Shown here: positions 1 through 45,961 of the stretch, piece after piece
Numbering within the stretch: the stretch's first letter is position 1
How the letters are laid out: each line of letters begins with the position of its first letter
Origin: a bacterium
GTDB lineage: Bacteria > Patescibacteriota > Gracilibacteria > UBA4473
DNA: 45,961 nt
Direction of reading: 5' to 3'
NCBI GenBank assembly: GCA_018648585.1
Contig: JABGQW010000007.1
Span: forward strand, 1 to 45,961
The notes under the pieces: model-generated
Told to the model about the DNA's origin: nothing
The model's database searches: none
Seen by the model: only the letters and a program-made list of their open reading frames with translations
Made by a program: the position numbers and the translations under genes

Positions 1-4
1 TATG

Positions 5-54
5 GTAAAATGTTAGAAATTCTTAAAAATAACTCGCTGTTCTAGGCTTGACCC
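5..54. repeat. Left copy of 50-bp terminal inverted repeat
   Basis: These 50 bases are an exact reverse complement of the last 50 bases of the window (45912-45961). The inner part, reading GGCTTGACCC, resembles the palindromic repeats found in carA. The repeat starts four bases in from the left edge but runs right up to the right edge, so it may continue beyond the window. It may be a genuine inverted repeat or a multi-copy repeat at which a contig ended. Confidence 0.95.
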
Positions 55-317
55 TGTATTTTTTTTAAGATGTTTTTGACTACTAAAATGGGTTGCAATT
101 CTTCTGGAATGTTTTGAAAAAAGAATAATAATTGTGTTCTCAATTTAAGTCTTTTTTGATTATTTAAGTAAATGCACGATCTTTTGAACTTTTTTTTTAT
201 TCATAAAAATCAATGCAAAAAAAAACAGAAAAAAACTTGTATTTTTTTTTATTTTTTATTCAAGTTCAAAAAATTGCGTCAAAAACAAATACAAAGGACT
301 GCTTCAATCTTCTATTT
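55..317. other. A/T-rich gap with no gene
   Basis: This stretch is rich in A and T runs. I see no convincing ORF, RNA or hairpin terminator in it. It lies downstream of the minus-strand secreted-protein gene and may simply be its 3' region. Confidence 0.6.
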
Positions 318-719
318 TTAATTCCCAAACAGATCGAGATGAATCCACGCAAAATCCTCAGCTGCGCTTCCTGAATTTGTACGGATGCATCCGTAAAATG
401 CGCCCAAATCTCCGTCGTCGTAGTACGAAATCTGTCCAGAATCATCCTCGTCGTCGCAGGTTCCCAGGATTTGGCTTCCGATGCGAAAAGTTCCATTTAC
501 GTCGAGAGTCGAAGAAGGATCGCTGGTTCCAATTCCTAAGTTTTTCGCAACATCATCGTACCAAACATTTCGGAGCGTATTAATTGTTTTGTTAAAATCA
601 CTCACGCGGAGCGGCGAACCTTTTTGTTTGTCTGGAATGTCAAAAGTACTCCAGGTCAACGCAAAAAGTGTTCCCGGTAAAAATAGAAATGCCGCTGCCA
701 ATAAAAGTTTGTGTTTCAT
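318..719 (-). CDS. Small secreted protein with a tail-fibre-like repeat motif
   Basis: 133 aa. The first 20 residues form a clear signal peptide: KHK, then a hydrophobic core ending LFA. The mature part contains one LGIGTSDPSSTLDVNG segment. This GIGT-P-LDVNG type repeat is typical of phage tail fibres and of large surface proteins ahead of an S74 chaperone domain, but no such domain is present here. The acidic CDDEDDSG segment and two later Cys are notable. I chose ATG 719 over GTG 731 because it gives the better signal peptide and leaves a short leader after the promoter at 736-763. The function is unknown; a secreted or surface location is inferred. Confidence 0.7.
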   Translation of the reverse strand: MKHKLLLAAAFLFLPGTLFALTWSTFDIPDKQKGSPLRVSDFNKTINTLRNVWYDDVAKNLGIGTSDPSSTLDVNGTFRIGSQILGTCDDEDDSGQISYYDDGDLGAFYGCIRTNSGSAAEDFAWIHLDLFGN

Positions 720-735
720 TTTTATGTTCACAAAA

Positions 736-763
736 ATTGTACTTGAAATAAAAATGAGATCAA
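736..763 (-). promoter_or_regulatory. Promoter of the small secreted protein gene
   Basis: TTGATC (758-763), a 16-bp spacer and TACAAT (736-741) read on the minus strand, 16 nt before ATG 719. It follows the same layout as twelve other promoters in the window. Confidence 0.55.
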
Positions 764-810
764 GTTTTTTTTGATTATTTTTTTACTCGCAGCTCTAAAA
801 CGTCTTCTCC

Positions 811-3189
811 TCAATATCCAAAAATCTGTACCACGTACCAGCCGCCATTTCCGCTCGCGATTCCGACGCCGAGCGAACGCCATTTTCGATTTACCACGTG
901 TGAAAAATGCGACGACGAATCTTCAATTCCCTCGAGTGCGATCTGAAGTGTTGATCCGAAACTGAGATTTTCAGCAAATTCTCCCTGCAAATTTGCCTGC
1001 TGCAATCGATCGGCAAATTTCATTCCCGTGGGACTCGTGTGCCCGAGGAAATTTTCGAGTGCCATTTTTTCTGCGTACTGCTGCGCGAGCGCCTGCAAAT
1101 TTGTGTCGGTCACGACGACGCCGAGTCCGTATTTTTTTCGAATTTTGTTGACCCAATCGCGCACTCCGACAGAACTTTTTCCGCGCAATATTTCGTGCGA
1201 CCACGGCAGCACCGGCAACACAAAATTTTCTGAAAAATAAATTGCTCGATTGAACAAAATTTCGCCCGCGTCCGACGTAATTTCCAAAATGTGCGTTCCC
1301 CACTCCTCCGGCGTCACGCGAAACGAAAACAAATCGAATTCACCGTTCGCGACCGGAATTTCGCGGATTCGTCCCGCCGGCGTTCGCAAAAAAACAGCCG
1401 ATCGAAGTTTTGTGTTTTGATCCAAAATTTTCCCAGACAAAATGAACGATTCCGTCGATCGGAGAAACCGCGAAAAATTATGCACCGAAATTTTTTCCAA
1501 TTCTGTGTCACGAAATCCGGCGACTAATTCGTATTTTTCGTCGGCCAATTTTTTCCAATTTGAAATCTGTCCCGCGAGCGTTCCGTCCGTGGAATCCGCC
1601 ACCGAAACGGAAACGGAGAAAGAATCGCCGTGTGAAAATTTCTCAAAAAAATCGTACGGCAACGACAGCGTCGGAATATTTCCCTCGATCAGCAGCGCCT
1701 CGCGCACCGGATCCTGGGAAAAAATTAATTTCACGAGATTTGACGACGACAGATTTTGAAAATCAAATTTCACCATTTCTTCTTCCGGCACAATTCGCGT
1801 CCCAAATTGAAACGCGGAAAAATCCTGATCGCTCGACGAAAACCGTTTTTCTCGTCTCGGCCGCACGACTTTGATTTCCCCAACACGACTGCGCGTTCCG
1901 TCGTCGATCACGATTCCCATTTTGTACGTTCCCACGTCGAGAAACGCGACCGGAATCACAAAATTTTCGCCCGAAAGTTTGTCCGAAAAATGTTGCTGCT
2001 CGCTGTCCGTTTTTCCGGAAAGAAAAACCGTCACTTTTTCGTGACCAAATGTGTCGACATTTCCAGAAATATTGAGAACGGTTCCCGTCAAAACTTTTTG
2101 TGGAACGGACTGCCGGAGTAAAATATTTTCAAAAAAATCGGGCGAAAGATGTGCGACCGATTCGTCAAAAATTCGCGCGTCGTGAACCGGAGAAATTTTT
2201 TCGATCGTGCCGCGATTTTCCAAAATTTTTGTGGCGACGATTTCAGGGATTTCCGGATTTTTTATCACCGGCGAAACTTTGTCCCGCACAAATTCTGGGA
2301 TTTCGGGATTTTCTTGTTCCGCGCCAGAAAACTGTTCGACCGAAACTTCGATCACGCCACGTTCGAGCGGTGCCAATTCAGCAAACGCCGCCTCCGACAA
2401 ATCGAGAACCCGCGTCCCGACAAACGGCCCGCGATCGTTGACGCGCACGATGATGAAATTTTCATCGGACGAAACTTTCAATCGCGTCCCAAACGGAAGC
2501 GTGCGGTGCGCCGCGGTCATCGACATCGGATCGTATTTTTCGCCGCTGGCGGTCAATTTTCCCGAAAAATCAGAACCGTACCAACTCGCCGCTCCGCTCG
2601 CGCGAAACACAAACGGTTCGGTGAAATTATTTTCTGCAACTTGCTGCGCGCGAAAAATCAGTTCGACTATTTCTCCCCGATCGAGTGCGGCGTACGGTGT
2701 CGGATCGCCATCGATCAATTGCAGTTCCGCCGCTTTTTCAAAAAATGGATCGTACCAAGTTTGATCGCCAGTTGGATCTGGAATTTTGGCACCAAATGCC
2801 GTCATCGCCATTTTCAAAAGTTCTGCCTGCGTCACCTGCGCACTCGGATGAAAATCGCCGTCCGCGAATCCGCGCACGATCGCGAGATTTGCGGCGGTCA
2901 CGACGAACGGATAAAACCAAGAATTTTCCGAAACATCAGAGAACGGATTCTGCGCGTCAGAAATTTCGAAATCCGCTGCCAGCAACAAAACTTTTACCGA
3001 TTCGGCACGCGTGACTTTTTGACTCGATCGAAAAAACTTTTTTCCGCCCTGCAAATATCCGCTGAGAATTTCTTTTTTTTCAAAAAAATCAATCGCCTGA
3101 AAATGCGGATGCGTCACGTCCACATCCGAAAAAGATGCGTGTGCCGCGATCGGCAACAAAAATAAAAGTGCGAGGAATTTTTTTTTCAT
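811..3189 (-). CDS. SLH - RlpA - CAP multidomain cell-surface protein
   Basis: 792 aa with a signal peptide (MKKKFLALLFLLPIAAHA). Three S-layer-homology repeats cover about 20-190 and should bind the cell wall. An RlpA-type double-psi beta-barrel covers about 200-287 (ASWYG, TAAHRTLPFGT, NDRGPF, LDLSEAAF), with the presumed catalytic His228 and Asp252 present. RlpA enzymes cleave peptidoglycan strands lacking stem peptides. A long beta-rich middle follows. The last 120 residues look like a CAP/SCP domain (WVNKIRKKYGL, LGHTSPTG, ENLSFG). The start at 3189 gives the signal peptide; longer in-frame starts do not. A role in daughter-cell separation or wall remodelling is inferred. The combination of all three domain types is unusual. 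Confidence 0.85.
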   Translation of the reverse strand: MKKKFLALLFLLPIAAHASFSDVDVTHPHFQAIDFFEKKEILSGYLQGGKKFFRSSQKVTRAESVKVLLLAADFEISDAQNPFSDVSENSWFYPFVVTAANLAIVRGFADGDFHPSAQVTQAELLKMAMTAFGAKIPDPTGDQTWYDPFFEKAAELQLIDGDPTPYAALDRGEIVELIFRAQQVAENNFTEPFVFRASGAASWYGSDFSGKLTASGEKYDPMSMTAAHRTLPFGTRLKVSSDENFIIVRVNDRGPFVGTRVLDLSEAAFAELAPLERGVIEVSVEQFSGAEQENPEIPEFVRDKVSPVIKNPEIPEIVATKILENRGTIEKISPVHDARIFDESVAHLSPDFFENILLRQSVPQKVLTGTVLNISGNVDTFGHEKVTVFLSGKTDSEQQHFSDKLSGENFVIPVAFLDVGTYKMGIVIDDGTRSRVGEIKVVRPRREKRFSSSDQDFSAFQFGTRIVPEEEMVKFDFQNLSSSNLVKLIFSQDPVREALLIEGNIPTLSLPYDFFEKFSHGDSFSVSVSVADSTDGTLAGQISNWKKLADEKYELVAGFRDTELEKISVHNFSRFLRSTESFILSGKILDQNTKLRSAVFLRTPAGRIREIPVANGEFDLFSFRVTPEEWGTHILEITSDAGEILFNRAIYFSENFVLPVLPWSHEILRGKSSVGVRDWVNKIRKKYGLGVVVTDTNLQALAQQYAEKMALENFLGHTSPTGMKFADRLQQANLQGEFAENLSFGSTLQIALEGIEDSSSHFSHVVNRKWRSLGVGIASGNGGWYVVQIFGY

Positions 3190-3207
3190 GTTTTTTTTTG
3201 TGGTCGA

Positions 3208-3213
3208 ATTGTA
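3208..3213 (-). promoter_or_regulatory. Possible extended -10 of the SLH-RlpA-CAP gene
   Basis: TGGTACAAT on the minus strand reads as an extended -10 (TGnTACAAT), 18 nt before ATG 3189. No good -35 is visible at the 16-bp spacing used elsewhere. Confidence 0.4.
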
Positions 3214-3230
3214 CCAAATTTTGAAAAACA

Positions 3231-3262
3231 AAAAAGCGCTCTCAAACGAGAAAACGCTTTTT
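3231..3262 (-). terminator. Rho-independent terminator of ssb
   Basis: On the minus strand AAAAAGCG and CGCTTTTT pair around an inner CTC/GAG stem, and the T run continues. It lies 20 nt after the ssb stop codon. Confidence 0.7.
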
Positions 3263-3281
3263 CGAAGATTTCGTGACAAAA

Positions 3282-3704
3282 TTAAAACGGAAGATCTTCT
3301 CCCGCGGGAGCTTCTGGCTGTGTTTCCAACGCTTCTGTTTCCAAATTTTCTTCGCTTCCACTCGCGGCCGTTTTGGCGCCGGTCAAAACAATCATGTCCT
3401 GCGCGACAATTTCCGTGCGAAAATGTTTCGTTCCGTTTTCATCGTCCCACTGCCGAGTTTGGAGCCGTCCCTCGAAAAAAACTTTCGAACCTTTTTTCAA
3501 AAGTTGTGTCGCGAGTTCTGCCAATTTTCCCCAGCACACGATGTTGTGAAATTCTGCTTCCTCGTGAATTTGTCCTCCCGTGTCTTTCCATCGTCGATTT
3601 GTTGCCACTCCAATCGTGGTGACGGGCTGATTGGCCTTTGTCTGACGAAGTTCTGGATCACGAGTTACATTGCCGATGACTTGAGCTTTGTTGAGAAAAT
3701 ACAT
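3282..3704 (-). CDS. ssb: Single-stranded DNA-binding protein
   Basis: 140 aa, close to the usual bacterial SSB length. An N-terminal OB fold covers about 1-105 (LNKAQVIGNVTRDPELRQT, then WGKLAELATQLLKKGSKVFFEGRLQTRQW). A low-complexity acidic linker follows and the tail ends EDLPF, like the DDIPF tip that recruits replication and repair partners. SSB coats single-stranded DNA during replication, recombination and repair. ATG 3704 is chosen because homologous sequence starts with MYFLNKAQVIGN and the upstream 15 codons look like leader. Transcribed divergently from the ATPase B gene from the promoter at 3739-3766. Confidence 0.95.
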   Translation of the reverse strand: MYFLNKAQVIGNVTRDPELRQTKANQPVTTIGVATNRRWKDTGGQIHEEAEFHNIVCWGKLAELATQLLKKGSKVFFEGRLQTRQWDDENGTKHFRTEIVAQDMIVLTGAKTAASGSEENLETEALETQPEAPAGEDLPF

Positions 3705-3738
3705 CTCTAAAATATTAAAAATTAAAAAGCCAACTTTG

Positions 3739-3766
3739 ATTTTAGACACTCTTTTTTTTCAGGCAA
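3739..3766 (-). promoter_or_regulatory. ssb promoter
   Basis: TTGCCT (3761-3766), 16-bp spacer, TAAAAT (3739-3744) on the minus strand, 34 nt before the ssb start. Supports ATG 3704. Confidence 0.55.
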
Positions 3767-3789
3767 ATTTATTTTGCCACAATTTTTCG

Positions 3790-3817
3790 TTGACAACTCT
3801 GCGAATGTTTTTAAAAT
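3790..3817 (+). promoter_or_regulatory. Promoter of the ATPase subunit B gene
   Basis: Perfect -35 TTGACA (3790-3795), 16-bp spacer, TAAAAT (3812-3817), 31 nt before ATG 3849. It excludes the longer ATG-less upstream reading as part of the protein. Confidence 0.65.
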
Positions 3818-3848
3818 CCGCGGGAACTCAATTTTAACCTTTTTTGAG

Positions 3849-5222
3849 ATGCAAAAAACGTATGACAACATCGAGTCCATCGCTGGACCGATTCTTGTGG
3901 TAGACGGAGTCGAGGGCGTAAAATACGAAGAACTCGTCGAAGTTACCACCACTACCGGAGAAAAACGAATGGGAAAAGTTTTGGAAGCCAACGGAGATCG
4001 CGCGATGGTTCAAATGTTCGAAGATCCACGAGGACTTTCGACCAGCGGACTCAAAGCAAAATTTACCGGAAAAGTTGCGCAGCTCGGCGTGTCGATGGAC
4101 ATGCTCGGTCGCATTTTTAACGGAGCCGGAAAACCGATCGACGGCGGTGCCGAAGTTTTGGCAGAAAAAACAATTGACATTTCAGGAGTGGCGATCAATC
4201 CGTACTCACGAATTTTACCAACTGGATACATCCAGACGGGAGTTTCTTCTCTCGATGTGATGAACACACTCGTTCGCGGACAAAAATTGCCAATTTTTAC
4301 CGGAGCGGGACTTCCCCACGCGGAACTCGCAGCGCAGATCGCTCGCCAGGCAAAAGTGAACGACGGATCAGAATTCGCCGTGGTTTTTGGTGCGATGGGA
4401 GTAACATTTGAAGAAGCGATGTTTTTCCAAAAAGATTTTGAACGCACGGGCGCGATCGAAAAAGCGACTCTTTTTATCAACACCGCAGCCGATCCTGTGG
4501 TCGAACGAATCGCCGTTCCACGAATGGCACTTTCGTACGCAGAGTATTTGGCGTTTGAAAAAAATATACACGTGCTCGTCATTTTGACGGACATGACAAA
4601 TTATGCCGAGGCGTTGCGCGAAGTTTCCGCTTCTCGAAAAGAAGTTCCGGGACGACGCGGATATCCTGGATATTTGTACACCGATCTTTCGACAATTTAC
4701 GAACGAGCCGGACGAGTGAAAGGTTCCACTGGATCGATCACGCAGATGCCAATTCTTTCGATGCCGGAAGACGACATCACGCACCCGATTCCCGATTTGA
4801 CTGGATACATCACCGAGGGACAATTTGTGTTGGATCGCGGATTGCACCAACAAAAAGTGACGCCGCCCGTCAACGTGTTGAAATCACTTTCTCGTTTGAT
4901 CGGAGTGGCGATGAAAGCTTCGCGAGAAGATCATTCAAAATTGAAAGATCAACTTTTTGCGTGCTACGCTCGTGGATCAGAAGTTCGAGAACTTGCGGTG
5001 GTTTTGGGAGAAAGTTCTCTCTCGGACATCGATAAAATGTATCTCGAATTTGCAAATCAGTACGAAAAACAATTTCTCGGGCAAGGATTCGACGCCGAAC
5101 GAACACTCGAAGAAAGTCTGACACTCGGATGGGAATTGATTCGTCCGTTTCCGATCGAGGAACTTAAACGAATCCCGCAAGACATCATCGAAAAATATCA
5201 CCCGGATCAAAAAAAAGCATAA
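3849..5222 (+). CDS. atpB: V/A-type ATPase subunit B
   Basis: 457 aa, the full length for this subunit. V/A-type signatures run throughout: [20 protein letters not shown] near the N terminus, [21 protein letters not shown] in place of a Walker A loop, [22 protein letters not shown] in the middle. It is the non-catalytic regulatory subunit of the A3B3 head that couples ATP to proton or sodium movement. Usually it sits in one operon with subunits A, D, E, F, I and K. Here none of these is a neighbour: ssb lies upstream and riboflavin genes downstream. ATG 3849 lies properly after the promoter. The family call is secure; whether a whole ATPase exists cannot be told from this window. Confidence 0.93.
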
Positions 5223-5245
5223 TTTCAAAACTTGCAAAAACAAAG

Positions 5246-5275
5246 AAGCGTCGCTACGATCGCGGCGCTTTTTTT
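5246..5275 (+). terminator. Terminator after the ATPase B gene
   Basis: AAGCGTCGC pairs with GCGGCGCTT (one G-U pair) around a 7-nt loop, followed by seven T. Lies 24 nt after the stop codon. Confidence 0.8.
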
Positions 5276-5279
5276 AAAA

Positions 5280-5681
5280 ATGAAAAATTCCCCCCTCAAT
5301 TTCGTTCATCTCTGCGAAAACGCATTTCTCTCGCAGGATGGAAAACTCAATTTGATCGGAATTTTCCGAACGCTGCGGGCGGCGAAATTTCCACTACTAC
5401 ATCCGCGAATCGCGGTGGTGACAAATCTGAAAATCAAAAAAACGACACAACTCAAAATTCAGATTTTGAAAACAGAAGCGCGGGAAGTAATCGCGAAATT
5501 TAATGTCACGCTCAATGTTCCGCCGAACGAAAAAAATGAACGCGAAACTGGATTCATCGCAGATTTTGCCAACACAAAATTTGAAAAATCCGGAAATTAT
5601 CAGGTGGAAATTTGGGTCGACGAAAAACTGGAACGAACCGTTCCGTTCGAGTTTTTGGAAATCAAACCGATGAAAAAATGA
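5280..5681 (+). CDS. Small protein of unknown function, DUF6941-like
   Basis: 133 aa, no signal peptide or membrane segment. The N terminus, with HLCENAFLSQDGKLNLIGIF, resembles a small bacterial family of unknown role (DUF6941, recalled from memory and not checked). The remainder alternates charged and hydrophobic residues as in a beta sandwich, ending VPFEFLEIKPMKK. ATG 5280 lies just past the terminator; a weak promoter, TTGCAA-17-TACGAT (5232-5260), overlaps that hairpin. Its stop codon overlaps the start of ribH (ATGA), so it is translated with the riboflavin genes, but no link to flavin synthesis is visible. Confidence 0.75.
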   Translation: MKNSPLNFVHLCENAFLSQDGKLNLIGIFRTLRAAKFPLLHPRIAVVTNLKIKKTTQLKIQILKTEAREVIAKFNVTLNVPPNEKNERETGFIADFANTKFEKSGNYQVEIWVDEKLERTVPFEFLEIKPMKK

Positions 5682-6073
5682 TCGCGATTTTGGTGGCAAA
5701 ATTCAACGCAGAAATTACCGACGGACTCCGCGATTCCGCAATTTTGGAGTTGAAAAAATTGAAAAAAGATTTCGAAGTTTTTTCCGTTCCCGGGGCGATC
5801 GAACTTTCCCTCGCTGCGCAACACCTGATTCACAAAAAAAAAATCGAAGCGGTGATCGTGCTCGGCGCAATTTTAAAAGGTGAAACCGACCACTACGAGT
5901 ACGTTTTCGAATCCTGCGTGCAGGGACTCACTCGTGTCGCGCTCAACGAAAAAACGCCCGTGATTCAGGGCGTGCAGGTCGGCGACAATTTTGAGATTTT
6001 GAAAAATAGAACTGATCGCGGCGCCGAGTACGCGCGGACCGCCGTGGAAATGATTGAATTTTTGAAGAAATAA
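5678..6073 (+). CDS. ribH: 6,7-dimethyl-8-ribityllumazine synthase
   Basis: 131 aa, about 20 residues shorter than usual at the N terminus. Lumazine synthase condenses 5-amino-6-ribitylamino-uracil with dihydroxybutanone phosphate in riboflavin synthesis, forming pentameric or icosahedral shells. Visible: substrate-binding ILVAKFNAEITDGL, VPGAIELSLAAQ, GETDHYEYVFE with the catalytic His, and the C-terminal NRTDRGAEYARTAVEM. ATG 5678 overlaps the stop of the preceding gene as ATGA. ribB, which makes one of its two substrates, starts 2 nt downstream. Confidence 0.93.
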   Translation: MIAILVAKFNAEITDGLRDSAILELKKLKKDFEVFSVPGAIELSLAAQHLIHKKKIEAVIVLGAILKGETDHYEYVFESCVQGLTRVALNEKTPVIQGVQVGDNFEILKNRTDRGAEYARTAVEMIEFLKK

Positions 6074-6075
6074 AA

Positions 6076-6669
6076 ATGAACTGCAACTCGATCGACGAAA
6101 TTTTAGAAAAATTTTCCGCGGGAAAATTCATCCTCGTGATGGACGAACACCGCGAAATCGAGGGCGATTTTTTCGCGCTCGCGGAATCGATCACTCCCGA
6201 ACAAATAAATTTTTTGTACCAGCACGCGCACGGATTAATTTGCGTGGCGTGCGCTCCGGAAATTTTGGATCGATTGAAAATCGGGAAAATGGTCGAAAAT
6301 CCGGAGGACGAATTTTCCACAAATTTTGCAATTTCAGTCGATGCGGCGCACGGAATTTCCACGGGCGTTTCAAAATTTGATCGAGAAAAAACAATCCGCC
6401 AACTCGCCTCCCCTGTTTCGAAACCGGACGATTTTGTGCGACCGGGGCACACTTTTCCGCTGCGAGCAAAAAATCCACGCGAGCGATTTGGACACACCGA
6501 GGCGTCGGTCGAACTCGCGAAAAAATGCGGAAAAATTCCAGCCGTCGTGATCTGCGAAATTTTGAACGAGCACGGCGAAAAATCCACGAGCGCGGAGTTG
6601 GAAATTTTGGCAAAAAAATTCGGAATCGCAACGACAACGCTGGAAGTTTTGAAAAAACAACTGACGTAA
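6076..6669 (+). CDS. ribB: 3,4-dihydroxy-2-butanone 4-phosphate synthase
   Basis: 197 aa. It makes dihydroxybutanone phosphate from ribulose 5-phosphate for lumazine synthesis. Visible: EIEGDFF (shortened from the usual DDEDRENEGD), SVDAAHGISTGVSKFDREKTIRQLA, RPGHTFPLRA and GHTEASVELAKKCGKIPA. The acidic metal-binding loop is one residue shorter than normal, and the GGVL segment before GHTE is replaced by KNPRERF. Stand-alone RibB, with no RibA (GTP cyclohydrolase) domain. Forms an operon with ribH. No ribA, ribD or riboflavin synthase gene lies in the window. Confidence 0.92.
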   Translation: MNCNSIDEILEKFSAGKFILVMDEHREIEGDFFALAESITPEQINFLYQHAHGLICVACAPEILDRLKIGKMVENPEDEFSTNFAISVDAAHGISTGVSKFDREKTIRQLASPVSKPDDFVRPGHTFPLRAKNPRERFGHTEASVELAKKCGKIPAVVICEILNEHGEKSTSAELEILAKKFGIATTTLEVLKKQLT

Positions 6670-6703
6670 AAAAATCCACAGCAGTTCGTGCCATGGATTT
6701 TTT
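6668..6703. terminator. Bidirectional terminator between ribB and the 6722 gene
   Basis: AAAAAAATCCA and TGGATTTTTT are near-perfect inverted arms around an imperfect inner stem, so a T run follows the hairpin on both strands. It serves two convergent genes. Confidence 0.7.
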
Positions 6704-6721
6704 CTGAGAGCCTGAGGCAGA

Positions 6722-7099
6722 TTATTCGTTTCCCGCTAATTTTTTTCTGTATATCATTAGATCTGTTTCGGTGACGCCATCTATTTCTTTAATTTCTTGC
6801 AAAAATAAATAATGAGCAAACCATATCATGATCGCAGCGAAAACAATCGCAACAATTACTACAAATGCCGACATGGATGGATCAAAATTTCCCAAAAAGG
6901 AAAAGATAATCCCCGCTAAAATAATTACAATTGCTCCAAATATGAGCAAAATCACACTCTGTAGGGTCTCTTTTCTTAGTTTTTGCATCACGGAAATCTG
7001 TATGGAACTAAATCCCAGATAAAAGATTGATGATTCCAAGCTGTCGTTTGGAAAAAATTCACGGTACCAACATTCGTTGGGTTTTTTATTTGTCTTCAT
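6722..7099 (-). CDS. Small two-helix membrane protein, unknown function
   Basis: 125 aa. Two hydrophobic segments are visible, about 48-70 (SVILLIFGAIVIILAGIIFSF) and about 76-98 (SAFVVIVAIVFAAIMIWFAHYLF), followed by a polar tail ending KKLAGNE. The first 40 residues are polar with two Cys/Trp pairs of no known meaning; a second start at residue 38 (MQKLRKETLQ) is possible. No family recognised. It stands alone on the minus strand with TATAAA just upstream. Confidence 0.6.
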   Translation of the reverse strand: MKTNKKPNECWYREFFPNDSLESSIFYLGFSSIQISVMQKLRKETLQSVILLIFGAIVIILAGIIFSFLGNFDPSMSAFVVIVAIVFAAIMIWFAHYLFLQEIKEIDGVTETDLMIYRKKLAGNE

Positions 7100-7384
7100 A
7101 TTTTTATAAATTGGTTAAACTTGCAATATTCTTCAACAAGAACACAGCGTGTTTAATCAAGTTTCTGCCAAATTTTCAAAGAACGGAAATTTCTTATCCG
7201 AAGATAATTTATTTCACAGCGCACTTTTGGTGCATTCGTCGTAAATTGTCAATGTTTTTTGGAAGAAGTTTTATTTTCTATTGACTTTTTAATTTTAATC
7301 GCACCTAATTGTTCACAAAAAGTGCTTGACAGTGAACACATTTTTTCAACGAAATATTTACGTAAAAAAATCAACCCCCTTTTC
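7100..7384. other. Gap upstream of the RNR locus
   Basis: No ORF worth calling. It contains the promoter region of the minus-strand membrane protein and a 7-bp inverted repeat (GTTCAC/GTGAAC with flanking T/A) at about 7311-7338 around TTGACA (7326-7331), a possible but unproven operator. Confidence 0.4.
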
Positions 7385-7411
7385 TTGACCCCCCAATATT
7401 TTGGGTACAAA
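7385..7411 (+). promoter_or_regulatory. Probable nrdD promoter
   Basis: TTGACC (7385-7390) lies 15 bp before TACAAA (7406-7411). The first NrdR box fills the spacer exactly, so repressor binding would block polymerase. The spacing is one base shorter than in the other promoters of the window. Confidence 0.45.
7391..7406 (+). promoter_or_regulatory. NrdR box 1
   Basis: A 16-mer, CCCCAATATTTTGGGT, agrees at 12 of 16 positions with the NrdR consensus acaCwAtATaTwGtgt, including the central core. NrdR represses ribonucleotide reductase genes when (d)ATP is plentiful. No nrdR gene is in the window. Confidence 0.7.
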
Positions 7412-7422
7412 ATTCTCCCCCA

Positions 7423-7438
7423 ACACAAGATGTTGTGT
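7423..7438 (+). promoter_or_regulatory. NrdR box 2
   Basis: ACACAAGATGTTGTGT matches 14 of 16 consensus positions and is a near-perfect palindrome. It starts exactly 32 bp after box 1, three helical turns, which is a standard NrdR box spacing. Together the pair is strong evidence for NrdR control. Confidence 0.8.
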
Positions 7439-7524
7439 TTCGGGCTTTTCTCTTCAAAATCAGAAAAGAAAGGGATTTGCAGCGTTTTTGCAAAAAATTC
7501 GTACATTTTTATCTCAACATTTCA

Positions 7525-9663
7525 ATGATCTTCAAAGTCCAAAAACGAACCGGTGAAATCGTGGATTTCAACACCGAAAAAATCCAAAAAGCAATCTGGG
7601 CCGCCGCGCGTGAAATCGGTGGAACGAACGAACAACTTTCAAAAGAATTGACCGAACAAATTGTCAAATTCTTGGACAAAAAATTCAAAGATCAGATTCC
7701 AACCGTCGAAGAAGTTCAGGATTCTGTCGAAAAAGTTTTGATCGAGGAAGGACACGCGCAAACTGCAAAATCGTACATTTTGTACCGAGAGCGTCGTGCG
7801 CAAGTTCGTGCCGACAAAGATGTTGTGGTGAACGTCGAAAACACAATTTCTGAATATTTAAACAAACTTGACTGGCGCGTGAATGCAAATTCAAATCAGG
7901 GCTACAGTTTGGGCGGAATGGTTTTGAACACGTCGGGGAAAGTCACGGCAAATTATTGGCTTTCGCACATTTATCCACGAGAAGTTGGCGACGCGCACCG
8001 AAACGGAGACATGCACATTCACGATCTGGACATGTTCAGCGGGTACTGCGCCGGATGGAGTTTGCGCGCGCTGATTGAAGAAGGTTTCAACGGAGTGCAG
8101 GACAAAACCGAATCCAAACCGCCGAAACATCTTTCGACTGCGGTGAGCCAAATGGTGAATTTTCTCGGAACGCTCCAAAATGAGTGGGCGGGCGCGCAGG
8201 CGTTTTCGAGTTTTGACACGTACATGGCGCCGTTTGTCAAAAAATACAGAATCAAAACGGAAAAAGAACTTCTCGAAATAAATCCGGAAATTTCGGACGA
8301 AAAACTTGCCGAGTGGACCGATAAAAAAACGTACGCGTACGTTCTTCAAAATATGCAAAGTTTCGTTTTTAATTTGAACGTGCCGAGCCGCTGGGGAACG
8401 CAAACTCCGTTCACAAACATCACACTCGATTGGACGTGTCCGGAGGATTTGAAAAATAAAAAATTATTGATGGGCGGAAAACCGTACGAATTTACATTCG
8501 GCGAATGTCAGCCCGAAATGGATGTCGTCAATCGCGCATTTATCGAAGTGATGACCAGTGGCGATGCAAAAGGTCGCGTGTTCACGTTTCCGATTCCAAC
8601 GTACAACATCACAAACGATTTTGACTGGGAAAATCCAAACACGACACCACTTTTTGAAATGACTGCAAAATACGGAATGCCGTATTTTCAAAACTTTCTC
8701 AATTCGAATCTCGATCCGAGCCAAGTACGATCAATGTGCTGCCGATTGCAGCTCGATCTCAAAGAATTGATGGCACGCGGTGGCGGACTTTTTGGTTCGG
8801 CGGAAATGACCGGCTCGATCGGAGTGGTCACCGTTTCGATGCCGCGAATCGGGTACGAATTCAAAGGCGACAAAGAAGCATTTTTGAAAAGAATCGAACA
8901 TTTGATGTATCTCGCCAAAACGTCGCTCGAAATCAAACGAAAAGAAATCCAAAAATGGATCGATCGCGGACTTTTTCCGTACACAAAACGGTACCTCGGA
9001 CATTTGAACAATCATTTTTCCACGATCGGATTGAACGGTTTGAACGAGGCGATTCGAAATTTCACCGACGACGCGCACCACATCGCCGACGACTGGGGAC
9101 AAAAATTTGCCGAAGAAGTTCTGGATTTTATGCGCGAAAAACTCGTCGAATTCCAGGAAGAAACGGGAAATTTGTACAATCTCGAGGCGACGCCCGCCGA
9201 GGGAACGACGTACCGATTTGCTCGCGAAGACAAAAAACGGTTTCCGAAAATTATTCAGGCTGGAACGCCCGACGCGCCGTATTACTCAAATTCGTCGCAG
9301 CTGCCGGTCGAATTTACGCACGACGCTTTTGAAGCGCTGAAACGTCAGGAAAAATTGCAGGGAAAATACACCGGCGGAACCGTTTTTCACTTGTACATGG
9401 GCGAACGAATTTCCGACGCGGAATCGTGCAAACAAATCGTCAAAAAAGTTTTGACGCAATTTCGAATTCCGTACATCACGATCACTCCGACGTTTTCGAT
9501 CTGCCCAAAACACGGCTACCTCGCAGGCGAGCACGACTTTTGTCCAAAATGTGACGCCGAACTCGGACGAGAAAAATCTGGCGGAAAAGTGGATCACCAG
9601 ACGCGAAAAAAATACGATTCGCGCCACCACAAAAAACACGGATGCAGCGACAAAAATTGCTGA
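7525..9663 (+). CDS. nrdD: Anaerobic ribonucleotide reductase large subunit lacking the glycyl-radical domain
   Basis: 712 aa. NrdD reduces ribonucleotides to deoxyribonucleotides in the absence of oxygen. An ATP-cone allosteric domain covers about 1-95 (VQKRTGEIVDFNTEKIQKAI). The catalytic barrel follows, with MCCRLQLDLKELMARGGG carrying the presumed thiyl-radical Cys405/406. A zinc-site region is visible at Cys660, Cys673 and Cys676 (CPKHGY, FCPKC). Normal NrdD then continues into an RVxGYxRPV loop bearing the radical glycine. Here the last 36 residues are a Lys/His-rich tail without that loop. The loop is encoded by the next gene. ATG 7525 gives the conserved ATP-cone start. Two NrdR boxes precede it. 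Confidence 0.95.
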   Translation: MIFKVQKRTGEIVDFNTEKIQKAIWAAAREIGGTNEQLSKELTEQIVKFLDKKFKDQIPTVEEVQDSVEKVLIEEGHAQTAKSYILYRERRAQVRADKDVVVNVENTISEYLNKLDWRVNANSNQGYSLGGMVLNTSGKVTANYWLSHIYPREVGDAHRNGDMHIHDLDMFSGYCAGWSLRALIEEGFNGVQDKTESKPPKHLSTAVSQMVNFLGTLQNEWAGAQAFSSFDTYMAPFVKKYRIKTEKELLEINPEISDEKLAEWTDKKTYAYVLQNMQSFVFNLNVPSRWGTQTPFTNITLDWTCPEDLKNKKLLMGGKPYEFTFGECQPEMDVVNRAFIEVMTSGDAKGRVFTFPIPTYNITNDFDWENPNTTPLFEMTAKYGMPYFQNFLNSNLDPSQVRSMCCRLQLDLKELMARGGGLFGSAEMTGSIGVVTVSMPRIGYEFKGDKEAFLKRIEHLMYLAKTSLEIKRKEIQKWIDRGLFPYTKRYLGHLNNHFSTIGLNGLNEAIRNFTDDAHHIADDWGQKFAEEVLDFMREKLVEFQEETGNLYNLEATPAEGTTYRFAREDKKRFPKIIQAGTPDAPYYSNSSQLPVEFTHDAFEALKRQEKLQGKYTGGTVFHLYMGERISDAESCKQIVKKVLTQFRIPYITITPTFSICPKHGYLAGEHDFCPKCDAELGREKSGGKVDHQTRKKYDSRHHKKHGCSDKNC

Positions 9664-9664
9664 C

Positions 9665-9692
9665 TTGCCGCATTTCAAAAAAGTTTTATAAT
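9665..9692 (+). promoter_or_regulatory. Separate promoter of the glycyl-radical subunit
   Basis: TTGCCG (9665-9670), 16-bp spacer, TATAAT (9687-9692), 18 nt before ATG 9711. It has the layout shared by the other promoters and no NrdR box, so the small subunit can be expressed apart from nrdD. Confidence 0.6.
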
Positions 9693-9710
9693 TTTTTACA
9701 CAAACATAAA

Positions 9711-9896
9711 ATGACCGACGTTTCTCCCGTTTCCGATCACAACGAAAATCGCCAGCCGTGCGAAATCTGGACGCGCGTGATGGGATACCATCGCCCAGTT
9801 TCACATTTCAACACAGGAAAAAAATCCGAGCACTACTCGCGCGAACATTTCTGCGAGTGCGCCACGATGAATTCTGAGTTTTGTGAAAAATACTGA
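9711..9896 (+). CDS. Free-standing glycyl-radical domain of class III RNR
   Basis: 61 aa. Residues 16-48 (PCEIWTRVMGYHRPV, FNTGKKSEHYSREHF) are the C-terminal glycyl-radical domain of NrdD, which the preceding gene lacks. Gly25 in RVMGYHRPV is the predicted radical site, activated by NrdG. Two Cys (HFCEC) follow. By analogy with GrcA, the spare part for pyruvate formate-lyase, the protein should dock onto NrdD in trans. It is 47 nt after nrdD, in a different frame, and has its own promoter. The frame is open back to 9642, so a frameshift fusing both ORFs remains possible. One nt separates its stop from the next start, indicating co-translation with the asparaginase-like gene. Confidence 0.88.
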   Translation: MTDVSPVSDHNENRQPCEIWTRVMGYHRPVSHFNTGKKSEHYSREHFCECATMNSEFCEKY

Positions 9897-9897
9897 G

Positions 9898-10407
9898 ATG
9901 AAAAATCACGTTCATTTTCTGCTCACCGGCGGCACAATCGACTCGAAGTACGACGGAATGCTGGACAAAGTGATGATCGAAAATTCTTCCGGGCTGAAAG
10001 ATTTTTTGACGAAAATGATTCGCCCGCAATTTGAAACAACGTTCAACGTAATTTGTTTCAAAGACAGTCGCGATGTCACCGACGAAATTCGAATGAAACT
10101 TGTGCGCGCGATCGAAGATTCTCCGCACAAAAAATTCGTCATCACGCACGGAACGTACACGATGTCGGAGACGGCAGAATTTTTGAAAAAAAACCTCAAA
10201 TCGCTCGACGATCGCACGATCGTGCTGACCGGATCGATGATTCCGCTGCACGGATTTTCAGAAACCGACGCGCCGTTCAATCTCGGATTCGCAATTTCGG
10301 GTGCGATGTTTCACGAACCGGGAATTTTCCTCGCGATGAACGGCGAACTTTTTGCGTCCGGCCACGTTCGAAAAAATCTGGACGAGGGAAAATTCGAAGA
10401 AATTTAA
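9898..10407 (+). CDS. Truncated asparaginase-like protein
   Basis: 169 aa, half the usual 330. It corresponds to the N-terminal domain of type I/II asparaginases: first catalytic loop TGGTI (Thr10-Ile14), second THGTYTMSETAEFL (from Thr83), then LTGSMIPL. In active enzymes the second loop is THGTDT; the Asp is Tyr87 here. The C-terminal domain, needed to complete the active site between subunits, is absent. Hydrolysis of asparagine is therefore doubtful. It sits between the RNR radical subunit and the redoxin, in the same transcription unit. A function linked to RNR is suggested only by position. Confidence 0.75.
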   Translation: MKNHVHFLLTGGTIDSKYDGMLDKVMIENSSGLKDFLTKMIRPQFETTFNVICFKDSRDVTDEIRMKLVRAIEDSPHKKFVITHGTYTMSETAEFLKKNLKSLDDRTIVLTGSMIPLHGFSETDAPFNLGFAISGAMFHEPGIFLAMNGELFASGHVRKNLDEGKFEEI

Positions 10408-10417
10408 TTTTTGAAAA

Positions 10418-10657
10418 ATGAACGCACTTCTTTTCACGACCACTCGCTGCCCAAAATGTCCCGCTTTCAAAAAATTTGTCGAAGAAACTCTTCAAGAATT
10501 TGACGGAGAAATGCTGGATGAAACGATGCCACATTTTATGGACGAAGCGGCGAAGTTTGGCGTGACGGCCGCTCCCCTGCTGATTATTTTTGAAAACGGA
10601 AACGAAGTTTTCCGCGGATCAGAAATTTCAGAAATTCAAGATTTTTTGAAAAAATAA
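10418..10657 (+). CDS. Glutaredoxin-like redoxin (NrdH-type candidate)
   Basis: 79 aa, one thioredoxin-fold domain with the active site CPKC (Cys11-Cys14) right after the first beta strand and the cis-Pro segment GVTAAPLLIIF. Length and layout match NrdH/glutaredoxin-like proteins. Some class III reductases take electrons from such redoxins rather than from formate, so the position between the RNR subunit and NrdG suggests it is the electron donor. It starts 10 nt after the asparaginase-like gene. A general disulfide reductase is the alternative. Confidence 0.85.
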   Translation: MNALLFTTTRCPKCPAFKKFVEETLQEFDGEMLDETMPHFMDEAAKFGVTAAPLLIIFENGNEVFRGSEISEIQDFLKK

Positions 10658-10669
10658 AAAATTCCAAAA

Positions 10670-10704
10670 TTTTTCATTTGTCATTTTTAATTTGTAATTT
10701 TTCA
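10670..10704. repeat. A/T-rich short repeat (CATTTTTAATTT family)
   Basis: Alternating TTTTTCATTTGTCATTTTTA and TTTGTAATTTTTCA. Similar stretches lie at 26748-26782 and, inside folC, at 40066-40105. Here it fills the gap before nrdG. Confidence 0.4.
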
Positions 10705-10706
10705 AA

Positions 10707-11411
10707 ATGTTAATCGGTGGAATCAACACGCTCACGTTGCTGGATTTTCCGGGAAAAGTCTCGGCGATTGTTTTTACCGCGGGCTGCAATTTTCGGTGCG
10801 GGTACTGCCACAATCCGGAATTTGTGATTCCCGATCAACTGAAAAAATTGATGCCGACGATGATTCCCGAGGAAAAAATTTTCAAATTCCTCGAAACGCG
10901 AAAAGAGTTTCTCGACGGCGTCGTGGTCACCGGTGGCGAACCGACAATGCACGCGGATTTGCCAGAATTTTGTGAAAAAATAAAAAAAATGGGATTTCTC
11001 GTAAAACTCGACACGAACGGCACAAATCCAGAAATGATGGAAAAACTTTTTGAAAAAAAACTCGTCGACTACGTCGCGATGGACGTGAAACATCCGCTCG
11101 AAAAATATCCCGAACTGGTCAACATTGCGGTCGATCCGCGCGTCCTGCGAAAATCAATTCGAATCATCAAAAAATCCGGTCTCGATCACGAATTTCGGAC
11201 GACGGTCGTGCCAAAATTTCACGGGGAAAAAGAACTCGAACAAATCGCCACCGAAATCGCTGGCGGAAAAAAATACACGATTCAAAACTTTCGTCCGGCA
11301 AAAACGCTCGATCCGACGTTTGAAAAACTTCGCGGATTTACGTCCGACGAACTCAAAAGTTTGAAAAAAGTCGCGGAAAAATTTGTGGAAAAAGTGCAGA
11401 TTTTGAATTAA
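10707..11411 (+). CDS. nrdG: Anaerobic RNR-activating radical SAM protein
   Basis: 234 aa. A radical SAM enzyme with the iron-sulfur cluster motif CNFRCGYC (Cys27, Cys31, Cys34), the GGEP motif (TGGEPTMH) and MDVKHP further on. It cleaves S-adenosylmethionine to place the radical on the glycine of the RNR. The length and the N-terminal GGINTLTLLDFPGK are typical of the NrdG/PflA-like group placed next to nrdD genes. Here its substrate should be the small glycyl-radical protein rather than NrdD itself. Last gene of the locus; the convergent 1230-aa protein gene ends 5 nt away with no terminator visible. Confidence 0.92.
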   Translation: MLIGGINTLTLLDFPGKVSAIVFTAGCNFRCGYCHNPEFVIPDQLKKLMPTMIPEEKIFKFLETRKEFLDGVVVTGGEPTMHADLPEFCEKIKKMGFLVKLDTNGTNPEMMEKLFEKKLVDYVAMDVKHPLEKYPELVNIAVDPRVLRKSIRIIKKSGLDHEFRTTVVPKFHGEKELEQIATEIAGGKKYTIQNFRPAKTLDPTFEKLRGFTSDELKSLKKVAEKFVEKVQILN

Positions 11412-11416
11412 TTTTT

Positions 11417-14400
11417 TCAAGCAAATTCTGAATAATATTCATTGACATCTGCGCTGGCGGTGCAACTTGCTTCAACAATTTCAGCCAGGTTTTGAGCAAG
11501 TTGCTCCTGTTCCTGTTCCGTCAAATTCGTAATTTGTCCCGCCGCGATAATTCTGACGGCGTTCAGATTATTGAGCAATCCAGCTTTTTGCAAAAGTTGG
11601 TACGTCGGCGTCACGAGCGAAACTTTTCCGGTTAATTTTGCCAAGTTTTTGAGTCCAGCGGTTGAAAAAAGTTTTGTTGAAAAAGCAGCTGGAAGTTCGG
11701 GAAGAATATTTTTGAATTTTGGCATTTTTATTTTTTCTGCGGCAAATTTTGAAACATCTTTCAAAAAAGCTTCATTGAAAGTGCCATCTGGCAGCATCGC
11801 TCGGAGTTGATCCAAAAATTCCATTTGTGGCGCGAGCGCGTTTTCATATTTTGAAATTGCTTTTTCAATATTTTTAATTTCTCCTTTGCTTGCCGTTTTT
11901 TTGAATTTTTTGAGCGCGTTGAGTTCGCGCAGCGCCTGCACGGAATTTTCACTCGCCAACTTTCCGAGAGTCTCTTGTTTTTTTGAAATAAAACTTTTAA
12001 CGTCAGCCACTTTTTTTGTGAAAAGTTTTGGTTTTGTTTTTGCGATATTTTCTGCTGCTTCTGTTGCTGCTTTTTTATAATTTTGGAGCTGTTCCATTTT
12101 ATCAGTCGCTTCTTTGATAATTTTGTATTTTTGTAGCGGTGTTTTCTTGTTCAAAATAGTTTTCGCGGCTTCATTAATTTCTCCTGTGGATTTATTGAAA
12201 ATTCTTGTCCCATTTCCCGATTGTTCAGAAAAATATTTGGTTTGTTTCAGTGAGCTTTCCAGACCATCAAAATATTTCCCCGCTTTTGCAGGATTTTTGG
12301 TGATAAATTTTTCCATTGATTTTTCCGCAGCCTTGACCGCACCGCTGGCTTTTGAGATTTTGCTCTGTTGCCGCGCATAGTCCAGAATTTGTTGCTGCCC
12401 TTTTGAACCGAGTCCTTTTATTTTATCAAATTTAATTTTCCCTGCATTGTCGACGATACTTTCTATTGTTGTTGAAGAATTTTTTAATTGATTTCCGTTC
12501 TTCAAAACTTTTGAATTTTTTTCCACAGCACTTGTCAAATCATCCAAATATTTTTGTGTTTTCAAAATATTTCCAAATTTCAATTTTGCGGGATTTTTGG
12601 TTAAATTTACGAATGTTCTCACAATGTTTCTCGGTATCGTCACCGGTGACATAACAAGCGATTTGAGCATTCGTGGCCCCGTGCGCAAAGCATTTTTTCC
12701 AACGGCCTTAGTAAACGCCAGCGGCGCTTTTATTGTGATTGCCGCAACTTTGGCGAGCATTCCTCCTTTTGAAGCAGCAACCGCCAATCTTGCTGCCGAT
12801 ACTCCCTGCGATCCAGGAATAAATAACGATCCAATATTTGCAATTGCTTTTCCCAGCGCCATTCCACGATTCCCATCTTCTCCCCAATTTCCATTTTCAT
12901 CCATTCCAATCATTGATTTTCCAATCATTGAAAATGTATCAAAACATGTTTTTGCTGACCATTTGCCCGTCGCCGGATCTCGCCCGATCAACGCGCCCAG
13001 TCCTTTGAGCGCTTCTTTTGGTTTTTCAATCATCGTGGCAATTCCGCCCACAATTTCTGACGCGCCCTCCACCACTCCGGTGACAACATCTGCCGTAAAA
13101 TCGATTGTTTTTCCAAGTTGTTTTATTCCCCAAATATTTGTATTTTCAAGCCACTGTCCTGCCTTACTCGCCAGCTTTGGAACAAATGTGAGCCCGTTTG
13201 TCAAAATTGGTAAAACGGATTCTGAAATTCCGCGACACATTCCACCGACGGTTTGCTGCCAAACACTCGGTGTTTTTACTTCTAAATTTGGAAGTTCTTT
13301 TCCGATTGAATCCAGAGACGTGATGTGACTTTCTGTGATGGGATTTATTTGATCCACCATTTCATCGATTCCCACATCCAGCGATTCGATTTGCTCAATA
13401 TTTTGATTGAAATTCGCTTTGATCCGGGTGGCGCGATCGCTGCTTTGATTTTGAAGAGTTTCCATCGCCGAAATTCCGGTTTCCAGATCCGCCAAAACCG
13501 CATCCATCATCAAATTTGATATTCCGATTTCACTGAGATTCAAATCAACGTCTTGACCAATTTTATCAAAATAATCCATCGGTGAATCCGAATCCAGCGC
13601 GGTTTGTTTTTGGAGTAAACGCTGTTTTGTTTTCAAAAGTTTTTTGTACTGCGGAGAATGTTTTGGTGTTTTTTCCAACGAGTTTTCGATTTGTTTCAGC
13701 GCGCCAGAAACGCTGTTTTTTTGAGTTTCTTTTTGACTTTCCACATTTTTACTCGCGTCTCCAATTTCTTGTTTTTGATTTTCAATTTCTTGTTTTTGAT
13801 TTTCAATTTCTTCTTTTTGTTGTTTGTATTTTTTAAAATCTTCTTCGCTGCGTTTCTGATTTTCAGCGGCAGTTTTTGTTTGATTTTTATTCGCAGCCAA
13901 ATGCTGATTTTTTTGAGTTTCTTGTTCGGTTTTCATTCCGTCTCCCGCAGATTTTAGCGCGGTTCCGTTCGCGACAATTTTCCCTTTTTTTGCTTGTAAT
14001 TTTTCCTGATTTTCTTTGAATTTTTTTTGTAATTCTTTCTTTTTTTCTTCCAATTTTTTCTTTTGTTCTCGTTTGTCCGGAACTTGAACTCCAAATAAAT
14101 CTCCGATCAAAACCGCTGGAAGCGCTGCTGTTTTGAGTGTCGAAGAAAGAAATTTTTTGGCTCCCGATCCGATTTTTTTCCAATTCCAACCAGCTTCTTC
14201 GGCGGGCGGATTCAAATCATCCGCAGAATCAATTTTTCCAGATAAAATTTGCAAATCAGTCGTCAAATCAAAATATTCGTTTTCCAAAAAACTCGCTTCA
14301 TTGTTAAAAAGCTCAAAATCAGAAGCATACAATCGCGACTGATTTTGCAACTCAAAAACCGTCGAATTTTTATTCAAACTTGCACAATCAGCTTTTACAT

Positions 14401-15109
14401 TTTTCGTCGTTTCAAAATTTTTCAATTCTAACGTTTCAAATTTTGCTGAATTGTTATAATTTTCTTTTTGTTCTTTTACAAAATTTTCTAAATTTTCATG
14501 ATATTTATCCAATGCTGCCAACGTCACTGGACCAATTTTTCCATCCAGTGCCATGTCGTCATTTGCCGTCAAAAACCCCGCATCGATCAGTGCTTGCTGC
14601 ACTCCGACCGAATCGATATTTTCAAAATTTTGCTCCGGAGTTAAAAATCCGGTTTTTTGAAGTTTGGAGACAATTTCCGCTTTTTGCTCCACAGAATATT
14701 CTGAAGAATATTTTGAAATCGTACTTTCTTGCGAAAAATTATACTCAACATTTTCTACCGCGTACATCCCACGTTCGCTTTCCGGCAAAACACTCAAAAA
14801 TTCTTTTTCGATCAAATCATCCACCGCCGTCTGAAATGCTGTAAATTCAGGGTTTTTTGAATCCAAATCGCCGAGACTCGTTTCCAACATTTGACAAATT
14901 TCTTCCGTTTTGTACGGAAAAAGTTTTAAAATAACATCGATTTTTTCTAAAACGGCTTTTTCTTTTTCTTCTGCTTGATTCTCCGATTCTATTTTTTCTT
15001 CAACAACATTTTTGATGCTTTTTTGTTCAGGTTGCGCTGATGGTGTATTCCAGACAAATTCTTGGAATTTTTTTTGAAAATCGAAACATCCAAATTCTAA
15101 AAATTTCAT
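11417..15109 (-). CDS. 1230-aa protein of unknown function with PG-binding-like and coiled-coil segments
   Basis: No family recognised overall. Residues about 164-203 (VGVQQALIDAGFL, DGKIGPVTLAAL) match the peptidoglycan-binding-1 fold. About 343-503 is a Lys/Glu/Gln-rich coiled coil with three copies of a KQEIENQ heptad, encoded by a 21-bp tandem repeat near 13762-13815. Hydrophobic Gly-rich stretches at about 665-700 (VVTGVVEGASEIVGGIATM) and 750-785 (AIANIGSLFIPGSQGVSAARL) resemble the membrane-inserting or pretoxin parts of polymorphic toxins. The C-terminal third is helical and Lys-rich. There is no signal peptide. It overlaps the preceding small gene as ATGA. A toxin-like, host-attachment or phage-tape-measure-like role are all possible; none is proved. 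Confidence 0.8.
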   Translation of the reverse strand: MKFLEFGCFDFQKKFQEFVWNTPSAQPEQKSIKNVVEEKIESENQAEEKEKAVLEKIDVILKLFPYKTEEICQMLETSLGDLDSKNPEFTAFQTAVDDLIEKEFLSVLPESERGMYAVENVEYNFSQESTISKYSSEYSVEQKAEIVSKLQKTGFLTPEQNFENIDSVGVQQALIDAGFLTANDDMALDGKIGPVTLAALDKYHENLENFVKEQKENYNNSAKFETLELKNFETTKNVKADCASLNKNSTVFELQNQSRLYASDFELFNNEASFLENEYFDLTTDLQILSGKIDSADDLNPPAEEAGWNWKKIGSGAKKFLSSTLKTAALPAVLIGDLFGVQVPDKREQKKKLEEKKKELQKKFKENQEKLQAKKGKIVANGTALKSAGDGMKTEQETQKNQHLAANKNQTKTAAENQKRSEEDFKKYKQQKEEIENQKQEIENQKQEIGDASKNVESQKETQKNSVSGALKQIENSLEKTPKHSPQYKKLLKTKQRLLQKQTALDSDSPMDYFDKIGQDVDLNLSEIGISNLMMDAVLADLETGISAMETLQNQSSDRATRIKANFNQNIEQIESLDVGIDEMVDQINPITESHITSLDSIGKELPNLEVKTPSVWQQTVGGMCRGISESVLPILTNGLTFVPKLASKAGQWLENTNIWGIKQLGKTIDFTADVVTGVVEGASEIVGGIATMIEKPKEALKGLGALIGRDPATGKWSAKTCFDTFSMIGKSMIGMDENGNWGEDGNRGMALGKAIANIGSLFIPGSQGVSAARLAVAASKGGMLAKVAAITIKAPLAFTKAVGKNALRTGPRMLKSLVMSPVTIPRNIVRTFVNLTKNPAKLKFGNILKTQKYLDDLTSAVEKNSKVLKNGNQLKNSSTTIESIVDNAGKIKFDKIKGLGSKGQQQILDYARQQSKISKASGAVKAAEKSMEKFITKNPAKAGKYFDGLESSLKQTKYFSEQSGNGTRIFNKSTGEINEAAKTILNKKTPLQKYKIIKEATDKMEQLQNYKKAATEAAENIAKTKPKLFTKKVADVKSFISKKQETLGKLASENSVQALRELNALKKFKKTASKGEIKNIEKAISKYENALAPQMEFLDQLRAMLPDGTFNEAFLKDVSKFAAEKIKMPKFKNILPELPAAFSTKLFSTAGLKNLAKLTGKVSLVTPTYQLLQKAGLLNNLNAVRIIAAGQITNLTEQEQEQLAQNLAEIVEASCTASADVNEYYSEFA
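13762..13815 (-). repeat. 21-bp tandem repeat inside the 1230-aa protein gene
   Basis: About two and a half copies of a 21-bp unit encoding the heptad KQEIENQ in the coiled coil. Copies are nearly identical at the DNA level, suggesting recent expansion and possible length variation between strains. Confidence 0.65.
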
Positions 15110-15459
15110 TTTTGAAAATTAGTAAAAATTTCAGAAAATTGAGATTCAAGCACCTCAATTTCTTTTTGTTCCTTATTTAAATCAATATTTTCTTTTTCCA
15201 ATCGTTCTGTTTTTTTAATATTTCGATAAAAATTTTGTATTTTTTCCAAAAGATTTGGATTTTTTTTCATCGCTTTTCTGACAAAATAAATTTCCTTTTC
15301 GCTGATTTTTTCCAAAACCTGCAACAATCGCAATAGTTTTTTATTCGAAAATTTTTCGAGATTTTTTGCCAAAAGTTCCTTTTTTTTCGCTGCAATGACA
15401 AAATTTGTTTGCAAAAATTTGCGAATTTTTTGGAGAGTTTCTGTGCGGTTTTTCATCAT
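15106..15459 (-). CDS. Small helical protein, partner of the 1230-aa protein
   Basis: 117 aa, Lys-rich and almost wholly helical, with a Glu/Lys coiled-coil C terminus (TERLEKENIDLNKEQKEIEV). No family recognised and no signal peptide. Its stop overlaps the start of the 1230-aa gene (ATGA), so the two are translated together; a chaperone, immunity or adaptor role is possible. Start could be ATG 15459 or the next codon, 15456. Confidence 0.7.
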   Translation of the reverse strand: MMKNRTETLQKIRKFLQTNFVIAAKKKELLAKNLEKFSNKKLLRLLQVLEKISEKEIYFVRKAMKKNPNLLEKIQNFYRNIKKTERLEKENIDLNKEQKEIEVLESQFSEIFTNFQK

Positions 15460-15479
15460 TTTTTTTTAAAAATCTAAAA

Positions 15480-15508
15480 AGTTTACCACATTTATTTGAA
15501 AAAATCAA
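15480..15508 (-). promoter_or_regulatory. Promoter of the 15459/15109 operon
   Basis: TTGATT (15503-15508), 17-bp spacer, extended -10 TGGTAAACT (-10 hexamer 15480-15485) on the minus strand. It overlaps the divergent lipoprotein promoter, so the two units may compete. Confidence 0.45.
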
Positions 15509-15523
15509 CGCCGGCGGTACAAT
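15496..15523 (+). promoter_or_regulatory. Promoter of the lipoprotein gene (leaderless)
   Basis: TTGAAA (15496-15501), 16-bp spacer, TACAAT (15518-15523), only 7 nt before ATG 15531. Transcription should begin at the start codon itself. Confidence 0.6.
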
Positions 15524-15530
15524 TTCCACG

Positions 15531-15842
15531 ATGAAAAAACTTCTGATTCTCGGTCTCGCCATTTTTCTCGTCGGTTGCGGCACACCAACTTCGGAGGAAA
15601 AAATTGAAAATATCGCGCACGATGAAAACGTGCAGATCGAAATTTCGAATTTGGAAACCCAGCTCGCGTCCGGAGAAATCACCGAAAAATACGCGCAGGA
15701 ACAATTGAAAAAAATTCTCCGCGAACGAAAAGAACTCAACTCGGGTTCGACAGAATCAATCTTGAAAAAAATAGAAGCGATCGATCCCGAATCTGCCGAA
15801 ATGTTTCGTCGTCAAATCGAGGCGAATCAAGCCGCTCAATAA
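15531..15842 (+). CDS. Small lipoprotein
   Basis: 103 aa. Lipoprotein signal MKKLLILGLAIFLVGC with lipobox LVGC, so Cys16 should carry the lipid anchor. The mature part is short, acidic and helical (ENVQIEISNLETQLASGEIT, QEQLKKILRERKEL). No family recognised. ATG 15531 is fixed by the signal peptide and the promoter 7 nt upstream. It ends by overlapping 7 nt with the stop of the convergent lactate dehydrogenase gene. Confidence 0.8.
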   Translation: MKKLLILGLAIFLVGCGTPTSEEKIENIAHDENVQIEISNLETQLASGEITEKYAQEQLKKILRERKELNSGSTESILKKIEAIDPESAEMFRRQIEANQAAQ

Positions 15843-16741
15843 TCCGCGCGATCCAACAGATTTCGCAGCCCCGTCGCAGAAGTCAGCAATTTTTCGTACT
15901 CCGATTCGACGAGTTCGATTTCTTCGATTTTTGAAACTCCGTGCGCCCCGATCCGTGCGGGCACTCCAACGGCAATTCCGTGGATTCCAAATTCTCCAAA
16001 AAGTGGCACAGACACCGGGAGAATTTTTTTCGAATCGAGTAAAATGTGCTCCAAAATTTCCGCAGTCGCCGCGCCGATTCCAAAAAAAGTCGCGCCTTTT
16101 CCGTCGATAATTTCGTACGCTGCGCGCCGCACGGTGTGTTCGAGTTCGTTCTTTTTTTCATCGGAAAATTCGTCTGAATTTTCCACGGTCGACCACGCGA
16201 CAAATTCCGAATCGCCGTGTTCCCCGAGCACGAATCCGTCGACGTCTTCGATATTTTTTTTGAAAATTTCCGCGAGCCGCCACCGCAGCCGCGAACTGTC
16301 GAGCAGCGTTCCCGTGCCGAAAACGTGTCCGCGCGGCAACTCCAAAATTTCGTGCGCGATCTGCGTCAAAATATCGACCGGATTTGCCACCAAAATCACG
16401 ATCGCCGTTTTTTTGATTTTCCCAATTTTTGTCAAAATCGATTTCAAAATTTTCACATTTTTGTCGAGCAAATCGAGCCGCGTGTCGCCCGGTTTTTGCG
16501 CTGCACCAGCGGTGATCACAAAAATATCCGCGTTCGCAACTTCCGCGTCCCCGAGATCCGCTCCCCGCACCCGCGCGTGCGGCGAAAACTGCAAACTGTC
16601 GCGCAAATCCAAAACCTGCCCGGTTTCAAATTCCTGCGACTGATCGATCAACAGCAACTCAATCGGCAAATTCCGCAGCACCGCTGCACTCGCCACATGC
16701 GCTCCGACATTTCCGACGCCGATAATTGCAACTTTTTTCAT
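15836..16741 (-). CDS. ldh: L-lactate dehydrogenase
   Basis: 301 aa. NAD-binding GVGNVGAHVA near the N terminus and catalytic GEHGDSEF with the proton-relay His. The substrate-specificity loop reads AQKPGDTR: Gln82 stands where malate dehydrogenases have Arg, so lactate/pyruvate is the expected substrate. Arg88 matches the conserved loop Arg, and LLDSSRLR fits the LDH helix. It would regenerate NAD+ in fermentation, alongside the phosphoglycerate kinase further along. ATG 16741 gives MKKVAIIG; an upstream in-frame start adds an unlikely leader. It starts 10 nt after rsmI, so the two form an operon. Confidence 0.9.
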   Translation of the reverse strand: MKKVAIIGVGNVGAHVASAAVLRNLPIELLLIDQSQEFETGQVLDLRDSLQFSPHARVRGADLGDAEVANADIFVITAGAAQKPGDTRLDLLDKNVKILKSILTKIGKIKKTAIVILVANPVDILTQIAHEILELPRGHVFGTGTLLDSSRLRWRLAEIFKKNIEDVDGFVLGEHGDSEFVAWSTVENSDEFSDEKKNELEHTVRRAAYEIIDGKGATFFGIGAATAEILEHILLDSKKILPVSVPLFGEFGIHGIAVGVPARIGAHGVSKIEEIELVESEYEKLLTSATGLRNLLDRADY

Positions 16742-16751
16742 TGTTGGAATT

Positions 16752-17432
16752 TTAGAGTGAAAAATTTTTCGGCGCCACCAAAACGACAAATTCGCCGCGC
16801 GTATTTTCTGCGGTGAAATGCGACTGCGCCTCCCCGACCGTTCCGCGGAAAATTTCTTCGTGAATTTTTGTCAATTCTCGCCCGACGACGATCACGCGAT
16901 CCGATTTTAAAATTTCAAAAAGTTCGTCCAAAAGTCGCGGAAACCGGTGCACCGATTCGTAAAAAATTGTGGAAATTTCCGCCGTTTTCAAATTTTTCAA
17001 AATTGTCTGGCGTCCTTTTTTGTGTGGGAGAAATCCGAGAAATGTGAATTTGTCTGCCGGCACGCCCGCGACGGAAACCAGCGCGGAGAGCGCACTCGCG
17101 CCAGGAATTGGTGAAATTTTAAAATCCAAATCCAGCGCCGCCCGCACCGCCCGAAATCCCGGATCGGAAATTCCCGGCGTCCCCGCGTCCGACACGAGCG
17201 CGACGGAACTTTCGTTCGGCAATTTTTTGAGAATTTCGAAAATTTTCTCCGGCGAAGTTTGCGCGTGGCAACTCTGCAGCGGTCGAGAAATTTCGTATTT
17301 TTGAAACAAAATTCGCGTGTGCCGCGTGTCCTCCGCCAGCACCAGATCCGCGGATTTCAAAATTTCCACCGCACGAAAAGTCAGATCTCCCAAATTTCCG
17401 ATCGGCGTGGCAACGACGTGCAGTGTTTTCAT
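16752..17432 (-). CDS. rsmI: 16S rRNA 2'-O-ribose C1402 methyltransferase
   Basis: 226 aa, slightly shorter than the usual 280 because the C-terminal extension is missing. SAM-dependent tetrapyrrole-methylase fold: VVATPIGNLGDLTFRAVEIL at the N terminus, LAEDTRHTRILFQKY, SVALVSDAGTPGISDPGF and PGASALSALVSVAG. RsmI methylates cytidine 1402 in the ribosomal decoding centre. First gene of an operon with ldh. Confidence 0.94.
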   Translation of the reverse strand: MKTLHVVATPIGNLGDLTFRAVEILKSADLVLAEDTRHTRILFQKYEISRPLQSCHAQTSPEKIFEILKKLPNESSVALVSDAGTPGISDPGFRAVRAALDLDFKISPIPGASALSALVSVAGVPADKFTFLGFLPHKKGRQTILKNLKTAEISTIFYESVHRFPRLLDELFEILKSDRVIVVGRELTKIHEEIFRGTVGEAQSHFTAENTRGEFVVLVAPKNFSL

Positions 17433-17450
17433 TTTTTAAAATTAAAAATT

Positions 17451-17475
17451 GTCATCCTGAATTTATTTCAGGATC
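17451..17475 (-). repeat. Palindromic repeat, left flank of the GIY-YIG gene
   Basis: A 25-nt element with an 8-bp stem (ATCCTGAA/TTCAGGAT) and GAC beyond the stem. It is an exact reverse complement of 17852-17876 and overlaps the 3' end of the GIY-YIG ORF. Confidence 0.8.
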
Positions 17476-17839
17476 TTTTTATTCTTTTTAAATTCCGAAA
17501 AAATTCGGAATGACGGTTGGGCTGTTTTGTTTCAGCATCGAAAAAAGCCGGATCAAACCAGTCCCGACTCAAATCTTCCCATTTTAAATTTTGCGATTTC
17601 ACCAAATTTATTTTCCAATTTCGGTGCCAATTTTTCAACTGTTTTTCTCGTTCGATTGCCGTGTGCACACTGTCGGTTTCTTCAAAAAAAACAAGTTTTG
17701 TACAATTGTATTTTTTTGTAAATCCATCAATTTTTTTTTGTTTGTGCTCCAAGATTCTGCGTTCCAAATTATTTGTCACCCCGATGTACAAAACGGAATT
17801 GCCAGGATTTGTGAGAATGTAAACAAAATACGATTTCAT
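17468..17839 (-). CDS. GIY-YIG endonuclease-family protein
   Basis: 123 aa, a single GIY-YIG domain: YFVYILTNPGN, then LYIGVTNNLERRILEHKQK, and EREKQLKNWHRNWKINLV at the end of the fold. Such small proteins are related to the UvrC nuclease domain and are often present in several copies in CPR genomes. Their role is not known to me. The last 17 residues (NRHSEFFRNLKRIKRS) are encoded by repeat DNA (17492-17514 and 17475 onward), not by conserved protein sequence. The gene lies between perfect 25-nt inverted repeats, which suggests a mobile unit. Confidence 0.85.
   Translation of the reverse strand: MKSYFVYILTNPGNSVLYIGVTNNLERRILEHKQKKIDGFTKKYNCTKLVFFEETDSVHTAIEREKQLKNWHRNWKINLVKSQNLKWEDLSRDWFDPAFFDAETKQPNRHSEFFRNLKRIKRS
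17492..17514 (+). repeat. Palindromic repeat within the GIY-YIG 3' end
   Basis: ATTCCGAA and TTCGGAAT form an 8-bp stem with a 4-nt loop, followed by GAC, like the copies in carA. It encodes the C-terminal residues of the GIY-YIG protein on the other strand. Confidence 0.7.
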
Positions 17840-17851
17840 CTTTTTGGGAAA

Positions 17852-17876
17852 GATCCTGAAATAAATTCAGGATGAC
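17852..17876 (+). repeat. Palindromic repeat, right flank of the GIY-YIG gene
   Basis: The exact inverted copy of 17451-17475, 13 nt before the GIY-YIG start codon on the minus strand. Confidence 0.8.
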
Positions 17877-17913
17877 ACGCTCGGATTTTGACACATTTTT
17901 AAAAATCAAGAAA

Positions 17914-19461
17914 ATGGATCTGAAATTTAATTTCCCAAAAATGAAAATTCTCGGCGACTCGCGACCGCAGTGGAGCAGCAATTTTGTGTACATTTTGGCG
18001 GCGATCGGCTGCGCGGCGGGCTTAGGAAATCTCTGGCGATTTCCGATGCTGGCGTACGAACACGGCGGCGGCGCGTTTGTTTTTGCAATTTTGATCTGCA
18101 ACATCGTGCTTGTTTTTCCGCTCGTGATGATGGAAACCGTCGTCGGACAAAAATTCAAACTTGCCGGCGCGCAGGCGTTCGAAAAAATAAAAAAAGGAAC
18201 CAGCTGGATTTTGTGGCTTCCAGTTTTTGCGCTGTTTTTTATTTTGATGTTTTACGTTCCGATTTTGGCGTGGGGAATAAAATATTTGGGATTGTCAATT
18301 TCTGGAAATTTTCTCGTCGATCCGACAAATTTTTTCACGGAAAAAGTGATCCATCTTTCGCCAGGAATTTCGACCACGGGAAATTTTCAGTGGGGACTTT
18401 TTTCCGCGGTGGTGGCGAGCTGCGCGTTCGTTCTTTTTGCGCTGCGAAAAAATGTTTTGAGTCTCTCCCCGATCGTGAAAATCACCGCAACCGCGCCGTT
18501 TTTTCTGCTGCTAATTTTGCTGATTCGCGGCGTGACGCTCCCGGGCGCGAGCGACGGATTGTCCGCGTTTTTTCTCCCGCACTGGGAATCGCTGCTCGAC
18601 GTGAAACTCTGGCAAGCAGCGCTCGGACAAAGTTTTTTCTCCGCCAGTTTGGCTCTTGGCTATTTTATGATCGCGGGAAGTCACCGCGGCGAAAAAGACG
18701 AAATCGCCAAATCGTCGCTCTGGATTTTGGTGGGAAATTTCATCGTTTCGTTGCTCGCCGGAATCACTGTTTTTGCGACGATCGGATTTATGGCACTGCA
18801 AAAAGGAATTCCAATTTCCGAAGCGGCCACGGGTGGACCGATGTTGGTTTTTTCCGTTTTGCCGACGGCTGTCTCGATGATGCCAACTGGCGCGATTATT
18901 TTCGCCGTGCTGCTTTTTCTCGTGGTGATCACGCTCGCGATCGATTCGATTTTTGGAATTTTTGAAATTATTGTTGGAAGTTTTCACGATTTTTGGAAAA
19001 AAACAAATTATTTCCGAACGGCGTGCTGGATCGCGGTCATCATCGCGATTGGATCGCTGCCGTTTTTGACTGGCGCCGGAATGTATTTTCTCGACATCAC
19101 CGATCATTTTGTCACGGGGTACGGCGTGCTTTTTGTCGGAATGCTCGAAACTTTTGTGTTGGCGTACCTGGTTGGCGCAGAAAAAGTTCGCGGCTGGATC
19201 AACCACACCGCAACAAATTTAAAAATCGGAAAATGGTTCAACTGCGTTTTGTACGCGGCGCCAGTTTTTATCGCATTTTTAATTTCCGTGACGCTGCGCG
19301 AAGAAGTTTCGCAAATTTACGGCGGGTACCCGATCGAGTACGTTGTCGGATTTGGATTTTTGCCGCTCGTTTTGATTTTCGTGTTCGCAATTATTTTCGG
19401 AATTTTCACGCATCGAAAATTCAAAAAACACGGACTTCACTTGCCGAGTTTGAAAAAATAA
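17914..19461 (+). CDS. Sodium:neurotransmitter-symporter (SNF/NSS) family transporter
   Basis: 515 aa with about 11-12 membrane segments. The first helix carries the family signature NFVYILAAIGCAAGLGNLWRFPML, which forms sodium and substrate sites in LeuT-like proteins; GQSFFSASLALGYFMIAGS is helix 6. It should import an amino acid or similar compound with sodium; the substrate cannot be told. The start is uncertain: ATG 17914 or ATG 17941. A perfect TTGACA at 17888 lies 16 bp before GAAAAT (17910-17915), which would favour 17941. The gene begins just past the palindromic repeat. Confidence 0.88.
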   Translation: MDLKFNFPKMKILGDSRPQWSSNFVYILAAIGCAAGLGNLWRFPMLAYEHGGGAFVFAILICNIVLVFPLVMMETVVGQKFKLAGAQAFEKIKKGTSWILWLPVFALFFILMFYVPILAWGIKYLGLSISGNFLVDPTNFFTEKVIHLSPGISTTGNFQWGLFSAVVASCAFVLFALRKNVLSLSPIVKITATAPFFLLLILLIRGVTLPGASDGLSAFFLPHWESLLDVKLWQAALGQSFFSASLALGYFMIAGSHRGEKDEIAKSSLWILVGNFIVSLLAGITVFATIGFMALQKGIPISEAATGGPMLVFSVLPTAVSMMPTGAIIFAVLLFLVVITLAIDSIFGIFEIIVGSFHDFWKKTNYFRTACWIAVIIAIGSLPFLTGAGMYFLDITDHFVTGYGVLFVGMLETFVLAYLVGAEKVRGWINHTATNLKIGKWFNCVLYAAPVFIAFLISVTLREEVSQIYGGYPIEYVVGFGFLPLVLIFVFAIIFGIFTHRKFKKHGLHLPSLKK

Positions 19462-19477
19462 CCGCACGGAGTACACT
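19450..19477 (+). promoter_or_regulatory. mutL promoter (near leaderless)
   Basis: TTGAAA (19450-19455), 16-bp spacer, TACACT (19472-19477), 9 nt before ATG 19487. The -35 lies inside the end of the transporter gene. Confidence 0.55.
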
Positions 19478-19486
19478 GCAGCCGCG

Positions 19487-21250
19487 ATGAAAATCCAAGT
19501 TTTGCCGCCAGAAGTTTCTGATCAGATCGCCGCTGGTGAAGTCGTCGAGCGTCCCGCCAGCGCCGTCAAAGAATTGGTGGAAAATGCGATCGACGCCGGT
19601 GCGACAGAAATTTTGGTGAAATTTGAAAACGGCGGAAAAACATTTTTGGAAATCTCGGACAACGGCGCGGGAATGTCTCCGGACGACGCAGAAAAATCGG
19701 TACAACGACACGCCACAAGTAAAATTGGAAAAATCGACGACATTTTTGCGATCCGAACTTTTGGGTTCCGCGGGGAAGCGCTCGCCGCGATCAGCTCGGT
19801 TTCAAATTTCGAACTTGTCACCCGCACCGCGAACGAAACTTCGGGGACGAAAATCGAAATTTCTGCCGGAAAAAATTTGAAAAAATCTCTGGCTCCGGCG
19901 AACATCGGAACCAAAATTTCGGTGCGGAATTTGTTTTTTCCAACACCCGCGAGACTCGCACATTTGAAAACGGACGCGACGGAATCCGCGGCGATCGTGC
20001 ACGAAATCGAAAGTTTTGCGCTGTCGCATCCGGCGATAAATTTTGGGGTGGAACGCGACGGAAAAAAAATTCTCGATCTGCCCGCGAGCGATCGGAAAAT
20101 TCGCGCGGCAAAAATTTTGAAAGAAAATTCTGACGATTTGATTTTGGTCAACAAAAAAATCGGGGATGTAAAAATCTCCGGATTCGTGATCGCGCCCGGA
20201 CTCTGCGCGCGGACGAAAAAATCGCAGTGGCTGTCGGTCAACGGCCGTCGAATCGAGGACTGGCGATTGGCGCACGCGATCCGCGAATCGTACCAGCAGA
20301 GCGCCGGAATCGAGAAACATTTATTTCCAAAATTCGCAATTTCGATCGAACTCGATCCGCTGCTGGTCGACGTCAACGTGCACCCGCGAAAACTGGAAGT
20401 GAAGTTTTCCGAGCCAGGCGAAATCTGGCGCGCCATGAAAAATGCGATTCTTTTTTCGCTGGAAAAATCCGTTTCGGTCAGTGCAAATTCCACGTTTTCG
20501 AACCCGAATTTTTCACGACCAAATTTTGCGCCGTCCCAAAATTTTGGCACAAAAAACTGGAATCCAAATTCGGCACCGGGACAAACTTTTTGGGAAAAAT
20601 CAAACGCCAGCGGCACCAGATTTTCAGAAAAAAATGAGCACCGCGATTTTGAAATTTCTGCGGAAAAAACACCGGAAAAAATTTCTGGAGAATTGCGATT
20701 GATCGGGCAGGTTGCGAAAAAATACGTCGTGGCGGAGGACGAAAATGGAATTTGGTTTTTCGACCAGCACGCGCTGCACGAGCGGGAACGGTTTGAAAAT
20801 TTTTGGAACGCGCGGCACGAACTTTCAAAAAAAATTCAAAAATTGCTGCTCCCGCACGAATTAAATTTGGACGAACCCGATTTGGAAAAAATTCTCACGC
20901 ACCGAGACGAATTGAAAAATCTCGGATTTGAAATTTCCGATCGCGGAATCGTAATTTCCGTTCCCGCGCTGCTCGCGAGTGAAAATCTCGACGCGATTTT
21001 TCAGGATTTTTCAGAATTTTTTGAAGGCGAAAAAGTTGCCGAAAATTTCACTGACAAATTTTTACGAAAAATGCTCGAATACAAATCTTGCCGCGGTGCG
21101 GTGATGTTTGGCGATAAATTGGAACGAGCGGAAATGCAAAAACTTTTGGACGATTTTGCAAAAACGCAGTGGAGAAATCTCTGCCCGCACGGCCGCCCAA
21201 ATCACTGGTTTGTCCCGTTCGACGAACTCGACGAAAAGTTTCATCGGTGA
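19487..21250 (+). CDS. mutL: DNA mismatch repair protein MutL, endonuclease type
   Basis: 587 aa. The N-terminal GHKL ATPase is intact: ELVENAIDAGAT, DNGAGM, RGEALAAISSV and GTKISVRNLFF. A linker rich in Ser, Asn and Phe covers about 340-400. The C-terminal domain carries DQHALHERERFE (Asp426, Glu432, Glu437), matching the DQHA-x2-E-x4-E endonuclease motif, plus CPHGRP near the end. MutL therefore should nick the new strand itself, as in bacteria without MutH. No mutS lies in the window. ATG 19487 lies 9 nt after the -10. Confidence 0.96.
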   Translation: MKIQVLPPEVSDQIAAGEVVERPASAVKELVENAIDAGATEILVKFENGGKTFLEISDNGAGMSPDDAEKSVQRHATSKIGKIDDIFAIRTFGFRGEALAAISSVSNFELVTRTANETSGTKIEISAGKNLKKSLAPANIGTKISVRNLFFPTPARLAHLKTDATESAAIVHEIESFALSHPAINFGVERDGKKILDLPASDRKIRAAKILKENSDDLILVNKKIGDVKISGFVIAPGLCARTKKSQWLSVNGRRIEDWRLAHAIRESYQQSAGIEKHLFPKFAISIELDPLLVDVNVHPRKLEVKFSEPGEIWRAMKNAILFSLEKSVSVSANSTFSNPNFSRPNFAPSQNFGTKNWNPNSAPGQTFWEKSNASGTRFSEKNEHRDFEISAEKTPEKISGELRLIGQVAKKYVVAEDENGIWFFDQHALHERERFENFWNARHELSKKIQKLLLPHELNLDEPDLEKILTHRDELKNLGFEISDRGIVISVPALLASENLDAIFQDFSEFFEGEKVAENFTDKFLRKMLEYKSCRGAVMFGDKLERAEMQKLLDDFAKTQWRNLCPHGRPNHWFVPFDELDEKFHR

Positions 21251-21358
21251 AAACTAGAATTTTCTCCGGATTGGAAGTAAAAATACTCATTCACAATGAT
21301 TTGACGAAAAACGAAAAACAATGCATTCTGCGTCCGTAATTTTTAATTTTCCCCAAAA

Positions 21359-21554
21359 ATGCCAAAAGAAAATCTGCCGATTCCTGAAGATTCCAACGAA
21401 AAAATTATTCCAAAAAATAATAAAAAAAATGAAAATGAAAAAAATAAAGAAAATGAAAATATAAAATTTAAAAAAATCGTAGTTACATTTTTTGACTGAC
21501 GCTCAAATGTTTAAAAAAGAATGGGATGAAATCGAAGATCCGACCAAACTGTGA
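21359..21554 (+). pseudogene. Small Asn/Lys-rich ORF with a probable 1-nt frameshift
   Basis: Two short frames join end to start: 21359-21499 (46 aa, MPKENLPIPEDSNEK onward) and the following frame to 21554 (LTDAQMFKKEWDEIEDPTKL). Removing one T from the run of six at 21488-21493 would give a single 64-aa protein ending in that acidic segment, which looks like real coding sequence. The middle is low-complexity Asn/Lys/Glu. It could be a sequencing error in the T run, a true pseudogene or two small genes. No family recognised. Confidence 0.4.
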
Positions 21555-22295
21555 TCACGCCAGCGTCGCTTCGATAATTTTGTGTCCCTGAAATTCCGTT
21601 TTTTCGAGCGTAAAAAACGCGCTCCCCGATCCGGACAAATGCACGTTTCGCCAGTCCGCGGGGAAAATTTCGTCGAACGCATTTCCGCATTTTTCGAGAT
21701 CCGGATTTTCCAAAAATTTCTCCGTGAATTTTGTTCCAAAATTTTTCAAATTTGCGTACATTTCCGCGGTGAGATTTTTGTTCGGCGGGACGTGCAACCA
21801 GATTTTTTTGCCGGAAAAATTGAAATCCAGCAGCGTGATTTTTTCACCAAAATTTTCGCCGAGCGCACATAAATTTCCCGAGAAAAAAAACGGAATATCC
21901 GCACCAATTTTTTCAGATTCAGAAATTAATTCTTCCGGAATTTTGAGATCAAAAAGTTCCGCGTACAATTTTACAAACGCGGCAAAATTTGAACTTCCGC
22001 CGCCGAGTCCCGACGCCACCGGAATATTTTTTTGCACTCGCACGATCACCGCCGACGAATCGGGGAAATATTTTCGAACGACGCGCCACGCCTGCACGAT
22101 CAAATTGTCCTCGGGATCGCAGTCAAAATCGCCGTGCAATTCGAACCGGTCCGCCGCAAAAAGTGTCAACTCGTCCGCGAGCGAAATTTTGTGCAAAATC
22201 GTGCGCACGTGATGTTTTTCCGCACCCGGATTTTTGCGCTCCACGTCGAGCGTGAGATTAATTTTTGCTGGAGCCGATCCCGTGATTTTTTTCAT
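21555..22295 (-). CDS. ispE: 4-diphosphocytidyl-2-C-methyl-D-erythritol kinase
   Basis: 246 aa. GHMP kinase with APAKINLTLDV at the N terminus, the ATP-binding loop PVASGLGGGSSNFAAF, and the C-terminal LSGSGSAFF. It phosphorylates CDP-methylerythritol in the MEP isoprenoid pathway. Last gene of a five-gene operon; its start overlaps the ispDF stop as ATGA. It is somewhat shorter than the usual 280-300 aa. Confidence 0.95.
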   Translation of the reverse strand: MKKITGSAPAKINLTLDVERKNPGAEKHHVRTILHKISLADELTLFAADRFELHGDFDCDPEDNLIVQAWRVVRKYFPDSSAVIVRVQKNIPVASGLGGGSSNFAAFVKLYAELFDLKIPEELISESEKIGADIPFFFSGNLCALGENFGEKITLLDFNFSGKKIWLHVPPNKNLTAEMYANLKNFGTKFTEKFLENPDLEKCGNAFDEIFPADWRNVHLSGSGSAFFTLEKTEFQGHKIIEATLA

Positions 22296-23383
22296 CCGAT
22301 TCTGAGTAAAATTTCGACGCGCGCGCGCACGCCAGGTTCGCGCATTTTTTCCCCGCTCGTGTACCCGAGCCCGATTTGGTTCGGGAGAATTGTGAGCGTT
22401 TTTGAAATATTTTCAACGATTTTTTCGTGCACCGGCCGAAGTTTTGGATTTTCGAGTTCGAGCGAAATTGCAACATTTTCAATTTCCAGATTTTCGAAAT
22501 TTTCGCGCGCAATTTTCAAAGATTTTTCCACAAATTTTTCTGAATTTTTTTCTCCCGCGGCGCACATTTCGTCGGCAAATTCGGAAAAAGTTTTTTCGCC
22601 AACCGCGGACAAAATCGCGTTTGCGAGCGCGTGAAAAATCACGTCGCCGTCCGAATTCGCGTCAAATTTTTTTGGAAAATCGAGCGGTACACCGCCGAGA
22701 ATTAATTTTTCGTCCGGCGTTTTTTTATCGCAAAATCGATGCGAATCCTCCCCGACTCCGATCCGAAATTTTGGAGAAAAATCTGAAATTTCCGTGATTT
22801 TTTGGTTCGCGTGCGAGCACTCAAAAATCGAAATTTTTTCACCCGCGGCGGCAAGAATTTCTGCTTCGTCGCCCGGCTCGCCGGAGAAAATTTCGGCGGC
22901 ATTTTTCAACGTTTTCAGATCAGAAATCTGCGGCGTCTGCGTTTCAAAAATTTCTGTCCGATCGAGAAATTTCACCACATTTTTTTGAACAACTTTTTTG
23001 ATCGAGTTCGGCGTAAAAAATCCAAAAATTAAATTTTTTTCCGGTCGCGCGAGCGCCAATTTGAGTTCTGAGATTTTGACGTTCGGGTTCGCGCCGTTGT
23101 GCACGAGCACTCGGAAATTTTCTGAATTTTTGAAAAAGTTGAGCGCATTTTTCAACGACTGAAATCGCGTTTTTCCTCCAGAAATTATCGCGGAAATTTT
23201 CGGGAAAGTTTTCTTCAAATTCTCGTCCCCGCCGACCAAAAAAATCTCGTCGATCGCGTCGCAATTTTGAAATTTATCGAGCGTTCGGTGCAGCACCGGC
23301 CGCCCAAATTTCTCGGTGGAAAGTTTGTCAAATCCGCACCGCTGCGAATTTCCCGCTGCCAAAATAATCGCAACGTTTTTCAT
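22292..23383 (-). CDS. ispDF: Bifunctional IspD-IspF enzyme
   Basis: 363 aa, a fusion of two MEP-pathway enzymes. The N-terminal cytidylyltransferase (IspD, 1 to about 205) has AIILAAGNSQRCGFDK and GRPVLHRTLDKF. The C-terminal MECDP synthase (IspF, from about 206) has RIGVGEDSHRF, GDVIFHALANAILSAVG and GYTSGEKMREPG. IspD makes CDP-methylerythritol, IspE phosphorylates it, and IspF cyclises the product. Overlaps its neighbours on both sides by ATGA. The IspD part is slightly degenerate (VHNGANPNVKI replaces the usual VHDAARPLV), so its activity should be tested. Confidence 0.94.
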   Translation of the reverse strand: MKNVAIILAAGNSQRCGFDKLSTEKFGRPVLHRTLDKFQNCDAIDEIFLVGGDENLKKTFPKISAIISGGKTRFQSLKNALNFFKNSENFRVLVHNGANPNVKISELKLALARPEKNLIFGFFTPNSIKKVVQKNVVKFLDRTEIFETQTPQISDLKTLKNAAEIFSGEPGDEAEILAAAGEKISIFECSHANQKITEISDFSPKFRIGVGEDSHRFCDKKTPDEKLILGGVPLDFPKKFDANSDGDVIFHALANAILSAVGEKTFSEFADEMCAAGEKNSEKFVEKSLKIARENFENLEIENVAISLELENPKLRPVHEKIVENISKTLTILPNQIGLGYTSGEKMREPGVRARVEILLRIG

Positions 23384-24462
23384 TTTTTCAAAAAAGTTAT
23401 CGCCATTTTTCGCGCCCGCTCGTCGATTTCAAAAATTTTTTTGATCGAGTCCACCGACTCAAATTTTGTCTCGGAAATCGCGCGTTCGAGCAGTTCAAAA
23501 ATCTGTAAAAATTTCAAATTCCCCGCGAGAAATTCGGCGACAAAAATTTCGTTCGCGGCGTTGAAAACGATCGGAAAATTCTGCATTTTTTCAGCACAAA
23601 TTTCCAAGATTTTGAGCGTGCGAAAAGTTTCCAAATCCGGCTCGAAAAAACTCAAATTCAGATTTTTAAAATTCTGGCACGGACAATCCGTGTCGATTTT
23701 TTCTGGAAAATTGAGCGCGAGCGAAATCGGAAGTTCCATCGTCGGCGGCGAAATTTGCGCGATCACCGAACTGTCGCGAAACTGCACCATCGAGTGCACG
23801 ATCGACTGCGGATGAATCAAAATTTCGATCTGGTCGCGGCGCAGTGAAAAAAGATGCATCGCCTCAAAAACCTCCAAAACTTTGTTGGCGAGCGTCGCGC
23901 TGTCGACGGAAATTTTCGCGCCCATTTTCCAGCGCGGATGCGCGAGCGCCTGCTCGACGGAAATTTGGGAAAGTTCAGCAGAATTTTTTCCAAAAAACGG
24001 GCCGCCGGAGCACGTCAAAAATATTTTTTCAAAATCAGATCGCCCCGCCAGACACTGAAAAATCGCGGAGTGCTCGCTGTCGACCGGCAGAATTTTTCCA
24101 CCATTTTTTCGAAAAATTTCGGTCAAAAGTTCGCCGCCCGCGACGAGCGATTCTTTGTTCGCGAGCGCCAAATCCACTCCCAACTCCCCCGCCGCGATCG
24201 AAAATTTCAAACCAGAAAATCCAGAAACCGCGTTCAAAACGATGTCCGGTTCGCATTTTTTCAAAAATTCGGTCGCGGAAAATTCCCCCCGCGTGTCGAG
24301 CAAATTTGGGATTTGAAATTTTGAAGCAATTTTTTCCAGTTCGCCAAAATTCGAGTGCGCGCTCGCGCCGACGATTTGAAATTTTTCCGGATTTCGTCGA
24401 ACGAGATCGAGCGTCGTTCGCCCGATCGATCCCGTCGCTCCCAAAAGTACGATTTTTCTCAT
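23380..24462 (-). CDS. dxr: 1-deoxy-D-xylulose 5-phosphate reductoisomerase
   Basis: 360 aa. NADPH-binding LLGATGSIGRTTLDLVR at the N terminus, the metal and substrate site LALANKESLVAGGELL, PVDSEHSAIFQCL and HPRWKMGAKISVDSATL. It makes methylerythritol phosphate, the committed step of the MEP pathway. The start at 24462 overlaps the ispG stop as ATGA; a longer in-frame ORF to 24540 would read through ispG and is not used. Third gene in the operon. Confidence 0.96.
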   Translation of the reverse strand: MRKIVLLGATGSIGRTTLDLVRRNPEKFQIVGASAHSNFGELEKIASKFQIPNLLDTRGEFSATEFLKKCEPDIVLNAVSGFSGLKFSIAAGELGVDLALANKESLVAGGELLTEIFRKNGGKILPVDSEHSAIFQCLAGRSDFEKIFLTCSGGPFFGKNSAELSQISVEQALAHPRWKMGAKISVDSATLANKVLEVFEAMHLFSLRRDQIEILIHPQSIVHSMVQFRDSSVIAQISPPTMELPISLALNFPEKIDTDCPCQNFKNLNLSFFEPDLETFRTLKILEICAEKMQNFPIVFNAANEIFVAEFLAGNLKFLQIFELLERAISETKFESVDSIKKIFEIDERARKMAITFLKK

Positions 24463-25604
24463 TTTTTGAAGTTCTCCGCGACGAACCGCTCCAAAAGATG
24501 CCAGAATTCGTCGATCACATTTTCGCCCCGCAGATCGCAAATTTTTTCACCGCGCGCAAAAACCAGCGCAAAATTTTCGGCACGTCCCGGCAGACAAATC
24601 CCAAAATCCGCATCGCGCGCCTCGCCCGGACCGTTGACCACGCAGCCGAGAATCGAGATCTTCAAATTTTCGGAACCGGAAAATTTCTCTCGCCAGATCG
24701 GAAAATTTTTCGCCACGCGATCGGAAATTTCTGCCGTCATTTTTTGGTAAAAATCCCCCGCGGTGCGCCCGCAGCCCGGGCAACTCACGATTTTTGGAAA
24801 AAAATTTCGAATCCCAAGCGACTGCAAAATCTGTTTTCCAATTTCAACTTCGCGCGTGCGCGCCTCGCCCGGACGCGGCGTGATCGACACGCGAACCGTG
24901 TCACCAATTTTTTCGTGCAACAAAATTCCGAGCGCCACCGCGGAAGAAATTTCGCCGCCGAGCCCGCTCCCCGACTCCGTCAATCCGACGTGCAGAGCGT
25001 GCGGAAATTTTTCAGATAAAATTTTGTGCGCCGCGATCGTGTCCAAAACATTTGAAAGTTTCGCCGACAGCACGATTTTGTCCGCAGGAAAATTGATCGA
25101 CTCCGCCGCCGCGACGGAAATTTCGAGCGTCCGAATCACCGCGTCCACAAGATTTTTCGATTTTTTCAAAATTTCGGGCGCGACGCTCCCCGCGTTCGCT
25201 CCGATCCGCACCGGTTTTTCGAATTTTCGCGCGATTTCCAACATTTCCAAAAATCCTGCATCCGCCGTGTTTCCGGGATTGATCCGGAATTTCGAAAGTG
25301 CTCGTGCGCACTCCGGAACTTTTTTCAAAATCTCCGCGCCGTTGAAATGAAAATCTCCGACGAGCGGCACCACCGCATTTTTTTGAGAAATTTTTTCGAA
25401 AATTTTTGGAACCGCGCGCGCCGACTCAAAATCCGGAACCGCGATCCGGACAATTTCCGCACCCGCTGCGTGCAACGCCAAAACTTCTGCCGAAGTTTTT
25501 TCGACGTCTCGCGTGTCAGTTGCCGTCATCGACTGCAAAACCGGAGGAAAATTTCCGCCAATTTTCACATTTCCAATTTTGACCACGGGAGAAATCCGTT
25601 TCAT
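24459..25604 (-). CDS. ispG: 4-hydroxy-3-methylbut-2-enyl-diphosphate synthase
   Basis: 381 aa. Iron-sulfur enzyme of the MEP pathway, with N-terminal VLQSMTATDTRDVEKT, FRINPGN in the barrel, and the cluster ligands SCPGCGRT and ILGCVVNGPGEA. It reduces the cyclic diphosphate made by IspF. Neither ispH, which acts next, nor dxs is in the window. It starts 9 nt after yjbQ. Confidence 0.96.
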   Translation of the reverse strand: MKRISPVVKIGNVKIGGNFPPVLQSMTATDTRDVEKTSAEVLALHAAGAEIVRIAVPDFESARAVPKIFEKISQKNAVVPLVGDFHFNGAEILKKVPECARALSKFRINPGNTADAGFLEMLEIARKFEKPVRIGANAGSVAPEILKKSKNLVDAVIRTLEISVAAAESINFPADKIVLSAKLSNVLDTIAAHKILSEKFPHALHVGLTESGSGLGGEISSAVALGILLHEKIGDTVRVSITPRPGEARTREVEIGKQILQSLGIRNFFPKIVSCPGCGRTAGDFYQKMTAEISDRVAKNFPIWREKFSGSENLKISILGCVVNGPGEARDADFGICLPGRAENFALVFARGEKICDLRGENVIDEFWHLLERFVAENFKK

Positions 25605-25613
25605 CGCGGCGAT

Positions 25614-26066
25614 TCAAGCATTTTTTCCGAGAAAACTCAACACAACTTCGCGATCTCGCGGTCGATCGAGTTCGAAAAATAAAATTCGCTGCCACTCCCC
25701 GAGCTGCATTTTTCCGGCAAAAACCGGCACCGATTCCGAACTCCCGAGCAACATTTGGATCACGTGCGAATGTCCATTTTTGCATTCGTCGCCGGCGCAC
25801 ATCGTGCGCGGATCGCGCGTTTCAAAATTATTGTGATTCCAGTTTCGATCAATTTTTGCAATTTCCTCGAAAAAAACTTTTTTCAAATCCTGCAACAATC
25901 CGGATTCCAATTCGTTAATTTTGATCGCGGTCGTCGTGTGCCGCGTGAAAATCTGCACGATTCCGTCCTGCGCACTGATTTTTTTGAGAAAATCAGAAAC
26001 CTCGTCGGTCAAATCCCGCACGTCGAAAAATTTTTCGGACCGAATTTTCAGAATTTTGTGCTGCAT
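25614..26066 (-). CDS. YjbQ-family protein
   Basis: 150 aa, the normal length for this family. The motifs TRHTTTAIKINE and GHSHVIQMLLGSSESVPVFAGKM are conserved, with histidines that bind a metal. In E. coli YjbQ has weak thiamine-phosphate synthase activity; its main role is not clear to me. Here it leads the isoprenoid operon, so a role in phosphate-ester chemistry is a guess from context. ATG 26066 lies 8 nt after a strong promoter. Confidence 0.88.
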   Translation of the reverse strand: MQHKILKIRSEKFFDVRDLTDEVSDFLKKISAQDGIVQIFTRHTTTAIKINELESGLLQDLKKVFFEEIAKIDRNWNHNNFETRDPRTMCAGDECKNGHSHVIQMLLGSSESVPVFAGKMQLGEWQRILFFELDRPRDREVVLSFLGKNA

Positions 26067-26074
26067 CGCGGCGG

Positions 26075-26102
26075 AGTGTACCGATCTGGCGAAAAATTTC
26101 AA
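26075..26102 (-). promoter_or_regulatory. Promoter of the MEP operon (near leaderless)
   Basis: TTGAAA (26097-26102), 16-bp spacer, TACACT (26075-26080) on the minus strand, 8 nt before the yjbQ start. Both hexamers are the same as in the mutL promoter. Confidence 0.6.
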
Positions 26103-26106
26103 AAAA

Positions 26107-26349
26107 TTATTTTTCTAAATTTTCCCAATTTTGCGGAGCAATACATTTCTCACACTTATCCCAACATTCTGCAACATGATTTGCAGCTGATGAGTTACCC
26201 CAAACGCGAATTTTTCCCACCATTTTTTTTACTTCTGTTAAATCTTCAGGTGTTGCTGTTTCAATGATTCGCTCATTTCTTTCCTTCAAATCAACACACA
26301 AATCTTTTTTGGTGTCTTCTTCCATGATCGCACACTTTGCTGTTTCCAT
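26107..26349 (-). CDS. Small Cys-containing protein (copy A)
   Basis: 80 aa, Lys/Glu-rich, with four Cys. The C-terminal CWDKCEKCIAPQNWENLEK resembles the tail of the next gene (CKNNCSAPKQWEKEK), giving a shared C-x2-3-C-x-A-P-x2-W-E signature. Possible metal or disulfide site. No family recognised. ATG 26349 (METAKCAIM) is preferred to an upstream in-frame start. Confidence 0.55.
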   Translation of the reverse strand: METAKCAIMEEDTKKDLCVDLKERNERIIETATPEDLTEVKKMVGKIRVWGNSSAANHVAECWDKCEKCIAPQNWENLEK

Positions 26350-26406
26350 TTTTTCAAAATTTAAAAACTCTAAAAACAAATTAACTTCAAAAATGCGAAT
26401 GTCAAA

Positions 26407-26577
26407 TTACTTCTCTTTTTCCCACTGTTTCGGGGCAGAACAGTTGTTTTTGCAAAATTTTCCCGCTTTATTTTGAAAATAATTCATGCAAACTCCAAAT
26501 TCTTTCGAAAACTCAGAACGCCGCTCAAATTGTATCTGCCGCGACAAACAGCTGTTTTTTTCGGGAAAAGTGAACAT
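26407..26577 (-). CDS. Small Cys-containing protein (copy B)
   Basis: 56 aa with four Cys. The tail CKNNCSAPKQWEKEK matches that of copy A. A perfect -35 TTGACA (26619-26624) lies 17 bp before TATTGT (26596-26601), giving a short leader to ATG 26577. The -35 context (GTAAATTGACATTC) is nearly the same as that upstream of copy A, so promoter and coding sequence seem to have been duplicated together. Function unknown. Confidence 0.45.
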   Translation of the reverse strand: MFTFPEKNSCLSRQIQFERRSEFSKEFGVCMNYFQNKAGKFCKNNCSAPKQWEKEK

Positions 26578-26701
26578 TTTTCCATTTTCAAAAAAACAAT
26601 AAAACAACCACAAAAGAATGTCAATTTACGAAAAAGAACTTCAAACTTTCGAAAAACATACAGAAAGTACGTGGTACGGATTTTAAAAATAGTCTTAAAA
26701 T

Positions 26702-26726
26702 AAAAAACAGGCCACCGCGTGACCTG
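26702..26726 (-). terminator. tsf terminator
   Basis: CAGGTCAC and GTGGCCTG (one G-U pair) with a 3-nt loop on the minus strand, then six T. Lies about 55 nt after the tsf stop. Confidence 0.8.
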
Positions 26727-26747
26727 CTTCATCTTTAGTTTCAAAAA

Positions 26748-26782
26748 TTTTTAATTCTTAATTTTTCATTTTTAATTTTCTC
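26748..26782. repeat. A/T-rich short repeat (CATTTTTAATTT family)
   Basis: AATTCTTAATTTTTCATTTT repeated between the tsf stop and its terminator. Matches the copies at 10670-10704 and 40066-40105. Confidence 0.4.
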
Positions 26783-27542
26783 AGACCGCGACGCGGACAA
26801 ATTTCACGAGTTTTACGTCTCCTAGAAACTCAGCAACGGTTTGTTCTGGATTTTTGACAAACGGCTGGCTCGACAATGCGCGCTCTGCACAGAATTTCTG
26901 AATTTTCCCAGCGATAATTTTTTCCAAAATCTGCTCCGGTTTTCCTGCGGCGATCAACTGCTCGCGAGCAATTTCTTTTTCTTTTTCCAAAAGTTCCGCC
27001 GGCACCTCGTCTGGCGTTGCCACGAGCGGATCCATCGCGGTAGCGTGCATCGCAACATCTCGCGCCATTTCCGACGTTCCTCCCTCGAGCACGACGATCG
27101 TTCCAACTTTTCGGTTCGTGTGGAGGTAGCTGCCAACAATGGTTCCGCCGTCCACAACTTCCACAAAATCGAGCGACATATTTTCTCCGATTTCCTGGAT
27201 CTGATCCGTTTTGACCGATTCGAAGTAATTTTTCGCAGCATCATTTCCGCCAGATTCTGCAGTTTTTGCCAAAAGTTCGGTCAGTTCCACAAATTTTTCG
27301 TTGCGGGCGACAAAATCTGTTTCACACAAAACTTTGATAATCGCGCGTCCCGAAATCGCCACGCCGCCTTCGCTCGTCGAGCGTTCGGCTTTTGATGCGG
27401 CTTTCGATTCACCACGTTTTCGCAAAAGTTCAATCGCGGCGTCCATTTCACCGCCAGATTCTTCAAGTGCATTTTTACACGCGAGCATTCCGACTCCGGT
27501 TTTGTCGCGCAAAATTTTGACATCGGCTGCTGAAATTGCCAT
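26781..27542 (-). CDS. tsf: Translation elongation factor Ts
   Basis: 253 aa. The N-terminal UBA-like domain (VKILRDKTGVGMLACKNAL) and the core with CETDFVARNEKF, the TDFV motif that opens EF-Tu to release GDP. Ts recycles EF-Tu during translation. It normally directly follows rpsB; here a DUF4870 gene lies between them. It also has its own promoter (27577-27604). Confidence 0.96.
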   Translation of the reverse strand: MAISAADVKILRDKTGVGMLACKNALEESGGEMDAAIELLRKRGESKAASKAERSTSEGGVAISGRAIIKVLCETDFVARNEKFVELTELLAKTAESGGNDAAKNYFESVKTDQIQEIGENMSLDFVEVVDGGTIVGSYLHTNRKVGTIVVLEGGTSEMARDVAMHATAMDPLVATPDEVPAELLEKEKEIAREQLIAAGKPEQILEKIIAGKIQKFCAERALSSQPFVKNPEQTVAEFLGDVKLVKFVRVAV

Positions 27543-27576
27543 TTTTTTAATTTTGAAAAAGTAAAAAATCGGCGAG

Positions 27577-27604
27577 ATTTTACACACACACCGCGGGAAA
27601 TCAA
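27577..27604 (-). promoter_or_regulatory. tsf promoter
   Basis: TTGATT (27599-27604), 16-bp spacer, TAAAAT (27577-27582) on the minus strand, 34 nt before ATG 27542. Confidence 0.55.
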
Positions 27605-27629
27605 CCCAAAAAAACTCTGGATTTCGCAG

Positions 27630-27666
27630 AACTTTTCAACTCTAAACTATCAACTCTTAACTTTTT
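27630..27666. repeat. AACTCT-rich short repeat
   Basis: AACTTTTCAACTCTAAACTA followed by TCAACTCTTAACTTTT. A related sequence lies at 30999-31045 around the carA start. Confidence 0.45.
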
Positions 27667-27667
27667 C

Positions 27668-28036
27668 TCACCATTTCAATTTTTCCGCGATGTCGCCGAC
27701 AAACGGCATTTTCCATTTTTCGCCGCGCCAAACTTTCGAAATTGAGAAAATCACGATTCCGAGGTACACGATGGCGATAAAAATTTTTGACCAAATCGCA
27801 AAACTCGAAAGCCATCCGATCACGAGAAAAATAATCGCGAGCACGAGCCCCTGTTTTCCGTGGTGTTGGCAAAATTTTGACTGCGGTTTGATCGCAAGTG
27901 GCAAAATGCAAAAAAAACTGATGTACCCGAGCGCGGACAAAATTTTATCACCGCCCGGCAGCGCGTCTCCCGGATTTTCATCCAACGAAACAACCGCAGC
28001 TTCTTTTGATTTTGACGGTTTTTGTTCTTCGATCAT
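27668..28036 (-). CDS. DUF4870-like membrane protein
   Basis: 122 aa. A polar N terminus, then about three membrane segments: LSALGYISFFCILPLAI, LVLAIIFLVIGWLSSFAIW, FIAIVYLGIVIFSISKVW. The pattern LGYISFFCILPLAIKPQSKFCQHHGKQGLVL matches DUF4870, whose function is unknown. It is inserted between rpsB and tsf, 13 nt after rpsB. Confidence 0.8.
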   Translation of the reverse strand: MIEEQKPSKSKEAAVVSLDENPGDALPGGDKILSALGYISFFCILPLAIKPQSKFCQHHGKQGLVLAIIFLVIGWLSSFAIWSKIFIAIVYLGIVIFSISKVWRGEKWKMPFVGDIAEKLKW

Positions 28037-28049
28037 TTTTTGGGAGAAA

Positions 28050-28757
28050 CTACGCCACCGATTGTAGCAAAGTTTCCAAAACGAAACGAATTGATTTCAC
28101 CGAATCGTCGTTGCCAGGAATTGGAAAATCCACTCCGTCCGGATTGGCGTTCGAGTCCAACAAAGTCACAACCGGAATTTTTGCCACGCGTGATTCCTCG
28201 ATCGCGAGCCGGTTGACAACTCCGTCGAGAACCACGACCACTCCGGGAAGTTTTCTCATTTCCCCCACTCCGTGGTACAAAATGCTCAATTTTTCGAGTT
28301 CTTTTTTGTAGTGCGAAATTTCTTTTTTCGTGTATTTCTGAATTTCACCCGTTTCAAACTGCATTTTCAACGTGAGGTAGTGATCGATTCGTTTTCGAAT
28401 TTCTTTGAAATTTGTCAAAAGTCCGGGCTGCCATTTTTGATCCACGGAAAAATACGCTTTTCCGCTCAAAACTTCGTTGAGAATGAGCGCCGTCTGCGGT
28501 TTTGTTCCGACAAATAAAATTCGTTTTCCCTGCAATTTTACTGCTTTGAGAAAATTCATCGATTTTTCGAGTCCGGCCATCGTTTTTTCCAAATCAAAAA
28601 CATGAACTCCGTTCACATCCGAATGCAAAAATTTTTTCATTTTTGGATTCCAGCCCGACGTGCGCTGTCCAATGTGAAGTTCTGCGTCCATCAAAGTTTT
28701 GAGATCGATTTTTGGAGCGACGGACGGTTTTTTGTCGCTGGTTGTTGTGTCAGTCAT
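28050..28757 (-). CDS. rpsB: 30S ribosomal protein S2
   Basis: 235 aa. LMDAELHIGQRTSGWNPKMKKFL at the N terminus, GKRILFVGTKPQTALILNEV, RWQPGLLTNFKEI-like segment and the DGVVNRLAIEESRVAKIPVV region. S2 binds the 30S subunit late and recruits S1. First gene of a unit with the DUF4870 gene and tsf. The promoter is not clear; the best -10-like sequence upstream is CACAAT. Confidence 0.96.
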   Translation of the reverse strand: MTDTTTSDKKPSVAPKIDLKTLMDAELHIGQRTSGWNPKMKKFLHSDVNGVHVFDLEKTMAGLEKSMNFLKAVKLQGKRILFVGTKPQTALILNEVLSGKAYFSVDQKWQPGLLTNFKEIRKRIDHYLTLKMQFETGEIQKYTKKEISHYKKELEKLSILYHGVGEMRKLPGVVVVLDGVVNRLAIEESRVAKIPVVTLLDSNANPDGVDFPIPGNDDSVKSIRFVLETLLQSVA

Positions 28758-28888
28758 TTTGGGAAAATTTAAAAAAATAAATTGTGTCGCTTCCCGCCGC
28801 TCTTAAATCAGATTGGCTTGACGACGCGCGGAGTGTACGGAATCCAAAACTTTCTGCAAGTTTTTTTCCAAAATTTAAAAAAAAACGG

Positions 28889-28894
28889 TACAAT
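28889..28894 (+). promoter_or_regulatory. gatC -10 element
   Basis: GGTACAAT, 14 nt before ATG 28909, giving a very short leader. No good -35 is visible. Confidence 0.45.
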
Positions 28895-28908
28895 TTCTCC
28901 GAAAAAAA

Positions 28909-29202
28909 ATGAGCAAAAAAATTTCCACCGACGACGTGCTGCATCTCGCGAAATTGGCGAAACTGCATCTCACCCCGAACGAAGCGGAGAAATTTTCCGG
29001 GCAACTTTCCGATATTTTGAAATTTATCGCGCAGCTGCAATCGGTCGACACGCGCAACGTCGAGGAAACTTCGCAGGTCACGGGACTGCGAAATGTCAGC
29101 CGCGCGGACGAAATCGAAATGTGCGGTTTTGAAAAAGAACTCGTCGAATGCACGCCGCACGCAGTCGAGAAAAATTGTTTAAAAATTCCAAAAATTTTGT
29201 GA
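28909..29202 (+). CDS. gatC: Asp/Glu-tRNA amidotransferase subunit C
   Basis: 97 aa, the usual length. VLHLAKLAKLHLTPNEAEKFS and the DILKFIAQLQSVDT segment are conserved. GatC holds subunits A and B together in the enzyme that converts misacylated Glu-tRNA(Gln) or Asp-tRNA(Asn). Its stop overlaps the gatA start by one base (TGATG), so the two are translated in a fixed ratio. Confidence 0.93.
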   Translation: MSKKISTDDVLHLAKLAKLHLTPNEAEKFSGQLSDILKFIAQLQSVDTRNVEETSQVTGLRNVSRADEIEMCGFEKELVECTPHAVEKNCLKIPKIL

Positions 29203-30641
29203 TGCAAAAATTGTGTGAAAAAACGCTCGCCGAACTTTCAAAACTTTTCCACGACGGAGAAATTTCTTCTCGTGAAATCACGGAAAGTTTCATCTCAGAA
29301 ATCGAAGCGCACGACGAAAAAATCAACGCGTTTGTGACGACGACTTTTGATCTGGCGCGGGAAATGGCGAACGCCGCCGACGCGCGGCAGAAATCGAAAA
29401 AACTTCTCTCGCCGATCGACGGAATGCCGATCGCACTGAAAGATGTCGTCTGCACGAGCGAAGTTCGCACGACCGCGTGTTCGAATATTTTGAAAAATTT
29501 CCAGTCGCCGTACGACGCCACGGTTTGGAAAAAATTGAAAAACGCAGGCGCGGTTTTGATCGGAAAAACCAACACCGACGAATTCACGATGGGCGCGAGC
29601 ACGCAAACTTCTGCGTTTGGAGTGACACGAAATCCGCACGATTTGAAAAAAGTTGCCGGCGGAAGTTCTGGCGGAAATGCGGCCGCGATCGCCGCGAATT
29701 TTTGTGCGGGCGCGATCGGCACGGAGACGAACGGATCGATCCGGCATCCGTCGCATTTTTGCGGAATCACCGGCTTGAAAGTTTCGTACGGACGCGTCTC
29801 CCGCTGGGGCGTGATGCCGATGGCGAGCTCGCTCGACGTCGTCGGACCGATGGCAAAAACCGTCGAAGATTGTGCGCTGATTTTGCAAGCGATCGCCGGA
29901 CGCGATTCGAAAGATTCGACGACGCCCGACGCGGACGTTCCGAATTATTTTCAAAATCTCGATCGCTCAATTTCTGGAATAAAAATTGGAATTCCGCGCG
30001 AATTTTTTTCAAACGGACTCGATCCAGAAGTTGCGCGCGTGATCGCCGCGGCGGAAGAACAATTAAAATCGCTCGGCGCAAAAATTGTCGACATCGAGTT
30101 GCCGCACGCGCAGCACGCCGTTGCCGCGTACTACATCATCGCGCCGGGAGAAATTTCGGCGAACATGGCTCGGTACGACGGACTGCGATTTGGCGAGGGG
30201 GCGCGAGAAAATTCGCTCGAAAAAATGTACGAAAAATCGCGCCACGACGGATTTGGCGACGAAGTCAAACGCCGAATTTTGATCGGAACGTACGTTTTGT
30301 CCGCCGGATATTCTGAAAAATTTTATCGCCAGGCGCAAAAAGTCCGCACGCTGATCGCGCAGGATTTTGAAAATGCGTGGGAAAAAGTCGACGCAATTTT
30401 TTCGCCGGTGTCCCCGACTCCCGCATTTGACGTCGGTGAAAATCTCGACGATCCGGTGAAAATGTACCTCGAAGACATGTTTCTCGCGCCGTCGTGTCTC
30501 GCCGGAATTTGCGGAGTTTCGGTTCCATCGGGGAAATCGAAAACAGGGGTGCCGATCGGCACACAAATTATTTGTCCCGCGATGTGCGAAGATCGCGCGC
30601 TCCAAATTGCGCACCAATTTCAACAGGCAGCGAAGAGCTAA
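29202..30641 (+). CDS. gatA: Asp/Glu-tRNA amidotransferase subunit A
   Basis: 479 aa. Amidase-family Ser-cisSer-Lys triad is complete: Lys80 (ALKDVV), Ser155 (GGSSGGN) and Ser179 (TNGSIRHPS). GatA releases ammonia from glutamine for use by GatB. The usual SDTGGSIRQPA reads TETNGSIRHPS here, a moderate departure near the active site. gatB is not adjacent but 12 kb away on the other strand. Followed by a four-helix-bundle gene, then carA. Confidence 0.96.
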   Translation: MQKLCEKTLAELSKLFHDGEISSREITESFISEIEAHDEKINAFVTTTFDLAREMANAADARQKSKKLLSPIDGMPIALKDVVCTSEVRTTACSNILKNFQSPYDATVWKKLKNAGAVLIGKTNTDEFTMGASTQTSAFGVTRNPHDLKKVAGGSSGGNAAAIAANFCAGAIGTETNGSIRHPSHFCGITGLKVSYGRVSRWGVMPMASSLDVVGPMAKTVEDCALILQAIAGRDSKDSTTPDADVPNYFQNLDRSISGIKIGIPREFFSNGLDPEVARVIAAAEEQLKSLGAKIVDIELPHAQHAVAAYYIIAPGEISANMARYDGLRFGEGARENSLEKMYEKSRHDGFGDEVKRRILIGTYVLSAGYSEKFYRQAQKVRTLIAQDFENAWEKVDAIFSPVSPTPAFDVGENLDDPVKMYLEDMFLAPSCLAGICGVSVPSGKSKTGVPIGTQIICPAMCEDRALQIAHQFQQAAKS

Positions 30642-30642
30642 C

Positions 30643-30656
30643 AGTTTATAGTTTTT
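30643..30656 (+). repeat. Left flank of the four-helix-bundle gene
   Basis: AGTTTATAGTTTTT, the reverse complement of 30999-31012 at 13 of 14 positions. The pair brackets the four-helix gene. Confidence 0.6.
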
Positions 30657-30661
30657 GGAAA

Positions 30662-31009
30662 ATGCAAAACTACAAAGATCTCCAGGTTTGGCAAAAAGCC
30701 TTCGATCTTTCGGTTCAGATTTATGAAAAAACAAAACAATTTCCTCCCGACGAACGATTTGGACTCGTTTCTCAAATGCGCCGAGCAGCCGTCTCGATCG
30801 TCAGCAACATCGCAGAAGGTCACGGTCGCAGCACGAACAAGGAATTTTCTTATTTTCTGAAAATCAGCATCGGATCGTGCAACGAACTCGAAACGCAAAT
30901 TTTTCTTTCTCAAAAACTGAAATACATCCACGAACCCGCGTCAATTTCTTTGCAAAATAACTGCAACGAAGTCATAAAAATGCTGCACGGCCTTCTCAAA
31001 AAACTATGA
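30662..31009 (+). CDS. Four-helix-bundle (S23-type) protein
   Basis: 115 aa. YKDLQVWQKAFDLSVQIYEKT, FGLVSQMRRAAVSIVSNIAEG and EFSYFLKISIGSCNELETQI are the family signature, first seen in proteins encoded in 23S rRNA insertions. The fold is a pentameric helical bundle; the role is unknown. Single-gene copies are widespread in CPR genomes. It sits between gatA and carA, bracketed by short inverted repeats, and overlaps the carA start as ATGA. No rRNA is nearby, so it is not an rRNA insertion here. Confidence 0.88.
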   Translation: MQNYKDLQVWQKAFDLSVQIYEKTKQFPPDERFGLVSQMRRAAVSIVSNIAEGHGRSTNKEFSYFLKISIGSCNELETQIFLSQKLKYIHEPASISLQNNCNEVIKMLHGLLKKL

Positions 31010-31045
31010 ACTCAAAACTCTCAACTCTGAACTCAAAACTTTTCC
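30999..31045 (+). repeat. AACTCT-rich repeat at the carA start
   Basis: AAAAACTATGAACTC followed by further AACTCAAAACTCTCAACTCT units. The carA start codon lies inside it and its translation forms the first residues of CarA (MNSKLSTLNSKLF). Confidence 0.55.
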
Positions 31046-32181
31046 TCGCGAGCGGCGAAATTTTTGGCGGAACATCGTTCGGAGCCAAAAAATCCGCGAG
31101 CGGCGAAGTTGTTTTTTGCACGGGAATGACCGGATATTTGGAAATTTTGACGGATCCAAGTTATTTTGGGCAAATCGTCGTTTTCACTTTTCCGCAGATC
31201 GGAAATTACGGCGTTTTTCCATTTCACAATTCTGAATTTATTTCAAAATCTCAGGCAGAAAAAAAAGAAGAGATTCCGGATCAAGCCCGGAATGACAATT
31301 TTTTTATCGATGAAATTTTCGAATCGAAAAAAATCTGGGCGCGCGGCGTGATCGTCGCGGAGGCGAGCGAAAAATTTTCGCACGCGCTGGCGACAAGTTC
31401 GTTCGGAAAATGGCTCGAAAAAAATGATGTTCCAGCGATCGCCGGCGTCGACACGCGGAAATTGACGCAGATTTTGCGCGAACACGGAACGGTGCTCGGC
31501 GCGATTTCGGAGACGAACCCGGAAAAATTTTCCGATCCGCTCGACGGCCGATTTGTCCCGGAAGTTTCGCCGGAAAAAATGGAAATTTTGGAACCGGAGA
31601 TTCCGGATCAAGTCCGGAATGACAAAATGAAAACGATCGCGTTTCTCGACTGCGGCGCAAAAAACGGAATTTTTCGAAACTTTTTGAAACGCGGAATTCG
31701 CGTGATTCGACTGCCGTTCGATGCCGATCCATTCGCGTGCGGGGAAAAATTTGACGGTATTTTTTTCTCGAACGGTCCGGGCGATCCGGAAAAAGTTTTT
31801 GAAACAATCGCGACGATTAAAAAATGTTTGGCGAAAAAAATCCCAACTTTTGGAATCTGTCTCGGCTGCCAAATTCTCGCGCTGGCAGCGGGCGGAAAAA
31901 CGAAAAAAATGAAGTACGGACACCGCAGCGCAAACCAGCCGGTGCGCGATTTGAAATCTGGAAAATGTCTGATCACGACGCAAAATCACGGATTCGTCGT
32001 CGACAAAAAATCGCTCCCGGACGAATTTGAAATTTGGTTTGAAAATCTCAACGACAAAACGGTCGAGGGAATTCGCCACAAAAATTTACCAATTTCCGCA
32101 GTGCAGTTTCACCCGGAATCGTGCGCCGGACCGGAGGACGCGGAATATTTGTTCGACGAATTTGTGAAAAAATTAAAATGA
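31006..32181 (+). CDS. carA: Carbamoyl-phosphate synthase small chain
   Basis: 391 aa. N-terminal CPSase domain (FGGTSFGAKKSASGEVVFCTGMTGY), C-terminal class I glutamine amidotransferase with FSNGPGDPEK, catalytic Cys in FGICLGCQILALAAG, and His in AVQFHPESCAGPED. It supplies ammonia for carbamoyl phosphate in pyrimidine and arginine synthesis. Two 29-bp palindromic repeats lie in frame (31270-31298 and 31597-31625), adding EIPDQARND and EIPDQVRND. The second falls at the domain junction. The first residues also derive from repeat DNA. Overlaps carB by ATGA. Confidence 0.95.
   Translation: MNSKLSTLNSKLFLASGEIFGGTSFGAKKSASGEVVFCTGMTGYLEILTDPSYFGQIVVFTFPQIGNYGVFPFHNSEFISKSQAEKKEEIPDQARNDNFFIDEIFESKKIWARGVIVAEASEKFSHALATSSFGKWLEKNDVPAIAGVDTRKLTQILREHGTVLGAISETNPEKFSDPLDGRFVPEVSPEKMEILEPEIPDQVRNDKMKTIAFLDCGAKNGIFRNFLKRGIRVIRLPFDADPFACGEKFDGIFFSNGPGDPEKVFETIATIKKCLAKKIPTFGICLGCQILALAAGGKTKKMKYGHRSANQPVRDLKSGKCLITTQNHGFVVDKKSLPDEFEIWFENLNDKTVEGIRHKNLPISAVQFHPESCAGPEDAEYLFDEFVKKLK
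31270..31298 (+). repeat. In-frame palindromic repeat in carA, copy 1
   Basis: A 29-nt element: ATTCCGG and CCGGAAT form a 7-bp stem, followed by GACAA. It is translated as EIPDQARND. Differs at one base from copy 2. Confidence 0.85.
31597..31625 (+). repeat. In-frame palindromic repeat in carA, copy 2
   Basis: 28 of 29 bases match copy 1. Translated as EIPDQVRND at the linker before the amidotransferase domain (KMKTIAFLDCGAKNG). Confidence 0.85.
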
Positions 32182-33824
32182 AAATTCTCCTCCTCGGATC
32201 TGGCGCACTCAAAATCGGCGAAGCTGGCGAGTTTGATTATTCCGGGAGCCAGGCGATCAAAACTTTCAAAAAATCTGGACACGAAGTGCTGCTGATCAAT
32301 CCAAACATCGCCACGATTCAAACGGATCCGAATTGGAACAATAATGAAAATTTCACCGGCGCGGACAAGGTTTTCTTTCTTCCCGTGACGCCTGAGTTTG
32401 TGGAGAAAATTATCGAAACGGAAAAACCGGACGCGCTCGCGCTGTCGTTCGGCGGGCAAACTGCGCTCAACTGCGGACTCGCGCTGGAAAAATCCGGCGT
32501 GCTCAAAAAGTTTGGCGTAAAAGTTCTCGGAACCCCGGTCGACGCAATCGACGCGACTGAAAATCGAGAAATCTTTGTGAAAAAACTCGACGAAATCGGC
32601 GTCCACACTCCCCGATCGATCGCCGCGCACTCGATTGAAAACGCAAAAAAAGCAGCCGAAAAAATCGGATTTCCACTGATCATGCGCGCAGGATTTGCGC
32701 TCGGGGGAAAAGGTTCAGGATTTTGTGAAAAAAAAGAAGATTTCGAAAAAATGGCGAAAGAAGCGTTCGCGTTTTCGCCGCAGGTTTTGGTTGAGGAAGA
32801 TCTCCGCGGCTGGAAAGAAATCGAGTACGAAGTCGTGCGCGACGGCGCGGACAACTGCATCACCGTCGTGAACATGGAAAACTTTGATCCACTGGGAATT
32901 CACACCGGCGAATCAATCGTGATCAGTCCGTCGATGACGCTGGCGAACCGCGAGTACCAGCTGCTGCGCACGATCGCGATCCGCACAATTCGGCATTTAA
33001 AAATTGTCGGCGAGTGCAACATTCAGTACGCGCTCGATCCGGACGACGACCAAAATTATCGCGTGATCGAAGTCAACGCGCGGCTCAGCCGAAGTTCGGC
33101 GCTCGCGTCAAAAGCGTCCGGGTACCCGCTCGCAGCGGTCGCCGCGGAAATTTTGCTCGGAAAAAATCTGCCAGAAATCCCAAACGCGATCACGCAAAAA
33201 ACCACCGCATTTTTCGAACCCGCGCTTGACTACCTCGCGGTGAAAATTCCGCGCTGGGATTTGCAAAAATTTCGAAAAGTTTCGGAAGAAATTTCAACGG
33301 AAATGAAATCTGTCGGCGAAGTGATGGCACTCGGACGGAATTTTCCAGAAGCGATTCAAAAAGCCGTTCGGATGCTGGCGATCGGCTCGGAGGGAGTTTT
33401 GGATTCGCCGGTGAATTTTAAAACTTCTGAACTCGAAAAAAAACTCCGGATCGCGTCGCCGCAACGAATTTTCGTGGTGGCGCAGGCACTTTTTTCGGGG
33501 AAATTTTCTGTCGAAAAAATCTGGGAACTGACAAAAATCGATCACTGGTTTTTGCAGCAGCTCGAGCGGATCACCGACGGTGCGAAAAAATTGGACGCGG
33601 TAAAAAGTTTGGATGCAGAAAATTTACGAGACGCAAAAGTTTTGGGATTTTCGGATTCAGAAATTGCGCGCCGCACCGGAAAAACTTTTTTGGAAGTTCG
33701 GGAATTGCGCAAAAAATTCGGAATTATTCCGGTCACAAAACAGATCGACACGCTCGCGGCAGAATTTCCCGCACAGACGAATTATTTGTACACGACGTAC
33801 CTCGGGGAAAAAAACGACGCGTGA
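32178..33824 (+). CDS. carB: Carbamoyl-phosphate synthase large chain, N-terminal half only
   Basis: 548 aa; normal CarB is about 1070. The N terminus [29 protein letters not shown] and the ATP-grasp part ([18 protein letters not shown]) make the carboxy-phosphate domain; the oligomerisation domain follows and ends [19 protein letters not shown], just where the second half normally begins. Split CarB is known from some archaea and thermophilic bacteria. The second half (carbamate kinase-like and allosteric domains) is not in the window, so it must be elsewhere if the enzyme works. A terminator follows at 33831. Confidence 0.92.
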   Translation: [548 protein letters not shown]

Positions 33825-33830
33825 TTTTTC

Positions 33831-33866
33831 AAAAAAAAACCGCCGGAATCCGACGGTTTGTGTTTT
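33831..33866. terminator. Bidirectional terminator between carB and rplS
   Basis: AAACCG and CGGTTT arms with an inner CGG/CCG stem, flanked by an A run (minus-strand T run of nine) and by GTTTTT on the plus strand. Serves the convergent carB and rplS genes. Confidence 0.75.
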
Positions 33867-33882
33867 TAATTTTTTGGAAAAA

Positions 33883-34329
33883 TTACTCCGCAGCTTTTTC
33901 CTCTGCTGGCGCAACCACAGGCTCGGAAGAATCTTCCGCGACTGGCGCCACATCTTTTTCAAATTTTTTTCCACGCAATTTCAACGGAATTTCTTTGAGT
34001 CGCAGCGCTTTTCCCGAACGATCTCGAAGAAAATTTAATTTTGCGCGACGCACTTTTTGAGCGCGCATCACTTCGATTTTCACCACATTTGGCGAATGAA
34101 TCGGGTACACTTTTTCGACGCCAATTCCTTCAGAAATTTTTCGAACCGTAAATGTGTCGTCGACGCCGTGTCCAGAATTGACAGCGAGAACCGTTCCCTG
34201 AAAAACCTGAATTCGAGTTTTGCTTCCCTCCGTAATTTTCTGATGCACTTTGACGATGTAGCCCGGTTTTAAATCCGGCACCTCATCTTTGCAAAATTTT
34301 TTCGAGTACGAGTGTAAAAGTTCTGACAT
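33883..34329 (-). CDS. rplS: 50S ribosomal protein L19
   Basis: 148 aa. PDLKPGYIVKVHQKITEGSKTRIQVFQGTV and GVEKVYPIHSPNVVKIEVMR form the conserved core; RAKLNFLRDRSGKALRLKE is the C-terminal core. A 25-residue acidic tail (PVAEDSSEPVVAPAEE) is an extension. L19 lies at the interface of the ribosomal subunits. The promoter at 34370-34397 precedes it. Confidence 0.95.
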   Translation of the reverse strand: MSELLHSYSKKFCKDEVPDLKPGYIVKVHQKITEGSKTRIQVFQGTVLAVNSGHGVDDTFTVRKISEGIGVEKVYPIHSPNVVKIEVMRAQKVRRAKLNFLRDRSGKALRLKEIPLKLRGKKFEKDVAPVAEDSSEPVVAPAEEKAAE

Positions 34330-34350
34330 TGTTTTTTCGAGTTAACAAAA

Positions 34351-34368
34351 CGCCCGAAAGACCGGGCG
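34351..34368 (-). terminator. Hairpin terminator after the nucleotidyltransferase gene
   Basis: CGCCCG and CGGGCG with a 6-nt loop, then TTTTG on the minus strand. It overlaps the predicted rplS transcription start, so it cannot be an intact leader structure of that RNA and more likely ends the upstream gene. Confidence 0.55.
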
Positions 34369-34369
34369 G

Positions 34370-34397
34370 ATTGTAAATATTTCTTTGTCGAGTGCAA
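34370..34397 (-). promoter_or_regulatory. rplS promoter
   Basis: TTGCAC (34392-34397), 16-bp spacer, TACAAT (34370-34375) on the minus strand, 40 nt before the rplS start. Confidence 0.6.
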
Positions 34398-34413
34398 GTT
34401 TTTATTTACTTTT

Positions 34414-34989
34414 TTAGAATGTCACCAGGTTTTCCGTGTCTTTTTTCAGTTTGTTTTTCAAAATCAAATTCGCTTTGTCCGCAAAAACATTAATCACAAA
34501 TTTATCTTTCAGCGTGACGCGGTACAAGAAATCCTCTCGAGTCATCAAACTGTATTTCACTTTTTTGTCTGGAATCATTTCTTCAAAAAACGTTTCCAAT
34601 TCTGCTTTGTTCACATTTCCCACCACAAAAAGATCCACATCTGATTCCTGATTTATAAACGAACCAGAAAGAACCAAAATATCGATTTCTCCCAATTTTG
34701 AAATTCGCTGTAAAAATTTCTCGTTCCATTTGTCCGTTTTCCGAACGATCGAAGTCAATTCAAACAAAACTGGAAAATGAGGATTTACTCGATAATATTT
34801 TCTTCGATTTCGTTCTGAAGATTTAAGCATTCCAATCCTTTCAAGATTTTCCAACTCCCGTCGCAACGAATTAATTTGTTCGTCCAACTCTCTCGTGAGC
34901 TCACGAATAAAAAATTCTTCCCCTGGATGGAGCAAGAATTGACGAAAAAGTTTTACTCGGGCGCCGGAACCGAACATTTTTTTGAGCAT
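34414..34989 (-). CDS. Winged-helix / MNT-type nucleotidyltransferase protein
   Basis: 191 aa. Residues 1 to about 75 resemble a winged helix-turn-helix (FFIRELTRELDEQINSLRREL, LERIGMLKSS, RRKYYRVN). About 100-150 carries the minimal nucleotidyltransferase motif GSFINQESDVDLFVVG with its pair of Asp. Such fusions may act as self-regulating modifiers; a toxin-antitoxin link is possible but no HEPN partner is next to it. ATG 34989 gives MLKKMFGSGARVKLF, the usual start of this family. Confidence 0.8.
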   Translation of the reverse strand: MLKKMFGSGARVKLFRQFLLHPGEEFFIRELTRELDEQINSLRRELENLERIGMLKSSERNRRKYYRVNPHFPVLFELTSIVRKTDKWNEKFLQRISKLGEIDILVLSGSFINQESDVDLFVVGNVNKAELETFFEEMIPDKKVKYSLMTREDFLYRVTLKDKFVINVFADKANLILKNKLKKDTENLVTF

Positions 34990-35214
34990 TTTTTGTGAAC
35001 AAAGAAAGACAGCACAAGAAACGTATTCAATTTTGCACATTTTGTCAAAACTTTTTTTTCAAACAAGCCGGATCTCCGCGCTGCGAACGGATTTTTTTGT
35101 TTCGCTCACAGGAACACGAATGTAAATCTTTTCCACATGCGAACAAAAAGTTTATTCAAAAATAACAAAAAAAGTGTTCTCCAAAAAGAGTTGTTCACGT
35201 CTCAAATTACGCAA

Positions 35215-35238
35215 CAAAAAACCCCGCCAATGCGAGGT
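35215..35238 (-). terminator. Terminator of the trigger factor operon
   Basis: ACCTCGC and GCGGGGT (one G-U pair) around a 4-nt loop on the minus strand, followed by six T. Confidence 0.65.
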
Positions 35239-35265
35239 CCCTCATTTCAAAATCCTAAAAACAAT

Positions 35266-35499
35266 TTAGAGTCCCCCGTCGTCAAAATCCGATTTTTTGC
35301 GTCCAGCCAAAAAATAAAATCCGAGGAAAACACCGCCAACCAAACCGAGTAAAAACATCAGCATCAGCGGAAAAAACAAAACTTTGTTTGTCGTGTTAAA
35401 AAGAATCCCAACCGGCGCCGAGGTGGCAATATTTTGAAAAGACAAAATCACCCCAATTAGCGCAGTAATTCCAAAGATCGACAAAAATACTTTTCTCAT
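35266..35499 (-). CDS. Small two-helix membrane protein
   Basis: 77 aa. Two membrane segments: VFLSIFGITALIGVILSF at the N terminus and LFFPLMLMFLLGLVGGVFLGFYF near the middle, then the charged tail AGRKKSDFDDGG. The layout resembles the LapA domain family, but I would not assign it. Starts 3 nt after the trigger factor gene, so it is cotranscribed. Confidence 0.7.
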   Translation of the reverse strand: MRKVFLSIFGITALIGVILSFQNIATSAPVGILFNTTNKVLFFPLMLMFLLGLVGGVFLGFYFLAGRKKSDFDDGGL

Positions 35500-35502
35500 C
35501 GC

Positions 35503-36759
35503 CTAAATCATAATCCCTGTCAGATATTTGTCAATTTTGAGATCGTACGTGACCTGCTCCAGCATTCGATCCAATTCTTCGGGCTTGGAATCTTCACCCA
35601 GCCGAGACTGCGCCAGCTCCAACGCCTGTTTTTGTTCGTCTCGATCGAGTTCCACGTTTTCTTTTTTTACCAACTCAGTCATGCCCAACATCGTTCGCAA
35701 ATCGCGTTCAGACGTCGATTCAAATTCTTTTCGCATCGCGGGTTCAGTTTTCCCAACGTTTTTCCAAAACGCCTCTGGGTCGTGTTGAAACTGCGGAGAC
35801 GCTTTGAGCTGCTCCAATCGCCCGTCCACTTCGCGAGCGATCCAGCTTTTTGGCAAATCCCCTTTCACGAGTTTTACAAATTTTCCATAAAATTCAGTCA
35901 CTTTTTCTTTTTTCATCGAGTCGGTTTTGTTCTTTGTGATGAGGTTTTTCACGTCTTTGCGAAATTCTTCAATTGTTTTTTTCGCCCCTGTGATTTTTTC
36001 CAACATATTTTCCTCCAAATTCTTTGCAGAAATTTCCTCCACCGTGTGCAATTTCACGTCAAAGTTCACATTTTTCCCCGCCATTTCTGGCGCGTGATAA
36101 TTTTTTGGAAATTTTACTTTCACAATTTTTTCTGCACCAATTTTCATTCCCACCATTCCTTTTTCGAGATCAGGCAAAAAATGCCCAAACCCAATCCGGA
36201 CGCGATGATTCTTCGCTTCCGTCCGAGGGAGGACATTCCCCTTTTCATCTTTTCCAGCAAAATCAATTTCCACCAAATCTTTCATTTTTACCGCACGATC
36301 AACCTTTTTACCAAGTTGCATGTCGCTCAAAATTGTTTCGATCACGTCATCCACTTCAGACTCTTTTATTTCAACTTTTGGAAGTTCCATTTTTAATTTT
36401 TTATAATCCCCAAGAACAATCGCTGGAAAAATCTCCACTTCAACTTTCACCACCATCGGCATTTTTCCCGGTGCAGGGAAATCCGTTTTCGGCGCCGCAA
36501 TCGGAGATAACGCATTTGTAGTGACAAAGTCGTGATACTTTTCGCCCACCGCTTCGTTGAGCGCATCAAATGAAATTTGTTCCAAACCAACTGCGCCCAC
36601 CACGGCGTGATCCGGAGCTTTTCCCTTTCGAAATCCGGACAAAGAAACCCGTGAGCGATACCGTTGCATCACTTTTTTCTTGGCTTCATCAATATCTTTT
36701 TCTTCAATTTTGAAAGAAAACGAAACACGCGAATCGGACATTTTTTGAAATTCTGACAT
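35503..36759 (-). CDS. tig: Trigger factor
   Basis: 418 aa. Ribosome-associated chaperone and peptidyl-prolyl isomerase. The ribosome-binding signature GFRKGKAP lies at 42-49. The FKBP-like middle (KDLVEIDFAGKDEKG, IGFGHFLPDLEKGMVGM) covers about 160-250, then the helical C-terminal substrate-binding arms. The first codon is ATG 36759; 36741 is a second in-frame ATG. The promoter at 36788-36815 supports either. Confidence 0.93.
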   Translation of the reverse strand: MSEFQKMSDSRVSFSFKIEEKDIDEAKKKVMQRYRSRVSLSGFRKGKAPDHAVVGAVGLEQISFDALNEAVGEKYHDFVTTNALSPIAAPKTDFPAPGKMPMVVKVEVEIFPAIVLGDYKKLKMELPKVEIKESEVDDVIETILSDMQLGKKVDRAVKMKDLVEIDFAGKDEKGNVLPRTEAKNHRVRIGFGHFLPDLEKGMVGMKIGAEKIVKVKFPKNYHAPEMAGKNVNFDVKLHTVEEISAKNLEENMLEKITGAKKTIEEFRKDVKNLITKNKTDSMKKEKVTEFYGKFVKLVKGDLPKSWIAREVDGRLEQLKASPQFQHDPEAFWKNVGKTEPAMRKEFESTSERDLRTMLGMTELVKKENVELDRDEQKQALELAQSRLGEDSKPEELDRMLEQVTYDLKIDKYLTGIMI

Positions 36760-36787
36760 TTTTTCAAAGGCTTAAAAATTCCGTCGA

Positions 36788-36815
36788 AGTGTACGGGAAA
36801 AAAAAATTTTGACAA
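36788..36815 (-). promoter_or_regulatory. tig promoter
   Basis: TTGTCA (36810-36815), 16-bp spacer, TACACT (36788-36793) on the minus strand, 28 nt before the tig start. An overlapping TTGACA on the plus strand (36809-36814) may serve the divergent SNase gene. Confidence 0.55.
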
Positions 36816-36844
36816 TTTTTTCAAAACGAGGACGCTGAAAAACG

Positions 36845-37993
36845 ATGACACATTGGAAAAAAGTTGTTGTTTTGATTCTTTTTGCATTCCCAATCTTGGG
36901 TGCAAACGCGCTCAATTGGGAAACCGTTCGAGTCAATCATGTCCTCGACAACAAACATTTTAGCATCGCAAATGGCGACATTGTGGAAATTTTGGGAATC
37001 GATCCACCGGATCTTTTTTTCCCCACAAAAAGTGATCGCCCGCTCGCACGAAAAACATTCCGGCTGCTCAAATTATTGCTCGAAAACAAAGAAATCAAAA
37101 TTCTGGAAGACCAAATATTTCGATCAAAAAACGGCATTTTTCCGCGCCACGTCAAACTCGATGACGGAAAATATCTCTCCGAACTTTTGGTAGAAAATGG
37201 ATTCTCCCGTTTTTCCAGCGACGGAGAAAATATAAAATTTGATAAAAAATACAAAACGGCAGAAACACGGGCAAAAAAAGACTATCGCGGAATTTGGGGC
37301 GACACGGACGAACAAAAATCATTGCGCCAGATTCGTGCAAAATCAAGCATCGCGGCACGAAAATTTCGAAAAAAATACGCGCCGTTTTTTGCACAAATTG
37401 CGGTCGGTCGCGTGGAAAAAGTTTTATCCGGCGACAAAATCCAACTCGGCAACGGATTAAAAATACGGCTCCTCGGAATCCAAGCACCAAAAAAAGACGA
37501 ATCGGCTGTCGGACTGGAGTGTTTTGGGGCAGAGGCAAAAACTTTTTTAGAAACTGAAATCCTCGGAAAAACGGTGTGGCTGCAAAAAGACGTTTCTGAT
37601 TTGGCAGAACGCGACACCTTATTAAGGTATGTTTTTTTGCCGGAAGAAAAAATCTCGATCAATGAAAAAATGATTTCGAACGGATTTGCGCGGAGCCACT
37701 GGATCACGAAAGATAAAAAATTCCGCGAAAAATTTGAAGATCTGCAACTCGAAATTTTTGAAAATCCGCGCGGCGCGTGGCTCAGTTGTGTGGAAAAAAT
37801 TTTGGCACTTCCCCAGAAAAAAGAAAAAAAATCGTACGACGTCGATCAAAATTGTCCGGTGAAAGGAAATATTTCCGGCACAAAGAAAACATTTCACACG
37901 GCGGAAAGCGGCTGGTATGAGAGACTTCAACCGGAACAATGCTTCGAAACAGAAACTGCGGCAATCGCAGCGGGGTTTGAAAAAGTGAAGTGA
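36845..37993 (+). CDS. Secreted protein with two SNase-like domains, probably degenerate
   Basis: 382 aa. Signal peptide (KKVVVLILFAFPILGANA). Two staphylococcal-nuclease-like OB domains, about 25-160 and 195-320. The C-terminal CPVKGNISGTKKTFHTAESGWYERLQPEQCF is the cysteine-flanked KGN module common on secreted bacterial nucleases. In domain 2 the catalytic Arg35 equivalent is kept (IRLLGI), but Glu43 reads Lys (QAPK) and the Arg87 position is Thr (RDTLLRYV). Domain 1 has Asp in place of the Glu (DPPD). Nuclease activity is therefore doubtful. DNA or nucleotide binding outside the cell is one possibility. Confidence 0.8.
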   Translation: MTHWKKVVVLILFAFPILGANALNWETVRVNHVLDNKHFSIANGDIVEILGIDPPDLFFPTKSDRPLARKTFRLLKLLLENKEIKILEDQIFRSKNGIFPRHVKLDDGKYLSELLVENGFSRFSSDGENIKFDKKYKTAETRAKKDYRGIWGDTDEQKSLRQIRAKSSIAARKFRKKYAPFFAQIAVGRVEKVLSGDKIQLGNGLKIRLLGIQAPKKDESAVGLECFGAEAKTFLETEILGKTVWLQKDVSDLAERDTLLRYVFLPEEKISINEKMISNGFARSHWITKDKKFREKFEDLQLEIFENPRGAWLSCVEKILALPQKKEKKSYDVDQNCPVKGNISGTKKTFHTAESGWYERLQPEQCFETETAAIAAGFEKVK

Positions 37994-38004
37994 GCTGCTA
38001 CAAT
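37977..38004 (+). promoter_or_regulatory. proS promoter
   Basis: TTGAAA (37977-37982), 16-bp spacer, TACAAT (37999-38004), 22 nt before ATG 38027. The -35 lies in the end of the SNase-like gene. Confidence 0.6.
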
Positions 38005-38026
38005 TCGAGAGATTTTTTTGAAAAAA

Positions 38027-39226
38027 ATGCGGTACACTCAAATTTTACTGAAAACATCGAAGGAATCGCCCTCTGACGAAAATGCGAAAAACGCAGAACT
38101 TCTGATTCGGGGCGGATTTGTACAAAAAGAAATGGCGGGCGTTTACTCGTATTTGCCGCTGGGGCTGCGAGTTTTGCGTAAAATCGAAAACATTGTCCGC
38201 GAAGAAATGAACGCCGTGGGAGCGAGCGAAGTTTTAATGCCGGCGCTCACGCCGCGCGATCGCTGGGAAAAAACCGGCCGCGCCAACGTCGACATCGCAT
38301 TTTCTCCGACAGAAAAAACAATTTTGGGCTGGAGTCACGAAGAAATGGCAACGCCACTCGTGCAGCGCTTTTGCAACTCGCCGAAAGATTTTCCAAAATG
38401 TGTATTTCAAATTCAAACAAAGTTTCGAAACGAGCCGCGCGCCAAATCTGGACTCCTTCGCGGGCGCGAATTCTTGATGAAAGATGCGTACTCATTTCAT
38501 CTCACACAGGAAGATTTTGAAAAATATTACGACGTAATGACAGGTGCGTATCATCGCATCTATTCGCGCCTCGGGATCGGAGAGCTGACAAAACTTGTCG
38601 CAGCAAGTGGCGGAGAATTTTCGAAATTTTCACACGAATTTCAAACAATTTCCCCCATCGGAGAAGATGAAATTTTTTGGGATGAAAAATCAGAAACGTG
38701 GTTCAACGCTGAACTTGCGGATCAATTTGAAAAATCAAAAAAATCAGCGCACGCGATCGAAGTGGGAAATATTTTCCCGTTGGCAACAAAATACAGCGAC
38801 GCATTCAAATTTGGAATCGACGGAACATCGGTGATAATGGGATGCTACGGCATCGGAATTTCACGATTGTTGGGCACAATCGTTGAGATTTTTCACGACG
38901 AAAATGGAATCGTGTGGCCAAAAAATATTGCCCCCGCACAAGTTTATCTCGCGCCAATCGGAAAAGATGACGCTGTTTTTGAAAAATCGGACGCGCTGTA
39001 CAACGAACTTTTGAAAGAAAAAATCGAAGTTTTGTACGATGATCGTCGTGACAAAAAAACAGGTCCCGGCACAAAATTTGCAGATCATGAATTACTCGGA
39101 ATCCCCTTCCGTGTTGTTTTGAGCGAAAATCTTTTGGCGGAAAATCTCGTCGAAATTGTGGATCGAAAAACAGGAACCGTCAAAAAAATAACGACTGAAA
39201 AACTGATCGAATTTTTGAAAAAATGA
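38027..39226 (+). CDS. proS: Prolyl-tRNA synthetase, short form
   Basis: 399 aa. Bacterial-type ProRS is usually about 570 aa; this one lacks the editing insertion, as in several bacterial groups. Class II motif 2 (FRNEPRAKSGLLRGREFLMKDAYSFH) and motif 3 (GCYGIGISRLLG) are intact, and the C-terminal anticodon-binding domain is present. It charges tRNA-Pro; without the insertion domain Ala-tRNA-Pro must be cleared some other way. ATG 38027 (MRYTQILLKTSK) is preferred over 38018. Overlaps rnhA as ATGA. Confidence 0.94.
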   Translation: MRYTQILLKTSKESPSDENAKNAELLIRGGFVQKEMAGVYSYLPLGLRVLRKIENIVREEMNAVGASEVLMPALTPRDRWEKTGRANVDIAFSPTEKTILGWSHEEMATPLVQRFCNSPKDFPKCVFQIQTKFRNEPRAKSGLLRGREFLMKDAYSFHLTQEDFEKYYDVMTGAYHRIYSRLGIGELTKLVAASGGEFSKFSHEFQTISPIGEDEIFWDEKSETWFNAELADQFEKSKKSAHAIEVGNIFPLATKYSDAFKFGIDGTSVIMGCYGIGISRLLGTIVEIFHDENGIVWPKNIAPAQVYLAPIGKDDAVFEKSDALYNELLKEKIEVLYDDRRDKKTGPGTKFADHELLGIPFRVVLSENLLAENLVEIVDRKTGTVKKITTEKLIEFLKK

Positions 39227-39675
39227 CAGACAATCTTTTTTCGAGCGTAAAAAAACCAGTCCCGAAACAAATTGTTTCCGGCACACTTTTTGCCGACGGC
39301 GGCGCACGCGGAAACCCCGGTCCCGCTGCAGGCGGCTGCGTGCTGTACGATTCGAAGAAAAAAGTTTTGGAAAAAGACAGTGTCTGGTGCGGGATTCAGA
39401 CAAATAATTTCGCCGAATACGCAGGAATGATCTGCGGACTCGAGCTCGCGATAAAAAACGAAATCACCGATTTGCAAATTTTTCTCGATTCAAAATTGAT
39501 TGTCGAACAGATGTCCGGACGCTGGAAAATCAAAAACGCAAATATCAAACCTCTCGCTGAAAAGGCGAAAAATCTGTGCGAAAACTTTCATAAAATCCGA
39601 TTTGATCACATTCCGCGAGAAAAAAACAAAGTCGCTGATCTCCTCGCAAATCAACGGATGGATCGCGGTCAATGA
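39223..39675 (+). CDS. RNase HI family protein
   Basis: 150 aa. All four acidic active-site residues are present: Asp25 (FADGGARGNPGPA), Glu65 (NFAEYAG), Asp89 (IFLDSKLIVEQ) and Asp138 (NKVADLLAN). It should cleave RNA in RNA-DNA hybrids. The form is that of the RnhA/YpdQ-like family rather than E. coli RnhA. Cotranscribed with proS; its 3' end overlaps the convergent folC gene by 7 nt. Confidence 0.9.
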   Translation: MTDNLFSSVKKPVPKQIVSGTLFADGGARGNPGPAAGGCVLYDSKKKVLEKDSVWCGIQTNNFAEYAGMICGLELAIKNEITDLQIFLDSKLIVEQMSGRWKIKNANIKPLAEKAKNLCENFHKIRFDHIPREKNKVADLLANQRMDRGQ

Positions 39676-40880
39676 GGAAACTCCATCTGCTGTTCAAGAA
39701 TTTTTTGCGGATCAAAAAATAAATTCCGCACCTCTCCGCCGAGAAAAAATCCGTTGACGAGAATCGTTCCATCCAATTTTTGTGCGGATGCCAACGCTGT
39801 TTTTGCGTCGGAACACACAATTCCCCGCCCCATTTTTTTCTGTAAAATTTCTGGCGACCACGAATCTCGCGATTCGGGAATTTTTACCCAAAAAATCTCG
39901 TCAAATTCATCCGAAATAATTTTAAAAATCTGCGGATCGTGATTTTTTCCAAGTCCAAAAATGCCCACTTTTTTTCCGGGAATTTTTTTAATTTTTGGCA
40001 AAATATTTTCAAACCGCGGCGCCGAATGTGCCCCGTCCAAAATTATTTTTTGTTCCCTTTTTTCACATTCTTCATTTTTAATTTTTAATTTTTCATTCAA
40101 AATCTCCCATCGGCACGGCAACAAAATCTTTCGCATTTTGAACTCGGAAGTTCCCAAAACTTTTTCGCAGATTTTTCGCGCAAGTTTTTTATTCAGTTTC
40201 TGCTGAATTCCTTTTATAAATTGAACTTCTGATTTTGCAATATTTCGAAAAGTTGAACAAAAGTTTTGCTCGTAACTGAGATTCAAAATCGAATCTGCGG
40301 TAAAAATACCCGCTTTTTCTCTGGCTAAATTTTCCAATTTTCCGCCAAATTTCTCGAGATGATCGTCTCCAATAAAAGTCACCGCCGCGACTCTTTTTCC
40401 ACGGACAAAATTCACCGCATCGAGTCGTCCCCCGAGGCCGATTTCTCCGATCAAAATTTCGCAACCAGCATTTTTTGCCGCCAAAATCCCAGCGCACACA
40501 ATTGCTTCATAGTACGTTGGATTTTCACCGATTTGAACGGAAATGCCACGAATCGCGAGAATCGAATTTCCAAAATCTTCCGCAGAAATAATTTTTCCGT
40601 TGATGCGAATCCGCTCCGTCACGATCTGAATGTGCGGCGAACTCAAGGTTGCAACTTTTTTTCCCGCACGAAACAAGATGTCCTCGACAAGTCGACAAAC
40701 AGTTCCCTTCCCCGCCGTGCCGCCGACAATCACACGGAGATCAAAAAATTTGTCGGGACTGCCGAGCGCATCCAGGATTTTTTCAACCGCAAACAACGAC
40801 GGCGACTGATTTTCTCGAAAGAATTTTGCCTCGCTCGCAAGTTCATTCAGCCAATTTTGCGCCTCGAAAAACCGCTCCAT
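39669..40880 (-). CDS. folC: Folylpolyglutamate / dihydrofolate synthase-type Mur ligase
   Basis: 403 aa. P-loop GTAGKGTVCRLVEDIL (usually GTNGKGS), SSPHIQIVTERI, PTYYEAIVCAGIL, EIGLGGRLDAVN, then the C-terminal domain with ILDGAHSAPRF. It would add glutamate to folates in an ATP-dependent reaction. The residues LNEKLKIKNEECEKREQK (encoded by the A/T-rich repeat at 40066-40105) interrupt the conserved region just before ILDGAH. No other folate gene is nearby. Convergent with rnhA; its 5' end overlaps the RelB-like gene by 34 nt. Confidence 0.88.
   Translation of the reverse strand: MERFFEAQNWLNELASEAKFFRENQSPSLFAVEKILDALGSPDKFFDLRVIVGGTAGKGTVCRLVEDILFRAGKKVATLSSPHIQIVTERIRINGKIISAEDFGNSILAIRGISVQIGENPTYYEAIVCAGILAAKNAGCEILIGEIGLGGRLDAVNFVRGKRVAAVTFIGDDHLEKFGGKLENLAREKAGIFTADSILNLSYEQNFCSTFRNIAKSEVQFIKGIQQKLNKKLARKICEKVLGTSEFKMRKILLPCRWEILNEKLKIKNEECEKREQKIILDGAHSAPRFENILPKIKKIPGKKVGIFGLGKNHDPQIFKIISDEFDEIFWVKIPESRDSWSPEILQKKMGRGIVCSDAKTALASAQKLDGTILVNGFFLGGEVRNLFFDPQKILEQQMEFPH
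40066..40105 (-). repeat. A/T-rich repeat inserted in frame in folC
   Basis: TTCATTTTTAATTTTTAATT and flanks, the same family as 10670-10704 and 26748-26782. Here it is translated as KLKIKNEE within FolC. Confidence 0.55.
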
Positions 40881-41092
40881 TCCTGCATTTTAAAAGTAGC
40901 CGGACTCTGCGCTGCCGCCGATTTTTCCGGGGAAATTTTGTCGACACTGATTTCAAATGGCAATTTCTGTTCCTGCACCGTTCTGCGAAAAAACAATTTG
41001 ATGGCAGACGAAAAATTGAGTCCCATTTTTTCCAAAACCTTTTGGGCTTCTTCTTTTTCTTCGGCCGAAATTCGAATCTGAATGTATGCCAT
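40847..41092 (-). CDS. RelB/DinJ-like ribbon-helix-helix protein
   Basis: 81 aa. IQIRISAEEKEEAQKVLEKMGLNFSSAIKLFFRRTV is the RelB/DinJ antitoxin DNA-binding fold, followed by LPFEI typical of this family. The usual toxin partner (RelE/YafQ-like) is absent on either side. Its 3' end overlaps folC by 34 nt. It may be an orphan antitoxin or a regulator. ATG 41092 (MAYIQIRIS) gives the conserved start. Confidence 0.75.
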   Translation of the reverse strand: MAYIQIRISAEEKEEAQKVLEKMGLNFSSAIKLFFRRTVQEQKLPFEISVDKISPEKSAAAQSPATFKMQEWSGFSRRKIG

Positions 41093-41141
41093 TGTCACCA
41101 CAAAAAATACCACGCATTTCTAGCACGACGTAGTGACACCG

Positions 41142-42029
41142 TCAACTCTTTTTGAGCGGAACATTTTCCAGGATTGTAATTTCTGGAAAGTTCAAAAAAC
41201 GCATGCCCAGCCCGACCTCTCCCACTCCCCCGCTGACAAAAATACGGCGAGCGGCGTACCAACCTTTTTCCAATTTTTTCCCATTTTTTGTCGGAATGAC
41301 AAACGGAATTGCACCCAAAATCGGGACCCGGATTTGCCCGCCGTGCGTGTGTCCTGACACCGTCAACGCCGGAGAAATTTCATCTGCGATCGACGGAGAA
41401 TGCGCGAGCAAAATCACCGGTGCACCAACCGGAATTTTTTTGAAAGTTTCGAGCAAATCGTGAAAATGAGAATAATTGTCGTCCGTTCCCGCGATCCAGA
41501 TTTTCCCAAGTTTTTCCGCAGAATTCCGCAGCACTCGCACGCCAAATTTTTTGAGAAAATTCTCGACGATCGCACTCTGATCCGGATCCGATTTTTTTTC
41601 GGCAAAATGGTCGTGATTTCCAAGTGTCGCAAACGCGGGAATTTTCAAGTTTTGAAACGGAACGAGTTCGGGAGAAAATTTCACCGCATCGCCCCAGACA
41701 AAATCACCCGGAATTAGCACGGCATCTGCGCCAGAACGATTCAACTTTTCCACGAGCCGTGCGACAAATTTTCGTTTTTTCAGCGGCCCAACGTGCAAAT
41801 CTGAAATTACCGCGAGACGAAATTTTGGGAGCGAAACCGAAATTTTCTGTGTCCGAACACGAATAATTTTCGGCTCAAAAAATCGCGCCCAAACCAAACA
41901 TCCCCAAAAAATTCCGAGGAAAATTTTCCAAAAAAATCCGGAAAAAAAACCGAGAACCGGAACACCAAAAATCAGCAGCCAGAGCAGAATTTCCCCGATC
42001 AAAAAAAATGACGAAATTCTTCGGCTCAC
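41142..42029 (-). CDS. Membrane-anchored metallophosphoesterase (YaeI-like)
   Basis: 295 aa. An N-terminal pair of hydrophobic segments (about 8-50) anchors the protein. The calcineurin-like motifs follow in order: SDLHVG, GDFVWG, GNHDHF, LLAHSPS and GHTHGGQ. Members of this family hydrolyse phosphodiesters, such as UDP-diacylglucosamine-type or cyclic nucleotide substrates; this one's substrate cannot be told. Its start overlaps the small upstream membrane gene (ATGA). Confidence 0.9.
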   Translation of the reverse strand: MSRRISSFFLIGEILLWLLIFGVPVLGFFSGFFWKIFLGIFWGCLVWARFFEPKIIRVRTQKISVSLPKFRLAVISDLHVGPLKKRKFVARLVEKLNRSGADAVLIPGDFVWGDAVKFSPELVPFQNLKIPAFATLGNHDHFAEKKSDPDQSAIVENFLKKFGVRVLRNSAEKLGKIWIAGTDDNYSHFHDLLETFKKIPVGAPVILLAHSPSIADEISPALTVSGHTHGGQIRVPILGAIPFVIPTKNGKKLEKGWYAARRIFVSGGVGEVGLGMRFLNFPEITILENVPLKKS

Positions 42030-42262
42030 TTTTTCTTTTTTCCAAAAAGTCGCAAAACCGGTCCCAAAACTTTGTGCAATTTCATCAGAACCTGGATTGG
42101 TTTTTCGATCAATTCTTCAAAAATCTCGATCCAACCGTTGATGCGGCGCACCGTCCACGTGATTTTTATAAAAAAACGAACGAGAAAAAATACCAGAATC
42201 AAAAACCCGCCAGACAGCGAAAGATACAAAATTTCGAGTGCGTTCGCGAGGAAAAAATCCAT
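42026..42262 (-). CDS. Small membrane protein upstream of the phosphoesterase
   Basis: 78 aa. One or two N-terminal membrane segments (ALEILYLSLSGGFLILVFFLVRFFI), then an amphipathic Lys-rich tail ending LFGKKKK. No family recognised. The ATGA overlap with the phosphoesterase suggests joint function. Confidence 0.7.
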   Translation of the reverse strand: MDFFLANALEILYLSLSGGFLILVFFLVRFFIKITWTVRRINGWIEIFEELIEKPIQVLMKLHKVLGPVLRLFGKKKK

Positions 42263-42357
42263 TTTTAAGTTTTTATTTTCGAAGAAGTTTTACTCCGATC
42301 AACGCATTTTATCAAATTTTTCTCATTTTTTCAATCCGAATTATTTTCGAATAGTTT

Positions 42358-42394
42358 GAATCTCCCCCTTTTTTAAAGGGGACTGGGAGGATTT
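42358..42394. repeat. Palindromic repeat after gatB, possible terminator
   Basis: AATCTCCC and GGGAGGATT form outer arms; CCCCCTTTTT and AAAGGGG form inner arms. Short repeats of this type recur in CPR genomes (from general knowledge). It lies just after the gatB stop and may end that transcript. Confidence 0.55.
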
Positions 42395-43847
42395 AATTTT
42401 TTATTTTTAATTTCTCCAAAAGCATCTGCTGCAAAACCTCCGGATTCGCACTCCCGCGCGAAAGTTTCATCACCTGCCCGACGAGAAATCCGAGCACTTT
42501 TTCTTTTCCCGATTGAAACTGCGCCACCGTTTCTGGATTTTTTTTCAAAACCTGCGCGATCCAATTTTCAATTTCGTCCGAATCGGAAACCTGCTCGAGT
42601 CCCAGCTCCGCGATCAAATTTTCGATTTTCCCGCCCGACTCCATCGCGGATTCCAAAAGCTGTTTTCCGCCGCTCGACGACACCGCGCCATTTTTCAAAA
42701 ACTGAACCACGTCCGCCGCGTGCTCCGGCGTAATTTTAGAATTTTGCCAATTCTCGTGCGAGAGAATCACGGACAAAATTAAGTTCGCGGATTTTTTTGG
42801 ATCGTCGGAAATCTCCACAACTTTTTCAAAAAATGCTGCCAACTCCGGCGAATCCGAAAGTTTGAGCGCGTCGAGTTCTGAGATTTTAAAAACATTTTTG
42901 TACCGAAAAAATTTTTCAATCGGCAGTTCCGGCAGCGTTTCTGAAATTTCTTCAATTTCTTTTTTTGAAAATTCAATCGGCGGCAAATCCGGTTCCGGAA
43001 AATATCGGTAGTCGTCCTGACTTTCTTTTTTTCGCAAAAACAACGTCTCCCCTCTTTCGTCGTCCCAACCGCGCGTCGAGTCGCAATCCGGGATTTCATT
43101 TTTTTCCCACAATTTTGTCTGCCGTTTTATTTCGAAATTCAACGCATTTTCGAGCGCCGCAAACGAGTTGAGATTTTTAATTTCTGATCGAGGAAAAAGT
43201 TTTTTGTCCCCCATTTTTCGCAGCGAAATCGACGCATCGAACCGCATCATTCCTTTTTCCATGTCCGCAGCAGAAACTTTTGTCGCGCGCAAAATTTTCT
43301 GAATTTCCTGCGCGAGTGCCCGCGCCTCGATCGGCGATCGCAGTTCTGGCTCGGTAACAATTTCGATCAGCGGCGCACCGGAACGGTTAAAATCCACGAG
43401 CGTCGAAGTTTTTGTGTGTGTATTTTTTCCCGCATCATTTTCGAGATGCACGCGCGTGATCCGGATTTTTTTCTGCTGAAATTTCCCAACATTTCCGTGC
43501 GCGTCCCGCTCGGCCGGAACGAGAATTTTTATTTCGCCCCGCAGCGCGAGCGGCTGATCGTACTGCGAGATTTGGTACCCGAGCGGCAGATCCGGATAAA
43601 AATAATTTTTTCGATCAAATTTTGAAAATTCCTGAATTTCACACCCGAGCGCCGCAGCGCCGCGGACAGATTTTTGCAGCGCGTCGCGATTCAAAACCGG
43701 CAACATTCCGGGAAATCCGGTGCAGACCGGGCAGATCCGCGAATTTGGTTCCGCACCAAACGCGTCATTGTCGCAGCCGCACCACAATTTCGATTTTGTG
43801 GAAAGTTGCGCGTGAATTTCGAGACCGATGACTGTTTCAAGTTCCAT
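42393..43847 (-). CDS. gatB: Asp/Glu-tRNA amidotransferase subunit B
   Basis: 484 aa. TVIGLEIHAQLSTKSKLWCGC at the N terminus, the zinc site CGC plus ICPVC, DRKNYFYPDLPLGYQISQ, and LVDFNRSGAPLIEIVTEPE, then the helical tail and YqeY domain. It activates the misacylated tRNA and transfers the amide supplied by GatA. It is separate from gatC-gatA by 12 kb. The last residues (LLEKLKIKN) come from the A/T-rich repeat. The promoter lies only 7 nt before its ATG. Confidence 0.96.
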   Translation of the reverse strand: MELETVIGLEIHAQLSTKSKLWCGCDNDAFGAEPNSRICPVCTGFPGMLPVLNRDALQKSVRGAAALGCEIQEFSKFDRKNYFYPDLPLGYQISQYDQPLALRGEIKILVPAERDAHGNVGKFQQKKIRITRVHLENDAGKNTHTKTSTLVDFNRSGAPLIEIVTEPELRSPIEARALAQEIQKILRATKVSAADMEKGMMRFDASISLRKMGDKKLFPRSEIKNLNSFAALENALNFEIKRQTKLWEKNEIPDCDSTRGWDDERGETLFLRKKESQDDYRYFPEPDLPPIEFSKKEIEEISETLPELPIEKFFRYKNVFKISELDALKLSDSPELAAFFEKVVEISDDPKKSANLILSVILSHENWQNSKITPEHAADVVQFLKNGAVSSSGGKQLLESAMESGGKIENLIAELGLEQVSDSDEIENWIAQVLKKNPETVAQFQSGKEKVLGFLVGQVMKLSRGSANPEVLQQMLLEKLKIKN

Positions 43848-43854
43848 CGTCGAA

Positions 43855-43882
43855 ATTGTACTCGCTCCCGCACATTTCGCAA
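43855..43882 (-). promoter_or_regulatory. gatB promoter (leaderless)
   Basis: TTGCGA (43877-43882), 16-bp spacer, TACAAT (43855-43860) on the minus strand, 7 nt before the start codon. The -35 hexamer is the same as for pgk. Confidence 0.65.
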
Positions 43883-43896
43883 AAAATTCAAATTAT

Positions 43897-43924
43897 TTGA
43901 CATTTGAGAAATTTTGAACAAAAT
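43897..43924 (+). promoter_or_regulatory. Promoter of the putative ncRNA
   Basis: TTGACA (43897-43902), 16-bp spacer, CAAAAT (43919-43924; 4 of 6 to the -10 consensus). Transcription would start near 43931. Confidence 0.4.
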
Positions 43925-43930
43925 GCAAGA

Positions 43931-44218
43931 AGACTCAATCTTTTGTGAAAAAAGAAATCGAGCGATCTTCTTTTTTTCAAAACCGAGTTCTCGATCTTTT
44001 ACTTGTTTTGATCATTCTTTTTCAAAAAAATTGCCTGCAATCACGAGATTTCGAAATGAAGTTTTGTGGATGCAGGTAGTTTGAATCCTGCGCGAGTTTT
44101 TAATCAGACAATTTTTAAAAAATTTTAAAAATTGTCACAAAAAAATGGAGGAAAAATTAATCGATTTTTGCAAAAGATCAAGTTATTTTGGAACCGTGCA
44201 AACGCGCGGTTCCTTTTT
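43931..44218 (+). ncRNA. Putative structured non-coding RNA
   Basis: About 290 nt between divergent gatB and pgk, bounded by a promoter and a strong terminator although no plus-strand gene lies between them. Inside: a hairpin followed by T7 at 43951-43977; CCTGCA (44033-44038) that can pair with TGCAGG (44071-44076), which can instead pair with CCTGC just downstream; and a 10-bp hairpin at 44107-44136. The exchange of pairing resembles a switch or attenuator. I find no match to 6S, RNase P, tmRNA or SRP signatures by eye. A 28-codon ORF at 44145 runs into the terminator and is not convincing. Confidence 0.4.
44190..44218 (+). terminator. Strong terminator of the ncRNA
   Basis: GGAACCGTGC pairs with GCGCGGTTCC (10 bp, one G-U) around AAAC, followed by six T. 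It faces the plus strand ahead of the pgk promoter. Confidence 0.85.
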
Positions 44219-44239
44219 TCTGTGTTTTTAAAAAAAAAG

Positions 44240-44267
44240 TTGCGACTCTCCTCGACTCTTTTAAAAT
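44240..44267 (+). promoter_or_regulatory. pgk promoter (leaderless)
   Basis: TTGCGA (44240-44245), 16-bp spacer, TAAAAT (44262-44267), 7 nt before ATG 44275. Confidence 0.65.
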
Positions 44268-44274
44268 CTGAACG

Positions 44275-45435
44275 ATGAAAATAAAAACACTGACTCCGGA
44301 ACTCGTCGCGGGAAAAATTGTGCTCGTGCGCGTCGATTTCAACGTTCCGCTCAAAAACGGAAAAATCACCGAAAAAACTCGCATCGTCGAGTCACTCCCC
44401 ACGCTCGAATTTTTGCTGAAAAATGGCGCGAAAAAAATTCACCTGCTCGCGCATCTCGGTCGCCCCGGCGGAAAAATTTGTCCCGAGTTTTCACTCGCGC
44501 CCGTCGCCGCGGAGTTGGAAAAATTACTGAAAAAACCAGTCGAATTTCGATCCGATTTCACGGCCGGATCCGGAAAAATTCAGCTGCACGAAAATGTGCG
44601 ATTTTATCCCGGGGAGAAAAAAAATGATCCGGCGCTCGCGACAGAAATCTTGGAAAAAACCGGCGCGGAAATTTTTGTGAACGACGGATTTGGCGTGTCG
44701 CACCGCGCACAAACTTCGGTGATCGGATTTTCTGGAAAAATTCCGTGCGTCGCGGGAAAACTCGTCGAAAAAGAAATCGAACATTTGTCGCCATTTTTGA
44801 GTGCGGAAAAAATCCCCGGACTCACGGTCGCCGTCGGCGGCGTAAAAATGGAAACAAAAGTCGCCGTGCTGAAACATTTTTGCCAGATCGCAGAAAACGT
44901 GATCATCGGCGGCGCGCTCGCCAACACGTTTTTGGCGGCGCAGGGATTCGACATCGGAGAAAGTTTGTGCGAATCAGATTTTGCAAAAATGGCGCGCGAA
45001 GTTTTGGAAATCGCAGAAACGCACAAAACCGCCGTGCATCTCCCGATCGACGTGCAATGCGCGGACGATCCGGACGGCAAATCGGTGTACTTGCCGACGG
45101 AGGACGTCGCAGGAAGTTTGAAAATTTTTGACATCGGGCCACACTCGATCGCCAGTTATCGCGAAGTTTTGAAACATTCAAAAGTTGTGATCTGGAACGG
45201 ACCGCTGGGATTTTTCGAAAAACCGCCGTTTGATTCTGGAACCCGCGCGATCGCGGAAGAAATCGCGCAAAATCAATCGGCAAAAACAATTCTCGGCGGC
45301 GGCGACACGCTCGGCGTTTTGAAACAATTTGGAATTGAAAAATCAAAATTCACGCACGTTTCGACCGGCGGCGGCGCGATGCTCGAGTTTTTGGAAGGAA
45401 AAAAACTTCCCGGAATCGAGATTTTGAAAACGTGA
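44275..45435 (+). CDS. pgk: Phosphoglycerate kinase
   Basis: 386 aa, the normal length. VLVRVDFNVPLKNGKITEKTRI at the N terminus, HLLAHLGRPGG, LHENVRFYPGE, FVNDGFGVSHRAQTS, KPPFDSGTRAIAEEI and the C-terminal GGGDTLGVLKQFG, VSTGGGAMLEFLEG. It makes ATP from 1,3-bisphosphoglycerate in glycolysis, the expected energy source of a fermenter together with the LDH. Transcribed alone from a leaderless promoter. Confidence 0.97.
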   Translation: MKIKTLTPELVAGKIVLVRVDFNVPLKNGKITEKTRIVESLPTLEFLLKNGAKKIHLLAHLGRPGGKICPEFSLAPVAAELEKLLKKPVEFRSDFTAGSGKIQLHENVRFYPGEKKNDPALATEILEKTGAEIFVNDGFGVSHRAQTSVIGFSGKIPCVAGKLVEKEIEHLSPFLSAEKIPGLTVAVGGVKMETKVAVLKHFCQIAENVIIGGALANTFLAAQGFDIGESLCESDFAKMAREVLEIAETHKTAVHLPIDVQCADDPDGKSVYLPTEDVAGSLKIFDIGPHSIASYREVLKHSKVVIWNGPLGFFEKPPFDSGTRAIAEEIAQNQSAKTILGGGDTLGVLKQFGIEKSKFTHVSTGGGAMLEFLEGKKLPGIEILKT

Positions 45436-45438
45436 AGT

Positions 45439-45594
45439 CTAAAACTGCAGCACGTCATCTACCAATTTTTTAGCATCATCGATCGGTACATCAAAAAAAT
45501 TGTCCGGTAATTTTTTATCGGAAGGATAATACATTCCGTATTCATCATAAAATCCGCACGCTGTTTTTGACTCTGAATTTTTCACTTCCATCAT
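45439..45594 (-). CDS. Small acidic protein, unknown
   Basis: 51 aa. MMEVKNSESKTACGFYDEYG, then PSDKKLPDNFFDVPIDDAKK. Acidic and soluble with one Cys; no family recognised. It starts 8 nt after the stop of the upstream membrane-protein gene, so they may share a transcript. The second Met may be the true start. Confidence 0.5.
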   Translation of the reverse strand: MMEVKNSESKTACGFYDEYGMYYPSDKKLPDNFFDVPIDDAKKLVDDVLQF

Positions 45595-45602
45595 TTAGTA
45601 TT

Positions 45603-45899
45603 TTATCGCGCCGCTTGCTTCCTCCGTTTTTGAATAATCAAAAGGAGAAGAATCCCAAAAACTGATAATACAATTATTCCTAATAAAACACATAAAAAAA
45701 TTAAATCATATTTCAAATAACACGGTATTGAGTTTAAAATATCTGAATTCTCATAAAAACAAGGAAAAAATATATTCATTAATTTCCCAAAACACATTCC
45801 TCCATTATTTACCATCACTATTTCCATCAAACACAGAAATATTGACAAGATTGTTACAAAAATAAGAATTCTTATTTTATGCTGTAATTTATTTCTCAT
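45603..45899 (-). CDS. Small two-helix membrane protein
   Basis: 98 aa. Two hydrophobic segments, about 9-30 (IRILIFVTILSIFLCLMEIVMV) and about 66-90 (LIFLCVLLGIIVLSVFGILLLLII), then a basic tail KRRKQAAR. Four Cys lie in and around the outer loop (GMCFG, PCFYEN, PCYLK). No family recognised. Its 5' end lies 12 nt from the terminal repeat. Confidence 0.65.
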   Translation of the reverse strand: MRNKLQHKIRILIFVTILSIFLCLMEIVMVNNGGMCFGKLMNIFFPCFYENSDILNSIPCYLKYDLIFLCVLLGIIVLSVFGILLLLIIQKRRKQAAR

Positions 45900-45911
45900 G
45901 AATAATAATTT

Positions 45912-45961
45912 GGGTCAAGCCTAGAACAGCGAGTTATTTTTAAGAATTTCTAACATTTTAC
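45912..45961. repeat. Right copy of 50-bp terminal inverted repeat
   Basis: Exact reverse complement of bases 5-54. It reaches the last base, so it may extend further. Confidence 0.95.

Follow-up and report, generated by a model that had tools for sequence, protein, structure and literature searches.

Free-standing small RNAs encoded between bacterial genes have their own promoter, a stable hairpin and an intrinsic terminator, and contain no open reading frame; leaders of the terminator/antiterminator type, among them amino-acid attenuators and riboswitches, contain segments that can pair in two mutually exclusive ways. Little has been described of regulatory RNAs in the Candidate Phyla Radiation, and in the open-access literature, as judged from titles and the opening parts of abstracts (PMC11665869 included), no small RNA or riboswitch of Gracilibacteria and no Candidate Phyla Radiation structured RNA of such a kind was found. 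The spacer between gatB and pgk in the window (the whole stretch of 45,961 nucleotides, contig C8 of genome G000) bears comparison with both types of RNA. With a probability of about 0.5, it encodes an orphan, lineage-specific structured RNA that is free-standing in G000 and related to an mRNA leader in a sister genome, G001.

The genome that contains the window totals 1,047,330 bases, and the closest GatB among named genomes is that of Candidatus Gracilibacteria (72% to JAIPIF010000003.1). The divergent arrangement of gatB (minus strand) and pgk (plus strand) is common to many family members, with a spacer of 87 to 1560 bases in 12 genomes including G000. Elsewhere in the window, positions 45603-45899 of the minus strand contain a 98-residue open reading frame that resembles a membrane protein and has no Pfam match. 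The features of the spacer and its surroundings are as follows.

42393..43847, minus strand: gatB (Pfam GatB_N and GatB_Yqey)
43855..43882, minus strand: gatB promoter, TTGCGA-16-TACAAT, ending 7 nt before the gatB ATG
43863..44181, plus strand: stretch homologous to the G001 element, 198 of 280 aligned columns identical
43897..43924, plus strand: sigma-70-like promoter of the RNA, TTGACA-N16-CAAAAT, 10 of 12 positions matching
43931..44219, plus strand: putative RNA of about 289 nt, predicted from promoter, terminator and fold z score
43947..43977, plus strand: hairpin H1, GAAATC..GAT.TTC, containing a T7 run, pairs kept in G001
44030..44080, plus strand: hairpin H2, arms UUGCCUGCA / UGCAGGYAR, the best supported structure
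44034..44039, plus strand: segment A, CCTGCA
44071..44076, plus strand: segment B, TGCAGG
44087..44091, plus strand: segment C, CCTGC, which could pair with B, kept in G001 as CCTGTGATTTTT
44097..44101, plus strand: T5 tract after segment C
44107..44136, plus strand: hairpin H3, GAC...GTC, matched in position but not in letters by a hairpin of G001
44147..44153, plus strand: conserved GGAGGAA box, with no start codon at Shine-Dalgarno distance
44190..44219, plus strand: intrinsic terminator, 10-pair stem (7 G-C), loop of 4, then T6
44240..44267, plus strand: pgk promoter, TTGCGA-16-TAAAAT, ending 7 nt before the pgk ATG
44275..45435, plus strand: pgk (Pfam PGK)

The earlier note, made from the sequence alone, had described a promoter and a strong terminator enclosing about 290 nt without a protein gene, and such a noncoding stretch, the layout of a free-standing small RNA, is indeed present in the window. 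Transcription would start near 43931, downstream of a promoter that is conserved in G001 as TTGACA..CAAAATGCA. Because the region has eight promoter-like sites where shuffles predict 3.9, the promoter match alone proves little; the terminator at 44190-44219 is the strongest of four terminator-like sites, with 6.2 expected in shuffles. Complementary segments of the A/B/C type arise by chance in 83 of 3000 shuffled spacers, so that the triad by itself is modest evidence. The promoter and terminator scans lie near the shuffle level, and with the triad they alone would leave the case open.

Since G000 has its own terminator, the RNA is expected to be transcribed on its own, as a product of about 289 nt that would end at 44219, upstream of the pgk promoter, and would not feed into pgk. 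The terminator and the separate pgk promoter thus support the independence from pgk that had been proposed. The same note had given pgk a leaderless promoter of its own: the promoter holds, with TAAAAT (44262-44267) 7 nt before the ATG, and leaderless expression is plausible because the geometry is identical in G001 and G002.

What carries the case is homology. The sister genome G001 is one other genome of the same genus, with Pgk 69% and GatB 72% identical to those of G000, and its gatB/pgk spacer of 1560 bases carries the same element, including the promoter, from upstream of the -35 box to beyond the GGAGGAA box. The homologue was recognised by reading syntenic spacers; among the matches listed in a DNA comparison of the spacer with 60 relatives, those outside its own genome were short and weak and did not include the G001 homologue. 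In strict local alignment on the same strand, the two elements score 99, against a mean of 37 and a maximum of 57 in 500 shuffles, and the alignment of relatives that had been suggested as a check finds the element conserved in G001. Two other alignments (A1 and A2) misplace the 3' third of the element, where the strict local alignment is better. Four-fold degenerate sites are identical between G000 and G001 at 60 of 148 positions in gatB and 67 of 137 in pgk (41-49%), and silent change has therefore been heavy; the 71% column identity of the element comes from an optimised alignment and is not strictly comparable with these figures.

Folding agrees with the proposal of a structured RNA, as do the promoter and structure conserved in the same spacer of G001. 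The stretch 43931-44220 is more stable than all of 200 shuffles (z -6.92), mostly owing to H2 (z -7.3) and H3 (z -3.3). H2 is also stable in G001 (z -5.8), none of 500 shuffles equalling its stability in either species, and 18 of its 21 pairs are standard there, one being changed on both sides and five on one side; the remaining three become A-C. As the element occurs in two species only, evidence from covariation is thin. The fold of H3 is strong in the window and not in G001 (z +0.43, 317 of 500 shuffles as stable), so that H3 is supported in the window only, and the whole 237-nt element of G001 is not clearly better than shuffles (z -1.46, 38 of 500 as stable). An internal hairpin with a T7 run, also proposed earlier, is present as H1, but the run lies inside the stem and the stability is at the shuffle level (61 of 500 shuffles as stable in the window; 211 of 500 in G001, z -0.05).

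The element is a single-copy feature of one genus. Two structure models, R1 of the whole element and R2 from the promoter to H2, recover the G000 and G001 copies at 196-295 bits, with other matches listed at no more than 37 bits and no comparable second site in G000. At E <= 1e-4, R2 matched 2 of 353 genomes of the class, both in genus g1, in a search whose stricter filters may miss weaker hits. Hits of R1 and R2 at about 20-37 bits were regarded as background, the inspected ones having large internal gaps, being weakly aligned or lying on the opposite strand of the element; pattern matches in G004, G008 and G014, unconfirmed by R2 at E <= 0.01, were attributed to chance. In the 1500 bases upstream of pgk at 19 family loci, L011 of G001 alone matches both elements; L026 of G004, whose z was 4.3 against the window element and -0.2 against that of G001, was not counted. 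There was no element match among phages. Plasmids gave one unconvincing 37-base match, to one Spiroplasma plasmid, and viral contigs gave no H1-pattern match and four exact H2-pattern matches, none supported by R1.

The spacer would accordingly be read as the gene of a structured RNA, single-copy and restricted to one genus, with a promoter of its own, a strongly constrained H2 and, in G000, its own terminator. The most likely role of its RNA is that of a small RNA which would bind a protein or a second RNA by means of H2 and the nearby conserved blocks. In G001 the same module would form the 5' portion of the mRNA for a 149-residue protein, and one of these two states, free-standing or leader, probably derives from the other.

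This protein is the basis of the closest rival, a possible but less probable one, in which the element is a cis-acting leader (attenuator or riboswitch-like) of the 149-residue gene, and the gene has been lost from the window, where the leader now meets a terminator. In G001 the element runs directly into the open reading frame, with no terminator between them in the sequence; the protein has a signal-peptide-like start, as judged by eye, and its frame is followed, before pgk, by a GGGA..TCCC hairpin and T5. Because the G001 element looks like a leader, its conservation may go back to a role as leader that was lost in G000. The conservation of segments A, B and C, and of the T5 that follows C, resembles that of terminator/antiterminator leaders, and a long leader looks out of the ordinary next to genes whose -10-like element lies near the start codon. 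Against this reading, H2 is intact in the window even without a gene for it to control, and G000 yields no relative of the 149-residue protein at E <= 1. A weak Pfam match of this protein to TIM (E 0.012, below the cut-off) was rejected, being unsupported by PDB sequences and NCBIfam. Upstream of the element, G001 has a GC-rich hairpin with a T run. Also upstream in the G001 spacer (L054, about 2340-2450, minus strand) is a 29-codon open reading frame whose ATG is preceded by a canonical AAGGAGGT box and which is followed by a GC-rich terminator-like hairpin; this is unexpected given a 16S rRNA that lacks CCTCC, and the frame is perhaps foreign.

The energetics of the switch also weigh against the leader. 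The earlier note's three segments able to pair in two exclusive ways are present, and the CCTGCA/TGCAGG/CCTG triad is conserved in G001, but switching itself is only weakly supported. H2 is favoured over the alternative by about 20 kcal/mol (-27.7 against -7.8), and the equilibrium probability is 1.0 for A:B and 4e-5 in the window or 2e-5 in G001 for B:C, so a self-acting switch is not supported. A and B are transcribed before C, and the H2 pairing forms first. The T5 tract is separated from the short stem, and the terminator scan of the window called no terminator at 44097. A gated switch would need a bound partner blocking segment A (the 5' arm); otherwise there would be none. Because the switch fails on energetics, a free-standing RNA is favoured over an orphaned leader. 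It is unlikely that both aspects combine in a new class of regulatory RNA confined to a single genus of Gracilibacteria, with a gated terminator/antiterminator leader of a secreted protein (responding to a ligand or protein) as one state and a free-standing regulator, freed by a terminator, as the other.

Equally improbable is that the spacer has no functional RNA and is instead AT-rich divergent promoter DNA whose hairpins arose by chance, or the remnant of an old insertion. The restriction to two genomes, the frequency of the triad in shuffles and the many weak model matches that the AT-rich background yields in the window (R1 matches elsewhere in it reach 19 bits) would suit such an origin, but the alignment and the H2 statistics in both species speak against it, as does conservation that extends far beyond the promoter.

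A diverged housekeeping RNA is very unlikely: the length loosely fits a large SRP RNA, and the small and large bacterial Rfam models for SRP RNA (RF00169 and RF01854) each matched 0 of 21 genomes, but a universal RNA would not be limited to one genus, and G000 has RNase P RNA (RF00010, G000:C24:7495-7867), tmRNA (RF00023, G000:C21:50215-50632) and a 6S RNA candidate (G000:C24:1292-1450) elsewhere. The covariance search that the earlier note had recommended returned no known family, since none of the 4227 families of Rfam 15 matched the window at gathering score; the best score at the element, 24.6 bits for Leu_leader with 50 needed, rests on the terminator. ARAGORN found nothing in the window. 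The 6S candidate (in L170) scores 37.2 bits with a cut-off of 46.4 and lies near the 16S and RNase P genes, as in G001; it was not listed genome-wide at E <= 1e-3 and was shown by a smaller search. Matches to 6S RNA below the cut-off occurred in 7 of 21 genomes. The SRP RNA of G000 and 20 relatives is either lost or too diverged.

Just as remote is a small protein gene, starting at 43923 or after the GGAGGAA box: a plus-strand frame ending at 44084 exists (56 residues from TTG, 53 from the ATG at 43923), but it starts at the -10 element, has no Pfam match and is lost in G001, where the counterpart of its ATG meets a stop after 8 codons, and in neither species does an ATG or GTG follow the box at a usable distance. 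Pairing of the box with the 16S tail was also dropped, because the tail lacks CCTCC and the predicted ensemble has the box largely paired.

The 16S rRNA tail is itself unusual. The 16S rRNA of bacteria usually ends in GGCTGGATCACCTCCTTTA. The 3' ends in G000 (L170:4440-4520, on C24, minus strand) and G001 (L171 and L047), taken where RF00177 matches cover the full model (1-1533), read GGATGGAATACCGCCTTTA, with CCGCC replacing CCTCC; thus both species of the genus have ACCGCC, and the preceding GATCA reads GAATA. The ends are GGATGGATCATCGCCTTTTC (ATCGCC) in G012 (L052) and TGGATCAATTAAATTTTC (AT-rich tail) in G045 (L151). The canonical anti-Shine-Dalgarno CCTCC is absent from all four genomes with a readable 16S end, a further 18 stretches having no 16S end by the pattern used. 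Open-access sources on the anti-Shine-Dalgarno and Shine-Dalgarno sequences of Patescibacteria, Gracilibacteria and the Candidate Phyla Radiation (PMC6851277 and PMC10582724 included) did not describe the altered tail in the parts consulted. A TAnnnT motif ends 5-9 nt before the start codon at 7 of 19 listed pgk starts (the window's own included) and 7 of 13 listed gatB starts, raw counts in AT-rich DNA, and open reading frames in the window have few Shine-Dalgarno-like boxes. Leaderless messages are likely to be widespread, in keeping with the altered anti-Shine-Dalgarno sequence.

The finding is modest and lineage-specific; it gives RNA sequencing a concrete target, a conserved orphan RNA within a genome of roughly 1 Mb. 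Among known systems, it is like terminator/antiterminator leaders in that its three segments are conserved in two species, with T5 after the third and a gene following in G001. It is unlike them in having no conserved leader peptide, an alternative pairing that is far too weak, a T tract off the stem and, in the window, a strong terminator in place of a controlled gene. Like 6S RNA (RF00013) it is structured and intergenic, but both species have a separate 6S candidate by the 16S and RNase P genes. With free-standing bacterial small RNAs, the window element, unmatched at gathering score among 4227 Rfam families, shares the same layout.
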